DNA of 64,000 nt. Origin: Enterobacter mori. Lineage in GTDB: Bacteria > Pseudomonadota > Gammaproteobacteria > Enterobacterales > Enterobacteriaceae. The position numbers were made by a program, and so were the translations under genes. Position 1 is the stretch's first letter. The number at the start of each line of letters is the position of its first letter. Where the stretch lies: assembly GCF_025244905.1 (NCBI RefSeq), contig NZ_CP104285.1:1860001-1924000 (forward strand), in the 5' to 3' direction. Below the pieces are notes generated by a model. It was given only the letters and a program-made list of their open reading frames with translations, ran no database searches and was not told the origin of the DNA. This document shows, one piece after another, positions 1-64,000 of the stretch.

Positions 1-262
<262 letters not shown>

Positions 263-457
263 CTATTTGTTAGTGAATAAAAGGTTGCCTGTAAAATTAC
301 AAAAACCTTACGCAGCGTCAAGCGGAATCGTGTCAATCATTGCGACAAATCAATCCTGTGACTAACGTTTGTGCGACTGACTCGCCTCACTTTCCCTTTG
401 AGCTAGCAACCACATGGGGGCTGCGCCCGGAATTTTAAAGGCCTCGCAGGATTAAAA

Positions 458-473
458 TGTGAAATAGATCACA
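458..473. promoter_or_regulatory. CRP binding site between gapA and msrB
   Basis: The sequence TGTGA-AATAGA-TCACA is a perfect match to the two CRP half-sites with the standard 6-base spacer. It lies about 208 bases upstream of the gapA start and 120 upstream of msrB. gapA of E. coli has several promoters, one of them CRP dependent, so control of gapA is the simplest reading. The rest of the 341-base gap holds only promoter sequence that I cannot resolve further. Confidence 0.75.
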
Positions 474-591
474 ATTGCCTGACCGCCTTTTCGCGACACA
501 TAAGTTTAGAACAAAAGTGCACGCAAGGGTGTTAATGTTTTGTTAGAATTCGGGTCAGAAGATGTCTGTTTCTACAGCGAGATGTAAGCAT

Positions 592-1005
592 ATGTCGAAC
601 CAACGTAACCCCGACGATTTGAAAAAAAACCTCACAGAAATGCAGTTTTACGTGACGCAGAACCACGGAACGGAACCGCCATTTACCGGGCGTTTACTGC
701 ACAACAAGCGAGACGGTGTCTATCACTGCCTGGTGTGCGATGCGCCGCTGTTTAATTCCCAAACAAAATATGATTCAGGCTGTGGCTGGCCGAGCTTTTA
801 CGAGCCGGTGAGTGATGACGCGATCCGCTATCTGACGGACTCATCGCACGGCATGGTACGCACTGAAATTCGTTGCGGAAACTGTGATGCGCACCTCGGG
901 CATGTCTTCCCGGATGGGCCTCAGCCAACGGGTGAGCGTTTTTGCGTGAATTCAGCCTCGTTAAGCTTCACTGATGACGAAAATGGCGACCACACTAAAG
1001 GTTGA
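592..1005 (+). CDS. msrB: Peptide-methionine (R)-S-oxide reductase MsrB
   Basis: Repairs oxidised methionine (R-sulfoxide) in proteins. The 137-residue protein has the zinc-binding CxxC pairs (CLVCDAP near residue 46 and [10 protein letters not shown] near 95) and the catalytic cysteine in RFCVNSASL near the C-terminus. An upstream ATG at 562 is in frame, but the start at 592 ([14 protein letters not shown]) gives the E. coli length and N-terminus. It is followed after 41 bases by yeaC, probably in the same transcript. Confidence 0.96.
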
Positions 1006-1046
1006 AAAATCGATTCAGCAAATTATTCCTTTAAAAGGGAGACATC

Positions 1047-1325
1047 ATGAATATTGATGACATGATTAGCGGTATGACGCCGGAGGTTTATCAGCGTCTG
1101 GTGACGGCCGTTGAGCTGGGAAAATGGCCTGATGGTGTGGCGCTCACCCCGGAGCAAAAAGAGAACAGCCTGCAACTGGTGATGTTATGGCAGGCGCGCA
1201 ATAACACCGACGCGCAGCACATGACCATCGACACCAAAGGCCAGATGGTGATGAAGAGCAAGCGCGAGTTAAAAGAAGACTTTGGCATCACGCCGAAGCC
1301 GATTGCGACGATCAAAATGCAATAA
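1047..1325 (+). CDS. yeaC: DUF1315 family protein YeaC
   Basis: A 92-residue cytoplasmic protein of unknown function, nearly identical in its first half to E. coli YeaC (MNIDDMISGMTPEVYQRL). It ends with the conserved segment KEDFGITPKPIATIKMQ. A good ribosome site (AAAGGGAGA) lies a few bases before the ATG. It lies downstream of msrB on the same strand, as in E. coli. No catalytic motif is visible. Confidence 0.93.
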   Translation: MNIDDMISGMTPEVYQRLVTAVELGKWPDGVALTPEQKENSLQLVMLWQARNNTDAQHMTIDTKGQMVMKSKRELKEDFGITPKPIATIKMQ

Positions 1326-1343
1326 CGGTGCAGGTTGATGCCC

Positions 1344-1380
1344 TCACCCAACCCTCTCCCACAGGGAGAGGGTTGGGTGA
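1344..1380. repeat. Long perfect palindrome, CCCTCTCCC family, between yeaC and the chitinase
   Basis: A 17-bp perfect stem (TCACCCAACCCTCTCCC and its complement) with a 3-base loop (ACA). It sits between two convergent genes, so it can act as a bidirectional terminator-like hairpin, although no clear T-run follows. Related sequences occur at 29695-29729 and 46757-46788. Confidence 0.8.
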
Positions 1381-1384
1381 CATA

Positions 1385-2641
1385 CTACTTATGTGGGATC
1401 CCGAGCGACTCCGCCAGCTGCTTCGCTAGCTGATTGTTGTCATCAGCCCCGTACTCCCAGAACATCGCTCCTGCCAGACCTTTCTCTTTGATGTAGTCCG
1501 CTTTGATCGCCACAGAACGCGGGTTCTCGTAGGAAATCGCAAACAGCGCCTTCCCGTCGGCAGAATTCACCGACAGCCACGGCACCTTCGCCTGGTCGTC
1601 CCAGTGCTCGGTAAAGCGCTTCTGCGGATCGTTCAGCAGTTTTTTGACGATATCGTTGTACTTCACGTAGGTATCTTTGGTCAGGTCATAGCCGAGTGAC
1701 TTGAACAACCCGATCTCCTGAGGCCCGAAGTAGGGTTGTGTCACCGGATTTTTTTGCGCATCGGGTTTGCTCCAGTCTATGCCCGGTTCAACCGCGCGTT
1801 TCGGTACGCGACCGTAAAAACCGATCCCAAGGTTCATCTGCTTCGGCTTTAGTCCGGCTGCCAGATAGTTGTTCACCACAAAATCGACGCTGTATTTATC
1901 GGCGGCAGCCACTGTCGGCCAGGCGCTGGAGTCATACAGGTTTGCGTTGAAATACTGGGTGCCGTACGCCATGTCGTAGGTCATCAGGTTGATGTAGTCG
2001 AGCAGCGGGGCGATGGCTTTGACATCCACCCAGCTTTTCGGACTTTCCGCATTCGCGCCCACCGCAATGGTGACCAGTTTTTTCTGCCCGAACGCCTCAC
2101 GCATCTCTTTCAGCAGGGCGGTGAAGTTATCCCGGTCGGCAGGCGTGCTGGCAACCAGCCCCCAGGCGCCGTTGACCGGATACTCCCAGTCGAGATCGAT
2201 CCCGTCCAGGCCGTATTTGTCGACGATCTCCTGCGCGGAGCGGATAAACACCGCGCGCGTCTCTTTGGTTGCCGCTGCGCCAGAGAAGCCACGAGCGCCC
2301 CAGCCACCGACAGAAAGCAGCACTTTGAGGTTCGGGTTTTGTTTACGCAGGGTCGGGATGAGGGCCAGGTCGGCGGCGACTTTTGGCGATAGCCAGATCT
2401 GATGCAGCTTTGCCGGATCTTTTAGCGCAGCGTTGGTTTCGTCTTTCTCATTGTTGTAAACAAGACCAAACGAGTAGTTCAGGTGGGTGATCTGGCGAAC
2501 GTCGAGCTTATTGATATCGCCACCCGGTCCGGCGGTGACATCGCCACCCCCGTTAAAGTAGCCCACGGACATCAGGGTACTGGCGGAGGCAACGGACGCG
2601 CAAAGCAGGGGTAATGCTGCCAGCAAGGGCAAACGTTTCAT
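1385..2641 (-). CDS. Secreted glycoside hydrolase family 18 chitinase
   Basis: Endo-acting chitinase that should cut beta-1,4 links of chitin outside the cytoplasm. The start chosen (MKRLPLLAALPLLCASVASA) gives 418 residues with a clear Sec signal peptide cleaved near residue 21; an ORF extension to 2704 adds an unlikely leader. The GH18 signatures are present: LLSVGGWG (108-115) and DGIDLDWEYP (146-155), with the DxxDxDxE motif and catalytic Glu153. YDMAYG and a late MFWEYGADD are further family positions. There is no carbohydrate-binding or fibronectin domain, so it is a bare catalytic domain. E. coli K-12 has no such gene here; the exact product specificity is not decided by sequence. Confidence 0.93.
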   Translation of the reverse strand: MKRLPLLAALPLLCASVASASTLMSVGYFNGGGDVTAGPGGDINKLDVRQITHLNYSFGLVYNNEKDETNAALKDPAKLHQIWLSPKVAADLALIPTLRKQNPNLKVLLSVGGWGARGFSGAAATKETRAVFIRSAQEIVDKYGLDGIDLDWEYPVNGAWGLVASTPADRDNFTALLKEMREAFGQKKLVTIAVGANAESPKSWVDVKAIAPLLDYINLMTYDMAYGTQYFNANLYDSSAWPTVAAADKYSVDFVVNNYLAAGLKPKQMNLGIGFYGRVPKRAVEPGIDWSKPDAQKNPVTQPYFGPQEIGLFKSLGYDLTKDTYVKYNDIVKKLLNDPQKRFTEHWDDQAKVPWLSVNSADGKALFAISYENPRSVAIKADYIKEKGLAGAMFWEYGADDNNQLAKQLAESLGIPHK

Positions 2642-2779
2642 ACAAGTTCCTCTTTGACTGAATAAAAATAACCACACCACGGAAAAGGCGTGGCGAAAAA
2701 ACAACCTGAAGAGAATAGCATTGCCGCTTCGCTGGGGATGCGAGGGAGTTCACTTTATGGGGATCGGAGGGGGTGTTTT

Positions 2780-2851
2780 GCCGGGGGGCGGCTGCGCCTT
2801 ACCCGGCCTATGGGGAAAGGTAGGCCGGGTAAGCGTCAGCGCCACCCGGCT
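2780..2851. repeat. REP pair (BIME) between the chitinase and pncA
   Basis: Two inverted REP units, GCCGGGGGGCGGCTGCGCC at 2780 and the facing copy GGCCGGGTAAGCGTCAGCGC at 2822, each with a GC-rich stem. It lies after the pncA stop and upstream of the chitinase on the same strand, where it may protect or end pncA mRNA. Confidence 0.85.
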
Positions 2852-2859
2852 AAAAAGGC

Positions 2860-3501
2860 TTACGCCTGCGTCTCCAGCCAGTCTTCCAGCGTATACAGCG
2901 TCGCGCCTTCCGCAGCCATGTCCATAAACGCCTGGGCGCTGTCCTGCGGTTGAATGTTCACCCCGCGGCAGCCGTCGGTGATGACGCTGACGGTGTAGCC
3001 AAGCTGAAGCGCGTCCAGCACGGTGAACTTCACGCAGTAATCCGTGGCCAGCCCCAGCACAATCAGCTCCGTGATTTCATGGTGACGTAACCACGCGTCC
3101 AGCGCCGTTTTCTGGCGATGCCCGTTATCATAAAACGCGCTATAGCTGTCGATAGTCGGGTTTTCGCCTTTGTGGAACACCGCATCGATGGCTTTCTGAT
3201 TCAGGAGCGGATGCAGCTCCGCGCCTTCCGTCTGCTGTACGCAGTGATCTGGCCAGAAGGTTTGCGCCAGCCCGTCGAGTTCACCCTGGGTGAAGGGCTC
3301 GACGTTGTGCTGGCTGGCAAAGCTGCCGTGGTTCGCCGGGTGCCAGTCCTGGCTTGCGACAACTGCTTCACCACGGGCTTTGCACCAGTCAATCAGCGTG
3401 TTGGCCACGTCAACGGTGCTGTCACCTTCGGCGACGGCCAGCGCGCCGCCCGCGCAGAAATCATTTTGCAAATCGACCAGTAACAGAGCGCGTTGCTTCA
3501 T
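2860..3501 (-). CDS. pncA: Nicotinamidase PncA
   Basis: Deamidates nicotinamide to nicotinate in the NAD salvage pathway. All catalytic residues are present at E. coli numbering: Asp10 (LLVDLQNDF), Lys111 (FHKGENP) and nucleophile Cys156 (ATDYCVKFT). The metal ligands Asp52, His54 and His86 also align. Length is 213 residues, the usual size. It lies 9 bases downstream of ansA on the same strand, so the two are probably co-transcribed, as in E. coli. Confidence 0.97.
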   Translation of the reverse strand: MKQRALLLVDLQNDFCAGGALAVAEGDSTVDVANTLIDWCKARGEAVVASQDWHPANHGSFASQHNVEPFTQGELDGLAQTFWPDHCVQQTEGAELHPLLNQKAIDAVFHKGENPTIDSYSAFYDNGHRQKTALDAWLRHHEITELIVLGLATDYCVKFTVLDALQLGYTVSVITDGCRGVNIQPQDSAQAFMDMAAEGATLYTLEDWLETQA

Positions 3502-3510
3502 GTGGCCTCC

Positions 3511-4527
3511 TTATTCGTCCGGGGTCAGTTCGCCGCGCAGGTTTTGCATCATCGCGCTGCGAATGGACTGGATGTCCAGATCCTGGCTCAGTAAATAGTG
3601 AAGTTTAGTCAGCGTTGCCTCAACGGTCATATCGAAGCCGCTGATAACACCCGCATGTGCCAGCGCGTTGCCGGTGGCGTAGCCGCCCATGTTGACCTTT
3701 CCGGACATACACTGGGTCAGGTTCACTACCACGATCCCGCGCTCGCTGGCCTCCTGTAACTCTTTCAGGAACTCGCCGTTCTGCGGGGCGTTACCGACGC
3801 CGTAGGAGCGCAAGATCAGCGCTTTCACCGGCTGTCGCAGGAAGTTGCGCACCACGTCGGCGGAGATCCCCGGGTAAATCGTCACCACGCCAATCGGCTG
3901 CGGGGTGATCGGATGCACAATCAGCTCGCCGGCGGTGTTCGGCGCAGGCGGGGTGCCCAGACGACGGATATGAATACCGGCCTCCAGCAGCGGCTGCAGG
4001 TTAGGCGAGGCGAAAGCGTCGAAACCGTCGGCATGGGCTTTGGTGGTGCGGTTACCGCGGTACAGACGGTTGTTGAAGAACAACGACACTTCGTTAATCG
4101 GGTAATTGGCCGCCACGTAAAGGGAATTCAGCAGGTTGATCTGCCCGTCCGAGCGCAGCTCCGCCAGCGGGATTTGCGAGCCGGTGACGATAACCGGCTT
4201 GCCCAGATTCTCCAGCATGAAGGAGAGCGCGGAAGCGGTAAACGCCATAGTGTCGGTGCCGTGCAGGATCACAAAGCCGTCGTACTGGTCGTAATGAGCT
4301 TTAATGTCATCCGCGATGTGCTGCCAGTCTTCCGGCGTCATGTCGGAGGAGTCCATCAGCGGCTCGTATTCGTGGATGGTAAAGTCAGGCATTTCCGGGC
4401 GGTGGAATTCAGGCATCAGTGCAAGCTGACGCTGCAGGTGGCCGGAGACAGGAATATAGCCGTTTTCAGAGCGCTGCATCCCGATGGTACCGCCAGTGTA
4501 GGCTACATAAATCGATTTCTTCTGCAT
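3511..4527 (-). CDS. ansA: L-asparaginase I, cytoplasmic
   Basis: Hydrolyses L-asparagine to aspartate and ammonia in the cytoplasm. The first catalytic threonine is Thr14 in AYTGGTIGM and the second is Thr91 in HGTDTMAF. Starting at MQKKSIYVAY gives 338 residues, identical to E. coli AnsA, and no signal peptide, as expected for type I. A longer in-frame extension to 4617 would run into the sppA terminator and is rejected. Confidence 0.96.
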   Translation of the reverse strand: MQKKSIYVAYTGGTIGMQRSENGYIPVSGHLQRQLALMPEFHRPEMPDFTIHEYEPLMDSSDMTPEDWQHIADDIKAHYDQYDGFVILHGTDTMAFTASALSFMLENLGKPVIVTGSQIPLAELRSDGQINLLNSLYVAANYPINEVSLFFNNRLYRGNRTTKAHADGFDAFASPNLQPLLEAGIHIRRLGTPPAPNTAGELIVHPITPQPIGVVTIYPGISADVVRNFLRQPVKALILRSYGVGNAPQNGEFLKELQEASERGIVVVNLTQCMSGKVNMGGYATGNALAHAGVISGFDMTVEATLTKLHYLLSQDLDIQSIRSAMMQNLRGELTPDE

Positions 4528-4553
4528 GGGTGTGAGTTCTTGTTCTTCAAAAG

Positions 4554-4582
4554 AAAAAATCCCCTCTTCACGGGAAGAGGGG
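4554..4582 (-). terminator. Intrinsic terminator after sppA
   Basis: On the minus strand a 9-bp stem CCCCTCTTC / GAAGAGGGG with a short loop is followed by a run of T. It begins 8 bases after the sppA stop and lies 27 bases upstream of the ansA start, so it separates sppA from ansA-pncA. Confidence 0.85.
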
Positions 4583-4589
4583 ACGGTTT

Positions 4590-6446
4590 TTAACGGACGT
4601 TCGCGCAGGTCAGGCAAAACGCGTAACGACTTTGTGGATCGTTAAAGGCCGCGAGTTTATCGCTTTCAGCTTTCATCGCTTTCGCGGCCGTGGCGACAGG
4701 GGCAGGCAGGTAAGCCTGCAGCGCCTCAGGCAGCATGGCGCGAACGGAGACAGACATGCTGTCCATCACCATATCGAAGAACGACGGCTCGTCCTGATAA
4801 TACTCAACGTGCCACTGCTTGAGCTTCGCCAGTTCGGCCGCTTTCTTAACGGCGTCGTCAAAGTCACCCAGGCTGTCCACCAGTCCGTTGTTCTTCGCGT
4901 CCTGCCCGGTCCAGACGTGGCCCTGAGCAATCTGGTCAATCTGTTCTGGCGTCTTTTTACGCGAGTCGGCAACCAGCGTAAGGAAGCGTTTATAGCCGTT
5001 CTCAATGCTGAGCTGCATCATCTCAGAGACTTCAGGCGGCAGAGATTTCGTCACAGATACATCCGCCAGCGGAGAAGTAGAAACGCCATCGGTATGAACG
5101 CCCAGATAGTCCAGACTGTTTTCTACGGTGTTGATCACCCCGAAGATGCCGATGGAGCCGGTCAATGTGCTTGGGTTGGCGACAATATAGTTCGCTGGCG
5201 TCGAGATCCAATACCCGCCCGATGCAGCCATTCCGCCCATCGACACCACCACCGGTTTGCCAGCGGCGCGAGCAGCGGCCAGTTCCGCGCGGATCACTTC
5301 AGATGCGCTAACGCTGCCGCCAGGGCTGTTTACGCGCAGAACAATCGCTTTCACTTTCGGGTCAAGGCGGGCATCGCGGATTTGCGACGCGGTGGTGTCG
5401 CCTCCAACGTTACCCGGCGTTTCCTCACCGTCCATGATGGCACCATTAGCGAAGACCACCGCGACGCTTTCACCGGTGTCATCCGGTTTTTTCGCTGCAT
5501 AGTCATACATGCTGATGGCGCTGAAGTTTTTATCCTCTTTGCTCCAGCCAAACTGTTTGGTCAGCGCTTTTTCGACATCTGCGCTTGAGCCCAGCGCATC
5601 AACGAGCTTGTTGTCGAGTGCATATTTCGCGGTATCGCCGTCGACCTTCCGCAGTCCATCCAGCATGCCGCGAGCGCCCGGGAAGACCTGTTCAGCGGTA
5701 ATCTGACGGTTTGCGGCAATGGTGCCAAGATAGTTCTGCCACAGTTCGCCAATCCAGCGGCTGTCCGCTTCACGGGCGGCAGGGGACATATCGTCACGGA
5801 TAAACGGCTCGACGGCAGATTTATAGGTGCCGACGCGGAAGACGTGGGTAGTGACTTTCAGCTTGTCGAGCAGCGACTTGTAATACAGCCCGTTGGTGGC
5901 AAAACCATGAAGGTCGACCGTACCCTGCGGCGAGAGCCAAATTTTATTGGCAAAGCTCGCCAGATAATATTGCCCCTGGCTGTAGCTGTCGCCCACGGCA
6001 ATTACCGGCTTGCCGCTGTCGCGGAACTCGCGCAGCGCTTTACCGATGTACTGCATGGAAGGCTGATCGGCACCGGCGAAATCTTTCAGATCCAGTACGA
6101 TCCCGGTGATGTTACGGTCTTCTTTGGCCTGTCGAATGGTATCGACGATATCGAACAGCGAGTTTTCCTGCAGACGGTCGGATGTTGCGCCGAACAGCTG
6201 GCGGCCAATCACGCCCAGACGGTTGCTGGTGGAAGGCTTATCAACAATGACGCCCGTAATATTGAGCAACAGCGCCCCACGCGTCGAATGTTGAGCCTGG
6301 TTGGCGTTGCTGATGTGCATCCAGACGCCTACGCAAACCAGAACCAGGAGGATGAAAAAGATGTTCATCACCAGGTTGCGGACGAAGTTGAGCAGTCGCC
6401 ACGTCCATTTAAAGAAACCGGCAAAGATTCGCCAAAGGGTTCGCAT
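4590..6446 (-). CDS. sppA: Signal peptide peptidase SppA (protease IV)
   Basis: Inner-membrane serine protease that degrades cleaved signal peptides. The 618 residues equal the E. coli length. One N-terminal transmembrane segment (about residues 25-45) anchors two tandem S49 domains. The Lys of the dyad is in [12 protein letters not shown] (about 209) and the Ser is in [13 protein letters not shown] (about 409), each in its own domain as in the tetrameric enzyme. It is divergent from ydjA. Confidence 0.97.
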
Positions 6447-6613
6447 GTATTCTCCCTAACCAGAAAATGACTGTTTCCGTCGCCACGGGACGGTAATGTT
6501 GGGTTATCGTAATGACCCAACCGCCACTTGTCAGCAGGAATCGCCTGGCACGCTGTAACAAAATCTGCCGTCGTGTTAATTTTGTGAGTAAATTTCAAGA
6601 AAGGAGTTAACCA

Positions 6614-7165
6614 ATGGATGCACTTGAACTGCTTGTTAACCGCCGTAGCGCGTCGCGTCTGGCCGAGCCTGCTCCTGCGGGCGAGCAGCTGGAAAACATT
6701 CTGCGTGCGGGCCTGCGCGCGCCGGATCATGGCACACTGCAGCCCTGGCACTTCTTTGTGATTGAAGCCGAAGGGCGCGACCGCTTCAGTGCGTTGCTGG
6801 AAAAAGGCGCGGTTGCCGCAGGCCAGGATGAGAAAGGGATTGATAAAGCCCGCAGTGCGCCATTCCGCGCACCGATGATCATCGCTGTCGTGGCGAAATG
6901 TCAGGCCGACCATAAGGTGCCGGTCTGGGAGCAGGAGATGTCCGCAGGCTGCGCGGTGATGGCGATGCAAATGGCCGCCGTCGCGCAGGGCTTCAATGGC
7001 ATCTGGCGCACCGGGCCGTTGACCGAAAGTCCGGTAGTGCGTGATGGCTTCGCCTGTGGCGAGCACGATAAAATTGTCGGCTTCCTCTATCTTGGCACGC
7101 CGCAGCTTAAAGCCTCCAGCACCATCAGCGTGCCGGACACTACGCCTTTCGTCAGCCGTTTCTGA
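6614..7165 (+). CDS. ydjA: Nitroreductase-family protein YdjA
   Basis: FMN-binding oxidoreductase of the smallest nitroreductase type. The 183 residues equal E. coli YdjA, with the N-terminal [12 protein letters not shown] phosphate-binding region and [15 protein letters not shown]. Its physiological substrate is unknown. It lies just upstream of selD in the same orientation, separated by 116 bases that hold a large inverted repeat. Confidence 0.95.
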
Positions 7166-7179
7166 TAACCCGCGCTAAA

Positions 7180-7218
7180 CTGTCTGGATTCTGAGCATCC
7201 GCCGCAGAATTCAGACAG
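7180..7218. repeat. Inverted repeat between ydjA and selD
   Basis: Two arms of 14 bases (CTGTCTGGATTCTG and CAGAATTCAGACAG) pair with one mismatch around an 11-base loop. No T-run follows, so it is not a classic intrinsic terminator. It could stop, process or stabilise the ydjA transcript, or be an operator. Confidence 0.6.
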
Positions 7219-7281
7219 TCATACTTACCTCTTTATGGAATGAGCGCTACCATAGCGCGATTGAGATGACAGGAGACGTCC

Positions 7282-8325
7282 ATGAGCGAGCAAACCATTC
7301 GTTTAACGCAATACAGCCACGGAGCCGGTTGCGGTTGTAAAATTTCCCCGAAAGTGCTGGAGACTATCCTGCACAGTGAACAGGCGAAGTTTGTCGACCC
7401 GAACCTGCTTGTCGGTAACGAAACGCGTGACGATGCAGCGGTTTATGACTTAGGTAACGGCACCAGCATTATCAGCACCACTGACTTCTTTATGCCGATT
7501 GTTGACAACCCGTTCGACTTCGGGCGCATTGCGGCCACTAACGCCATCAGCGATATCTTCGCGATGGGCGGTAAGCCGATCATGGCGATCGCCATTCTGG
7601 GCTGGCCAATAAACACCATTCCACCAGAAGTTGCCCGCGATGTGATTGAGGGCGGTCGCTTTGCCTGTCAGCAGGCGGGTATTGCCCTGGCCGGTGGTCA
7701 CTCTATCGATGCGCCGGAACCGATCTTCGGCCTGGCCGTTACGGGCGTGGTGCCGACCGAGCGTGTGAAGCGCAACAGTACCGCGCAGGCGGGCTGCAAA
7801 CTGTTCCTCACCAAGCCGCTGGGCATTGGCGTTCTCACCACAGCCGAGAAAAAATCCCTGCTGAAACCGGAGCATAAAGGTCTGGCGACGGAAGTGATGT
7901 GCCAGATGAACCTCGCGGGTGCTGCCTTTGCCAATATTGACGGCGTGAAGGCGATGACCGACGTGACCGGTTTTGGTCTGCTGGGGCACCTGAGTGAGGT
8001 CTGCCAGGGCGCTGGCGTGCAGGCGCAGGTCTGGTATCAGGACGTGCCGAAGCTGCCGGGCGTGGAAGAGTACATTGCTCAGGGCGCCGTTCCGGGCGGT
8101 ACCCAGCGCAACTTCGCCAGCTACGGTCATCTTATGGGCGAAATGCCAGAAGAATGGCGCAACCTGCTGTGCGATCCGCAAACCTCCGGCGGCCTGCTGC
8201 TGGCGGTCACGCCGGAATCCGAAGCCGAGGTCCAGGCGACGGCCGCCGAGTTCGGCATTACCCTGACGGCGATCGGCGAGCTGGTGACCGCGCGCGGTGG
8301 CCGACCGATGATTGAGATCCGTTAA
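7282..8325 (+). CDS. selD: Selenide, water dikinase (selenophosphate synthetase)
   Basis: Makes selenophosphate from selenide and ATP for selenocysteine and selenouridine synthesis. The glycine-rich [10 protein letters not shown] motif carries the essential Cys17 and Lys20, with Cys not Sec at position 17. The 347 residues equal the E. coli length. A GGAG-type ribosome site (ACAGGAGACG) precedes the ATG. topB begins 4 bases after the stop, so the pair is translationally close and probably one transcript. Confidence 0.97.
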
Positions 8326-8329
8326 TTCG

Positions 8330-10243
8330 ATGCGGTTGTTTATTGCCGAAAAGCCGAGCCTGGCCCGTGCCATTGCCGATGTGCTGCCTAAGCCGCATCG
8401 CAAAGGCGACGGCTTTATCGAATGCGGTAACGGGCAGGTGGTCACCTGGTGTATCGGTCACCTGCTTGAGCAGGCGCAGCCGGACGTCTACGACAGCCGC
8501 TACGCCCGCTGGAACCTGAACGATCTGCCCATCGTGCCGGAAAAATGGCGCCTGCAGCCCCGGCCTTCGGTCACCAAACAGCTCAATGTGATCAAGCGCT
8601 TCCTGCATGAAGCGGCTGAAATTGTGCATGCGGGTGACCCGGACCGGGAAGGGCAGCTGCTGGTCGATGAAGTGCTGGACTACCTGGAGCTGGCGCCGGA
8701 AAAGCGCCAGCAGGTGCAGCGCTGTTTAATTAACGACCTCAACCCGCAGGCCGTCGAGCGGGCAATCTCGCGCCTGCGCGCCAACAGCGAGTTTATTCCG
8801 CTGTGCGTTTCCGCGCTGGCGCGTGCGCGTGCGGACTGGCTGTACGGTATCAACATGACCCGCGCGTATACCATTCTTGGGCGTAACGCGGGCTATCAAG
8901 GTGTGCTCTCCGTGGGCCGCGTGCAGACGCCGGTGCTGGGGCTGGTGGTACGCCGTGATGAAGAGATTGAAAACTTCGTCGCCAAAGATTTCTTTGAAGT
9001 GAAAGCGCATATCGTCACCCCAAAAGACGAGCGCTTTACCGCCGTCTGGCAGCCGAGCGACGCCTGCGAGTCATACCAGGATGAAGAGGGGCGTCTGCTC
9101 CATCGTCCGCTGGCCGATCACGTGGTTAATCGCATTACCGGGCAGCCCGCAATCGTCACCAGCTATAACGATAAACGGGAATCAGAACCCGCGCCGCTGC
9201 CGTTTTCGCTTTCTGCACTTCAGATTGAGGCGGCCAAAAAGTTTGGCCTGAGCGCGCAGAACGTGCTGGATATCTGCCAGAAGCTCTACGAAACCCATAA
9301 GCTCATCACCTATCCGCGTTCGGACAGCCGCTATCTGCCGGAGGAACACTTTGCCGGACGCCACTCGGTGATGAACGCCATCGGCGTGCACGCGCCGGAT
9401 CTGCTCCCGCAACCGGCGGTAAACCCGGACACGCATAACCGCTGCTGGGATGATAAAAAGGTGGATGCCCACCATGCGATTATCCCAACGGCGCGCGCCA
9501 GCAGCGTCAATCTGACCGAGAACGAAGCGAAGGTGTACAACCTGGTTGCCCGTCAGTACCTGATGCAGTTCTGCCCGGACGCGGCGTTCCGCAAATGCGT
9601 CATTGAGCTTGAGATCGCCAAAGGCAAGTTTGTCGCCAAAGCGCGTTTCCTCGCGGAAGCGGGCTGGCGCACGCTGCTCGGTAACAAAGAGCGCGACGAG
9701 GAGAACGACGGCACGCCGCTGCCGGTGGTCGCTAAAGATGACGAACTGTTGTGCGAGAAGGGCGAGGTGGTTGAGCGTCAGACCCAGCCGCCGCGCCATT
9801 TCACCGACGCGACGCTGCTTTCCGCGATGACCGGCATCGCCCGGTTCGTGCAGGATAAAGATCTGAAGAAGATCCTCCGCGCCACTGACGGTTTGGGTAC
9901 GGAAGCGACGCGTGCAGGGATTATCGAGCTGCTTTTCAAGCGTGGTTTTCTCGAGAAAAAAGGGCGCTATATCCATTCGACAGAGCCGGGCCGGGCACTG
10001 ATTCATTCGCTGCCGGAGCTGGCCGCGAGGCCGGACATGACGGCGCACTGGGAGTCGATACTGACGCAAATTAGCGAAAAGCAGTGCCGCTATCAGGACT
10101 TTATGCAGCCGCTGGTCGGGACGCTTTATCAGCTGATCGATCAGGCGCGCAGCACGCCGGTGAAGACGTTCAGAGGGATGGTGGCTCCCGGCGGTGGGGC
10201 GAAGAAACCGTTCAAAAAGAAAAAGAGCGCGGCAGCCTCTTAA
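8330..10243 (+). CDS. topB: DNA topoisomerase III
   Basis: Type IA topoisomerase that decatenates DNA during replication and recombination. The N-terminal Toprim domain shows [16 protein letters not shown] and DPDREGQ. The active-site Tyr328 is in [13 protein letters not shown]. The Lys-rich tail ([10 protein letters not shown]) is typical, and the length of 637 is slightly below the 653 of E. coli, with the loss at the C-terminus. An ORF start at 8312 inside selD is rejected because 8330 restores the conserved first residue. Right after the stop begins the 208-bp repeat array. Confidence 0.97.
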
Positions 10244-10358
10244 ACCGTAGGCCGGGTAAGGCGAAGCCGCCACCCGACGAAAAGCCGCTCTGCGGCCTGA
10301 AAAAAGCCCGGTGGCGCTAATGCTTACCGGGCCTACAGGGCGAGAACGCAGCGATAGC

Positions 10359-10446
10359 TTAAATCACACCCTGCCCAATCATCGCATCCGCCACCTTCAC
10401 AAATCCGGCGATATTCGCCCCATCTCGAGGCTGGCGGTCGCCACGC
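10359..10446 (-). pseudogene. gdhA 3' fragment, array unit 1
   Basis: Starts on the minus strand with a piece like gdhA codons for GVATSGLEM, then jumps about 130 bases to the codons for ANIAGFVKVADAMIGQGVI and the stop. 130 is not a multiple of three, so the join is out of frame. It has no start codon or promoter of its own that I can see. Confidence 0.85.
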
Positions 10447-10566
10447 CTTAAATCGTAGGCCGGGTAAGGCGAAGCCGCCACCCGGCGAAAAGCCGCTCTG
10501 CGGCCTGAAAAAAGCCCGGTGGCGCTAACGCTTACCGGGCCTACAGGGCGAGAACGCAGCGATAGC

Positions 10567-10654
10567 TTAAATCACACCCTGCCCAATCATCGCATCCGCC
10601 ACCTTCACAAACCCGGCGATATTCGCCCCATCTCGAGGCCGGCGGTCGCCACGC
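10567..10654 (-). pseudogene. gdhA 3' fragment, array unit 2
   Basis: Same structure as the fragment of unit 1, with the same out-of-frame deletion join. It differs from unit 1 by a C for T in the ACCCGGCG segment and in the GAGGCCGG segment. Confidence 0.85.
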
Positions 10655-10774
10655 CTTAAACCGTAGGCCGGGTAAGGCGAAGCCGCCACCCGGCGAAAAG
10701 CCGCTCTGCGGCCTGAAAAAAGCCCGGTGGCGCTAACGCTTACCGGGCCTACAGGGCGAGAACGCAGCGATAGC

Positions 10775-10862
10775 TTAAATCACACCCTGCCCAATCATCG
10801 CATCCGCCACCTTCACAAACCCGGCGATATTCGCCCCATCTCGAGGCCGGCGGTCGCCACGC
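10775..10862 (-). pseudogene. gdhA 3' fragment, array unit 3
   Basis: Same structure as units 1 and 2 and, as far as I can read, identical to unit 2 in this stretch. It is the copy next to the intact gdhA gene. All three fragments share an A where the intact gene has a G (CACAAA against CACGAA). Confidence 0.85.
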
Positions 10863-10982
10863 CTTAAACCGTAGGCCGGGTAAGGCGAAGCCGCCACCCG
10901 ACGAAAAGCCGCTCTGCGGCCTGAAAAAAGCCCGGTGGCGCTAATGCTTACCGGGCCTACAGGGCGAGAACGCAGCGATAGC

Positions 10983-12326
10983 TTAAATCACACCCTGCCC
11001 AATCATCGCATCCGCCACCTTCACGAACCCGGCGATATTCGCCCCGCGCACGTAGTTGGTTTGCGATGCTTCACCGCCGTACTCCACGCAGGCATGGTGA
11101 ATATCCAGCATGATGTGGTGCAGGCGCGCATCCACTTTCTCTGCCTTCCAGCCGAGACGCGCGGCGTTTTGCGCCATCTCCAGGCCGGAGGTCGCTACGC
11201 CGCCCGCGTTTGCGGCCTTGCCCGGCGCAAATAGCACGCCCGCGTCAAGGAACAGATCCGTCGCGTCGATGGTGGTCGGCATATTCGCCCCTTCCGCCAC
11301 CGCTTTCACGCCGTTGCTAATCAACGTACGCGCAGCCTCGACGTCCAGTTCGTTCTGCGTGGCGCACGGCAGGGCGATATCCACCGGCACGCCCCACGGC
11401 TGTTTGCCTTCCAGATAGGTCAGGCCAAACTCGCGGGCATAATCCGCCACGCGGCCATCGCGGCTGGCTTTGATTTCACACAGGCGCGCCAGTTTCTCTG
11501 CCGTGAAGCCCGCTTCATCCACCACCGTACCGCTGGAGTCAGAGGCGGTTACTACGCGCGCGCCAAACTGCATCGCTTTCTCAATCGCGTACTGCGCCAC
11601 GTTACCGGAGCCGGACACCGCGACGCGCATCCCTTCAAAACCCAAGCCGTGACGCTTGAGCATGGCCTCGGTGAAGTAAACCAGACCGTATCCGGTCGCT
11701 TCCGGGCGGATCAGACTCCCGCCAAACGACAGTCCCTTGCCGGTAAAGACGCAGGCGCTGTTGTTGGAGAGCTTTTTCATCATCCCCGCCATAAAGCCTA
11801 CTTCTCGCCCGCCGACGCCGATATCACCGGCAGGCACGTCGGTGTCAGGACCAAGATGACGCCAGAGTTCGGTCATCAGCGCCTGGCAGAAGCGCATCAC
11901 TTCGCCTTCGCTTTTGCCTTTCGGATCGAAATCGCTGCCGCCTTTCCCGCCGCCCATCGGGAGCGTGGTGAGGGCGTTTTTAAAGGTCTGCTCGAAGCCG
12001 AGGAACTTCAGAATCGACAGGTTTACGGACGGATGGAAGCGCATGCCGCCCTTAAACGGGCCTATGGCAGAGTTAAACTGTACGCGCCATGCACGATTGA
12101 CCTGCACCTGATTGCGATCGTCAACCCATGTCACGCGGAACTGAATAACGCGTTCTGGCTCGACAAGGCGTTCAAGCAGAGACATTTGACGGTAGCGCGG
12201 ATTTTGTTCAAGGAAGGGCCACAGGGTGGTCATGACTTCACGAACGGCCTGCGCGAACTCGCTTTGGTGCGGGTCACGCTGCTGAACATGGGCAAGGAAA
12301 CTTTCCAGAGAGCGTGTCTGATCCAT
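10983..12326 (-). CDS. gdhA: NADP-specific glutamate dehydrogenase
   Basis: Fixes ammonia onto 2-oxoglutarate to make glutamate when nitrogen is plentiful. The 447 residues equal E. coli GdhA. The catalytic lysine lies in PMGGGKGGSDFDPKGKS and the nucleotide-binding fold in VAVSGSGNVAQYAIEKA. The gene is intact, but its last 60 or so bases are repeated three more times downstream, together with its REP elements. It is divergent from ynjH across a 228-base gap that should hold both promoters. Confidence 0.97.
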   Translation of the reverse strand: MDQTRSLESFLAHVQQRDPHQSEFAQAVREVMTTLWPFLEQNPRYRQMSLLERLVEPERVIQFRVTWVDDRNQVQVNRAWRVQFNSAIGPFKGGMRFHPSVNLSILKFLGFEQTFKNALTTLPMGGGKGGSDFDPKGKSEGEVMRFCQALMTELWRHLGPDTDVPAGDIGVGGREVGFMAGMMKKLSNNSACVFTGKGLSFGGSLIRPEATGYGLVYFTEAMLKRHGLGFEGMRVAVSGSGNVAQYAIEKAMQFGARVVTASDSSGTVVDEAGFTAEKLARLCEIKASRDGRVADYAREFGLTYLEGKQPWGVPVDIALPCATQNELDVEAARTLISNGVKAVAEGANMPTTIDATDLFLDAGVLFAPGKAANAGGVATSGLEMAQNAARLGWKAEKVDARLHHIMLDIHHACVEYGGEASQTNYVRGANIAGFVKVADAMIGQGVI

Positions 12327-12554
12327 AGATATAAGAGCCTCTTATATTAATTTATGTATGTTGCTTATGCGATTTGTGTTGTTTTTTTGACTATACCACC
12401 CGTACCGCTTTGTGAGGCAAGCAGAAATGTATGCCGAAAGGGAAATTCATGAGAGAGGGTGAGTCATAACTAAAAGCGATGACGAGATAAATTAAAGGTT
12501 CTGCTCAGGTTTACCGTTATAGTCAATATCAGGACACAACAGGAAGACAAGTCG

Positions 12555-12827
12555 ATGAACCGTTACGTGATGATCGCGTTATGTTTGATGTTTACCGCTG
12601 GTGCCCAGGCGGACCGCATTCGCCCGGATGTGGAAGTGAATGTGCCGCCAGAGGTTTTTAGCTCCAGCGGCCAGCGCGCGCAGCCGTGCAATCAGTGCTG
12701 CATTTATCAGGATCAAAACTATTCTGAAGGGGCGGTGGTAAAAGCGGACGGTGTTTTACTGCAGTGCCAGCGTGATGAACGCACCATTAGCACGAATCCG
12801 CTGGTCTGGCGTCGCGTAAAAGAATAA
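12555..12827 (+). CDS. ynjH: DUF1496 family exported protein YnjH
   Basis: A 90-residue protein of unknown function with a signal peptide (MNRYVMIALCLMFTAGAQA, cut near residue 19). The mature part has cysteines in AQPCNQCCIYQDQNYSEGA and LLQCQRDE, typical of the family and suggesting disulfides in the periplasm. Ribosome site GGAAG precedes the ATG. Its 3' end overlaps the convergent nudG gene by 41 bases. Confidence 0.9.
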   Translation: MNRYVMIALCLMFTAGAQADRIRPDVEVNVPPEVFSSSGQRAQPCNQCCIYQDQNYSEGAVVKADGVLLQCQRDERTISTNPLVWRRVKE

Positions 12828-13203
12828 AGGCCTCCAGCAGCGGAATATCCGCCGGGGCTAAGTCGTAGGCGAACGCCTCTTCCGGCGTACACCATACCAG
12901 CTCGCTGTGGTAGTGCGCCGTGAGCTCTCCACTGAAGACGGGAACATGCCAGGCGTGCAGGTTGATTAACCGCTGCGACACTTCGCGCTGGTGGCTTGCC
13001 ACGTAGTGCGCAGGCTGAGCCTCAATGCCCAACTCCTCACGCAGTTCGCGGATCAGCGCCTCGGGCTGGGTTTCACCGGCTTCCACCTTCCCGCCTGCCA
13101 ATTCCCACATTCCCGGCTGGTCGGCATGGGCAGGGCGTTGTGCCAGTAAAATGTTGTCGTCTTTTTCGATAATGGCGGCAACGACATCGAGTGTTTTCAG
13201 CAT
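12787..13203 (-). CDS. nudG: CTP / oxidised pyrimidine nucleotide pyrophosphohydrolase NudG
   Basis: Nudix hydrolase that cleans damaged nucleotides such as 5-hydroxy-CTP. The Nudix box is complete: GGKVEAGETQPEALIRELRE followed by ELGI. The ATG at 13203 (MLKTLDVVAAIIE) gives 138 residues, close to the 135 of E. coli; the TTG three codons earlier is not needed. The C-terminal codons overlap ynjH tail to tail. Confidence 0.94.
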   Translation of the reverse strand: MLKTLDVVAAIIEKDDNILLAQRPAHADQPGMWELAGGKVEAGETQPEALIRELREELGIEAQPAHYVASHQREVSQRLINLHAWHVPVFSGELTAHYHSELVWCTPEEAFAYDLAPADIPLLEAFILLRDARPADSC

Positions 13204-13278
13204 GGTCGTCAATAATTGTTAGCAAAAAAAGACATATTATCGTGCCCTTTCTCAGAGTCCAGCTATCAGGAGAATCAG

Positions 13279-13848
13279 GTGAAAAAGACCACCACCTGGG
13301 TTGCCCCCATCGAATCCCTTCCCGCCAGCCTTAAACCGATTGCCGCCATGCAGAAAAAACATTTTGGCGCGGTGCTTAATCCCACTCGCTGGTGGGGGCG
13401 GATGCCGCGTCTGTTCTGGCTGGTGGCGCTGTTTGTCGGTTATCTGGAGCGCCGCAAGGCACGTCTTTCGCCGGTGCTGCGTTCACTGCTGATGACCCGT
13501 GTGTCGCAGTTATGTCACTGCGCATTTTGTATTGATGCCAATAGCCTGCGGCTTGCCGAGCGAGCGGGCGCACTGGATAAAGCTCAGGCGGTGAGCCACT
13601 GGCGCGAAAGCGATATATTCAGTGACGAGGAATGCGCTGCGCTGGCGTACGCCGAAGCCGTCAGCGCCACGCCGCCTCAGGTGGATGACGTCGTCAAAGC
13701 GCAGTTGAAGCGCCACTTTACAGACGACGCGATTACCGAAATGACGGCGTTGATTGCGTTTCAAAACCTCTCGGCACGTTTTAATGCCGCGCTCGACATT
13801 CCTGCTCAGGGGCTATGCGCTAGCTTTAAAGAGAATCCCCATGCTTGA
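13279..13848 (+). CDS. ynjA: Carboxymuconolactone decarboxylase / AhpD-like protein YnjA
   Basis: Alkylhydroperoxidase-like all-helical protein of unknown substrate. The CxxC pair in CHCAFCID (about residue 77) is the AhpD-type redox site. I chose the GTG at 13279 because AGGAG lies 6 bases upstream; the ATG at 13216 adds 21 residues with no family match. The result is 189 residues against 182 in E. coli. The last 8 bases overlap the start of ynjF, so the two are translationally coupled. Confidence 0.88.
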   Translation: MKKTTTWVAPIESLPASLKPIAAMQKKHFGAVLNPTRWWGRMPRLFWLVALFVGYLERRKARLSPVLRSLLMTRVSQLCHCAFCIDANSLRLAERAGALDKAQAVSHWRESDIFSDEECAALAYAEAVSATPPQVDDVVKAQLKRHFTDDAITEMTALIAFQNLSARFNAALDIPAQGLCASFKENPHA

Positions 13849-14458
13849 TAAACATCTGCATCCTCGCCTGAAACCTCTCCTTAACCAGCTCGTGGCCGTG
13901 CTGGATAAACCGTTTATTACCCCTGATGGCCTCACGTTAACAGGATTTGCCGTCGGCGTGCTGGCGCTCCCGTTTCTTGCGCTCGGCTGGTATGTTGCTG
14001 CGCTGGTCGCTATCGTATTCAACCGCCTTCTGGATGGACTGGACGGTGCGCTGGCGCGCCGAAGAGGATTAACCGATGCGGGCGGGTTTCTGGATATCGC
14101 GCTCGATTTTCTGTTCTACGCGCTGGTCCCATTTGGCTTTGCTCTGGCTGCACCCGCCGAGAATGCGCTGGCCGCCGCCTGGCTGTTGTTCGCGTTTATC
14201 GGCACCGGCAGCAGTTTTCTGGCGTTTGCGGCACTGGCGGCGAAACACGATATCGACAACCCCGGCTATGCGCACAAGTCGTTTTATTACATCGGTGGGC
14301 TAACGGAAGGGACGGAAACCATCGCGCTGTTCTTACTGTGCTGCCTGTTTCCGGCGCACTTTACGCTGTTTGCGTGGATATTCGGCGCGTTGTGCTGGCT
14401 GACCACCACAACGCGCATCTGGAGCGGCTATGTGACGCTGAAGTCACTCAACGCTTAG
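13841..14458 (+). CDS. ynjF: CDP-alcohol phosphatidyltransferase family protein YnjF
   Basis: Inner-membrane protein of 205 residues with several hydrophobic segments. The CDP-alcohol transferase signature DGLDGALARRRGLTDAGGFLD carries the Asp residues that bind the metal and CDP. Its lipid substrate is not known. The start at 13841 (MLDKHLHPRLKP) matches E. coli YnjF; an earlier in-frame ATG lies inside ynjA. The stop overlaps the stop of convergent ynjE by 3 bases. Confidence 0.93.
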   Translation: MLDKHLHPRLKPLLNQLVAVLDKPFITPDGLTLTGFAVGVLALPFLALGWYVAALVAIVFNRLLDGLDGALARRRGLTDAGGFLDIALDFLFYALVPFGFALAAPAENALAAAWLLFAFIGTGSSFLAFAALAAKHDIDNPGYAHKSFYYIGGLTEGTETIALFLLCCLFPAHFTLFAWIFGALCWLTTTTRIWSGYVTLKSLNA

Positions 14459-15762
14459 AGGGTACTCTCAGGCCCGCGCTTGCCGGTAGAGACCGGGTTT
14501 TGCGGATGACTGCTCCATTCGTACCAGCCGCCGTCATAGACGGCGACGTTCTTCCAGCCCATCGCGCGGGCGTACATAAAGCTTTCTGACGCCCGCCAGC
14601 CGGTGCCGCAGTAAAACGCGACGTGCTGCTCAGGCTGGATGTGCCAGGTCTTCCACATAGCGGCTATATCATCGGCGCTGCGCATGGTGCCATCCGGGTT
14701 ATGGAAATCTTCCATGTGGGTCGCGTCGCTGCCCGCGTGACCCCAGCGCGCTCCGGCAATTTCACCTTTGGGCTTGATGTAGCTGTAGCCGCTGGTTTCA
14801 CCGATGAACTCCGGCCACGAACGGATGCTGACCAGCGAGGCATCCTGACGGTGCAGCATGCCGCGCGCCTGCTCCATATCCACCATCAGCTGCGGCTGGC
14901 CGGGGATCGGTGCACCGAAATCCGGGGCGGGCTTCACGTTTGCGGGCATACCGCGCTCAACCGGCAGGTTGGCCTCTGACCACGCTTTCCAGCCACCGTC
15001 GAGAATGCGAACATCCTTCACGCCCGCATACAGCATGATTTGCGCCACGCGCGCGGCGGCGTAAACGTCACGACCATACAGAATAACGGTTGTATCGTGA
15101 CGGATCCCGTGCTTCGCCAGCACCGCTTTCAGCGCATCGTCAGAGACCTTATTCCACAGCGGCTCGCTTTCCACCTCGTTGGTGTCGATGTAACCCGCGC
15201 CGGGGATATGGTTCAGCAGGTAAAACTTCGGTGCGCCCCAGGCGGCTTCAATCACTTTCCAGTCGCCAGCCGGGGCGGCGGCGACCGGTTTGCCTTGTTG
15301 CAACTGGTGGATCCACTGAGGGTAGACGAGTTGTTCAAAGTGCGGCAGGCGCTGTAGGCGGTCGGGTGTTTGCAGGGCATCGCTGAGAAGCGACACATGC
15401 GCGTATCCGGCCTTCTCCAGACGGGCTTTAACGGCCTGGTTGTCGGCATCGCGACCGTAAAGGGCAAGGGGTGTGGATGGGGTAAGCTGATGCTGTTTTA
15501 TCCACGCGCCAATCTGCTCGTCGCTCATGGCGCTAAGCCAGGAGGCCGCCAGGTTGAGCGCGGCGGGTTCATGCCCGGAGGGGCCGCTGAGCGTTTGTGG
15601 CCAGCCGTTATAGAACGCGCTGGCGCGAGTGTCGATGGCTTTGCCCTGTTGTGCCTGCAGTTCGGCCAGCGTAAGCGAAGAGGACATATCAGCCGCCACG
15701 GCGGAGAGTGAGGCGAGGCCGCAAAGCAGGGCCAGCGCGGTCAGTTGAGAAACACGTTTCAT
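14455..15762 (-). CDS. ynjE: Exported thiosulfate sulfurtransferase YnjE
   Basis: Multi-domain rhodanese of the periplasm that moves sulfane sulfur. The signal peptide is residues 1-24 (MKRVSQLTALALLCGLASLS then AVAAD). Of the three rhodanese-like domains only the last has an active-site loop, FYCGTGWRASE near residue 385. Length 435, close to 440 in E. coli. The start at 15762 is chosen over 15834 because it gives the signal peptide. It ends the ynjBCDE run. Confidence 0.94.
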   Translation of the reverse strand: MKRVSQLTALALLCGLASLSAVAADMSSSLTLAELQAQQGKAIDTRASAFYNGWPQTLSGPSGHEPAALNLAASWLSAMSDEQIGAWIKQHQLTPSTPLALYGRDADNQAVKARLEKAGYAHVSLLSDALQTPDRLQRLPHFEQLVYPQWIHQLQQGKPVAAAPAGDWKVIEAAWGAPKFYLLNHIPGAGYIDTNEVESEPLWNKVSDDALKAVLAKHGIRHDTTVILYGRDVYAAARVAQIMLYAGVKDVRILDGGWKAWSEANLPVERGMPANVKPAPDFGAPIPGQPQLMVDMEQARGMLHRQDASLVSIRSWPEFIGETSGYSYIKPKGEIAGARWGHAGSDATHMEDFHNPDGTMRSADDIAAMWKTWHIQPEQHVAFYCGTGWRASESFMYARAMGWKNVAVYDGGWYEWSSHPQNPVSTGKRGPESTL

Positions 15763-15835
15763 CGATAAACCTGACGTCAGTAAAAGAGGGGGGCATTGTC
15801 GTCTCTCCCGGATACGAAAACATTGCGTTAGCACA

Positions 15836-16456
15836 TTATTGCCAGCGAGAAATCTCGATCACCTCGCCAGCGGGTGGAATGTCTTCTTCATCATGCGTGA
15901 CCAGCACCGCTGGAATATTACGTTCCCGGATGACGTCAAACACCCACGCCCGAAACGAGGCGCGAAGCGCTTTATCGAGGCGGCTGAACGGTTCATCAAG
16001 CAATAACGCCTGCGGCTCCGCAAGCAGGGCGCGCAGCAGGCTGACCCGGGCGCGTTCTCCGCCGGAAAGCATAGCAGGGTCGCTGGCAGAATGATTTGCC
16101 AGCCCGGCAGAACGGAGCGCCTGCTCAACGTGTTCCCGACGCGCCTCGCCTTTAATGCGGGACGGGAGGGCGAGCATCAGGTTTTGCCCGACGCTGAAGT
16201 GGTCAAACAGCAGGGCGTCCTGAAAGAGGATCCCTAAACCGCGCGTTTCCACGGGCAAAGTGTCACAGCGGCGTTCATCAAGCCACAGTTCCCCCTGCGC
16301 TTTAAAATCAGAAGATAATGCTCCAACCATCCAGGAGAAAAGTGTGGATTTTCCGCTACCGGACGGCCCCATCAGGGTGACTACCTCCCCGCGCGGTACA
16401 CAAAAATTGACCTGCCGGAAAAGCGGTTCAATGGTGAGATTTTGCACCTTTAACAT
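15836..16456 (-). CDS. ynjD: ABC transporter ATP-binding protein YnjD
   Basis: ATPase subunit of the YnjBCD importer. Walker A is GPSGSGKST (about 31-39), the signature is LSGGERARVSLLRALL, and Walker B is ALLLDEPFSRLD. The start ATG overlaps the ynjC stop by one base, so translation is coupled. At 206 residues it is about 11 shorter than E. coli YnjD, at the C-terminus. Substrate unknown; some have suggested a thiamine-like or sulfur-related ligand, which the sequence does not settle. Confidence 0.94.
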   Translation of the reverse strand: MLKVQNLTIEPLFRQVNFCVPRGEVVTLMGPSGSGKSTLFSWMVGALSSDFKAQGELWLDERRCDTLPVETRGLGILFQDALLFDHFSVGQNLMLALPSRIKGEARREHVEQALRSAGLANHSASDPAMLSGGERARVSLLRALLAEPQALLLDEPFSRLDKALRASFRAWVFDVIRERNIPAVLVTHDEEDIPPAGEVIEISRWQ

Positions 16457-17991
16457 TAACGTAATCCTCGACGGTAGCGGCCTGCCAGCCTGGATAACAG
16501 GGCGGCGATGCTAAAAACGATGCCCGTTACCAGCAGTAACCCCAGCGCGCGGGTAGCCAGGACAGGAACACTTCCTCCACTGCTGAGCGCCACCGTTTCA
16601 GTGGTAAGCGTGGCGAAACGTCCGGCCCCTAGCCACAGCGTGGGCATATATTGGGCCATGCTCACCGAAAACCCGGTGGCAAAAGCCAGTAATGCCGGGC
16701 GTACCAGTAGCGGGCATTTTACCATCCCAAATATTTTCATCCGTCCCCAGCCAAGCGTTCTGGCGGTGAGGAACAGTCGGGGATCCAGCTTTTGCCAGGC
16801 AGGTTGCAGCACCAGCAACGTCCAGGGTAGCACCCACAGCAGGTGCCCCCAGATCACGGCAGCGAACTGCCCGTCAATGCCCAGCGTGAGCGCAATGGCG
16901 TATTGCCCGGAGACAAGGGGCAGTGCGGGCAACGCGAGCGGCAGCCAGACCCACAGCGCGCCTCGTCGGGGCCCCCATTCGAGCCAGAGAAAACTCAGCC
17001 CAAGCGCCAGCACGCCAGAGAGCAGTCCCAGCGTAAGGCTGGTGATTAACGGGGAAAACGCGGCCTCTTCAGGGCGCGCTAAACCGAGCAGCACGATGGC
17101 GCAGAGGATCCCACATCCCGGTAGCCACCAGGCGAGCGATCTTTCCGGTAACGCCAGGGACGCGCGGCGCCTGACGCCGGAGAGGTCCGGCAAGGTGCGT
17201 CGCCAGACCTTCCAGATGCCGAAGCCTACTCCGGCCAGCAGAGCCAGAATCAGGAGTAAGAGAAGGCAAACGAGCGCTCCCTGCGCCTGCTGCTGCGCAT
17301 CCCCCTGGCTGAGCCACTGCCAGGCCAGCACTGCCAGCGTGGGAGGATTACCCGGACCGAGAATAATGGCCACATCCACCACAGACAGCGACCAGGCCAG
17401 CACGGCCAGCATCACGGCACCCAGTGCGGGGGCAAGGGTCGGCAGGACCAGCCAGCGCAGGCGCTGAAGGCGTCCGTAACCCAGGGTACGCAAAACCACA
17501 TCCTTCTGCGCCAGCTGCGCTTCAGGCAGTGCGGCATAGAGTGCCCACAGGACAAACGCGCTCTCTTTGACCGCGAGCGTCAGCCCAAGCCCGATGCCAT
17601 AGCGATCGAGCTGCGGTGAGCAGAAGGTGCAGACCTGGTAAAACAGCCCTCCTTCAGCAAACAGGAGTAACGCGCTGGTGGCGAAAGCGACGTGGGGCAC
17701 CGCCAGCATCCAGGGTAGCCGCGAGCACAGGCGACGCCAATGCACGCCGGGCCACAGCAGGGTAATAAAAGCCAGGGCGATTACCAGCGAACCCAGTGTT
17801 GCAATCAGCGTTGAGACCAGCGTAGCGGCAAACGCCTGCGGCAACTGGGGATCGTCAGCCAGCGCCTGCCAGCTCTCGAGCGACAGCGCCGGGGTAAACA
17901 GCATAGCGACGGCAGGAAGCAGCGGGAGATAAATCACCGCCATTGCCAGCCAGATCGCCCCGCTTAGCGGGTGCCGTAGCGGCGAAGCCAT
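16456..17991 (-). CDS. ynjC: ABC transporter permease YnjC
   Basis: Inner-membrane permease of 511 residues, the E. coli length, formed of two fused BPD-type permease halves with about 12 hydrophobic segments. The EAA-type loops are near ...DVVLRTLGYGRLQRLRWL in the first half and ...RLFLTARTLGWGRMKIFG in the second. The start overlaps the ynjB end by 28 bases. Works with YnjB (binding protein) and YnjD (ATPase). Confidence 0.94.
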   Translation of the reverse strand: MASPLRHPLSGAIWLAMAVIYLPLLPAVAMLFTPALSLESWQALADDPQLPQAFAATLVSTLIATLGSLVIALAFITLLWPGVHWRRLCSRLPWMLAVPHVAFATSALLLFAEGGLFYQVCTFCSPQLDRYGIGLGLTLAVKESAFVLWALYAALPEAQLAQKDVVLRTLGYGRLQRLRWLVLPTLAPALGAVMLAVLAWSLSVVDVAIILGPGNPPTLAVLAWQWLSQGDAQQQAQGALVCLLLLLILALLAGVGFGIWKVWRRTLPDLSGVRRRASLALPERSLAWWLPGCGILCAIVLLGLARPEEAAFSPLITSLTLGLLSGVLALGLSFLWLEWGPRRGALWVWLPLALPALPLVSGQYAIALTLGIDGQFAAVIWGHLLWVLPWTLLVLQPAWQKLDPRLFLTARTLGWGRMKIFGMVKCPLLVRPALLAFATGFSVSMAQYMPTLWLGAGRFATLTTETVALSSGGSVPVLATRALGLLLVTGIVFSIAALLSRLAGRYRRGLR

Positions 17992-19133
17992 TCCTGCTCC
18001 AGCGCGTTAACCCAGGCGGCGTGCGGTTCAGGAAGCACTGCCGGTAACGCTTCTGGCATGTGGCTGAGAAGCTGTTTCGCCTCATCGGCGGGAAGTGTCC
18101 CCGCGTCCAGCACGCTCGGGTCACCCCACACGGCCGGGTCGGCTTTGCGGATCTGTGCGTGCGGTGAAAGCAGGAAGTTTGCCACCACTTTCGCCCCCGC
18201 ACTGGCGCGGGCATTCGCCGGAATGGCGACAAAATGGACGTTACCGATCGTGCCGTTCTTAAACCCGAAGCTATAGCTGTCGGCAGGGAGTTCACCGCTG
18301 GCGACCTTTTGCCGGGCATGCGCCGGGTTAAAGGTCAGCGACAGAGCCAGGTTGCCGTTGGCGAGCAGGGCATCCATGCGCGCGGGCGAGGGAGGAAAAT
18401 CTTGCCCTTTACGCCACAGAAAAGGATGCAGCGTGTCGAGATAGCGCCACAGCGGCGCGGTAACCTGCGGGAAGGTATCATCCGGCGCTTTTTTTAACGC
18501 GTCAGGCTGCGTGGTGAGCGTCAGAAGCAGCTGTTCCAGGAACGCGGTGCCGGTAAAGTCAGGCGGGCGCGGATAAGTGACGTTGCCCGGATGCTGCTGC
18601 GCCCAGGCCAGCAAAGACTGAGGGCTATCTGGCGGCGCAGGCATGCTTGCTTTACGGGCGATAAAAGTCAGCTGCGCGCCGCCCCACGGCGATTCTGCTC
18701 CCTCGGTTGGGATGGCAAAATCCTCCGTAACCGGCTTACGGGTATCAACGTATCGCCAGTTCGGCAACTGCTGTGCCCATCCGGTTTGCAGCAAACCCGC
18801 CTCTTTTAGGGTGCGAAAATTTTCCCCGTTAACCCAGAGTAAATCGACCGAGCCGTTGTGGTTTCGCCCTACGGCATGTTCCGTCTGGATGCGTTTTACC
18901 GCATCGGCGGCATCCGCCAGACGAACAACCCTGAGGTCTATCGCGTAGTGCGTTTTCATTTCGCCGCTAACCCAGTCCAGATAGCGGTTAACCGCCGGAT
19001 CGCCACCCCAGGCATTAAACCAGACGGTCTGGCCTTTTGCCTGTTGTTGAAGGGATTGCCAGCTGTCTGCAGAAAAGGCTGGCGTCGCCAGCAGCAGGCT
19101 TGTCAGAAACGCGCAAAAACGCACACGGCGCAT
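17964..19133 (-). CDS. ynjB: ABC transporter substrate-binding protein YnjB
   Basis: Periplasmic solute-binding protein of 389 residues with a signal peptide MRRVRFCAFLTSLLLATPAF, cleaved near residue 21. The fold is the iron(III)/thiamine type 2 class judged from WFNAWGGDPAVNRYLDW. Ligand unknown. It follows the TVP38 gene by 6 bases and overlaps ynjC, so it lies inside a tight operon. Confidence 0.93.
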   Translation of the reverse strand: MRRVRFCAFLTSLLLATPAFSADSWQSLQQQAKGQTVWFNAWGGDPAVNRYLDWVSGEMKTHYAIDLRVVRLADAADAVKRIQTEHAVGRNHNGSVDLLWVNGENFRTLKEAGLLQTGWAQQLPNWRYVDTRKPVTEDFAIPTEGAESPWGGAQLTFIARKASMPAPPDSPQSLLAWAQQHPGNVTYPRPPDFTGTAFLEQLLLTLTTQPDALKKAPDDTFPQVTAPLWRYLDTLHPFLWRKGQDFPPSPARMDALLANGNLALSLTFNPAHARQKVASGELPADSYSFGFKNGTIGNVHFVAIPANARASAGAKVVANFLLSPHAQIRKADPAVWGDPSVLDAGTLPADEAKQLLSHMPEALPAVLPEPHAAWVNALEQEWLRRYGTR

Positions 19134-19139
19134 AATGCC

Positions 19140-19823
19140 TCACTTTTTGAACGAAGAGGTGTAACGGGAAAAGAGCCAGCGGGTGGCCAGCGGGAATAAC
19201 CCCAGTAGTGTAAAGGCGAACAGCAGGCCCGGCGACAAAATATCGCGTAGCGATGTCACTCTTCCAAGCTCGCGTCCGGCGTTGAGAAAGACAACCGTTG
19301 CAGGCAGCATGGCGACCTGACTTACCCACCAGTAGCGACGCACCGTGATACGGGTCAGCCCCATCAGCAAATTTACCAGGAAAAACGGAAACAGCGGCAT
19401 CAGGCGAAGGGCAAAAAGGTACCCCGCGCCGTCACGCGCCATCCCGGCATTGACCGTTTTCATCTGTGGCGTAAAACGCCGTTGCACTCCGTCGCGAAGC
19501 AGATAACGGCTGGCGAGCATTGCCAGCGTGGCGCCGAGCGTAGACGCAAACGACACCAGCAGTACGCCTTCCCACAAGCTGAAAAGTGCACCACCCAGCA
19601 GCGTCAGGATGGCTGCGCCAGGGATCGACAGGGCGCTTATCACGACATAGATGACAAAATAGGTGAGCGCACTTCGCAGGGGGGCCAGTTCGACCTGCGT
19701 GAGCAACGTCTGATGGTGCGTTTTTATCACCTCGAGGGATAGCGTACCCGGTGGCAGGAGGATGAGCGCCAGCGCAAAGGCGCCCAGAAGGGCGCACAGG
19801 AAAAGTGTTTTTTGAATGTTCAC
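19140..19823 (-). CDS. TVP38/TMEM64 (DedA-like) family membrane protein
   Basis: Inner-membrane protein of 227 residues with about six hydrophobic segments. The family core is visible: SIPGAAILTLLGGALFSLWE and RLMPLFPFFLVNLLMG. It begins with GTG 6 bases after the xthA stop and has no clear ribosome site, so it probably depends on coupling to xthA. E. coli has ydjX and ydjZ of this family at the corresponding place; I cannot say which this one represents. Possible role in lipid movement is family inference only. Confidence 0.88.
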   Translation of the reverse strand: MNIQKTLFLCALLGAFALALILLPPGTLSLEVIKTHHQTLLTQVELAPLRSALTYFVIYVVISALSIPGAAILTLLGGALFSLWEGVLLVSFASTLGATLAMLASRYLLRDGVQRRFTPQMKTVNAGMARDGAGYLFALRLMPLFPFFLVNLLMGLTRITVRRYWWVSQVAMLPATVVFLNAGRELGRVTSLRDILSPGLLFAFTLLGLFPLATRWLFSRYTSSFKK

Positions 19824-19829
19824 ACAGGG

Positions 19830-20636
19830 TTACAGCTTGAATTTCGCCCATACCGGCGCGTGGTCAGACGGTTTTTCCATGCTACGAATATCGTAGTCAA
19901 TACCGGTTTCGATGCAGCGTTCGGCCAGCGGCGAGCTGGCCAGCAGCAGGTCGATGCGCAGGCCACGGTTGTCATCAAAGCCCTTTGAGCGATAGTCAAA
20001 CCACGAGAAGCGATCCTGCGTGTCCGGGTTGGCGGTACGGAAGGTATCCACCAGGCCCCAGTCCAGCAGGCGCTGCATCCACTCGCGCTCTTCCGGCAGG
20101 AAGGAACATTTGCCGGTACGCAGCCAGCGTTTGCGGCTGTCTTCACCGATGCCAATATCCAGATCGGTCGGGCTGATGTTCACATCACCCATAATCAGCA
20201 CCGGATTGTCTTTGTTCAGTTCGGTGGTCAGATAATCCTGCAGATCCTGATAAAACTTGGCTTTGGCCGGGAATTTGGTCGGGTGGTCGCGGCTTTCGCC
20301 CTGGGGAAAGTAACCATTGATCACGGTGATGTTCCCCAGCGGGGAAGGCAGCTCCGCCATGATGATGCGGCGTTGTGCTTCTTCGTCATCGCCGGGAAAC
20401 CCACGGCGCACGGAAACTGGCGTCTCTTTGGTCAACAGCGCAACGCCGTAATGGCCTTTCTGCCCATGATAAAAGACGTTGTAACCGAGTTTCGCCACCT
20501 CTTCGAGGGGGAACATGTCGTCGTGAACCTTGGTCTCCTGCAGGCCGATCACATCCGGCTGATGTTGCTCAACAATGGCTTCAAGCTGATGAGGACGGGC
20601 GCGCAGGCCGTTGATATTAAAAGAGACAAATTTCAT
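19830..20636 (-). CDS. xthA: Exodeoxyribonuclease III
   Basis: Base-excision repair enzyme: AP endonuclease and 3'-5' exonuclease. Glu34 (GLQETKVHD), Asp151/Asn153 ([11 protein letters not shown]) and the C-terminal SDHAPVW histidine are all present. Starting at [14 protein letters not shown] gives 268 residues, the same as E. coli; the longer ORF to 20711 is rejected. It is the first gene of the minus-strand run with TVP38 and ynjBCDE. Confidence 0.97.
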
Positions 20637-26117
<5,481 letters not shown>

Positions 26118-26126
26118 GGGGATGAT

Positions 26127-27092
26127 ATGGAAAATTTACTGGCGCTGACGCTGGCAGACGAAACGCCCGCACAGAGTGAGGGCGATGGCCCCTCATTCCA
26201 CTGGCGTTGGCTGGGACGGGGCGTACTTGAATTGACGCCGTTCGCGCAAAGCGACGTATCGCTTCTGCTGTCGAGCGGTATTCACGGCAACGAAACCGCA
26301 CCCGTTGAGATTGTTGACCTGCTGCTGCGCGCGTTGTACCGGGGAGAGATTAGGCTTACGTGTCGCGTGCTGGTGGTGTTTGGCAATCCGCCAGCGCTGG
26401 CGCAAAACAAACGTTACCTGGTGAGTGATATCAACCGGATGTTTGGGGGCCGCTGGTCACAGTTCCCCCCGAGCGATGAAACGGCGCGCGCGCAGTGGCT
26501 GGAGAGTGTGGTGACGACGTTTTTTGCCACCGAAGGGGGAACGCGCTGGCACCTCGACCTGCATACGGCTATCCGTGCCTCTTATCATGTGCGTTTTGGC
26601 GTACTGCCGCAGCGCAATCAGCCGTGGGATGAAACCTTTCTGAGCTGGCTGGGGGATGCGGGGCTGGAAGCCCTGGTTTTCCATCAGTCTCCGGGCGGCA
26701 CGTTTACCCATTTTACGTGTGAAAACTTCGGCGCGCTGGCCTGCACGCTGGAGCTGGGAAAAGCGCTGCCTTTTGGGGAAAACGATCTGACGCGCTTTGC
26801 TCCGACGCACTCTGCGCTTCGGGCGCTGCTCGGCGGCACCGCACCGGAGCAGGCGAAGGAGCCCGTCGTGCGTTATCGGGTCGTGCAGCAGATCACCCGT
26901 CGCAGCGATGCTTTCCTTCTCCATATGGCGGCCCATACGCTGAACTTCACGCCGTTCCGTAAAGGGGTACTGCTGGCAGAAGACGGTGACGAGCGATACG
27001 AGGTACAGAGAGCCACAGAGTATGTTTTATTCCCCAATCCGTCAGTGGCATTTGGTCTGCGAGCCGGACTGATGCTGGAAAAAATAGCCTGA
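26127..27092 (+). CDS. astE: Succinylglutamate desuccinylase
   Basis: Last step of the AST pathway: zinc hydrolase giving glutamate and succinate. Zinc ligands His53 and Glu56 ([11 protein letters not shown]) and His in [10 protein letters not shown] are present. The 321 residues are one fewer than E. coli. It starts 9 bases after astB with AAGGGGAT as ribosome site and is followed by a strong terminator. Confidence 0.97.
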
Positions 27093-27095
27093 TCT

Positions 27096-27130
27096 TTTCC
27101 CCTCTTGAAGCGAGAGGGGAAATTATTTTC
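27096..27130 (+). terminator. Intrinsic terminator of the ast operon
   Basis: A 10-bp perfect stem TTTCCCCTCT / AGAGGGGAAA with a 7-base loop, followed by TTATTTTC. It begins 4 bases after the astE stop codon. Confidence 0.85.
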
Positions 27131-27348
27131 TTAGCAATGAAGGCGGTTATATCTTTTTTACAGAATATTCCTGGGTAATTGCTTTATTAATACACATCAC
27201 TTCGTTATACTCCTGTATAATCCCTTTAAAATCAGCTTATTGAATATTTATGTTTCACCTCTCCATGTTTTATCCTTAATTCCTCCACATTTGGCGAAAA
27301 ATTGTTTTTTACACTTTCATTGTTTTACCGTTGCTCTGACTAATTGAC

Positions 27349-27363
27349 GATAAACCCCGTAAA
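27349..27363 (+). promoter_or_regulatory. Possible CpxR box upstream of spy
   Basis: GATAAA-CCCC-GTAAA resembles the direct repeat GTAAA-N5-GTAAA bound by CpxR. It lies 59 bases before the spy ATG. spy of E. coli is strongly induced by CpxR and BaeR. A second pair of GTAAA-like motifs occurs in the reverse direction near 27309-27330. The rest of the 329-base astE-spy gap is AT-rich with no gene that I can support. Confidence 0.4.
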
Positions 27364-27421
27364 GTTAATATCGTCAACACGGCATAGCGCCGAAGAATAA
27401 CTGAAAGTAAGGAAATACATT

Positions 27422-27916
27422 ATGCGTAAGTTAACTGCACTGTTTGTTGCCTCTACCCTGGCTCTGGGCGCTACCAGCATGGCGTTCGCCGCCGATACCG
27501 CCACCACGACCGCCGCGCCAACTGAAGGCAAAATGATGATGCATCATAAAGGCAAGCCGGGTATGCACCACGAGATGATGATGTTTAAAGACCTGAATCT
27601 GACCGACGCGCAGAAACAGCAGGTTCGTGACATTATGAAAAGCCAGCGTGACCAGATGAAACGTCCTCCGCTGGAAGAGCGCCGCGCGATGCATGACATC
27701 ATTGCCAGCGACAGCTTCGATAAAGCGAAAGCGGAAGCGCAGATCGACAAAATGGCCGAGCAGCATAAAGCCCGCATGCTTGCCCACATGGAAACCCAGA
27801 ATAAGATCTACAACATTCTGACCCCGGAACAGAAAAAACAGTTTAATGCCAATTTTGAGAAGCGTCTGACAGAACGTCCGGCGCCGGAAGGTAAAATGCC
27901 AGCACCAACCGAATAA
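27422..27916 (+). CDS. spy: Periplasmic ATP-independent chaperone Spy
   Basis: Envelope stress chaperone that prevents aggregation of unfolded proteins. The signal peptide MRKLTALFVASTLALGATSM ends near residue 23 (AFA|AD). The mature helical protein has the two LTxxQ motifs, NLTDAQKQQV and ILTPEQKKQF, and an unusually Met/His-rich N-terminus (GKMMMHHKGKPGMHHEMMMF). The 164 residues compare with 161 in E. coli. A monocistronic gene with its own terminator. Confidence 0.96.
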   Translation: MRKLTALFVASTLALGATSMAFAADTATTTAAPTEGKMMMHHKGKPGMHHEMMMFKDLNLTDAQKQQVRDIMKSQRDQMKRPPLEERRAMHDIIASDSFDKAKAEAQIDKMAEQHKARMLAHMETQNKIYNILTPEQKKQFNANFEKRLTERPAPEGKMPAPTE

Positions 27917-27933
27917 TCGGTTTACCCTCTTAA

Positions 27934-27994
27934 GACCGCCGGGATCCTGTTCACATAAGCAAAAACGCTGTGGACAGGACCGGCGGTTTTTTCT
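27934..27994 (+). terminator. Long-stem terminator after spy
   Basis: The arms ACCGCCGGGATCCTGTTCACA and TGTGGACAGGACCGGCGGT pair over about 18 positions with small bulges and are followed by TTTTTTCTTTCT. It starts 17 bases after the spy stop. Confidence 0.88.
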
Positions 27995-28177
27995 TTCTGC
28001 CCACCTCTTGCCTGCCACCGCCAGCGCGGTATTCTCCTGTAGTCGCGTCAGAGATTTACTAAGGTTTGCCCACTCTGCTGCCGATAATACGTCTGTAGAT
28101 TTCCAACGATAATAAACAAGACAGCAATGACAGCAATGTCGTTGCCCTGGCGCAGGTTGCGCCCCTCAGGAGTGGTG

Positions 28178-28735
28178 ATGGAGTTCTTTGATATCCGTAA
28201 GATGCCGGTCAGTCTCTGGCGTAATGGCGCTGGCGAAACACGCGAAATATGTTGTTTTCCTCCCGCGACGCGTGATTTTTACTGGCGCGCCAGCATTGCC
28301 TCTATAGCCAGCAATGGCGAATTCTCGTCGTTTCCCGGCGTCGACCGGGTGATCACCCTGCTGGAAGGGGGAGAAGTCACGCTGGATGCCGGTCAGGCAT
28401 TTTTCCATACGCTGAAACATCACCAGCCCTACAGTTTTGCCGGCGATCTGCCGGTAAAAGCGCTGCTGACGGATGGGCAGATGTCGATGGATTTTAATAT
28501 TATGACGCGGCGGGATTGCTGCCAGGCGAAGGTTCGCGTCGCGGATCGGACCTTCACCACCTATGGCTCCCGCGGCGGCGTGATATTTGTGTTAAGCGGG
28601 GCATGGCAGCTTGGTGAAAAATTGCTGACGGCGGATCAGGGAGCCAGTTGGGAGGAGGGCACGCATACCCTCCGGTTGCTGGAATCTACAGGAACGCTGT
28701 TGTTCAGTGAAATTACGTGGCTGCCAGGTCATTAA
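28178..28735 (+). CDS. ves: Cold- and stress-inducible HutD-family protein Ves
   Basis: Cupin-like protein of 185 residues related to HutD; function in the cell unknown. The start [20 protein letters not shown] matches E. coli Ves (191 residues), and AGGAG lies 5 bases upstream. Upstream in-frame ATGs at 28127 and 28136 give no extra similarity. The last 23 bases overlap the end of the convergent cho gene. Confidence 0.92.
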
Positions 28736-29591
28736 GCGAAATGATCTCGTACTTGCCGGTTAACACGGGTTTACAGAGTATTTTGTAGCCGTCGTGGTCG
28801 AACCCGGCGGGGGTACGCAGCAGGGTTGTGGCGTCTTGCAAGGTATCAACGGCGCCCAGCCAAAGCCAGTTGTGAACGATGTGATACTGCGTCATCAATT
28901 CACCCACTTCCTTCAGGGCAACGGCGCCCTCCCATGGCCAGCATTTGACGCTGATGGCCGCCAGCCCGGCGAGCAGTCGGGCGTTATGTTCCTCGACGCT
29001 CTCTTTCCCACAGCAGGCACCCGCGCAGCGTTTCAGCGCCGAGCGGAAACAGGCGCGACCGCGCGTAGTGCCCTCTAACCCTAAAAGGCTGTAGCAAAGC
29101 TGTAAATCGTCGGCGAGCGCCTGCAAAGCCTGCAGTGCCGCACGTTTATTGGCGAACAGGCCATAGAGGTTCGGCTCATGGGAAAAATCTACGTCACGGG
29201 CGTACACAACCTGCGGTTTGCCGTTGTTGATCTGCAGGGAACAGAGCTGGCGATTGCGGCGCAGGCGCTTATTGAACAGCGGCTGCTGCTCTTTTATCAA
29301 TCGGGCTTCCAGCAGCAGCGCGCCCATTTCACCCGCTGTCGGAAACCAGGTGATGCGTCTCGACTGGCGGAGCATGGCGGCTTCATCCGGCGTACGCAGA
29401 TGGGATAATACACGGCTGCGAATATTCACGCTCTTGCCGATGTAGAGCGGCAGGGTGTCGCTTTCGCCGTGAAAGATGTACACACCCGGCTGTTTAGGCA
29501 ACGCCTCAAGCCAGGGGCGAAGATGCTCGGGATATTCATAAATTGCCGCCGCTTCAAACTCAAGACGCGGGGCGGATTGACGCCTGCTCAC
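28713..29591 (-). CDS. cho: Excinuclease Cho (UvrC homologue)
   Basis: SOS-induced endonuclease that makes the 3' incision in nucleotide excision repair. It is a GIY-YIG nuclease: [19 protein letters not shown] starts the domain, and Cys-rich [10 protein letters not shown] is typical of the family. I prefer the GTG at 29591 ([15 protein letters not shown]): GGAG lies 6 bases before it, and it gives 292 residues (295 in E. coli). The ATG at 29603 would have the LexA box immediately upstream and no ribosome site. Confidence 0.93.
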
Positions 29592-29604
29592 ATACTGCTC
29601 CATA

Positions 29605-29624
29605 TACTGTTCAGGTATACAGTG
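29605..29624 (-). promoter_or_regulatory. LexA box of cho
   Basis: TACTGTTCAGGTATACAGTG matches the SOS box: CTGT and ACAG with 8 bases between. It lies 13 bases before the chosen cho GTG, so LexA would sit on the transcription start region. cho is an SOS gene in E. coli. Confidence 0.9.
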
Positions 29625-29650
29625 TAGCAGGAGTGTGGTGGTTAAAAAAG

Positions 29651-29680
29651 AGCCGGGTGGCGGCTGCCACTCACCCGGCG
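29651..29680. repeat. REP-like palindrome between cho and nadE
   Basis: AGCCGGGTGGCGGCTGCCAC followed by TCACCCGGCG forms a GC-rich stem of the REP type. It stands alone, without a facing second copy. Confidence 0.7.
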
Positions 29681-29694
29681 ATGACGAGCGGCCT

Positions 29695-29729
29695 GATGCC
29701 CTCACCCCACCCCTCTCCCACGGAGAGGG
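29695..29729. repeat. CCCTCTCCC-family palindrome between cho and nadE
   Basis: GATGCCCTCACCCCACCCCT then CTCCCACGGAGAGGG, closely related to the palindrome at 1344-1380 but with a shorter stem (about 8 bp). Confidence 0.7.
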
Positions 29730-29739
29730 CGCAAACACT

Positions 29740-29765
29740 AAAAAACGGTAACCTGGGTTACCGTT
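29740..29765 (-). terminator. Intrinsic terminator of nadE
   Basis: A 10-bp perfect stem (AACGGTAACC and complement) with a 2-base loop. On the minus strand it is followed by a T-run. It starts 6 bases after the nadE stop codon. Confidence 0.87.
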
Positions 29766-29771
29766 TTGCTT

Positions 29772-30596
29772 TTATTTCCAGAAGTCGTCAAACACCGTAA
29801 TTGGCGTATGGCGCTTGTGCTCGGTTTTCAAATACCAGCCTTCGATAATTTTCGCGGTACCTTCATCCAGCGTTTTGCCTTCCAGATAGTCATCAATGTT
29901 GTCATAGGTGACGCCAAGGGCGGCTTCATCCGGCAGGGAAGGGCGATCGTCCTCCAGATCCGCTGTCGGCGCTTTCTTGTACAGATGCTCCGGGCAGCCC
30001 AGCGCGGCAAGCAGCTGCTTACCCTGACGCTTGTTCAGACGGAAGATCGGGTTAATGTCGGTGCCGCCATCGCCATATTTGGTGAAGAAACCAGTGATTG
30101 CTTCTGCCGCATGGTCGGTACCGACTACGACGCCTTTGGTCATCCCGGCGATGCTGTACTGCGCTTTCATGCGCTCGCGTGCTTTCTCGTTGCCGCGAAC
30201 AAAATCGCTCAGCTCAATGCCCGCTTCGCGCAGCGCCTGCTCGCTTGCCAGAACCGAGCCCTTAATATTAACGGTGAGCACGCGGTCAGGCTGAATGAAG
30301 GCAATCGCATCCTGGCAATCCTGTTCGTCCGCCTGTACGCCATAAGGCAGACGCACGGCGATAAACTGCAGCGTCTCATCGCCCGTCTCTTCGCGAAGCT
30401 CTGAGATCGCCATCTGGCAGAGTTTACCGGTCAGAGTTGAGTCCTGCCCGCCACTGATGCCCAGCACCAGGGATTTCAGGAAAGCGTGCTTTTTTAAGTA
30501 CGATTTTAAAAAATCCACGCTGCGGCGGATCTCATCATTTGCATCTATCGAAGGCTTCGCGCCTAACGCCTGAATAATCTCTTGTTGCAGAGTCAT
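29772..30596 (-). CDS. nadE: Ammonia-dependent NAD synthetase
   Basis: Last step of NAD synthesis: amidates deamido-NAD with ammonia and ATP. The PP-loop SGGQDST is in [17 protein letters not shown], and [16 protein letters not shown] and [10 protein letters not shown] are family motifs. There is no glutaminase domain, hence ammonia-dependent. Starting at [12 protein letters not shown] gives 274 residues (275 in E. coli). Divergent from osmE. Confidence 0.97.
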
Positions 30597-30817
30597 CACG
30601 CTCTCCATAAACAGAATGTGTTAACTGTTAAAACTAACCCTTTGGGCGTAAAACGACAAGGATCACAGTTTCGAGTGCGCTAAATTGCGGCACTTTAGCA
30701 GCTTATCGTTGTTTTATTAGAATTTTCCGAAATTCGTCTGGCGTAACTCGCAAAGTTGAACAATAGTATTTTTTATCCCATGCTTAGATAACACGCTGAT
30801 AAACAAGAGGACGGAAT

Positions 30818-31162
30818 ATGAACAAGAACGTAGCAGGAATTTTAAGCGCAGCGGCGGTACTGACTATGCTGGCAGGGTGTACGGCTTACGATCGCACCAA
30901 GGATCAGTTTACCCAGCCCGTCGTAAAAGACGTCAAAAAAGGGATGACACGTTCGCAGGTTGCCGCAATTGCAGGTAAACCATCTTCTGAAGTCACCATG
31001 ATTCATGCTAAGGGAACCTGTCAGACCTATATCCTGGGTCAACGTGATGGTAAGGCTGAGACCTACTTTGTCGCCCTGGATGATACCGGTCATGTGATTA
31101 ACTCCGGTTATCAGACCTGTGCAGAATACGACACCGATCCACAGGCCCCTAAGGCGCAGTAA
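30818..31162 (+). CDS. osmE: Osmotically inducible lipoprotein OsmE
   Basis: Small envelope lipoprotein of the SmpA/OmlA-like fold, induced by high osmolarity in stationary phase in E. coli. The lipobox LAGC has its cysteine near residue 21 after a hydrophobic signal. The core [19 protein letters not shown] is the BamE-like motif. Length 114, near the 112 of E. coli. A clear terminator follows. Confidence 0.95.
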
Positions 31163-31187
31163 CCGCGCTTGCCTGAGGATGTTAACT

Positions 31188-31213
31188 AACCGGCCTGTAG
31201 GCCGGTTTTTTTA
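31188..31213 (+). terminator. Intrinsic terminator of osmE
   Basis: AACCGGCCT-GT-AGGCCGGTT stem followed by TTTTTT, 26 bases after the osmE stop. It isolates osmE from the chb operon. Confidence 0.92.
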
Positions 31214-31443
31214 TGCATACGCAAATCTTATTTCTTTGCGCGAATTATTTGCCCGAAATGTGAAGAGAGTCAACAAGCCAGGTCAATGAGAGACAATTTA
31301 GGCCTGTCCAGAATTATCCCCCCTCTGTACCATTACGTATACTCACTCCAACGATAAACAACAGTCAGCACACTACCTGTCAGCCAGGAGAGCGAGTCGA
31401 GTGATAGCGCGACGGCAGGTAGTCATACAAGAGGGAAATTACG
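31214..31443 (+). promoter_or_regulatory. chb operon control region with CRP-like site
   Basis: A 230-base promoter region. TGTGA-AGAGAG-TCAAC at 31259-31274 is a near match to CRP. An AT-rich segment around GCGC at 31228-31252 could be a NagC operator. In E. coli, chb is repressed by NagC and ChbR and needs CRP; exact sites here are inferred. The ribosome site AGAGGGAAA stands 8 bases before the chbB ATG. Confidence 0.5.
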
Positions 31444-31761
31444 ATGGAAAAGAAACATATCTACCTGTTCTGCTCAGCGGGCATGTCAACCTCGCTGCTG
31501 GTGTCAAAGATGCGTGCGCAGGCTGAAAAGTATGAAGTCCCTGTGGTGATCGAAGCGTTCCCGGAAACGCTGGCGGGCGAAAAAGGTCAGACAGCAGATG
31601 TCATTTTACTGGGGCCACAAATCGCTTATATGTTGCCAGAAATTCAGCGTTTGCTCCCACATAAACCGGTCGAAGTCATCGACTCGGGGCTGTACGGTAA
31701 GATTGATGGTTTAGGTGTATTAAAAGCTGCTGTTGCAGCCATTAAAAAAGCTGCTAATTAA
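31444..31761 (+). CDS. chbB: PTS N,N'-diacetylchitobiose transporter subunit IIB
   Basis: Carries phosphate from ChbA to the sugar during chitobiose uptake. The phosphorylated Cys10 is in [14 protein letters not shown]. Length 105, one less than E. coli. It is separated from chbC by 80 bases that contain a ChiX pairing site. Confidence 0.97.
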
Positions 31762-31773
31762 TTATTTATTTTT

Positions 31774-31785
31774 CCCGTCAAAGAG
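31774..31785 (+). promoter_or_regulatory. ChiX sRNA pairing (decoy) site in the chbB-chbC gap
   Basis: CCCGTCAAAGAG is a perfect 12-base complement to the CUCUUUGACGGG segment of enterobacterial ChiX sRNA as I recall its sequence. In E. coli and Salmonella this intergenic piece of chb mRNA traps ChiX, which relieves repression of the chitoporin gene chiP. Position, between chbB and chbC, is the same. Confidence 0.8.
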
Positions 31786-31803
31786 TTATTTCACACACAA
31801 TAC

Positions 31804-31823
31804 GCCGTAACCTGCGTTACGGC
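31804..31823 (+). other. Perfect hairpin before chbC
   Basis: GCCGTAAC-CTGC-GTTACGGC, an 8-bp stem with a 4-base loop, 18 bases upstream of the chbC ATG and without a T-run. It may help protect or process the chb mRNA, or affect ChiX trapping. Confidence 0.6.
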
Positions 31824-31841
31824 ATTTAAGGGTATTTTCCT

Positions 31842-33200
31842 ATGAGTAAAGTCATTGCTTCACTTGAAAAGGTACTCCTTCCTTTTGCTGTTAAAATAGG
31901 AAAGCAGCCTCACGTTAATGCCATCAAAAACGGCTTTATTAAATTAATGCCGTTGACGCTGGCCGGGGCAATGTTCGTTTTAATTAACAACGTTTTTCTG
32001 AGCTTTGGTGAAGGTTCCTTCTTTTATTCATTAGGAATTCGGTTAGACGCTTCCACGATTGAAACCCTTAATGGTCTTAAAGCCATCGGCGGCAACGTAT
32101 ACAACGGTACGTTGGGTATTATGTCGCTGATGGCGCCTTTCTTTATCGGAATGGCGCTGGCAGAAGAGCGTAAAGTGGATCCACTGGCCGCAGGTTTACT
32201 CTCTGTCGCAGCATTTATGACGGTGACCCCTTACAGCGTCGGCGAGGCTTATGCGGTCGGCGCTAACTGGCTGGGTGGCGCAAATATCATTTCGGGTATT
32301 GTTATCGGTCTGGTCGTTGCGGAAATGTTCACGTTCATTATTCGCCGCAACTGGGTTATCCGTCTGCCGGATAGCGTACCGGCATCGGTATCTCGTTCAT
32401 TTTCCGCGTTGATTCCAGGCTTCATTATTCTCTCCATTATGGGGATTATCGCCTGGGCGCTCTCTCACTGGGGCACAAACTTCCACCAGATCATTATGGA
32501 CTCTATCTCTACGCCGCTGGCGTCAATGGGTGGAGTGGTGGGTTGGGCGTATGTCATCTTTACCTCCCTGCTGTGGTTCTTCGGCGTGCATGGTTCACTG
32601 GCACTGGCGGCGCTGGACAGCGGTATCATGACCCCGTGGGCACTGGAAAACGTTGCGCTTTATCAGCAGTACGGCTCCGTTGATGCGGCGCTGGCAGCCG
32701 GTAAAACCTTCCATGTGTGGGCGAAGCCAATGCTCGACTCCTATATCTTCCTGGGGGGGACCGGGGCGACGTTGGGTCTGATCATCGCGGTCTTTATTGT
32801 CTCTCGTCGTGCCGATCATCGTCAGGTTGCGAAGCTGGCGCTGCCGTCAGGCATCTTCCAGATTAACGAACCGATTCTGTTTGGTCTGCCAATCATCATG
32901 AACCCGGTGATGTTCATTCCATTCATCCTGGTGCAACCGCTGCTGGCGGCAATCACCCTGACCGCGTACTACCTGGGCATTATCCCGCCGGTGACCAACA
33001 TTGCACCCTGGACCATGCCAGCCGGTCTGGGCGCGTTCTTTAACACCAACGGTAGCGTCGCGGCCTTCCTGCTGGCGATATTCAACCTCGGGATGGCAAC
33101 CCTGCTTTACATGCCATTCGTGGCAATAGCGAACAAAGCGGCAACCGTTATCGATGAAGAAGAGAGCGAAGAGGATATCGCCCTCGCACTGAAATTCTAA
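31842..33200 (+). CDS. chbC: PTS N,N'-diacetylchitobiose transporter subunit IIC
   Basis: Inner-membrane sugar channel of the lactose/cellobiose PTS family. The 452 residues match the E. coli length and contain about ten hydrophobic segments. The substrate-binding region has [20 protein letters not shown], the conserved NEP motif. It takes in chitobiose with phosphorylation by ChbB. Confidence 0.97.
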
Positions 33201-33247
33201 AATTGCACGGCGCGGGGCAACCCGCGCCAGCTAAAAGGAGATTAACG

Positions 33248-33595
33248 ATGTTAGATTTGGATAGTATTGTCGCAGACGAAACCGTAGAAAACGATCTGGA
33301 AGAAGTAGTGATGGGGCTTATCATCAACTCTGGACAGGCCCGTAGCCTGGCGTATGCCGCGCTGAAGCAGGCCAAACAGGGTGATTTCGCCGCAGCAAAA
33401 ACCATGATGGACCAGTCCCGTCTTGCACTGAATGAAGCGCATCTGGTGCAGACGAAGCTCATCGAAGGCGACCAGGGCGAAGGGAAAATGAAGGTGAGCC
33501 TGGTGCTGGTCCACGCGCAGGATCATCTCATGACCTCCATGCTGGCGCGCGAGCTGGTGGCAGAGTTAATCGAGCTTCACGAGAAGATGCAGTAA
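33248..33595 (+). CDS. chbA: PTS N,N'-diacetylchitobiose transporter subunit IIA
   Basis: Passes phosphate from HPr to ChbB. The phosphorylated histidine is in [15 protein letters not shown], near residue 89. The start [11 protein letters not shown] with AAAGGAGAT upstream gives 115 residues (116 in E. coli); the ORF start at 33203 has no ribosome site. Confidence 0.96.
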
Positions 33596-33624
33596 GTCAG
33601 GTCAGGCAGCAGGAGGTCAGCACG

Positions 33625-34446
33625 ATGGAAATTAAAACCGCATTTGAGCAGCAGCTGTTTAATGGCAAGAATTTTCACGTGGTGATTTACAACAAGACGG
33701 AGAGCGCCAGTGGTCTGCACCAGCATGACTACTACGAGTTCACAATTGTTCTGACCGGCCGCTACTACCAGGAGATCAACGGTAAGCGTGTGTTACTGGA
33801 GCGCGGAGATTTTGTCTTCCTGCCGATGGGGTCCTATCACCAGAGCTTTTACGAGTTTGGTGCCACACGCATTCTGAACGTGGGTGTCAGCAGACGCTTC
33901 TTTGAGAAACATTATCTTCCGCTGGTACCGTTCTGCTTCGTGGCGTCACAGGTCTATCGCGTCAAAAACGAGTTCATGACCTGGATTGAAACGGTTATCG
34001 CCTCGCTTAACTTCCGCGACAATGAGTTCGACGAGTTTATTGAAACCGTGACGTTTTATGTGATGAACCGCCTTCGCCATCATCGCGAAGAACAGCAGCA
34101 GGTGAGCGACGATATCCCCCAATGGCTGCGGGGCACCATTGAAATGATGCATGATAAATGTCAATTCAGCGACAATGCCCTGGAAAATATGGTGGCACTT
34201 TCCGGTAAATCGCAGGAGTATCTCACTCGTGCGACGCAGCGTTATTATCGTAAAACGCCTGTGCAAATCATTAATGAAATCCGGATTAACTTTGCCAAGA
34301 AACAGTTGGAAATCACCAATTACTCTGTCACCGATATTGCTTATGAGTCAGGTTACAGTAGTCCCAGTCTGTTTATTAAAACGTTTAAGAAGTTTACTTC
34401 GTTTACACCAAACAGTTACCGCAAAAATTTGACGGTAATTAATTAA
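33625..34446 (+). CDS. chbR: AraC-family transcriptional regulator ChbR
   Basis: Dual regulator of the chb operon, repressor without and activator with the chitobiose signal. N-terminal cupin domain ([20 protein letters not shown]) and C-terminal pair of helix-turn-helix motifs ([20 protein letters not shown] and [20 protein letters not shown]). The 273 residues are 7 fewer than E. coli, at the N-terminus. It sits inside the operon after chbA. Confidence 0.96.
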
Positions 34447-34556
34447 TACCCGGCGATTTTATTCGCCACGAATATTGACGTAATTGCTTGCCCAAATAGC
34501 GGGAAGAGAACGCTATACCTTGCAGGCGGTTAACCTGATACGCTAAGGGAGATATT

Positions 34557-35912
34557 ATGCAACAGAAATTAAAAGTCGTAACCATTGGTGGCGGCAGCAG
34601 CTATACCCCGGAATTACTGGAAGGTTTCCTGAAACGTTATCATGAATTACCGGTCAGCGAATTATGGCTGGTGGATGTAGAAGAAGGTCAGGAAAAGCTG
34701 AATATTATTTTCGACCTGTGTAAACGTATGGTTGAGAAAGCCGGTGTGCCATTGACCGTACATAAAACGCTGGATCGCCGTCTGGCGCTGAAAGATGCTG
34801 ATTTCGTCACCACCCAGCTGCGCGTTGGCCAGCTGAAAGCACGCGAGCTGGATGAGCGTATTCCGCTGAGCCACGGCTACCTGGGCCAGGAAACCAACGG
34901 TGCGGGCGGTCTGTTTAAAGGCCTGCGTACCATTCCGGTGATTTTCGACATCATCAAAGACGTGGAAGAGATTTGCCCGAATGCGTGGGTGATTAACTTC
35001 ACCAACCCGGCGGGAATGGTGACTGAGGCAGTCTATCGCCACACCGGTTTCAAACGCTTTATCGGCGTCTGTAATATCCCGATTGGCATGAAGATGTTTA
35101 TCCGCGACGTGCTGGCACTGACCGACAACGACGAGCTCTCCATCGATCTGTTCGGCCTGAACCACATGGTCTTTATCAAGGATGTGATTGTTAACGGCAC
35201 GTCGCGCTTTGCCGAACTGCTCGACGGTGTGGCTTCGGGTCGACTGACTGCGGCCTCGGTGAAAAACATCTTCGATCTGCCGTTCAGCGAAGGCCTGATC
35301 CGCTCCCTGAACCTGCTGCCGTGTTCGTATCTGCTCTACTATTTCAAGCAGAAAGAGATGCTGGCTATCGAAATGGGCGAGTACTATAAAGGCGGCGCGC
35401 GTGCGCAGGTGGTACAAAAAGTTGAGAAGCAGCTGTTTGATTTGTATAAAGATCCAAATCTTAACGTTAAACCGAAAGAGCTGGAGCAGCGCGGCGGGGC
35501 ATACTATTCCGATGCGGCCTGCGAGGTGATCAACGCCATTTACAACGACAAGCAGGCTGAGCACTACGTCAACGTGCCGCATCATGGCCACATTGATAAT
35601 ATCCCGGCTGACTGGGCCGTTGAGATGACCTGCATTCTGGGTCGCGATGGCGCGAAACCGCACCCGCGCATTACCCACTTTGACGACAAAGTGATGGGCC
35701 TGATCCACACCATTAAAGGCTTTGAGGTAGCAGCAAGCAATGCGGCGTTGAGCGGTGAACTGAATGATGTGCTTCTGGCCCTGAACCTCAGTCCGCTGGT
35801 GCACTCCGATCGTGACGCTGAGCAGCTCGCGAGTGAGATGATCCTGGCGCATGAAAAATGGCTGCCAAACTTTGCTGCAACGGTTGAGAAACTGAAGTTC
35901 ACCCACCGTTAA
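34557..35912 (+). CDS. chbF: 6-phospho-beta-glucosidase / monoacetylchitobiose-6-phosphate hydrolase
   Basis: NAD- and metal-dependent glycosidase of family GH4 that cleaves monodeacetylated chitobiose phosphate. The NAD site is [17 protein letters not shown], the metal-site region is GVCNIPIGM and GLNHMVF. The 451 residues are 1 more than E. coli. About 110 bases separate it from chbR. Confidence 0.97.
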
Positions 35913-35923
35913 GAGGATGTACG

Positions 35924-36673
35924 ATGGAAAACCTGCTGATCGTAAACGCCGATGATTTTGGCCTGTCGAAAGGGCAGAACTACGGGATCATTGAAGCATG
36001 TCGTCGGGGTGTGGTGAGTTCAACCACGGCGTTGATTAACGGCGAGGCAGTTGAACATGCGGCTCAGCTAAGTCGGGACGTTCCCGGGCTGGGGGTGGGC
36101 CTGCATTTTGTTCTGACGCTGGGAATGCCGCTTTCACCGATGCCGGGCCTGACGCGTGACGGGCAGTTAGGGAAATGGATTTGGGAAATGGCAGAGCAAG
36201 ACGCTCTGCCGCTCGAAGAGATTACCCGTGAACTGGATTGCCAGTTCAATCGCTTTGTTGATGTGTTTGGCAAGGAGCCGACGCACATCGACAGCCATCA
36301 CCACGTGCACATGATCCCGGCGATTTTCCCGATTGTCGCGGAGTTTGCACAGCGTAAAGGCGTCGCGATCCGCGTGGATCGTGAGGTGCCCGGAGTGCCG
36401 GACTGCGCTGTGAAATCAACAGATGGGTTCAGCAGTGCATTTTACGGCGACGAGATCGACGAAGCGCTGTTCCTGAAGGTGCTGGATGAGTCCGCCGCTC
36501 GCGGTGAAAACTCTGTAGAGGTGATGGCGCACCCGGCATTTGTCGATAATACCGTGCGGAAAAGTGCCTACTGCTGGCCGCGTCTGGTGGAACTGGACGT
36601 GCTGACGTCGGCGTCGCTGAAGTATGCGATTGCCGAGCGCGGGTATCGTCTGGGGACGTTTGGGGATCTTTGA
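35924..36673 (+). CDS. chbG: Chitooligosaccharide deacetylase ChbG
   Basis: YdjC-family metal enzyme that removes one acetyl group from chitobiose-6-phosphate, needed to produce the ChbR inducer and ChbF substrate. The metal site shows [11 protein letters not shown] (Asp) and [13 protein letters not shown] (His pair). The 249 residues match the family. Last gene of the operon; a REP pair follows in place of a clear terminator. Confidence 0.96.
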
Positions 36674-36678
36674 GACAA

Positions 36679-36758
36679 AGCCCAGTGGCGGCTTCGCCTT
36701 ACCGGGCCTACAAAACCAATCGACATGTAGGCCGGGTAAGCGTAAGCGCCACCCGGCT
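36679..36758. repeat. REP pair (BIME) between chbG and katE
   Basis: Two facing REP units: CCCAGTGGCGGCTTCGCC at 36680 and GGCCGGGTAAGCGTAAGCGC at 36729. It lies between convergent chbG and katE and probably serves both 3' ends. Confidence 0.88.
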
Positions 36759-36762
36759 TGTT

Positions 36763-39012
36763 TCACGCCGGAATCTGATCGATCTTGCTGCTACGCGACC
36801 ATACGCGATGCGCGGCGAGTAAATCAAACAGCTTCGTCATAAAGGCATCGTCAACGTTATCGCCCTCGACAATGCCGTCCTCACCCTGATCGGCTACCTT
36901 CAACTGCGCCTTAAACTGTCGCGCATCGCCTGCCAGGGCGATCGGTTTCAGGTGCTTATAGGCTTCCAGCAGATAATAGACGGCGTCACCGTTGGTCAGC
37001 AGGCTGTCAATGTCCCCGCACGGCACAATCACCGCATCGACGGTCAGTGAAGGCGCCCCGGCAAAGGTCGCCGCCACCGGCAGCACGGAGCCATCATCGG
37101 CAGTCACTTCGCCCATACGGGAATAAAGCAGTTTCGCATGCACACCGTGGGTTTTCAGCGCCTGCATAATCCCCAGCACGTCGCTGGCGCGAGTTTTGTC
37201 GTTCAGCAGAATGGCAACCACGCGGCCCTTAATTGATCCACCCGGTACGGCGTACAGGCTCAGAGACGGATCCTTTTTCAGCCCGTTAACGTCTTTTGGT
37301 GGGGCTGCGTTACGTTGCTCATCGGTCAGGGTAATGCCGAGGTTATCGGCGACGCTCTGCGCAAGCTGGATATCGATTCGCGCCAGCTGATCGACCACGC
37401 GCTCGCGGATGTAGGTACGCACCACCTTGCTCAGCTCAAAGCTGAAGCCGCCGATGATATGCTGCTGCTCAATCGGGGTCTGGCTGTTCCAGAACAGGCG
37501 AGGATGGGCGTAATACTCACCGAAGGATGGGCTGCGTTCGCGAATTTTGGTTCCCTCGACGCGTTCCTGATACGACTCAAACCCACCACGTTTCGGGCCC
37601 GGTGGTGTTTCACGCGGCCAGTTATCGTTGATCGAGTTCGGTTCGTAGTTCGCCGGGTTGGTGTCGATATCCTGGCGATGCATCCCGTCGCGTTGGAAAT
37701 TGTGATACGGGCAGGTAGGGCGGTTAATGGGGATTTCGTGGAAGTTCGGTCCGCCAAGACGGCTGATCTGCGTATCGGTATAGGAGAACAAACGCCCCTG
37801 TAACAGCGGGTCGTTGGTGAAATCCAGTCCCGGCACGATATGCCCTGGGTGGAAGGCGGCCTGTTCGTTCTCGGCAAAGAAATTATCCGGGTTGCGGTTG
37901 AGCACCATTTTTCCTACCAGCTGAACCGGCACCAGTTCCTCAGGAATGAGTTTGGTCGGATCAAGCAGGTCGAAATCAAATTTGAACTCGTCTTCTTCCG
38001 GGAGCAACTGTAACCCCAGTTCGTATTCCGGGAAGTCTCCGGCTTCAATGGATTCCCACAGCTCGCGGCGGTGGAAATCGGGATCGCGGCCAGTCAGCTT
38101 CTGCGCTTCATCCCACACCAGCGACGCTTTACCCGCGACAGGTTTCCAGTGGAAGCGCACGAAAGTGGCTTTGCCTTCCGCATTAATCAGGCGGAAGGTG
38201 TGGATGCCAAACCCTTCCATGGTGCGATAGCTGCGTGGAATGCCGCGGTCTGACATCGCCCACATCACGTTGTGTAAGGTTTCAGGCTGCAGGGAGACAT
38301 AGTCCCAGAAGGTGTCGTGCGCGCTTTGCCCCTGCGGTATGGCCCAGTGGGGCTCCGGTTTTACCGCATGGACAAAGTCAGGAAATTTATGCGCATCCTG
38401 AATGAAAAACACCGGGGTATTGTTGCCGACCAGATCGAAAATACCTTCTTCGGTATAAAATTTGGTGGCGAAGCCGCGGATATCGCGCACCGTGTCGGCC
38501 GAGCCAGCGCCACCCTGCACGGTAGAAAAGCGCACAAACACCGGGGTAATTTTATCCGGGTCGGAGAGGAAATCCGCTTTGGTAATGTCTTTCAGGCTCT
38601 TATAGGGCTGGAAGTACCCGTGCGCAGCCGAGCCGCGCGCGTGAACGATGCGTTCCGGTATGCGCTCGTGGTCAAAATGGGTAATTTTTTCCCGCAGGAT
38701 GAAATCTTCAAGCAGGGTTGGCCCGCGCGTGCCTGCGCGAAGGGAGTTCTGATCGTCAGCAATACGCACGCCCTGATTGGTCGTGAGCGCAAAACCTTCG
38801 CCACCTTTACGGTGTGGCTCAAGCGATTCCAGCTTCTCGTTCCCCGTATCCGGCGATTTCATGCTTCCCGGTGCGGTAGGCTGCTCGCCAGGCGCGGAAG
38901 GGCCCGGTGAGGGGCGGTGAGAGCCGTCAGCAGGGGCGAGAGAGTCCATACCCGGTTGAGATTCCTCAGTGCCATGAATCGGTGATTGATGTGTTTTATC
39001 TTTGTTCGACAT
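36763..39012 (-). CDS. katE: Catalase HPII, large-subunit type
   Basis: Monofunctional heme d catalase of stationary phase. Catalytic His is in [13 protein letters not shown] (about 128) and the heme-ligand Tyr in [16 protein letters not shown] (about 415). The C-terminal flavodoxin/DJ-1-like domain ([11 protein letters not shown] onward) marks the large type. The 749 residues compare with 753 in E. coli, and the long polar N-terminal arm is present. RpoS control is known for E. coli. Confidence 0.97.
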
Positions 39013-39215
39013 TGCACGCTTCTCCTTTATCCATTGCTAAAAACCCTATTAAGGATAGAACAATGTCGTGAGATGGCTCGCGAACTAAGAGTTTTCACAT
39101 GCCATCGTTAACGAAAGGAGCCGTCTCACCCACTCGGAGCGCGACGGAAGGTAGCAGGATCGGCTATCATAGAATTTTCCTGCTTCAAGAATTTGCTTTA
39201 GTGAACCAGTCGCTT

Positions 39216-39455
39216 ATGAAACCTCTTCGTCAACAAAACCGCCAGGTTATTAGCTATGTACCCCGCGTTGAGCCCGCGCCGCCTGACCATGCCCTGAAAG
39301 TGGATGGTTTTCGCGATGTCTGGCAGTTACGGGGTAAATACGTGGCCTTTGTGCTGATCGGCGAACATTTTCGCCGCTCTCCCACGTTTACGGTGCCGGA
39401 GTCAGCGCAACGGTGGGCGATGCAGATCCGCCAGGATGAAGAGGTTGAAGAATAA
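39216..39455 (+). CDS. cedA: Cell division activator CedA
   Basis: Small basic protein that relieves the cell-division block of over-replicating dnaA(cos) cells in E. coli and binds RNA polymerase or DNA. The 79 residues from MKPLRQQNRQVISYVPR match E. coli CedA. An in-frame ORF start at 39099 is rejected. No strong ribosome site is visible. Its terminator has been split by the insertion sequence, 23 bases downstream. Confidence 0.92.
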   Translation: MKPLRQQNRQVISYVPRVEPAPPDHALKVDGFRDVWQLRGKYVAFVLIGEHFRRSPTFTVPESAQRWAMQIRQDEEVEE

Positions 39456-39462
39456 CAGCCAT

Positions 39463-39478
39463 AAAAAAACCGCCATCA
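39463..39478. terminator. Left half of a bidirectional terminator, broken by the IS
   Basis: A run of seven A, the arm CCGCC and the loop ATCA. The partner arm GGCGG and seven T lie at 40923-40934, right of the element. Joined without the IS and one ATCA, they form a perfect 12-bp A/T plus GC stem with a 4-base loop, serving both cedA and tcyP. Confidence 0.92.
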
Positions 39479-39530
39479 TGAAGTGAACCCCGAAAGTTGG
39501 ACATCCAACGATTAGGGGTTTTGCGTTTCA

Positions 39531-40046
39531 ATGGGCAGAAAAAAATATTCATCTGAATTCAAGCAACAAGTTGTTCTCCACTATCTGAACAGTGGTGACG
39601 GTGCAAAGAAAACGGCCAGGCTGTTCGGCGTCGATCACGGAGCGGTCAGACGCTGGACTGAACACTGGAAAGTGAACGGGGTGAACGGTTTTTCCATTCC
39701 TACCAGAGCTTACTCTGCTGAGTTCAAAGAGTCTGTTGTGCTCTGGATGCAGCAACATAACAAGTCATCCCGGAAAGCTGCGGCGGAGTTTTGCATCGCA
39801 ACCGCTTATACTGTCAGCAAGTGGGAGCGCCTTTACCGTGAAGGCGGTGTTATTGCCTTACAAGATAAACCCAGAGGGCGTCCGGTGAAGTCTGGTAAGA
39901 ACGAAACGTCAGATAAAAAACTTAAAAATTCCCCTCCAGCGTTTCAGAGCGTTGAAGAAGAGCTTGAATACTTGAGGGCGGAAAATGCCTACCTAAAAAA
40001 GCTTCAGGCCTTGATTCGGGAAAAGCAGAAGACAAAGCAAAAATAA
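39531..40046 (+). CDS. IS150-group transposase OrfA
   Basis: DNA-binding first frame of the IS3-type transposase, 171 residues. Two helix-turn-helix segments are visible (DGAKKTARLFGVDHGAVRRW and SSRKAAAEFCIATAYTVSKW), then a leucine-zipper-like coiled coil (VEEELEYLRAENAYLKKLQ). The slippery A6G (39995-40001) near its end allows a -1 shift into OrfB to form the fused transposase. Confidence 0.95.
   Translation: MGRKKYSSEFKQQVVLHYLNSGDGAKKTARLFGVDHGAVRRWTEHWKVNGVNGFSIPTRAYSAEFKESVVLWMQQHNKSSRKAAAEFCIATAYTVSKWERLYREGGVIALQDKPRGRPVKSGKNETSDKKLKNSPPAFQSVEEELEYLRAENAYLKKLQALIREKQKTKQK
39995..40001 (+). promoter_or_regulatory. A6G programmed -1 frameshift site
   Basis: AAAAAAG at the end of the OrfA coiled coil (codons for LKKL). 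After a -1 shift the reading frame continues through 40001-40888 without a stop into OrfB, as in IS150 and IS911. Confidence 0.85.
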
Positions 40047-40054
40047 TTACCGAA

Positions 40055-40888
40055 TTGAGGCAAAACCATAACCTGAGGATGCTGCTTCATATAGCAGGAT
40101 TGCCTCGCAGCACTTACTACTGGCACGTTAGGGCGGAGGACAGTGGAGAGCGCTATGAGGGCGAACAGCAAAGAATAGCCGCACTGTTTCATTATCATAA
40201 AGGACGATATGGTTACCGCCGCATTACCCTGGCGTTGCGCAATGAAGGCTACGGCATAAATCATAAAACAGTACGAAAACTGATGCGTAAGATGGGGCTG
40301 GCCTCATGCCTGAGAAGCAAGAAGTATCAGTCATACAAAGGTACCTACGGTAAAATCGCACCAAACATCCTGTCTCGTAATTTTAAGGCCAGCAGTCCAA
40401 ACCAGAAATGGGTTACAGACGTGACCGAGTTCAACGTAAAAGGGACAAAGCTATATTTGTCACCAGTGCTGGATCTGTATAACAGCGAGATAATAGCCTG
40501 GCATATGACGACGCATCCGGGAATGAACCTGGTCGACAACATGCTCAGCAAGGCCATACAGCGGCTAAAGCCAGATGAAAGACCGATACTGCACTCTGAT
40601 CAGGGCTGGCAATATCAGATGGCACGGTATCAGGAAAAGCTTAAGGTTAAAGGTATAGAGCAAAGCATGTCGCGCAAAGGAAACTGTCTGGACAATGCAG
40701 TGATAGAAAACTTTTTTGGTCTGTTGAAGACAGAATGTTGGTACCACGAAGAGTATGAAAATACGGACCATCTACGAAAAGTAGTGGAAGAGTACATCCA
40801 TTATTACAACAACGAACGAATCAAGCTAAAACTAAACGGCCTGAGTCCAGTACAATACCGAACTCAGGCTATGTCAGCCGCCAGTTAA
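40055..40888 (+). CDS. IS150-group transposase OrfB (integrase domain)
   Basis: Catalytic frame of the transposase, 277 residues from the first ATG; in the cell it is mainly made as the OrfAB fusion by frameshift from 40001. The DDE motif is complete: first Asp in WVTDVTEF, second Asp in LHSDQGWQY and Glu in NAVIENFFGLLKTE. It ends 30 bases before the right terminal repeat. Confidence 0.95.
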   Translation: MRQNHNLRMLLHIAGLPRSTYYWHVRAEDSGERYEGEQQRIAALFHYHKGRYGYRRITLALRNEGYGINHKTVRKLMRKMGLASCLRSKKYQSYKGTYGKIAPNILSRNFKASSPNQKWVTDVTEFNVKGTKLYLSPVLDLYNSEIIAWHMTTHPGMNLVDNMLSKAIQRLKPDERPILHSDQGWQYQMARYQEKLKVKGIEQSMSRKGNCLDNAVIENFFGLLKTECWYHEEYENTDHLRKVVEEYIHYYNNERIKLKLNGLSPVQYRTQAMSAAS

Positions 40889-40918
40889 GAAAGTGTCCAA
40901 TATATGGGGTTCACTTCA

Positions 40919-40934
40919 ATCAGGCGGTTTTTTT
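40919..40934. terminator. Right half of the IS-split terminator (tcyP side)
   Basis: ATCA target copy, GGCGG arm and seven T. It is only 13 bases from the tcyP stop codon (convergent to cedA). Alone it cannot form the stem, so tcyP transcripts may now run into the IS. Confidence 0.88.
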
Positions 40935-40947
40935 ATGTCAACAGTGA

Positions 40948-42339
40948 TTAACGGTGAGCCAGTTCGGCGTCGTCTTCACTATCCAGAATTGCTTTGTCGG
41001 TCTGCTTCAGCCACTGGCTGGTCAGCGTACCGGCGGTCATTGAGCCGCTCACGTTCAGCGCGGTACGTCCCATGTCGATCAGCGGTTCAACGGAGATCAG
41101 CAGCGCTACCAGCGTCACAGGCAGACCCAGCGCAGGCAGAACAATCAGTGCGGCGAAGGTTGCACCACCACCGACACCCGCAACGCCTGCGGAACTCACG
41201 GTAACAATACCCACCAGGGTGGCAATCCAGACCGGATCCAGCGGGTTGATACCCACAGTCGGCGCAACCATTACGGCCAGCATTGCCGGGTACAGACCCG
41301 CACAGCCGTTCTGTCCAATGGTGGCACCAAAGGAAGCAGAGAAGCTGGCGATGGACTCAGGTACGCCCAGGCGACGCGTTTGTGCTTCCACGTTCAGCGG
41401 AATAGAGGCTGCACTGGAACGGCTGGTAAACGCGAAGGTCAGCACTGGCCACACTTTACGGAAGTATTTCAGCGGGCTGACGCCGTTAACGCCAAGCAGG
41501 ATGCCGTGCACGACAAACATGATGCCAAGACCCAGGTAAGAGGCGACGACAAAGCTGCCCAGCTTGATGATGTCCTGCAGGTTTGATCCCGCAACCACTT
41601 TGGTCATCAGTGCCAGCACGCCGTAAGGTGTCAGCTGCATGACCAGACGGACCAGCTTCATCACCCAGCTCTGCAGGGTATCGATAGCGGTCAGCACGCG
41701 TTCACCTTTTGGCGCATCGTCTTTCAGCAGCTTCAACGCAGCCACACCGAGGAATGCGGCGAAGATCACCACGCTGATGATGGAGGTTGGGCTTGCACCG
41801 GTCAGGTCAGCAAACGGGTTTTTAGGAATGAAGGAGAGCACCATCTGCGGAACCGTCAGGTCAGCCACTTTGCCAGCATAGTTGGTTTGAATCGCCGTCA
41901 GACGCGCGGTTTCAGCGGTACCCTGGACCAGGCCTTCAGCGGTCAGGCCAAACAGGTTGGTCACCAGCACGCCCACCAGCGCGGCAATCAGCGTGGTGAA
42001 CAGCAGCGTACCGATAGTCAGGAAGCTGATTTTCCCCAGCTGAGTCGCATTGTGCAGACGAGCAACGGCGCTCAAAATAGACGCGAACACCAGCGGCATC
42101 ACAATCATCTGCAGCAGCTGCACGTAGCCGTTACCGACAATGTTGAACCATTGAATGGAATCTTTCAGTACCGGGTTATCGGAGCCGTAAACAGCGTGTA
42201 ACGCCAGACCAAAGGCCACACCCATGACCAGACCGACCAGCACTTTTTTCGCCAGGCTCCACTGTTTGTGGCGTGCCTGCGCGAGAAGCAATAGCAATAC
42301 AACGAACACAATAATGTTCGCGATGAGTGGAAAATTCAT
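40948..42339 (-). CDS. tcyP: L-cystine symporter TcyP (YdjN)
   Basis: Inner-membrane importer of L-cystine of the dicarboxylate/amino acid:cation symporter family. The 463 residues equal the E. coli length with eight or more hydrophobic segments. The hairpin [13 protein letters not shown] and the [14 protein letters not shown] binding loop are conserved. In E. coli it is CysB-controlled. Its shared terminator is disrupted by the IS. Confidence 0.97.
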
Positions 42340-42466
42340 CCCCGTTCTCCTGATTTATTATACGGTCGGTTTTTACCGATCCTGATGGCGCAAGGTTAGC
42401 AGAAGTGTGATGCAGCGCTTATATCCAAATGGAATGGTTTATGACAAACGTGATTATTTTGTTTGT

Positions 42467-43057
42467 TTAATGTTCGATCTGGTGATGAATGAAACGATTG
42501 AACTGAAATTGCAGCGAATTGATCATCTGCGATGACCAGCGGACTGCACCATTTTCGGGCAACGTCTGCGGCATCCAGACGGCGTACGCGAAGAGTGCCA
42601 TGCACAAAACGCGCTCCAGCTGATTGCCTTTTTGCGGGGCGAGAATGGGAAAACGGAAACGCCACCGGCAGGGCCACAGGAGGGGGACACCGGCAGGCGT
42701 CAGCATATCGGCAAGAATATGGCTTAAATAACCGAGCACCATCCCCTGTATGGCATCTGCCGGCACTATCCAGCTTTCAGGCACTTTTAAATAGAACAGG
42801 GTGAGCAGGGCAAACACGGCCAGCAGGCTGTGGGTAAACCCACGATGGCCAAACGCTCTGGCAATGGGTTTGGCGATCCACTTCAACCGTTGTCCAAGAA
42901 ACGACTTGGGGTGATCGATGTCCGGCAGGAGACAGGTTAATACGGCGGAAGGGACGATATGCCACCAGTCACCCTGTGCCAGCACAGGGGTCAGTTCAGC
43001 GTTTTTGGCAAACACTGCGCATGCAATTGAAAAAAGCAGGTGGCCTTCCGCCGTCAT
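42467..43057 (-). CDS. ydjM: Inner membrane protein YdjM, metal-dependent hydrolase family
   Basis: A YdjM/LexA-regulated membrane-bound hydrolase family protein of 196 residues, the E. coli length. Starting at MTAEGHLLFSIACAV, it shows the metal-site pattern DIDHPKS, HRGFTHS and HILADMLTPAGV. Function unknown. It follows two LexA sites at 43072-43109. Confidence 0.94.
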   Translation of the reverse strand: MTAEGHLLFSIACAVFAKNAELTPVLAQGDWWHIVPSAVLTCLLPDIDHPKSFLGQRLKWIAKPIARAFGHRGFTHSLLAVFALLTLFYLKVPESWIVPADAIQGMVLGYLSHILADMLTPAGVPLLWPCRWRFRFPILAPQKGNQLERVLCMALFAYAVWMPQTLPENGAVRWSSQMINSLQFQFNRFIHHQIEH

Positions 43058-43071
43058 GATAAAACCCAACA

Positions 43072-43091
43072 AACTGTCAATTCATACAGTA
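43072..43091 (-). promoter_or_regulatory. LexA box 1 of ydjM
   Basis: On the plus strand AACTGTCAATTCATACAGTA, with CTGT and ACAG 8 bases apart, the SOS consensus. It is 14 bases upstream of the ydjM start. Confidence 0.88.
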
Positions 43092-43109
43092 TAGGGTTTT
43101 TATACAGTG
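43090..43109 (-). promoter_or_regulatory. Degenerate LexA box 2 of ydjM
   Basis: On the minus strand CACTGTATAAAAACCCTATA: one good half-site only. The matching second site of E. coli ydjM has nearly this sequence, so conservation supports it. Confidence 0.65.
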
Positions 43110-43151
43110 TGCGGAAGAGGTGACGGTGTAACTCTTTGTCACAAAGCGGCG

Positions 43152-43913
43152 TCAGCGCGCCAGCCAGCCACCGTCTACGGCCAGGGTGTGACCGTTGACA
43201 TAATCCGATGCAGCAGAGGCAAGGAAAACAACCGGACCTTGCAAATCCTCCGGCAATCCCCAACGTCCGGCGGGGATACGCTCCAGGATCGCCTGGCTAC
43301 GCTGTTCGTCATCGCGCAACTGCTGCGTATTATTGGTCGCCATATAACCCGGCGCAATGGCGTTCACATTGATGCCATGCGTAGCCCATTCGTTGGCGAG
43401 CAGGCGCGTGATACCCAGAACGCCACTTTTAGACGCGGTGTAAGAAGGCACGCGGATCCCCCCCTGGAATGAAAGCATCGAGGCAATATTGATGATTTTC
43501 CCGCCCTGACCCTGCTGGATAAACTGTTTGGCCACCGCCTGAGAGAGGAAAAAAACCGATTTGAGATTCAGGTTAACAACGTCGTCCCAGTCTTTTTCAC
43601 TGAATGCCAGGGCATCCTCCCGACGAATGGTGCCAGCGTTATTCACCAGAATATCGACGCGTCCCATCTCAGCAACAGCGCTATCCACTACGCGCTGAAT
43701 GCTCTCCTGTTGACCGAGATCGGCCCGAATCGCCATAAATCGACGCCCGAGGGCGGTGATGCGCGCGGCCGTTTCGTCGGGAACTTTACGGTTCACGCCA
43801 ACAATATCGCATCCGGCTTGTGCGAGCGCCACGGCCATGCCCTGTCCCAGCCCGGTATCGCATCCCGTGACGATGGCCACTTTTCCTGAAAGAGTGAAGG
43901 ACTCCAGTATCAT
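43152..43913 (-). CDS. kduD: 2-deoxy-D-gluconate 3-dehydrogenase / KduD-like short-chain dehydrogenase
   Basis: NAD-dependent dehydrogenase that in E. coli acts on 2-dehydro-3-deoxy-D-gluconate in hexuronate breakdown. The 253 residues equal KduD, with GCDTGLGQGM (nucleotide site), NNAG and the catalytic YTASK. Similarity to E. coli KduD is high throughout. No kduI, pectinase or transporter gene is beside it, so it is a lone gene here, and may be a second copy; hence its real substrate is uncertain. Confidence 0.85.
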   Translation of the reverse strand: MILESFTLSGKVAIVTGCDTGLGQGMAVALAQAGCDIVGVNRKVPDETAARITALGRRFMAIRADLGQQESIQRVVDSAVAEMGRVDILVNNAGTIRREDALAFSEKDWDDVVNLNLKSVFFLSQAVAKQFIQQGQGGKIINIASMLSFQGGIRVPSYTASKSGVLGITRLLANEWATHGINVNAIAPGYMATNNTQQLRDDEQRSQAILERIPAGRWGLPEDLQGPVVFLASAASDYVNGHTLAVDGGWLAR

Positions 43914-44010
43914 ACGCGCCTCAGAAGTAAGGTTATTGTCATTCTGAAGGTAAGAATAGGAGGTGAAAGCGGGAAATGCAATTAAATGAAACGATGTTTT
44001 ATTTTTATTT

Positions 44011-44033
44011 TCAGGCAGCGAAGGGCTGCCTGA
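44011..44033. repeat. Inverted repeat after hxpB
   Basis: TCAGGCAGC and GCTGCCTGA pair perfectly around a 5-base loop, 9 bases after the hxpB stop. No T-run in the hxpB direction, so its role as a terminator is uncertain. Confidence 0.55.
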
Positions 44034-44042
44034 AAGAGAAGG

Positions 44043-44714
44043 TTACTCGCCGCGCAGATGGGCAACCCTAAGGTCTTCCAGCGAGGCCAGTTTCACATCT
44101 GCCAGGGCAAAGCGGGGATCGTGGCGGCCTTCTTCGGCAGGCACAACGATGGAGCGCATGCGTGCGGCTTTAGAGGCCACCATGCCGTTAACGGAATCTT
44201 CCAGCGCCACGCAGGTGAGCGGATCCAGACCCAGTTTTGCGGCGCAGTCCATATAGACCTGAGGGTGCGGCTTGCTGTAGGGCAGCTTCTCGGCTGAGGC
44301 CAGCGCGTCGAAGCTGTCGCGCAGTTCGAACAGGGACAGCACTTTCTCCAGCATATGCAGCGGCGAGGCGGAGGCCAGTCCGACCTTCAATCCTTGCGCC
44401 TTGCACAGAGCGATTGCATCACGCACGCCCGGAAGCAGGGGCTTTTGCTCTTCAACCAGCGTAATGGCGCGGTTAATAATACGCGCGGTGACTTCGTCAC
44501 GACCGGGGCCAACCCATGGCTGGTGGGCATACCAGAGGTCCACAACCATATCAATGCGAAGTCCCAGCGTATCGGGAAGTTCGTTCCGGCGGCTGATATC
44601 GACGCCGAGGCTCGCCATCACATCCAGTTCAGCCCGATCCCACAGCGGTTCGGAGTCAATCAGTAATCCGTCCATGTCAAAAATGGCGGCAAGTATTTGG
44701 CGCGGTGTCGACAT
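44043..44714 (-). CDS. hxpB: Hexitol phosphatase HxpB (YniC), HAD superfamily
   Basis: Phosphatase acting on 2-deoxyglucose-6-phosphate and hexitol phosphates. HAD motif I DMDGLLIDSEPLW carries the two catalytic Asp, motif III is PYSKPHPQVYMD, motif IV is ALEDSVNGM. The ATG at 44714 is chosen; the GTG one codon earlier gives the alternate reading. Length 223 (222 in E. coli). Confidence 0.95.
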   Translation of the reverse strand: MSTPRQILAAIFDMDGLLIDSEPLWDRAELDVMASLGVDISRRNELPDTLGLRIDMVVDLWYAHQPWVGPGRDEVTARIINRAITLVEEQKPLLPGVRDAIALCKAQGLKVGLASASPLHMLEKVLSLFELRDSFDALASAEKLPYSKPHPQVYMDCAAKLGLDPLTCVALEDSVNGMVASKAARMRSIVVPAEEGRHDPRFALADVKLASLEDLRVAHLRGE

Positions 44715-44862
44715 CACAACGTCTCCTTATCTCAGGTGTTCGACAGACGATACGTGCTAAGCACAATCTGCAATTTAGCATAATGCTTTTAAAGAACGGG
44801 CGAAAATGATGGGCAGCAGGTAGACTTAGGCAAAAATAACGCGTCTTTTTGAAGGGGAACGA

Positions 44863-45399
44863 ATGACGTATCAACAAGCTGGACGCATCGCTGTCTTAAA
44901 ACGTATTGCCGGTTGGGTCATTTTTATTCCGGCTGTGATTTCCACGCTGATTTCGGTACTCAAATTTATGTACGATCACAGCGAAAAGCAGCCGGGGATC
45001 AATGCGGTAATGCTGGATTTCGCGCATGTGATGATTGAAATGATGCGTTTTAACACCCCGTTCTTAAATTTTTTCTGGTTTAACTCACCGACACCGAATT
45101 TCCATCAACAGGCGAATGTTGGCTTTTGGGTGATTTACGCGCTGATTTTTATCGCGATGGCATTGCAGGCATCAGGCGCGCGCATGAGTCGCCAGACGCG
45201 TTTTTTACGCGAGGGTGTGGAAGACCAGCTCATTCTTGAGCAGGCGAAAGGGCCGGACGGGATGAGCCGTGAGCAAATCGAATCCCGCATTGTTGTTCCG
45301 CGTCACACGATTTTCCTGCAGATTTTCCCGCTCTATGTATTACCGGTAGTCATCATCGTGGCCGGTTATTTCTTTTTCTCTCTGCTCGGGTTTATCTAG
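44863..45399 (+). CDS. yniB: YniB family inner membrane protein
   Basis: A 178-residue membrane protein of unknown function, matching E. coli YniB. Three hydrophobic segments: residues about 14-33, 86-103 and 149-175, with a polar cytoplasmic loop between. GAAGGGGAA upstream of the ATG is a good ribosome site. Convergent with yniA. Confidence 0.92.
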   Translation: MTYQQAGRIAVLKRIAGWVIFIPAVISTLISVLKFMYDHSEKQPGINAVMLDFAHVMIEMMRFNTPFLNFFWFNSPTPNFHQQANVGFWVIYALIFIAMALQASGARMSRQTRFLREGVEDQLILEQAKGPDGMSREQIESRIVVPRHTIFLQIFPLYVLPVVIIVAGYFFFSLLGFI

Positions 45400-45428
45400 C
45401 GCCACAGCGGGTGGCGCATGACCGCCCG

Positions 45429-46289
45429 CTACGCCGCCAGTACCCGCTCCAGTGCGCGCTGCGCATTCACCAGATGTTGACCGCCAAACAGAATTGCCCG
45501 ATTCAACAGGGTATAAAGTTGATACACCGGCTGACGGTCGAGGAAGTCAGGTGGTAAGGGAGAGACCGACTGGTATCCGTCATAAATCTGCGGCAGCTGT
45601 TCAGGATGCAGCGGCAGCATGGCGAGGTCGCACTCTCTGTCACCCCAGTAACAGGCAGGGTCGAAGATATAAGGGCCGTTCGGACCCAGCGCACAGTTAT
45701 CTGACCACAAATCCCCGTGCAACAGTGAAGCCTGAGGCTGGTGCGCGGCAAGACGCTGCTGCACGTGTTCGACAATGGCATCAATGTTGCCAAATTCCAG
45801 TCCTTTCTCTGCCGCCAGCTCCAGCTGCCAGCCAATACGTTGCTCTGCAAAGAAGGTCGACCAGCGGCGTTGCCAGGCGTTCGGCTGCGGTGTGGTGGAG
45901 AGATCGTTGTCGAAATCGAGTCCAAACTGCGGTTGGTCGCTCCACTGGTGCAATCTCGCTAGCTGCTGGCCAAGAAGAAACGCGTTATGGGCATCCAGTG
46001 GGCGAGCGGGGAGATATTCCATGACCAGAAAACTGTAGTCGCGGTCACTGCCCACGGCCCAGACGTGCGGGACGGTGACCGTTTTGCTGCGCGACAGCAG
46101 TTCCAGCTGATCGGCTTCGGCAGTGAAGATGGGGAGAAGTTCACGTTCATCGCATTTCACGAAAAGGTCGCGCCCCGCGTAGCGTAAATGCCACGCGGCG
46201 TGGATCTCACCGCCAGGCAGTTCATTACGCAGTTCAATTTCACCTTCACCTAATTGCTCGCTCAAAAGATGACTGATAGCCTGCCACAT
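45429..46289 (-). CDS. yniA: Fructosamine kinase family protein YniA
   Basis: Ketosamine-3-kinase of the aminoglycoside phosphotransferase fold, likely a protein-deglycation or repair kinase. The catalytic loop LLHGDLWSDNCALG and the DPACYWGDRECDLAM metal site are intact. The 286 residues equal the E. coli length. Confidence 0.95.
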   Translation of the reverse strand: MWQAISHLLSEQLGEGEIELRNELPGGEIHAAWHLRYAGRDLFVKCDERELLPIFTAEADQLELLSRSKTVTVPHVWAVGSDRDYSFLVMEYLPARPLDAHNAFLLGQQLARLHQWSDQPQFGLDFDNDLSTTPQPNAWQRRWSTFFAEQRIGWQLELAAEKGLEFGNIDAIVEHVQQRLAAHQPQASLLHGDLWSDNCALGPNGPYIFDPACYWGDRECDLAMLPLHPEQLPQIYDGYQSVSPLPPDFLDRQPVYQLYTLLNRAILFGGQHLVNAQRALERVLAA

Positions 46290-46394
46290 GATTTCTCTCC
46301 CATGTTGTCTGCCAGATCATAAAGTTAGCGCAAAACGGCTATTAAAAAATACGAACTAACGCACACCTGAGCGGTTTAAATTCATACAACGCAC

Positions 46395-46685
46395 TTATTG
46401 TTCTTTTTTTCGCCAGCTTTCCCAGGTATCTACCTCAATATCCGCATCCTTGTCGGTCACACTCTCGGCCAGGCTGCTTGCCAGGGCGTGAACCTCCTCG
46501 TCGCTGAGGGCGCTTATCAGGCCAAATGTCAGCGTGCCTAAATCATGAATATTGCCCTCATCGTCCGTGAGGGTGAGCAGAAAATTTGCCCGTGTAAAAG
46601 CGTTGTTGAGTTCATTGAGCTCGGTCAGTGACGCTTCATGAATATTGACGGTAATGACGTAGCGGGTGATGTCACCACTGCTCAT
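46395..46685 (-). CDS. ydiZ: Type V toxin-like/uncharacterised protein YdiZ
   Basis: A 96-residue protein of unknown function; the N-terminus MSSGDITRYVITVNIHEASL and LTLTDDEGNIHDLGTLTFGL match E. coli YdiZ. No known catalytic motif. It lies between yniA and pfkB on the same strand as both. The name's first words in the call should be read only as uncharacterised; no toxin evidence exists. Confidence 0.85.
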   Translation of the reverse strand: MSSGDITRYVITVNIHEASLTELNELNNAFTRANFLLTLTDDEGNIHDLGTLTFGLISALSDEEVHALASSLAESVTDKDADIEVDTWESWRKKEQ

Positions 46686-46756
46686 AGTTCACCTCATTGT
46701 TATCATGAAAGTTTTCTTAGCATAGTCGATAGTGCATTTTTGGCGACTATGGCTCG

Positions 46757-46788
46757 TCTTTCCCCTCTCCCTGGAAGAGAGAGGGGGC
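46757..46788. repeat. CCCTCTCCC-family palindrome after pfkB
   Basis: TTTCCCCTCTCCCTGGAAGA followed by GAGAGGGGGCGG, a stem of about 9 bp. It lies just past the pfkB stop and shares the core of the repeats at 1344 and 29695. Confidence 0.65.
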
Positions 46789-46790
46789 GG

Positions 46791-47723
46791 TTAATTTTGG
46801 GACAGATAATCGACAATTTTCTGGGTGTCAGGCAGCGAACAAAGCCGCGTTCCCTGATTGATGGTTGCAGCGCTACCTGCTGCAACGCCGTAGCGCGTCA
46901 TCTCCAGCAGCGACGCACCCTGCGCCAGCTTCATCGTCATCGCCCCCACCATACTGTCGCCTGCGCCAACGGTGCTCTGGCTTTTCATGGGGGGTGGCAC
47001 AACCTGTACATAGCCCGTTCCATCCACGGCCAGCGCACCCTGAGGGCCAAGGGAAACCACCACGCGCAATGCCTTGCCGCTGCGTATCAGTTCTTGCGCG
47101 GCGTTACGCACGTCATCGGGCTGGGTGAGTTCACGATTCACCAGCGCGCTTAGCTCTTTCTGATTGGGTTTGACCAGCTCAAGATTACCTGGCTCCAGGG
47201 CGGCTTTTAACGCCTCGCCGGAACTGTCGACAATGCACCGGATACCTCGTTGCTGCGCTGCCCGAATTAATGCTGTGAGTTTCTCTGTGCTCACGCCCGG
47301 CGGCAGGCTGCCGCTAATCACCAGCAAAGCGCCCCTTTCAATTGTCAGGACCTTCTCCTCAAGCTGACGAAACTCATCATCACTCAATTTTGCCCCCGGC
47401 ATAACAAAGCGGTACTGCTCGCCGCTGGACTCAACGTGAACGTGCAGGTTTTGTCGCGTCCAGTCGCTGGCCTCGACGGTCTGAACGGCAACCTGTTCAT
47501 CGGCAAGCAGAGAAACCAGATGTTCACCAGTGGCACCACCGGCAGGAAAAATCGCCGTCGCCTTGCCTCCGAGGTGGGTAATTGCGCGTGCGACGTTTAT
47601 ACCGCCACCACCGGGCTCAAACACCGGGGCGCTACAGCGTAGTTTACCTTCCGGGTAAATCTGTGCGGTTAAGGTAGCGGAATCGAGAGAAGGGGAGAGT
47701 GTCAGCGTGTAAACAGGAACCAT
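46791..47723 (-). CDS. pfkB: 6-phosphofructokinase II
   Basis: Minor phosphofructokinase of the ribokinase family: fructose 6-phosphate plus ATP to the 1,6-bisphosphate. The signature VFEPGGGGINVARAITHLGG and the catalytic Asp in VGAGDSMVGAM are intact. The second of two adjacent ATGs (47723) is best placed for the GGAGG ribosome site. The 310 residues are 1 more than E. coli. Confidence 0.96.
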   Translation of the reverse strand: MVPVYTLTLSPSLDSATLTAQIYPEGKLRCSAPVFEPGGGGINVARAITHLGGKATAIFPAGGATGEHLVSLLADEQVAVQTVEASDWTRQNLHVHVESSGEQYRFVMPGAKLSDDEFRQLEEKVLTIERGALLVISGSLPPGVSTEKLTALIRAAQQRGIRCIVDSSGEALKAALEPGNLELVKPNQKELSALVNRELTQPDDVRNAAQELIRSGKALRVVVSLGPQGALAVDGTGYVQVVPPPMKSQSTVGAGDSMVGAMTMKLAQGASLLEMTRYGVAAGSAATINQGTRLCSLPDTQKIVDYLSQN

Positions 47724-47894
47724 CATAACCTCCTTTTTGCATGGGTTCCTTTAAGCCTGGCACCAATCGACAGGAAGGCAACGTAAATAACAGTATGATT
47801 TTAAATATGAATGCTGACAAAAGAGCGGGAATGTTTTTATAAAATAAAAGTCGTTTTGGGATCGTTCTTATTCAAAAAATGAAATAAGAAAACA

Positions 47895-47923
47895 TTGCTA
47901 TGTTATTTGCGGCTTTTTATAAT
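47895..47923 (+). promoter_or_regulatory. Sigma-70 promoter of the ydiY leader
   Basis: TTGCTA, a 17-base spacer, and a perfect TATAAT. Predicted transcription start near 47930, which would give an 89-base leader before ydiY, or a 67-base RNA if the terminator works. Confidence 0.65.
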
Positions 47924-47972
47924 TTGTTACCTTTCTCTGGACGCCTTGTCATTGATCCTCAAGAAAGTTTCC

Positions 47973-47996
47973 GAGACCGTGATGGTCTCTTTTTTT
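47973..47996 (+). terminator. Intrinsic terminator in the ydiY leader
   Basis: GAGACC-GTGAT-GGTCTC followed by seven T. It ends only 22 bases before the ydiY start. It is therefore an attenuator-like element or the end of a small RNA, since no gene upstream on this strand needs a terminator here. Confidence 0.75.
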
Positions 47997-48018
47997 GTTG
48001 TATGGACTCCTTAATAAA

Positions 48019-48777
48019 ATGAAGCTTTTGAAGACAGTACCCGCTGCAATGATGCTGGTGGGTGGCGTGTTTGCGTCAATGAATGCAATCGCCGATGATT
48101 CCGTTTTTACTGTCATGGACGATCCCTCCACAGCGCAAAAACCTTTTGAAGGTAACCTGAACGCAGGGTATCTGGCGCAATCCGGCAACACGAAAAGCTC
48201 TTCCCTGACCGCAGACAGCACCTTGACCTGGTATGGCAACACCACCGCCTGGTCACTGTGGGGGAATGCCAGCAACACCTCAGCGAATGACGAGCGATCG
48301 TCCGAGAAATACGCCGTAGGCGGGCGTAGTCGTTACAATATGACCGATTATGATTACCTGTTCGGTCAGGCAAGCTGGCTAACAGACCGCTATAACGGCT
48401 ACCGGGAGCGTGATGTCTTCACTGCTGGTTATGGTCGCCAGTTCCTCAACGGACCGGTACACAGTCTGCGTTTCGAATTCGGTCCAGGCGTACGTTATGA
48501 TGAATACACCGACGGTGATACCAAAACCCAACCGCTGGGCTATGCGTCGGGTACTTACGCCTGGCAGATGACCGACAACACCAAATTCACGCAGGGTGTT
48601 TCGGTATTCGGTGCTGATGATACGACGCTGAACTCCGAGACGGCGCTGAATGTGGCCATCAATGAACACTTTGGGTTAAAGGTAGCGTACAACGTGACCT
48701 GGAACTCAGCACCGCCTGAAACTGCGCCTGATCATACCGACCGCAGGACGACAATTTCTTTGGGCTATAAAATGTAA
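48019..48777 (+). CDS. ydiY: DUF481 outer-membrane protein YdiY
   Basis: Acid-inducible beta-barrel-like salt-tolerance family protein of 252 residues, E. coli length. The signal peptide MKLLKTVPAAMMLVGGVFAS ends near residue 25 (AIA|DD). The mature part has alternating beta strands such as GNLNAGYLAQSGNTKSSSL. The start at 48019 is chosen over 47995, which would overlap the leader terminator. Confidence 0.92.
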   Translation: MKLLKTVPAAMMLVGGVFASMNAIADDSVFTVMDDPSTAQKPFEGNLNAGYLAQSGNTKSSSLTADSTLTWYGNTTAWSLWGNASNTSANDERSSEKYAVGGRSRYNMTDYDYLFGQASWLTDRYNGYRERDVFTAGYGRQFLNGPVHSLRFEFGPGVRYDEYTDGDTKTQPLGYASGTYAWQMTDNTKFTQGVSVFGADDTTLNSETALNVAINEHFGLKVAYNVTWNSAPPETAPDHTDRRTTISLGYKM

Positions 48778-48780
48778 TCT

Positions 48781-48812
48781 AAAGGGGCCGACATTATTTC
48801 GGCCCTTTTTTA
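48781..48812 (+). terminator. Intrinsic terminator of ydiY
   Basis: AAAGGGGCCGA, loop, TCGGCCCTTTTT with further T. It begins 4 bases after the stop. Confidence 0.9.
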
Positions 48813-49037
48813 ATTTTTAGAAATTGTGCTGATTTATATTAAACGGCGTTTTAAAATAATCGGTCCGAAAATATTTCCATACTTTCTTCATAATTACACC
48901 ATTCTCTGAATGTTCAGATTATTTGACACGAATTGATAAATAAACTGACTATGCAAAAGTGTGATCCAGATCTACACTGTGACTACAGGCAAAATTCAGC
49001 CTTAGGTCTTTAAGCTCTAATTAGTATGAGAATAAAC

Positions 49038-49241
49038 ATGATGAAAAAAATCAAAACTGCTGCAGCAGCAATGGTGCTTTCGGCACTCTCTTTTGGCGTA
49101 TTCGCTGCTGACCACACAGGTATTAGCACCGCCTCTGATGTTGAGGCGGGTTCAAACATCGCCCCGGCGTCGCAGTCTACCGGTCAGTCAATGAATGATG
49201 CGTTTGACGTGCATACACTGGTAGCCGGTGAGTGGTCCTGA
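49038..49241 (+). CDS. Small exported protein of unknown family
   Basis: I do not recognise this gene. The ATG at 49038 (an ATG follows at 49041, and another in frame at 49026) gives 67 residues. A signal peptide MMKKIKTAAAAMVLSALSF ends at FAA near residue 23; the mature product is about 43 residues, acidic, without cysteine, and ends AFDVHTLVAGEWS. The signal is like that of BhsA/YhcN proteins, but the DUF1471 domain is absent. The ribosome site is weak. A hairpin follows the stop. Confidence 0.65.
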   Translation: MMKKIKTAAAAMVLSALSFGVFAADHTGISTASDVEAGSNIAPASQSTGQSMNDAFDVHTLVAGEWS

Positions 49242-49270
49242 TACTTCTTTCGGTTTTAAACCTCACCTTA

Positions 49271-49298
49271 AAAAACCGGATTTTGATGTACCGGTTTT
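49271..49298 (+). terminator. Hairpin after the small exported gene
   Basis: AAAACCGG and CCGGTTTT pair around an 11-base loop, 30 bases after the stop. The T-run is short, so terminator function is likely but not certain. Confidence 0.55.
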
Positions 49299-49378
49299 CA
49301 TCACATCAATGCTGTAAAGATATTCAAAGATTTTTCAGGGTTTGATGTCTTATTACTTTTCCTTGCAATGCGTTAACA

Positions 49379-49486
49379 CTAACCCCATATCATTGCAGCC
49401 CAGCGCAATAACAACATTGCACCGCAGATTGCAATTAATACGACCACCATTTTCCAGTGCTTTGCGGCAAAGCGTTTTGTTGGCAT
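49379..49486 (-). CDS. yniD: Small membrane protein YniD
   Basis: A 35-residue single-span membrane protein starting MPTKRFAAKHWKMVVVLIAI and ending RWAAMIWG. It differs in only a few positions from E. coli YniD as I know it. Positively charged N-terminus, then one hydrophobic helix (about 13-32). AAGGAAGAGG precedes the ATG by 2 bases. Function unknown. Too short for usual gene finders. Confidence 0.9.
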   Translation of the reverse strand: MPTKRFAAKHWKMVVVLIAICGAMLLLRWAAMIWG

Positions 49487-49585
49487 AACCTCTTCCTTGT
49501 CAGTTTATTGTTCCAGTCTACCAAAAAAATGCGGTAAAAATCGCATTATTCGGGACAAAGGGTTATGCCACGGCATTGATTCGTG

Positions 49586-49678
49586 TCAGAACCAATGGAA
49601 TCTGTCGGCAAGAATCAACACTAAACCGGCAGCGGAAAGGATATTCAATATCAAAACGGTTCTACTGGACACATTCAT
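49586..49678 (-). CDS. yncL: YncL-like small membrane protein
   Basis: A 30-residue ORF starting MNVSSRTVLILNILSAAGLV and ending RFHWF. The first eight residues and overall pattern match E. coli YncL, a stress-induced 31-residue membrane protein as I recall it. Single hydrophobic helix at about 7-24. AAGGGG lies 8 bases upstream of the ATG. It lies 99 bases upstream of yniD on the same strand, possibly one transcript. Confidence 0.75.
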   Translation of the reverse strand: MNVSSRTVLILNILSAAGLVLILADRFHWF

Positions 49679-49689
49679 GTGATGCCCCT

Positions 49690-50000
49690 TGGGTGTGTAA
49701 GGACCTGTTCAAGAATAGCTCAGCACTTTTGAATTGCGAGCCATGTTTTGCGAAAGTTCGTTTACTCATACCGATGAGTGCAGGTTCAAACGGGTCGCAG
49801 AGGGTGCATTCGCCCTTTCATTAGTGTTACCATTAGGGTGCTTGCCGTAAATCCGCATTTGTCTGAAATCGGCGGGAGCATGATGACGAGCCAATTTGAC
49901 GATTGTTGGTCAGATGGTTTCGCAATCTATTGTTAAATAATGATTATTTTCTTTGTATATGCTCTTATGTGTGGGGCATCACTGCAAATAAGGATATAAA
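49690..50000 (+). other. thrS leader region
   Basis: No gene is seen here. In E. coli the thrS mRNA leader folds into tRNA-like arms that bind threonyl-tRNA synthetase and block translation. GTGC-(TTGCCGTAAATCC)-GCAT at about 49838-49858 has a CGTAA-like loop resembling a threonine anticodon (CGU), but I cannot show the full operator by eye. An in-frame ATG is preceded by AAGGATAT at 49990. Confidence 0.4.
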
Positions 50001-51929
50001 ATGCCTGTAATTACTCTTCCTGATGGCAGCCAACGCCATTACGACCACGCTGTTAGCCCAATGGATGTTGCCCTGGATATCGGTCCTGGACTCGCGAAAG
50101 CGACCATCGCTGGCCGTGTAAATGGTGAGCTGGTTGATGCGTCCGATCTGATTGAGAGCGATGCGAAGCTGTCTATCATCACCGCGAAAGACGAAGAAGG
50201 TCTTGAGATCATTCGTCACTCCTGCGCGCACCTGTTAGGTCATGCGATTAAACAGCTGTGGCCAAACACCAAAATGGCGATCGGCCCGGTTATCGACAAC
50301 GGCTTCTACTATGACGTTGACCTCGATCATACCCTGACCCAGGAAGATATCGACGCGCTCGAAAAACGTATGCACGAGCTCGCCGAAACCAACTATGACG
50401 TCATCAAGAAGAAAGTCAGCTGGCACGAAGCGCGTGAAACCTTCGTGAAGCGCGGCGAGAGCTATAAAGTCTCTATTCTTGACGAAAACATTTCGCATGA
50501 TGACAAGCCTGGCTTGTACCATCACGAAGAATACGTCGACATGTGCCGTGGACCGCACGTGCCGAACATGCGCTTCTGTCATCACTTCAAGCTGATGAAG
50601 ATCGCAGGCGCCTACTGGCGTGGCGACAGCAACAACAAGATGTTGCAGCGTATTTATGGTACCGCATGGGCAGATAAGAAAGCCCTGAACGCGTACCTGC
50701 AGCGCCTGGAAGAGGCTGCGAAACGTGACCACCGTAAAATTGGTAAACAGCTTGACCTGTATCATATGCAGGAAGAAGCGCCGGGTATGGTGTTCTGGCA
50801 TAACGACGGCTGGACTATCTTCCGTGAACTGGAAACCTTCGTTCGCTCCAAGCTGAAAGAGTACCAGTATCAGGAAGTGAAAGGCCCGTTCATGATGGAC
50901 CGTGTGCTGTGGGAAAAAACCGGCCACTGGGACAACTACAAAGATGCAATGTTCACCACCTCGTCTGAGAACCGTGAGTACTGCATCAAGCCAATGAACT
51001 GCCCGGGTCACGTCCAGATCTTCAACCAGGGTCTAAAATCCTACCGCGACCTGCCGCTGCGTATGGCGGAGTTCGGTAGCTGCCACCGTAACGAGCCATC
51101 GGGTGCGCTACACGGTCTGATGCGCGTTCGTGGCTTTACTCAGGATGATGCGCATATCTTCTGTACTGAAGATCAGGTCCGTGACGAAGTTAACGCCTGT
51201 ATTCGTATGGTCTACGATATGTACAGCACCTTTGGCTTCGAGAAGATCGTGGTCAAACTCTCAACGCGTCCGGAAAAACGTATCGGTAGCGATGAGACAT
51301 GGGATCGCGCAGAAGCGGATCTCGCCGTGGCGCTGGAAGAGAACGGCATTCCGTTCGAATACCAGCTGGGCGAGGGCGCATTCTACGGTCCGAAAATTGA
51401 ATTTACCCTGTATGACTGCCTCGATCGCGCATGGCAGTGCGGTACTGTACAGCTGGACTTCTCCCTGCCGCAGCGTTTAAGCGCCTCTTATGTTGGCGAA
51501 GACAACGAGCGTCAGGTACCGGTAATGATTCACCGTGCAATTCTCGGTTCTCTGGAGCGCTTCATCGGCATTCTGACCGAAGAGTTTGCTGGCTTCTTCC
51601 CAACCTGGCTTGCGCCAGTGCAGGTCGTGGTGATGAACATTACCGATTCTCAGGCGGATTACGTTAAAGAATTGACGCAGAAACTACAAAATGCGGGCAT
51701 TCGCGTAAAAGCAGACTTGAGAAATGAGAAGATTGGCTTTAAAATCCGCGAGCACACTTTACGTCGTGTCCCGTATATGTTGGTCTGTGGTGATAAAGAG
51801 GTGGAAGCAGGCAAAGTTGCCGTTCGCACCCGCCGTGGTAAAGACCTGGGGAGCCTGGACGTAAGTGAAGTGATTGAGAAGCTGCAACAAGAGATTCGCA
51901 GCCGCAGTCTTCAACAACTGGAGGAATAA
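50001..51929 (+). CDS. thrS: Threonyl-tRNA synthetase
   Basis: Charges tRNA(Thr). The order is an N-terminal TGS domain ([20 protein letters not shown]), an editing domain (about 60-240), and the class II catalytic core (zinc Cys in [10 protein letters not shown], and motif 2 in SCHRNEPSG). The anticodon-binding domain is at the end. The 642 residues equal the E. coli enzyme. First gene of the translation cluster. Confidence 0.98.
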
Positions 51930-52475
<546 letters not shown>

Positions 52476-52548
52476 GGCCTTCAAGCAGCAAAATCTGTGG
52501 AGCCTTCGGGTTTCATAGGTTTTGTTCGCCTATGTTTCGTTTATTTAA

Positions 52549-52770
<222 letters not shown>

Positions 52771-52797
52771 GCCGTTAACGTTTAATTTTTTTACTAA

Positions 52798-53178
<381 letters not shown>

Positions 53179-53185
53179 GCCAGTT

Positions 53186-53216
53186 GAGAGAGGGGGCTTT
53201 GCTCCCTCTTTTGTTT
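53186..53216 (+). terminator. Intrinsic terminator after rplT
   Basis: AGAGAGGGGG, a CTTTG loop, CTCCCTCTTTTGTTTT. It closes the thrS-rplT transcript ahead of the pheM leader. Confidence 0.82.
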
Positions 53217-53300
53217 TAACATCATCAGAACATTGACTTTTACCCGTCCAGGCTTTTCAATAAGGTCTTCACGGTTTTTACCACACAAGGTAACGCAAGC

Positions 53301-53345
53301 ATGAATGCTGCTATTTTCCGCTTCTTCTTTTACTTTAGCACCTGA
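53301..53345 (+). CDS. pheM: PheST operon leader peptide PheM
   Basis: A 14-residue peptide, [14 protein letters not shown], identical to the E. coli leader peptide as I recall it, with five phenylalanines in ten codons. Its translation senses charged tRNA(Phe) and decides the attenuator. Confidence 0.97.
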
Positions 53346-53349
53346 ATTC

Positions 53350-53418
53350 AGGAGGCTAGCGCGTGAAAGATGAAACGAAAAACAGCGCCAGATAAGCCTC
53401 CCAATGGAGGCTTTTTTT
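53350..53418 (+). promoter_or_regulatory. Attenuator of pheST-ihfA
   Basis: The segment AGGAGGCT at 53350-53357 can pair with AGCCTCC at 53395-53401 as antiterminator. The terminator stem AGCCTCC-CAAT-GGAGGCT is followed by seven T (53412-53418). Ribosome stalling on pheM Phe codons should favour readthrough. Confidence 0.92.
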
Positions 53419-53440
53419 GTGTCTAAATTCGAGAGAATAA

Positions 53441-54466
<1,026 letters not shown>

Positions 54467-54481
54467 GGGCAGGACAGAACA

Positions 54482-56869
54482 ATGAAATTCAGTGAACTGT
54501 GGTTACGCGAATGGGTGAACACGACGCTCGACAGCGAAGCACTTTCTAACCAGATCACCATGGCGGGTCTGGAAGTTGATGGCGTCGATCCTGTCTCGGG
54601 TGCTTTTACCGGCGTGGTGGTGGGTGAAGTGGTCGAGTGCGGCCAGCACCCTAACGCCGACAAACTGCGTGTGACGAAAGTGAACGTGGGCGGTGAACGT
54701 CTGCTGGATATCGTCTGCGGCGCGCCAAACTGCCGTCAGGGGCTTAAGGTGGCCGTGGCGACCGTCGGTGCAGTGCTGCCGGGCGATTTCAAAATTAAAG
54801 CGGCTAAGCTGCGCGGCGAGCCGTCTGAAGGCATGCTGTGCTCCTTTTCCGAGCTGGGCATTTCAGACGATCACAACGGTATCATTGAGCTGCCGCTGGA
54901 TGCGCCAATCGGCACCGATATCCGTGAATACCTGAAGCTTGACGACAACACCATCGAAATCAGCGTCACGCCAAACCGTGCCGACTGCTTAGGTATCATC
55001 GGCGTGGCGCGCGACGTTGCCGTGCTGAACCAGACCGAACTGAACGCGCCGGACATTGCGCCGGTAGAAGCGACCATCAGTGACGTGCTGCCAATTCAGG
55101 TTGAGGCTGCGGATGCTTGCCCGCGCTACCTCGGTCGTGTGGTGAAAGGCATTAACGTTAAAGCGCAAACCCCGCTGTGGATGAAAGAGAAGCTGCGCCG
55201 CTGCGGTATCCGCTCTATCGACGCCGTGGTTGACGTGACCAACTACGTTCTGCTGGAGCTGGGCCAGCCGATGCACGCGTTTGATAAAGATCGTATCGAC
55301 GGCGGCATCGTTGTGCGCATGGCGAAAGAGGGCGAAACCCTGGTTCTGCTGGACGGCAGCGAAGCCAAACTGAACGCCGACACCCTGGTGATTGCGGATC
55401 ACAGCAAAGCGCTGGCAATGGGCGGTATCTTCGGGGGTGAACACTCTGGCGTGAACGATGAAACGCAAAATGTTCTGCTGGAATGCGCGTTCTTCAGCCC
55501 GCTCTCCATCACTGGCCGCGCGCGCCGCCACGGTCTGCATACCGATGCCTCTCACCGCTACGAGCGCGGCGTTGACCCGGCTCTGCAGTACAAGGCGATG
55601 GAACGTGCGACGCGCCTGCTGATCGACATCTGCGGCGGCGAAGCGGGTCCGGTTATCGACGTGACCAACGAAGCGACGCTGCCTAAGCGTGCCACTATTA
55701 CCCTGCGCCGCAGCAAGCTGGATCGCCTGATTGGTCACCACGTTGCCGATGCACAGGTTACCGACATTCTCACCCGTCTGGGCTGTGAAGTGACCGAAGG
55801 CCAGGACGAGTGGAAAGCCGTTGCGCCATCATGGCGTTTTGACATGGAAATTGAAGAAGATCTGGTGGAAGAGGTGGCCCGCGTTTACGGCTACAACAAC
55901 ATCCCTGACGAGCCGGTACAGGCGGGTCTGGTGATGGGTACCCACCGTGAAGCCGACCTGTCTCTGAAGCGTGTGAAAACCATGCTCAACGACAAAGGCT
56001 ATCAGGAAGTGATCACCTACAGCTTTGTTGATCCTAAGCTGCAGCAGCTGATCCACCCGGGCCAGGAAGCGCTGATCCTGCCAAGCCCGATCTCCAGCGA
56101 GATGTCCGCGATGCGTTTGTCCTTGTGGACCGGCCTGCTCGGCACTATCGTGTACAACCAGAATCGCCAGCAAAACCGTGTGCGTATTTTCGAAAGCGGT
56201 TTGCGCTTTGTACCGGATAATCAGGCAAATTTAGGCATCCGTCAGGATCTCATGCTGGCTGGCGCCATCAGCGGTAACCGCTATGAAGAGCACTGGGATC
56301 TGGCAAAAGGTACGGTTGATTTCTACGATATGAAGGGCGATCTGGAAGCAATTCTCGATCTGACCGGTAAATTATCTGAAATTGAATTCCGAGCAGAAGC
56401 GAATCCAGCTCTGCATCCAGGCCAGAGCGCGGCAATTTATTTAGACGGTAAACGCGTTGGTTTCATTGGAGTTGTTCATCCGGAGCTGGAGCGTAAGCTG
56501 GACCTGAATGGCCGTACCATCGTGTTCGAGCTGGAGTGGAACCCGGTCGCAGACCGCGTCATTCCTCAGGCGCAGGACGTCTCACGCTTCCCGGCGAACC
56601 GCCGTGATATCGCGGTTGTTGTCGCTGAAAACGTGCCCGCAGCAGATATTTTGGCCGAATGTAAGAAAGTTGGCGTAAATCAGGTAGTTGGCGTAAACTT
56701 ATTTGACGTGTACCGCGGCAAGGGCGTAGCAGAAGGTTTCAAGAGCCTCGCTATTAGCCTTATCCTTCAGGATACCAGCCGTACACTCGAAGAAGAGGAG
56801 ATTGCCGCTACCGTTGCCAGATGTGTAGAGGCATTAAAAGAGCGATTCCAGGCATCATTGAGGGATTGA
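54482..56869 (+). CDS. pheT: Phenylalanyl-tRNA synthetase beta subunit
   Basis: Beta subunit with tRNA-binding and editing domains; 795 residues as in E. coli. The N-terminal EMAP-like domain (residues about 39-148), the B5 domain and the C-terminal anticodon-binding domain ([16 protein letters not shown]) are all visible. It follows pheS by 15 bases and precedes ihfA by 4. Confidence 0.98.
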
Positions 56870-56873
56870 ACCT

Positions 56874-57173
56874 ATGGCGCTTACAAAAGCTGAAATGTCA
56901 GAATATCTGTTTGATAAGCTTGGGCTTAGCAAACGGGATGCCAAAGAGCTGGTAGAGCTGTTTTTCGAAGAGATCCGTCGTGCTCTGGAAAATGGTGAGC
57001 AGGTAAAACTCTCCGGTTTTGGCAATTTTGATTTGCGAGACAAAAACCAACGTCCGGGTCGCAACCCGAAGACGGGGGAAGATATTCCCATTACAGCCCG
57101 CCGCGTGGTGACCTTCAGACCCGGCCAGAAGTTAAAAAGCCGTGTCGAAAACGCAACGCCTAAAGCAGAGTAA
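56874..57173 (+). CDS. ihfA: Integration host factor alpha subunit
   Basis: DNA-bending protein, 99 residues. The intercalating proline lies in the beta-arm region [22 protein letters not shown]. Start [17 protein letters not shown]. It is transcribed with pheST and from promoters inside pheT in E. coli. A terminator follows. Confidence 0.98.
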
Positions 57174-57186
57174 TATGAACTAACTA

Positions 57187-57212
57187 AAAAGGCCGCAATA
57201 GCGGCCTTTTTT
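57187..57212 (+). terminator. Intrinsic terminator after ihfA
   Basis: AAAAGGCCGC-AATA-GCGGCCTTTT, a 10-bp stem with more T after it, 14 bases past the ihfA stop. Confidence 0.93.
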
Positions 57213-57276
57213 CTTTGCGCTATTCTGCAAACCCGCCGTAAAATCAATTACATCTCACGTGACTAAAACCATACCC

Positions 57277-58257
57277 ATGCTTGATTTTGCCCATCGCCAG
57301 CACCGTTCCGATCGACGTCGCCTGCTTCTGCTTGCGCTGCTGCTCATTGTGGCCGCTGTCGTTAGCCTGTGCGCGGGCGACAGGTGGCTGGGGCCGGAAA
57401 GCTGGTTGGGTCCCGATGGCCAGCTTTTCGTCTGGCAAATACGCCTGCCGCGCACGCTGGCGGTGATCCTGGTGGGGGCCGCGCTTGCACTGTGCGGCAC
57501 CATTATGCAGGCCCTGTTTGAAAATCCGCTGGCGGAGCCCGGGCTGCTTGGCGTGTCGAATGGGGCTGGCGTGGGGCTGATTGCGGCTGTCATGCTGGGG
57601 GGCGGGGCACTCTCAGCGTGGAGCATTAGCTTTAGCGCTATTCTCGGTGCCTTGCTGATAACCATCATTCTTCTGCGTTTTGCCAGACGGCATTTATCGA
57701 CCAGTCGGCTGCTGCTTGCCGGGGTGGCGCTGGGGATCATCTGCAGCGCGTTAATGACCTGGGCGGTCTATTTTTCAACGTCGTTCGATTTGCGCCAGTT
57801 GATGTACTGGATGATGGGCGGATTCGGTGGCGTCGACTGGCGGCAGGGCTGGCTGATGGCGCTGCTGATCCCGGTCATACTGTGGACCTCTTTTCAGGCA
57901 CAGCCGCTGAATATTCTCGCGCTCGGCGAAACGTCGGCTCGCCAGCTCGGCATGCCGATGAGCTTCTGGCGCAACGCGCTGGTGATTGCCATTGGCTGGA
58001 TGGTGGGGGTGAGCGTGGCGCTGGCGGGGGCGATTGGTTTTATCGGGCTGGTTATCCCACACATGTTGCGTCTGTGCGGTATTACCGACCATCGGACTTT
58101 ACTTCCTGCCTCGGCGGTTGCCGGGGCGGCAACGCTGCTGGTGGCTGACATCATCGCCCGACTCGCCCTGAGCGCAGCCGAACTGCCGATTGGTGTCGTG
58201 ACCGCTACGCTGGGCGCGCCGGTATTTATCTGGCTACTCTTAAAAGCTGGACGTTAA
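57277..58257 (+). CDS. btuC: Vitamin B12 ABC transporter permease
   Basis: Inner-membrane permease of the BtuCDF importer for cobalamin. The 326 residues from [14 protein letters not shown] equal E. coli BtuC and its about ten transmembrane helices ([32 protein letters not shown]). The upstream GTG at 57259 is a possible but less likely start. First gene of btuCED. Confidence 0.95.
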
Positions 58258-58290
58258 ATCACTACCCGTAAGACAACCTGAGGGAATGCT

Positions 58291-58842
58291 ATGCAGACTG
58301 ATATTCTGAATACCGAAGTGACCACCATTGACGGCAAGAAAACCACGCTGGAAGGCTACAAGGGCAACGTGCTGCTCATCGTCAACGTGGCATCTAAATG
58401 TGGCCTGACGCCGCAGTACGAACAGCTGGAGAACATTCATAAAGCCTGGGAGAAAGACGGTTTCATCGTACTGGGCTTCCCGTGCAACCAATTTCTGGGT
58501 CAGGAGCCGGGCAGCGAAGAGGAAATTAAAACCTTCTGCAGCACCACCTATGGCGTGACGTTCCCGCTCTTCAGCAAGATCGACGTCAACGGTGAAGACC
58601 GCCACCCGCTGTATGCGAAGCTGGTAGCCGCAGCGCCGACCGCCGTGGCGCCAGAGGGCAGCGGCTTCTATGAACGTATGGCAAGCAAAGGGCGTGCGCC
58701 GCTCTATCCTGACGATATTCTGTGGAATTTTGAAAAATTCCTGATTGGTCGCGACGGCCAGGTTGTCCAGCGTTTCTCACCGGATATGACGCCTGAAGAT
58801 CCGATCGTCATGGAGTCTATCAAGCTGGCGCTGGCGAAATAA
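58291..58842 (+). CDS. btuE: Glutathione/thioredoxin peroxidase BtuE
   Basis: Non-selenium glutathione peroxidase family, acting on hydroperoxides and not needed for B12 transport. Active-site Cys is in [16 protein letters not shown] and the FPCNQF and WNFEKFLI motifs follow. The 183 residues match E. coli. The stop overlaps btuD by one base (TAATG). Confidence 0.96.
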
Positions 58843-59597
58843 TGACGTTGCTGATGCAGCTCACGGACGTCGCCGATAAGGGACGTCTGGAGCCGGTAAC
58901 CGGAGCTATCAATGCCGGAGAAATCCTGCATCTTGTTGGGCCAAATGGGGCTGGAAAAAGCACACTGCTGGCACGTATGGCGGGGCTGTCCTCTGGTCCG
59001 GGCGAGATCGTGCTGCAGGGGCACGCCCTTGCCGACTTGTCACCGGTATCGCTGGCACATCGGCGTAGCTATTTAGTTCAGCAGCAGGTGCCACCGTTTG
59101 CAATGCCGGTCTGGCACTATCTGATGCTGCATCTGCATGATAAAAACAGCGCCACGCTGCTCTCGGATGTCGCGACGGCGTTAGGGTTAGACGATAAACT
59201 CACCCGTCACGCCAGCCGGCTCTCCGGTGGGGAGTGGCAGCGTGTGCGTCTGGCCGCGGTTATCCTTCAGATCCATCCGGCAGGAAATCCTCACGGACGC
59301 TTGCTGCTTCTGGACGAGCCGATGAGCGGTCTGGATGTCGCCCAGCAGGCGGCGCTGGATACCTTGCTAAGCGGGTTGTCCCGTCAGGGGATAGCCGTCG
59401 TCATGAGCAGTCATGACCTTAACCACACGCTGCGTCATGCCCACAGGGTCTGGCTGCTGTCGCGAGGCAAAATAATTGCCAGCGGCGCGCGTGACCAGGT
59501 CCTTACGCCCCCAAATCTCGCCCGCGCGTACAATATGTCGTTCCGCAGGCTGGACATAGAAGGGCATAAGATGCTGATTTCTACCGCGCAAGAGTAA
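58842..59597 (+). CDS. btuD: Vitamin B12 ABC transporter ATP-binding protein
   Basis: ATPase of BtuCD. Walker [10 protein letters not shown] (about 33-41), signature [14 protein letters not shown] and Walker [13 protein letters not shown] are intact. 251 residues (249 in E. coli). Coupled to btuE by one-base overlap. Confidence 0.97.
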
Positions 59598-59670
59598 CCG
59601 TTTCTTGCCTGGTAGCCTGATTGCACGCTAAATTACAAAAAGAATAAAAAAACAGAGGATTCGTCTGGAC

Positions 59671-60135
59671 ATGCGATTCTGGTTTCTCTTTGTGGCGGCG
59701 CTCTTTCTTGCGGGATGCAGTAGCCATCGTGCGCCACCCCCTAACGCCCGGCTCTCGGATTCAATCACCGTGATTGCCAGCCTGAACGACCAGTTAAGCA
59801 ACTGGCGCGGCACGCCTTATCGCTACGGCGGTATGAGCCGCGGCGGCGTGGACTGTTCTGGTTTTGTCCTGATGACCTTCCGCGATAAGTTTGATTTGCA
59901 GCTTCCGCGTGAAACGCGTAAGCAAGCTGAAATAGGCACGGAAATCGACAAAGATGAGTTACTGCCTGGAGACCTGGTCTTTTTCAAAACCGGTTCGGGT
60001 GAAAGTGGTCTTCATGTTGGCATTTACGATACGGATAACCAGTTTATACATGCTTCGACCAGCCGTGGGGTGATGCGCTCTTCGCTTGATAATGTGTACT
60101 GGCGTAAAAATTTCTGGCAGGCGCGGCGTATTTAG
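59671..60135 (+). CDS. nlpC: Lipoprotein NlpC, NlpC/P60 family peptidase
   Basis: Outer-membrane lipoprotein with a cysteine peptidase domain of the peptidoglycan-hydrolase type. The lipobox LAGC places the lipid Cys at residue 15. Catalytic Cys in GVDCSGFVLMTF and His in LHVGIYD (with a third His in FIHAST) are present. 154 residues, E. coli length. It follows btuD by 73 bases. Confidence 0.95.
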   Translation: MRFWFLFVAALFLAGCSSHRAPPPNARLSDSITVIASLNDQLSNWRGTPYRYGGMSRGGVDCSGFVLMTFRDKFDLQLPRETRKQAEIGTEIDKDELLPGDLVFFKTGSGESGLHVGIYDTDNQFIHASTSRGVMRSSLDNVYWRKNFWQARRI

Positions 60136-60428
60136 TCGCGTCCTGACGGCTTAACGCTGGCGGCAGGGTAACTAATAACTATGCCGCTTTTAATCATATA
60201 AGATGATTAAAGTTAAATTTACGAAGAATTAGTTATGTCCAGATGTATCTGTTTTATCTAAAACTGGCTATTACACAGCAACCAGGATAAGATTAATTTA
60301 GATTCAGGGATAAATCTGAAAAATATTACGGAACTGATGAAATTAATCTTATTAAAATCAAGACAGTGGAATTGTGTCGTCAATTGCTCCAGGATGTCCT
60401 CTCTCATCTTTAATGCGGGGCGAGTGCA
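60136..60428 (+). other. AT-rich leader upstream of rflP
   Basis: The 293 bases are clearly richer in A and T than the flanking genes and hold no ORF I can support. It probably carries the rflP promoter and a long leader. Runs of TTAATC and ATTAAT occur repeatedly between 60190 and 60360. Confidence 0.4.
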
Positions 60429-61139
60429 ATGATTATAACGCTAGATAATGCCTACAAGTCTGAACTTTTGCTGCAGCCTGCGCGTAATAGCGCCGGGGAG
60501 CTTAAAGGTTTAGAGCTTGTTGTTAACTTTGCTGGCGTTGACACGGAAGTGAGGATCCCTACTGAACTGGTTATCCCGCGTCTTTCACCCGCAGAAGAGT
60601 TAGCGCTGTTTCAAGAGAAACTGCAATTGCTCGACACCTGTAAACTGTTCTTTATTCAGCACCAGTTAATTGCATGGATCAATATTACACCTGTAATAGT
60701 TGAGTTTTTATTAACTAATGGAAATGCTGTTTCATTACTTGAGCGCTATCCTTTTCTTGAATTTACTGTTAATGAGAACTATCCAGGTTTAAATAATGGA
60801 AAAGATGATCTGAACCTGGCGAGAATGGCAATCCATTTTCCTTTAGTGCTGACAAACTTTGGCGCAGGTGCGGCATCTCTCAAAGCGGTTTATGATGGTT
60901 TGTTTAAACGCGTAATACTGGACAAAGGTTTTATCCAGCAGCGGGCTGCAGCGCTTTCTTTTGAGCCCTTTATGCGAGCCATTCTCTGGCAAATCACCCC
61001 ACACTGTCAGTCGGTTATGGTATCCGGGATTGACGATCACAGCCTGTTGCAGCGTGTGTTAACGTTTAATTTTGGCGCAATGCAGGGAAGTCTCTGGCCT
61101 GCCGTACCGGCAGAGCAGGTGACAACGCTCGTTCAATGA
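60429..61139 (+). CDS. rflP: Anti-FlhDC factor RflP (YdiV)
   Basis: EAL-like protein that binds FlhD and blocks flagellar gene activation under poor nutrition. 236 residues against 237 in E. coli. The usual EAL motif is degenerate here (ELVVNF), so c-di-GMP hydrolysis is not expected. Conserved [17 protein letters not shown] and NLGAG-like [19 protein letters not shown] align with E. coli YdiV. Higher A+T than its neighbours. Confidence 0.92.
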
Positions 61140-61203
61140 TAACCCTTCTCTTCGCCCGTGTTTAAGACCCGCTAAACCCTCTACACTAAAAGCAGGAGGA
61201 CCT

Positions 61204-62646
61204 ATGACCCTGTCTTTTACTGCACACTGGCATGACGAGTTGCCTGGCTTCTATACCGCACTCAAACCTACACCGTTACACCATTCCCGCCTTATCTGGC
61301 ATAACGCGCCGCTGGCTGACGAACTGGCGATCCCGCCTGACCTGTTCCAGCCTGCAAAAGGGGCTGGCGTCTGGGGCGGCGAAACGCTTTTGCCGGGCAT
61401 GCAACCCCTGGCTCAGGTCTACAGTGGCCACCAGTTTGGCGTCTGGGCGGGGCAACTGGGTGATGGCAGGGGGATCCTGCTAGGGGAACAACAACGACCT
61501 GACGGGCAAACGGTCGACTGGCATCTGAAAGGTGCGGGTCTGACACCTTACTCACGTATGGGAGATGGACGCGCGGTGCTGCGCTCAACGATCCGTGAAA
61601 GCCTGGCGTCGGAAGCCATGCATGCGCTGGGGATCCCTACCACGCGCGCGCTGTCGATTGTTACCAGCGACACGCCGGTTGCGCGTGAGACGATGGAGCA
61701 GGGGGCAATGCTGGTCCGTATTGCTGAAAGCCATCTGCGCTTTGGTCATTTTGAACACTTTTACTATCGTCGCGAGCCGGAAAAAGTCCGACAGCTTGCA
61801 GACTATGCCATTCGCCGCCACTGGCCGCATCTGCAGGGCGAAGCGGATAAGCACGTTCTCTGGTTCCGCGATATCGTCGCCCGTACCGCCTCAATGATTG
61901 CCCGCTGGCAGACCGTCGGGTTTGCACACGGGGTCATGAATACCGATAACATGTCCCTTCTGGGACTCACCTTCGATTACGGTCCCTATGGCTTCCTTGA
62001 TGATTACCAGCCGGGTTACATCTGCAACCATTCGGACTATCAGGGACGCTACAGTTTTGATAATCAGCCTGCTGTAGGGTTGTGGAATCTACAACGCCTT
62101 GCGCAAAGCCTGTCGCCTTTTATTGAGGTCGATGCCCTGAACGATGCGCTCGACGGCTATCAGGAGGTCCTGCTGCGGGAGTATGGGGCGCTGATGCGCA
62201 ACAAGCTGGGCCTGCTGACCCAGGAGAAGGGCGATAACGAATTACTGAACACCTTGTTTGCACTGATGGCGCGGGAAGGGAGCGACTACACCCGCACCTT
62301 CCGGATGCTGAGCCAGACGGAGCAGAACAGTGCGGCATCACCGCTGCGCGATGAGTTTATCGACAGGCAGGCGTTTGACGACTGGTTCACGCTCTACCGC
62401 TCGCGGCTTCAGCAGGAGCAGGTGGACGATGCGACTCGCCAGGGGAAGATGAAGGCCGCGAACCCCGCAATGGTGTTGCGCAACTGGCTGGCGCAGCGGG
62501 CAATTGAGCAGGCAGAGCAGGGGCAGTACGACGAGCTACACCGCCTGCATGTGGCGTTGCGCACGCCGTTTGCCGACCGGGACGATGATTATGTCAGCCG
62601 CCCGCCTGACTGGGGCAAGCGGCTGGAGGTGAGCTGCTCAAGCTAG
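61204..62646 (+). CDS. selO: Protein adenylyltransferase SelO (YdiU)
   Basis: Pseudokinase that transfers AMP from ATP to protein side chains. The 480 residues fit (478 in E. coli). [16 protein letters not shown] and [20 protein letters not shown] are signature segments, and [20 protein letters not shown] holds the metal site. The bacterial form lacks the C-terminal selenocysteine and ends at RLEVSCSS. Convergent with hmuV, stops overlapping by 3 bases. Confidence 0.96.
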
Positions 62647-63422
62647 GGGGCGAGAAACACCTGCGGCGCAGCGTGAGCCGGATGTTGACCCACGTGCACC
62701 TGAGCGCCATACCAGTGAGCCAGCGCATCGGCCTGCAGGACGGCCTCCGGTGTGCCTCCGGCGACCAGCCTGCCGTTATGCAGCAGCAGGATCCTGTCTG
62801 CCCACAGCGCCGCCAGATTGAGATCGTGCAGCACCACGCAGACGTGCAGATCCTTTTGACGGGTCAGCGATCTCAACAGCCGCAGCAGATACTGCTGATG
62901 GTAGAGATCCAGCGCGGAGGTGGGTTCATCCAGGAACAGCCAGCCGCGCGGAGCACCGTCGCACCAGAGCTGCGCCAGCGCGCGCGCAAGCTGGACACGC
63001 TGCTGTTCGCCACCGGAAAGCGCTGCAAATTGCCTTCCGGCAAGCGGTAAACATTCGGTGATCCGCATGATTTCCTGAATAACTGCCGCTTCAGGCGTGC
63101 GCGTCCAGGGGGCCCGACCCATGCCGATAACGGCCTCCACTGGCCAGTCAAATCCCAGCTGCGTGTTTTGTCGCATCACCGCCCGCTGGCGGGAAAGCGC
63201 GTCCGGACGCCATGCGCTGAGGGTTTTACCCGCCAGAAGACAGTGCCCGCTGGCTGGCTTGAGATAACCCGTTAACAGCCGTAATAACGTCGATTTCCCG
63301 GCACCGTTCGGGCCAATTAACGCAGTCAGTTCACCCTGCGACAACGACAGCGAAATGTCGTTGATTATCGTGCGTCCTCCCGCCTGAAAAACAATATTTT
63401 CAGCGCAATAGCGGTCAGCCAT
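62643..63422 (-). CDS. hmuV: Hemin ABC transporter ATP-binding protein
   Basis: ATPase of a heme importer of the FecCD type, 259 residues from [20 protein letters not shown]. Walker [10 protein letters not shown], signature [15 protein letters not shown], Walker [13 protein letters not shown]. Its start overlaps the permease stop by 8 bases. Assigned to Hmu rather than siderophore or B12 uptake because of overall family match; this is a good but not certain inference. Confidence 0.88.
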
Positions 63423-64000
63423 GTTGCCCTCCACGACGGAAGATAAGCCAGAGAAACCAGGGCGCGCCAAGAAGGCTGGTCAGTAAACCGACCGGCATTT
63501 CTGCTGGCGCGACCAGCGTTCGCGCGGCCGTATCCGCAACCAACAGCAGCGAAGCACCGGCGAGGACCGAACCGGGGATCGCGGCCCGGTGATCCGCGCC
63601 CAGCCACATACGCATCAGATGCGGCACCACCAGCCCCACAAAGCCGATCACGCCGCTGACCGCCACTGCGGCAGCAACCAGCAGGGCACTGCACAGCAGC
63701 AGGATCCGCTGTACGACGGCGACATCCACACCCAGGTAGTGCGCTTCCTCATCACCCAGTTGCAGCACGTTGAGCGCGTTCGCCAGCCGCCAGATAACCA
63801 GAACGGTGGGCACCATCAGCGAGGTGACGGCCAGCAGTGTAGACCACTGCGCCTGACCGAGGCTGCCCATTCCCCAGAGCGAAAGCTGGCGAAGCTGCGC
63901 ATCGTTACTCACCCAGGAGAGGACGCCGACCGCCGCGCCACACAAGGCGTTTATCGCAATACCAACCAGTAACAGACGTGACAGGGAGCTGTTACGCTGC
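63415..64000 (-). CDS. hmuU: Hemin ABC transporter permease, C-terminal part
   Basis: FecCD-family permease running off the right edge; the visible part reads ...RLLLVGIAINALCGAAVGVL and ends [14 protein letters not shown]. The typical GVIGFVGLVVPHLMR and DTAARTLVAPAEMPVGLLTS motifs are present. Frame continues to 64000 without stop. Works with HmuV. A short TTG-initiated internal frame at 63945 is not the start. Confidence 0.88.
   Translation of the reverse strand, partial: QRNSSLSRLLLVGIAINALCGAAVGVLSWVSNDAQLRQLSLWGMGSLGQAQWSTLLAVTSLMVPTVLVIWRLANALNVLQLGDEEAHYLGVDVAVVQRILLLCSALLVAAAVAVSGVIGFVGLVVPHLMRMWLGADHRAAIPGSVLAGASLLLVADTAARTLVAPAEMPVGLLTSLLGAPWFLWLIFRRGGQHG

Follow-up and report, generated by a model that had tools for sequence, protein, structure and literature searches.

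The window, which is the whole 64-kb stretch of DNA that was analysed, contains the convergent genes topB and gdhA, and a tandem array of four head-to-tail units lies between them. The units start at 10239, 10447, 10655, and 10863, with a period of exactly 208 bp. The genome carrying this array is assembled as one contig of 4,786,692 bases. The features of the locus are as follows.

8312..10243, plus strand: topB (DNA topoisomerase III), an ORF named from annotated matches; 8312 is the first possible start and is unproven
10241-10243, plus strand: topB stop codon, within the beginning of unit 1
10239..10446, no strand assigned: array unit 1 (208 bp), from the repeat search and unit alignment
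10447..10654, no strand assigned: array unit 2, from the repeat search and unit alignment
10655..10862, no strand assigned: array unit 3, from the repeat search and unit alignment
10863..11045, no strand assigned: shared part of unit 4, consisting of the REP-pair spacer and the true gdhA end, from the unit alignment
10247..10278, plus strand: GTAG-headed forward REP of unit 1, read from the sequence; counterparts at +208, +416, and +624
10306..10336, minus strand: second, inverted REP of the pair in unit 1, read from the sequence; counterparts at +208, +416, and +624
10359..10421, minus strand: 63-nt copy of the gdhA 3' end in unit 1, 96.8% identical to the genome's own gdhA end
10567-10629 and 10775-10837, minus strand: 63-nt copies of the gdhA 3' end in units 2 and 3, 98.4% identical to the own gdhA end
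10422..10447, minus strand: 26-nt internal gdhA piece of unit 1, joined after a 130-nt omission; its last base is common to the next unit
10630-10655 and 10838-10863, minus strand: 26-nt internal gdhA pieces of units 2 and 3, from sequence alignment
10983..12326, minus strand: gdhA, the intact NADP-specific glutamate dehydrogenase gene (447 aa), an ORF named from annotated matches
11046..11175, minus strand: 130-nt stretch of gdhA missing from units 1-3, from sequence alignment
11176..11201, minus strand: gdhA counterpart of the 26-nt piece, from sequence alignment

On the plus strand, each unit runs from the topB end with its stop through a 115-bp spacer with the inverted REP pair to 63 nt complementary to the gdhA end, followed in units 1-3 by 25 nt of internal gdhA, or 26 nt if the C common to the next unit is counted. 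Only the first 183 bp of the fourth copy match the other units, and intact gdhA follows thereafter. Tandem Repeats Finder delimited the array as 10239-11045 (period 208, 3.9 copies, 98% matches, score 1558); the sole other row in the window had a score of 56. Over the 208 positions, units 1 and 2 differed at five, units 1 and 3 at four, and units 2 and 3 at one, and unit 1 was identical to unit 4 across the first 162 bp. The unit alignment and the repeat search confirmed the layout given by an earlier, sequence-only reading of this DNA, namely four units spaced by 208 bp, each with a REP pair, the fourth of which runs into the whole gdhA gene. That reading had also estimated a gdhA tail of about 60 bases, a deletion of about 130 bases, and a 26-base piece; these estimates were borne out, the exact lengths being 63, 130, and 26 nt.

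Two joins hold the gdhA-derived pieces in place. At the outer join, gdhA DNA abuts TTAAACC of the topB stop with an overlap of one C, and at the inner join the overlap is CC (2 nt). The word CTTAAACCGTAGG, with which the duplicated segment opens (13 bases, spanning the topB stop and the start of the REP), had been said to occur at every unit boundary and to be a possible recombination point. It was present exactly at three of the unit starts, whereas CTTAAATCGTAGG was found at 10447; a role as the recombination point was not upheld, since the gdhA side of the join has only one C in common with it.

The REP pair folds into one long hairpin. The predicted folding energy of the spacer was -59.5 kcal/mol on the gdhA strand (z -4.0 versus shuffles) and -51.5 kcal/mol on the topB strand (z -3.0 versus shuffles). 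With its GTAG-headed inverted palindromic pairs and their tandem reiteration with flanking DNA, the array shows two features of a REP/BIME tandem cluster. When the genome itself was searched (40 of 266 candidates scored), only the array matched full length, and at least 55 short REP-like matches to it (31-80 bp), single or in twos, were dispersed elsewhere. In BIMEs of the BIME-1 type, an IHF site lies at the REP pair. No IHF-like site was found in 10239-11045 at one mismatch or fewer to an IHF consensus; hence, neither assignment to BIME-1 nor the earlier proposal of IHF binding through the REPs was supported. No promoter-like or terminator-like consensus sites were found inside the array, the sole terminator-like site detected being at 11117-11132, inside gdhA. 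A known structured RNA in the array was likewise unsupported, because an Rfam search of 9900-11400 gave nothing at the gathering score.

Next to these features we set the gap between topB and gdhA in relatives. Among 60 congeneric genomes, 59 matched the region and 58 had both genes on one readable stretch; the region search gave no match in G054, so that this genome contributed no locus. The gap table consisted of 77 rows, namely 79 loci minus L027 and L148, in which a topB match was absent, and it includes the array's own locus (L089) and one repeat (L009/L094). An extra gdhA tail in the gap was observed in none of the 58 genus relatives at E<=1e-3, where gaps below 60 bp were skipped as too short for the 63-nt tail. 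Six relatives with a full REP pair from the topB stop (L090, L091, and L093-L096) had gaps of 114-117 bp with one unit each, so the unit number differs between species, four in this assembly versus one in these relatives (one genome per species). Among nine species compared, the nearest in topB was G034 (95.2% over 1150 bp), whose gap is a single 116-bp REP-pair spacer, and the start of the array's spacer was also nearest to that of G034. A search for the junction in other Enterobacteriaceae, as had been proposed, found the inner join in 1 of 392 family genomes, the array-bearing genome itself, with three occurrences (three or fewer mismatches allowed; zero for the reversed-pattern control). 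That sample holds five genomes of the genus, the own genome included, and the coverage of the genus comes from the 58 gaps. In the plasmid collection, no record had one place covering 80% of the query.

Both joins were encountered a second time in a metagenome. A minus-strand junction ORF of 40 aa runs from the REP of one unit across the outer join into the 26-nt piece, and onward across the inner join as far as the gdhA stop. When it was searched against about 5.8 billion sequences, one metagenome protein of 231 candidates, P0001, passed E<=0.001; the plus-strand junction ORF gave no candidate in the protein search. P0001, from a metagenome contig of 4507 bases, was 90% identical to the ORF over all 40 residues, and one of the four differences concerns the start residue only (M as typed versus V). 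Two residues of its gdhA-derived end are different in resident GdhA. Because P0001 spans all 40 residues, both joins are encoded in the metagenome contig, and because it includes the outer join, a second unit start adjoins it there. As judged from these sequences, the recurrence of both joins favours common descent over an error of a single assembly.

Nine positions vary across the three truncated units and the intact copy. At unit positions 163 and 197, the truncated units have A and C, which are absent from the own gdhA and from the eight relatives aligned. C197 was found in none of the 77 loci compared, and A163 (units 1-3) is also present in the gdhA of L101. A163 thus need not have arisen within the array and may be an older allele. 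At positions 39 and 83, units 1 and 4 carry A39 and T83, which are the derived bases, and units 2 and 3 carry G39 and C83, which match the full REP-pair spacers of L090, L091, and L093-L096 (L107 is gapped at 39). Exchange or conversion between the outer copies would account for A39 and T83 most simply, rather than plain serial duplication, the argument concerning two sites.

The bases at positions 189 and 204 are G and C in the truncated units and C and T in the resident gdhA. G189 and C204 are also found in G034 and G010; C and C occur in L092, L095, and L096, and the resident combination of C and T recurs in L093 and L094. Over the whole 26-nt piece, units 2 and 3 showed 1 mismatch to L090, L098-L101, and L108 versus 3 to resident gdhA, and unit 1 showed 2 mismatches to L090 versus 4 to resident gdhA. 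At these two informative sites, therefore, the broken piece has a sister-species allele that is absent from the resident gdhA. Furthermore, the resident gdhA differed from that of G034 at 20 of 227 nt in the stretch 193-420 nt from the gene end and at 44 of 1117 nt elsewhere (Fisher p 0.003, with borders picked after seeing the data). This part, 11176-11402, is unusually distant from the sister species and may represent a short recombined stretch. A tree of 59 rows covering 57 genus relatives was built from gdhA nt 219-620, within which the divergent patch lies; there, the own gene stood beside a 15-member clade with G034, at a fork with a modest support of 80/72.

Taken together, these findings suggest, with a probability of about 0.75, that the locus is a near-neutral tandem array that was born by illegitimate recombination at the REP-bearing spacer and multiplied by homologous exchange. 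In the first step, about 338 bp, with one end at the topB stop and the other 219 nt into gdhA from its end, would have been duplicated through a one-base join. The extra copy would then, or in the same event, have lost 130 nt at a join sharing CC. Unequal exchange over about 180 bp of homology could subsequently have produced three truncated units, and exchange or conversion between copies could have homogenised parts of them. Overlaps of 1 and 2 nt argue for illegitimate recombination or template switching over REP-REP homology; at its far end, within gdhA, the duplicated segment has no REP, so that the first join was not made by REP-REP homology. A tandem duplication between gdhA and the topB end that lost a piece and then expanded had been suggested in the sequence-only reading, and the unduplicated state seen in relatives agrees with it. 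Its view that the expansion was recent was only partly borne out, as both the metagenome copy and the inner gdhA piece point to some sequence change after the joins had formed.

A different origin of the outer join would be cleavage by a REP transposase (TnpA-REP/RAYT) at C|T outside the REP and its joining to gdhA DNA, the array being a by-product of REP mobility. According to PMC8266576, the E. coli TnpA-REP cleaves at C|T on the 5' or the 3' side of REPs, and the T is the base to which strand transfer joins DNA. The outer join has a site of this type: gdhA DNA adjoins the T of a C|T that precedes GTAG by seven bases. In addition, a Y1_Tnp search of the sister species G034 gave a partial match (59 bits, model positions 2-76 of 121). 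C|T is, however, a common dinucleotide, and the inner join is without it. Moreover, a search of the own genome for Y1_Tnp (PF01797) gave nothing at E<=0.001, with E. coli as a positive control, and matches occurred in 8 of 61 genus genomes, G034 among them, where a match could be a RAYT or an IS200-type transposase. We consider this origin very unlikely, and a RAYT as present-day driver or a RAYT-mobilised REPIN was not supported, as the cognate Y1_Tnp is absent from the own genome at that threshold. The exact 208-bp spacing might instead raise the suspicion of a repeat wrongly expanded during assembly, and the number of units as assembled could still be wrong; an artefact is nevertheless highly improbable, since the units can be told apart at diagnostic sites, the genome is assembled as a single contig, and the metagenome assembly encodes both joins in somewhat different sequence.

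The sister-type bases of the 26-nt piece, its fewer mismatches to relatives than to the resident gene, and the divergent gdhA patch make it possible, though tentatively so, that the array and its flank were imported from another Enterobacter lineage by homologous recombination, or that the resident gdhA was partly replaced after the array had formed. The 26-nt piece has just two informative sites, and the nearness of topB to G034 among the nine compared, like that of the spacer start, is expected under vertical descent and thus speaks against import. This explanation is compatible with an illegitimate duplication and does not exclude it. The sister-type allele may reflect partial gdhA replacement, arrival of the array by recombination, or plain change at two sites. 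It is doubtful that the broken gdhA pieces represent a fossil record of an allele lost by the resident gene, as well as its conversion partner, and that the array is a copy-number locus that segregates and is exchanged horizontally.

The array probably does little. A REP downstream of gdhA in E. coli reportedly affects mRNA stability, according to the title of Merino et al. 1987. By analogy, the REP pair adjoining gdhA (unit 4) probably still serves as the 3' end structure of the gdhA mRNA, a role that would fall to the single pair in relatives. The extra copies, located past this pair, are expected to add little. It would be conceivable that the extra REP pairs and gdhA-tail copies regulate gdhA through mRNA 3' stability, convergent read-through, or antisense to the gdhA end, for which the E. 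coli report, the strong hairpins on both strands, and the complements of the gdhA end that topB read-through RNA would contain could be adduced. Such a functional expansion is unlikely, given that the array has no promoter-like or terminator-like consensus, Rfam, or IHF-like match inside and that none of the 58 genus relatives has such an array.

Bacterial minisatellite or VNTR loci are near-identical long direct repeats in a spacer, the number of which is expected to vary. The array resembles them in consisting of such repeats, a likeness drawn from one genome, with the difference in unit number seen between species only. REP-associated tandem duplications form a category of the older literature; like them, the duplicated segment has one end within 8 bp of a REP, and unlike them, its other end lies inside gdhA without a REP. 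GTAG-type enterobacterial REP/BIME clusters, as described in PMC3733652, reiterate in tandem with flanking DNA. The array shares with the clusters described there the GTAG-headed inverted pair arranged head-to-tail with a flanking segment, and departs from them in that its flank is the broken 3' coding end of the adjacent gene, which forms a chimera with two joins next to the intact copy. Repetition of REP dimers together with flanking DNA is thus known already, and the array belongs to that kind. Judging by titles, none of 14 papers listed by a literature search deals with the topB-gdhA spacer. The capture of a gene end, the allele of sister type, and the recurrence in a metagenome make the array a tidy example. 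Expansion of a repeat-bearing spacer in this way is rare yet readily understood. The locus illustrates cleanly how a REP spacer flanked by convergent genes expands and takes coding DNA along, the order of events being marked in its own sequence. If the unit number varies among strains, the locus would be usable for strain typing, and unequal exchange and conversion could be measured there next to a whole gene copy.

Other changes were observed in the gap of relatives. Tandem expansions without gene tails occurred in L012 (51 bp x 4.8), L102 (108 bp x 4.4), and L129 (93 bp x 3.9); by eye, the repeat unit of L129 differs from the REP pair of the array. These expansions fit the proposed account of the array. 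Loci L127, L138, and L148 carry insertion-sequence-like DNA. In G048 and G031, this is a segment of about 1.4 kb in the gap, with similar ends and, in each genome, a single 384-aa ORF that resembles a transposase by eye. In G002, gdhA is flanked by a similar end in the terminal stretch of its contig, and topB is on another contig. The gaps of L121, L124, L131, L135, and L137 are 5.6-8.6 kb long with several long ORFs, which in L124, L135, and L137 resemble, by eye, a PTS permease, a sulfatase, and a radical-SAM maturase. The topB-gdhA gap looks like an insertion hotspot in the genus. The long gap of L131 has a direct repeat of about 1042 bp with 91% identity. Compared with the own gene in 25 rows, the last 33 coding nt of topB differed by 3-18% in six loci, which include loci whose gap starts with a REP of the array type, and by 55-70% (ungapped) in the others.
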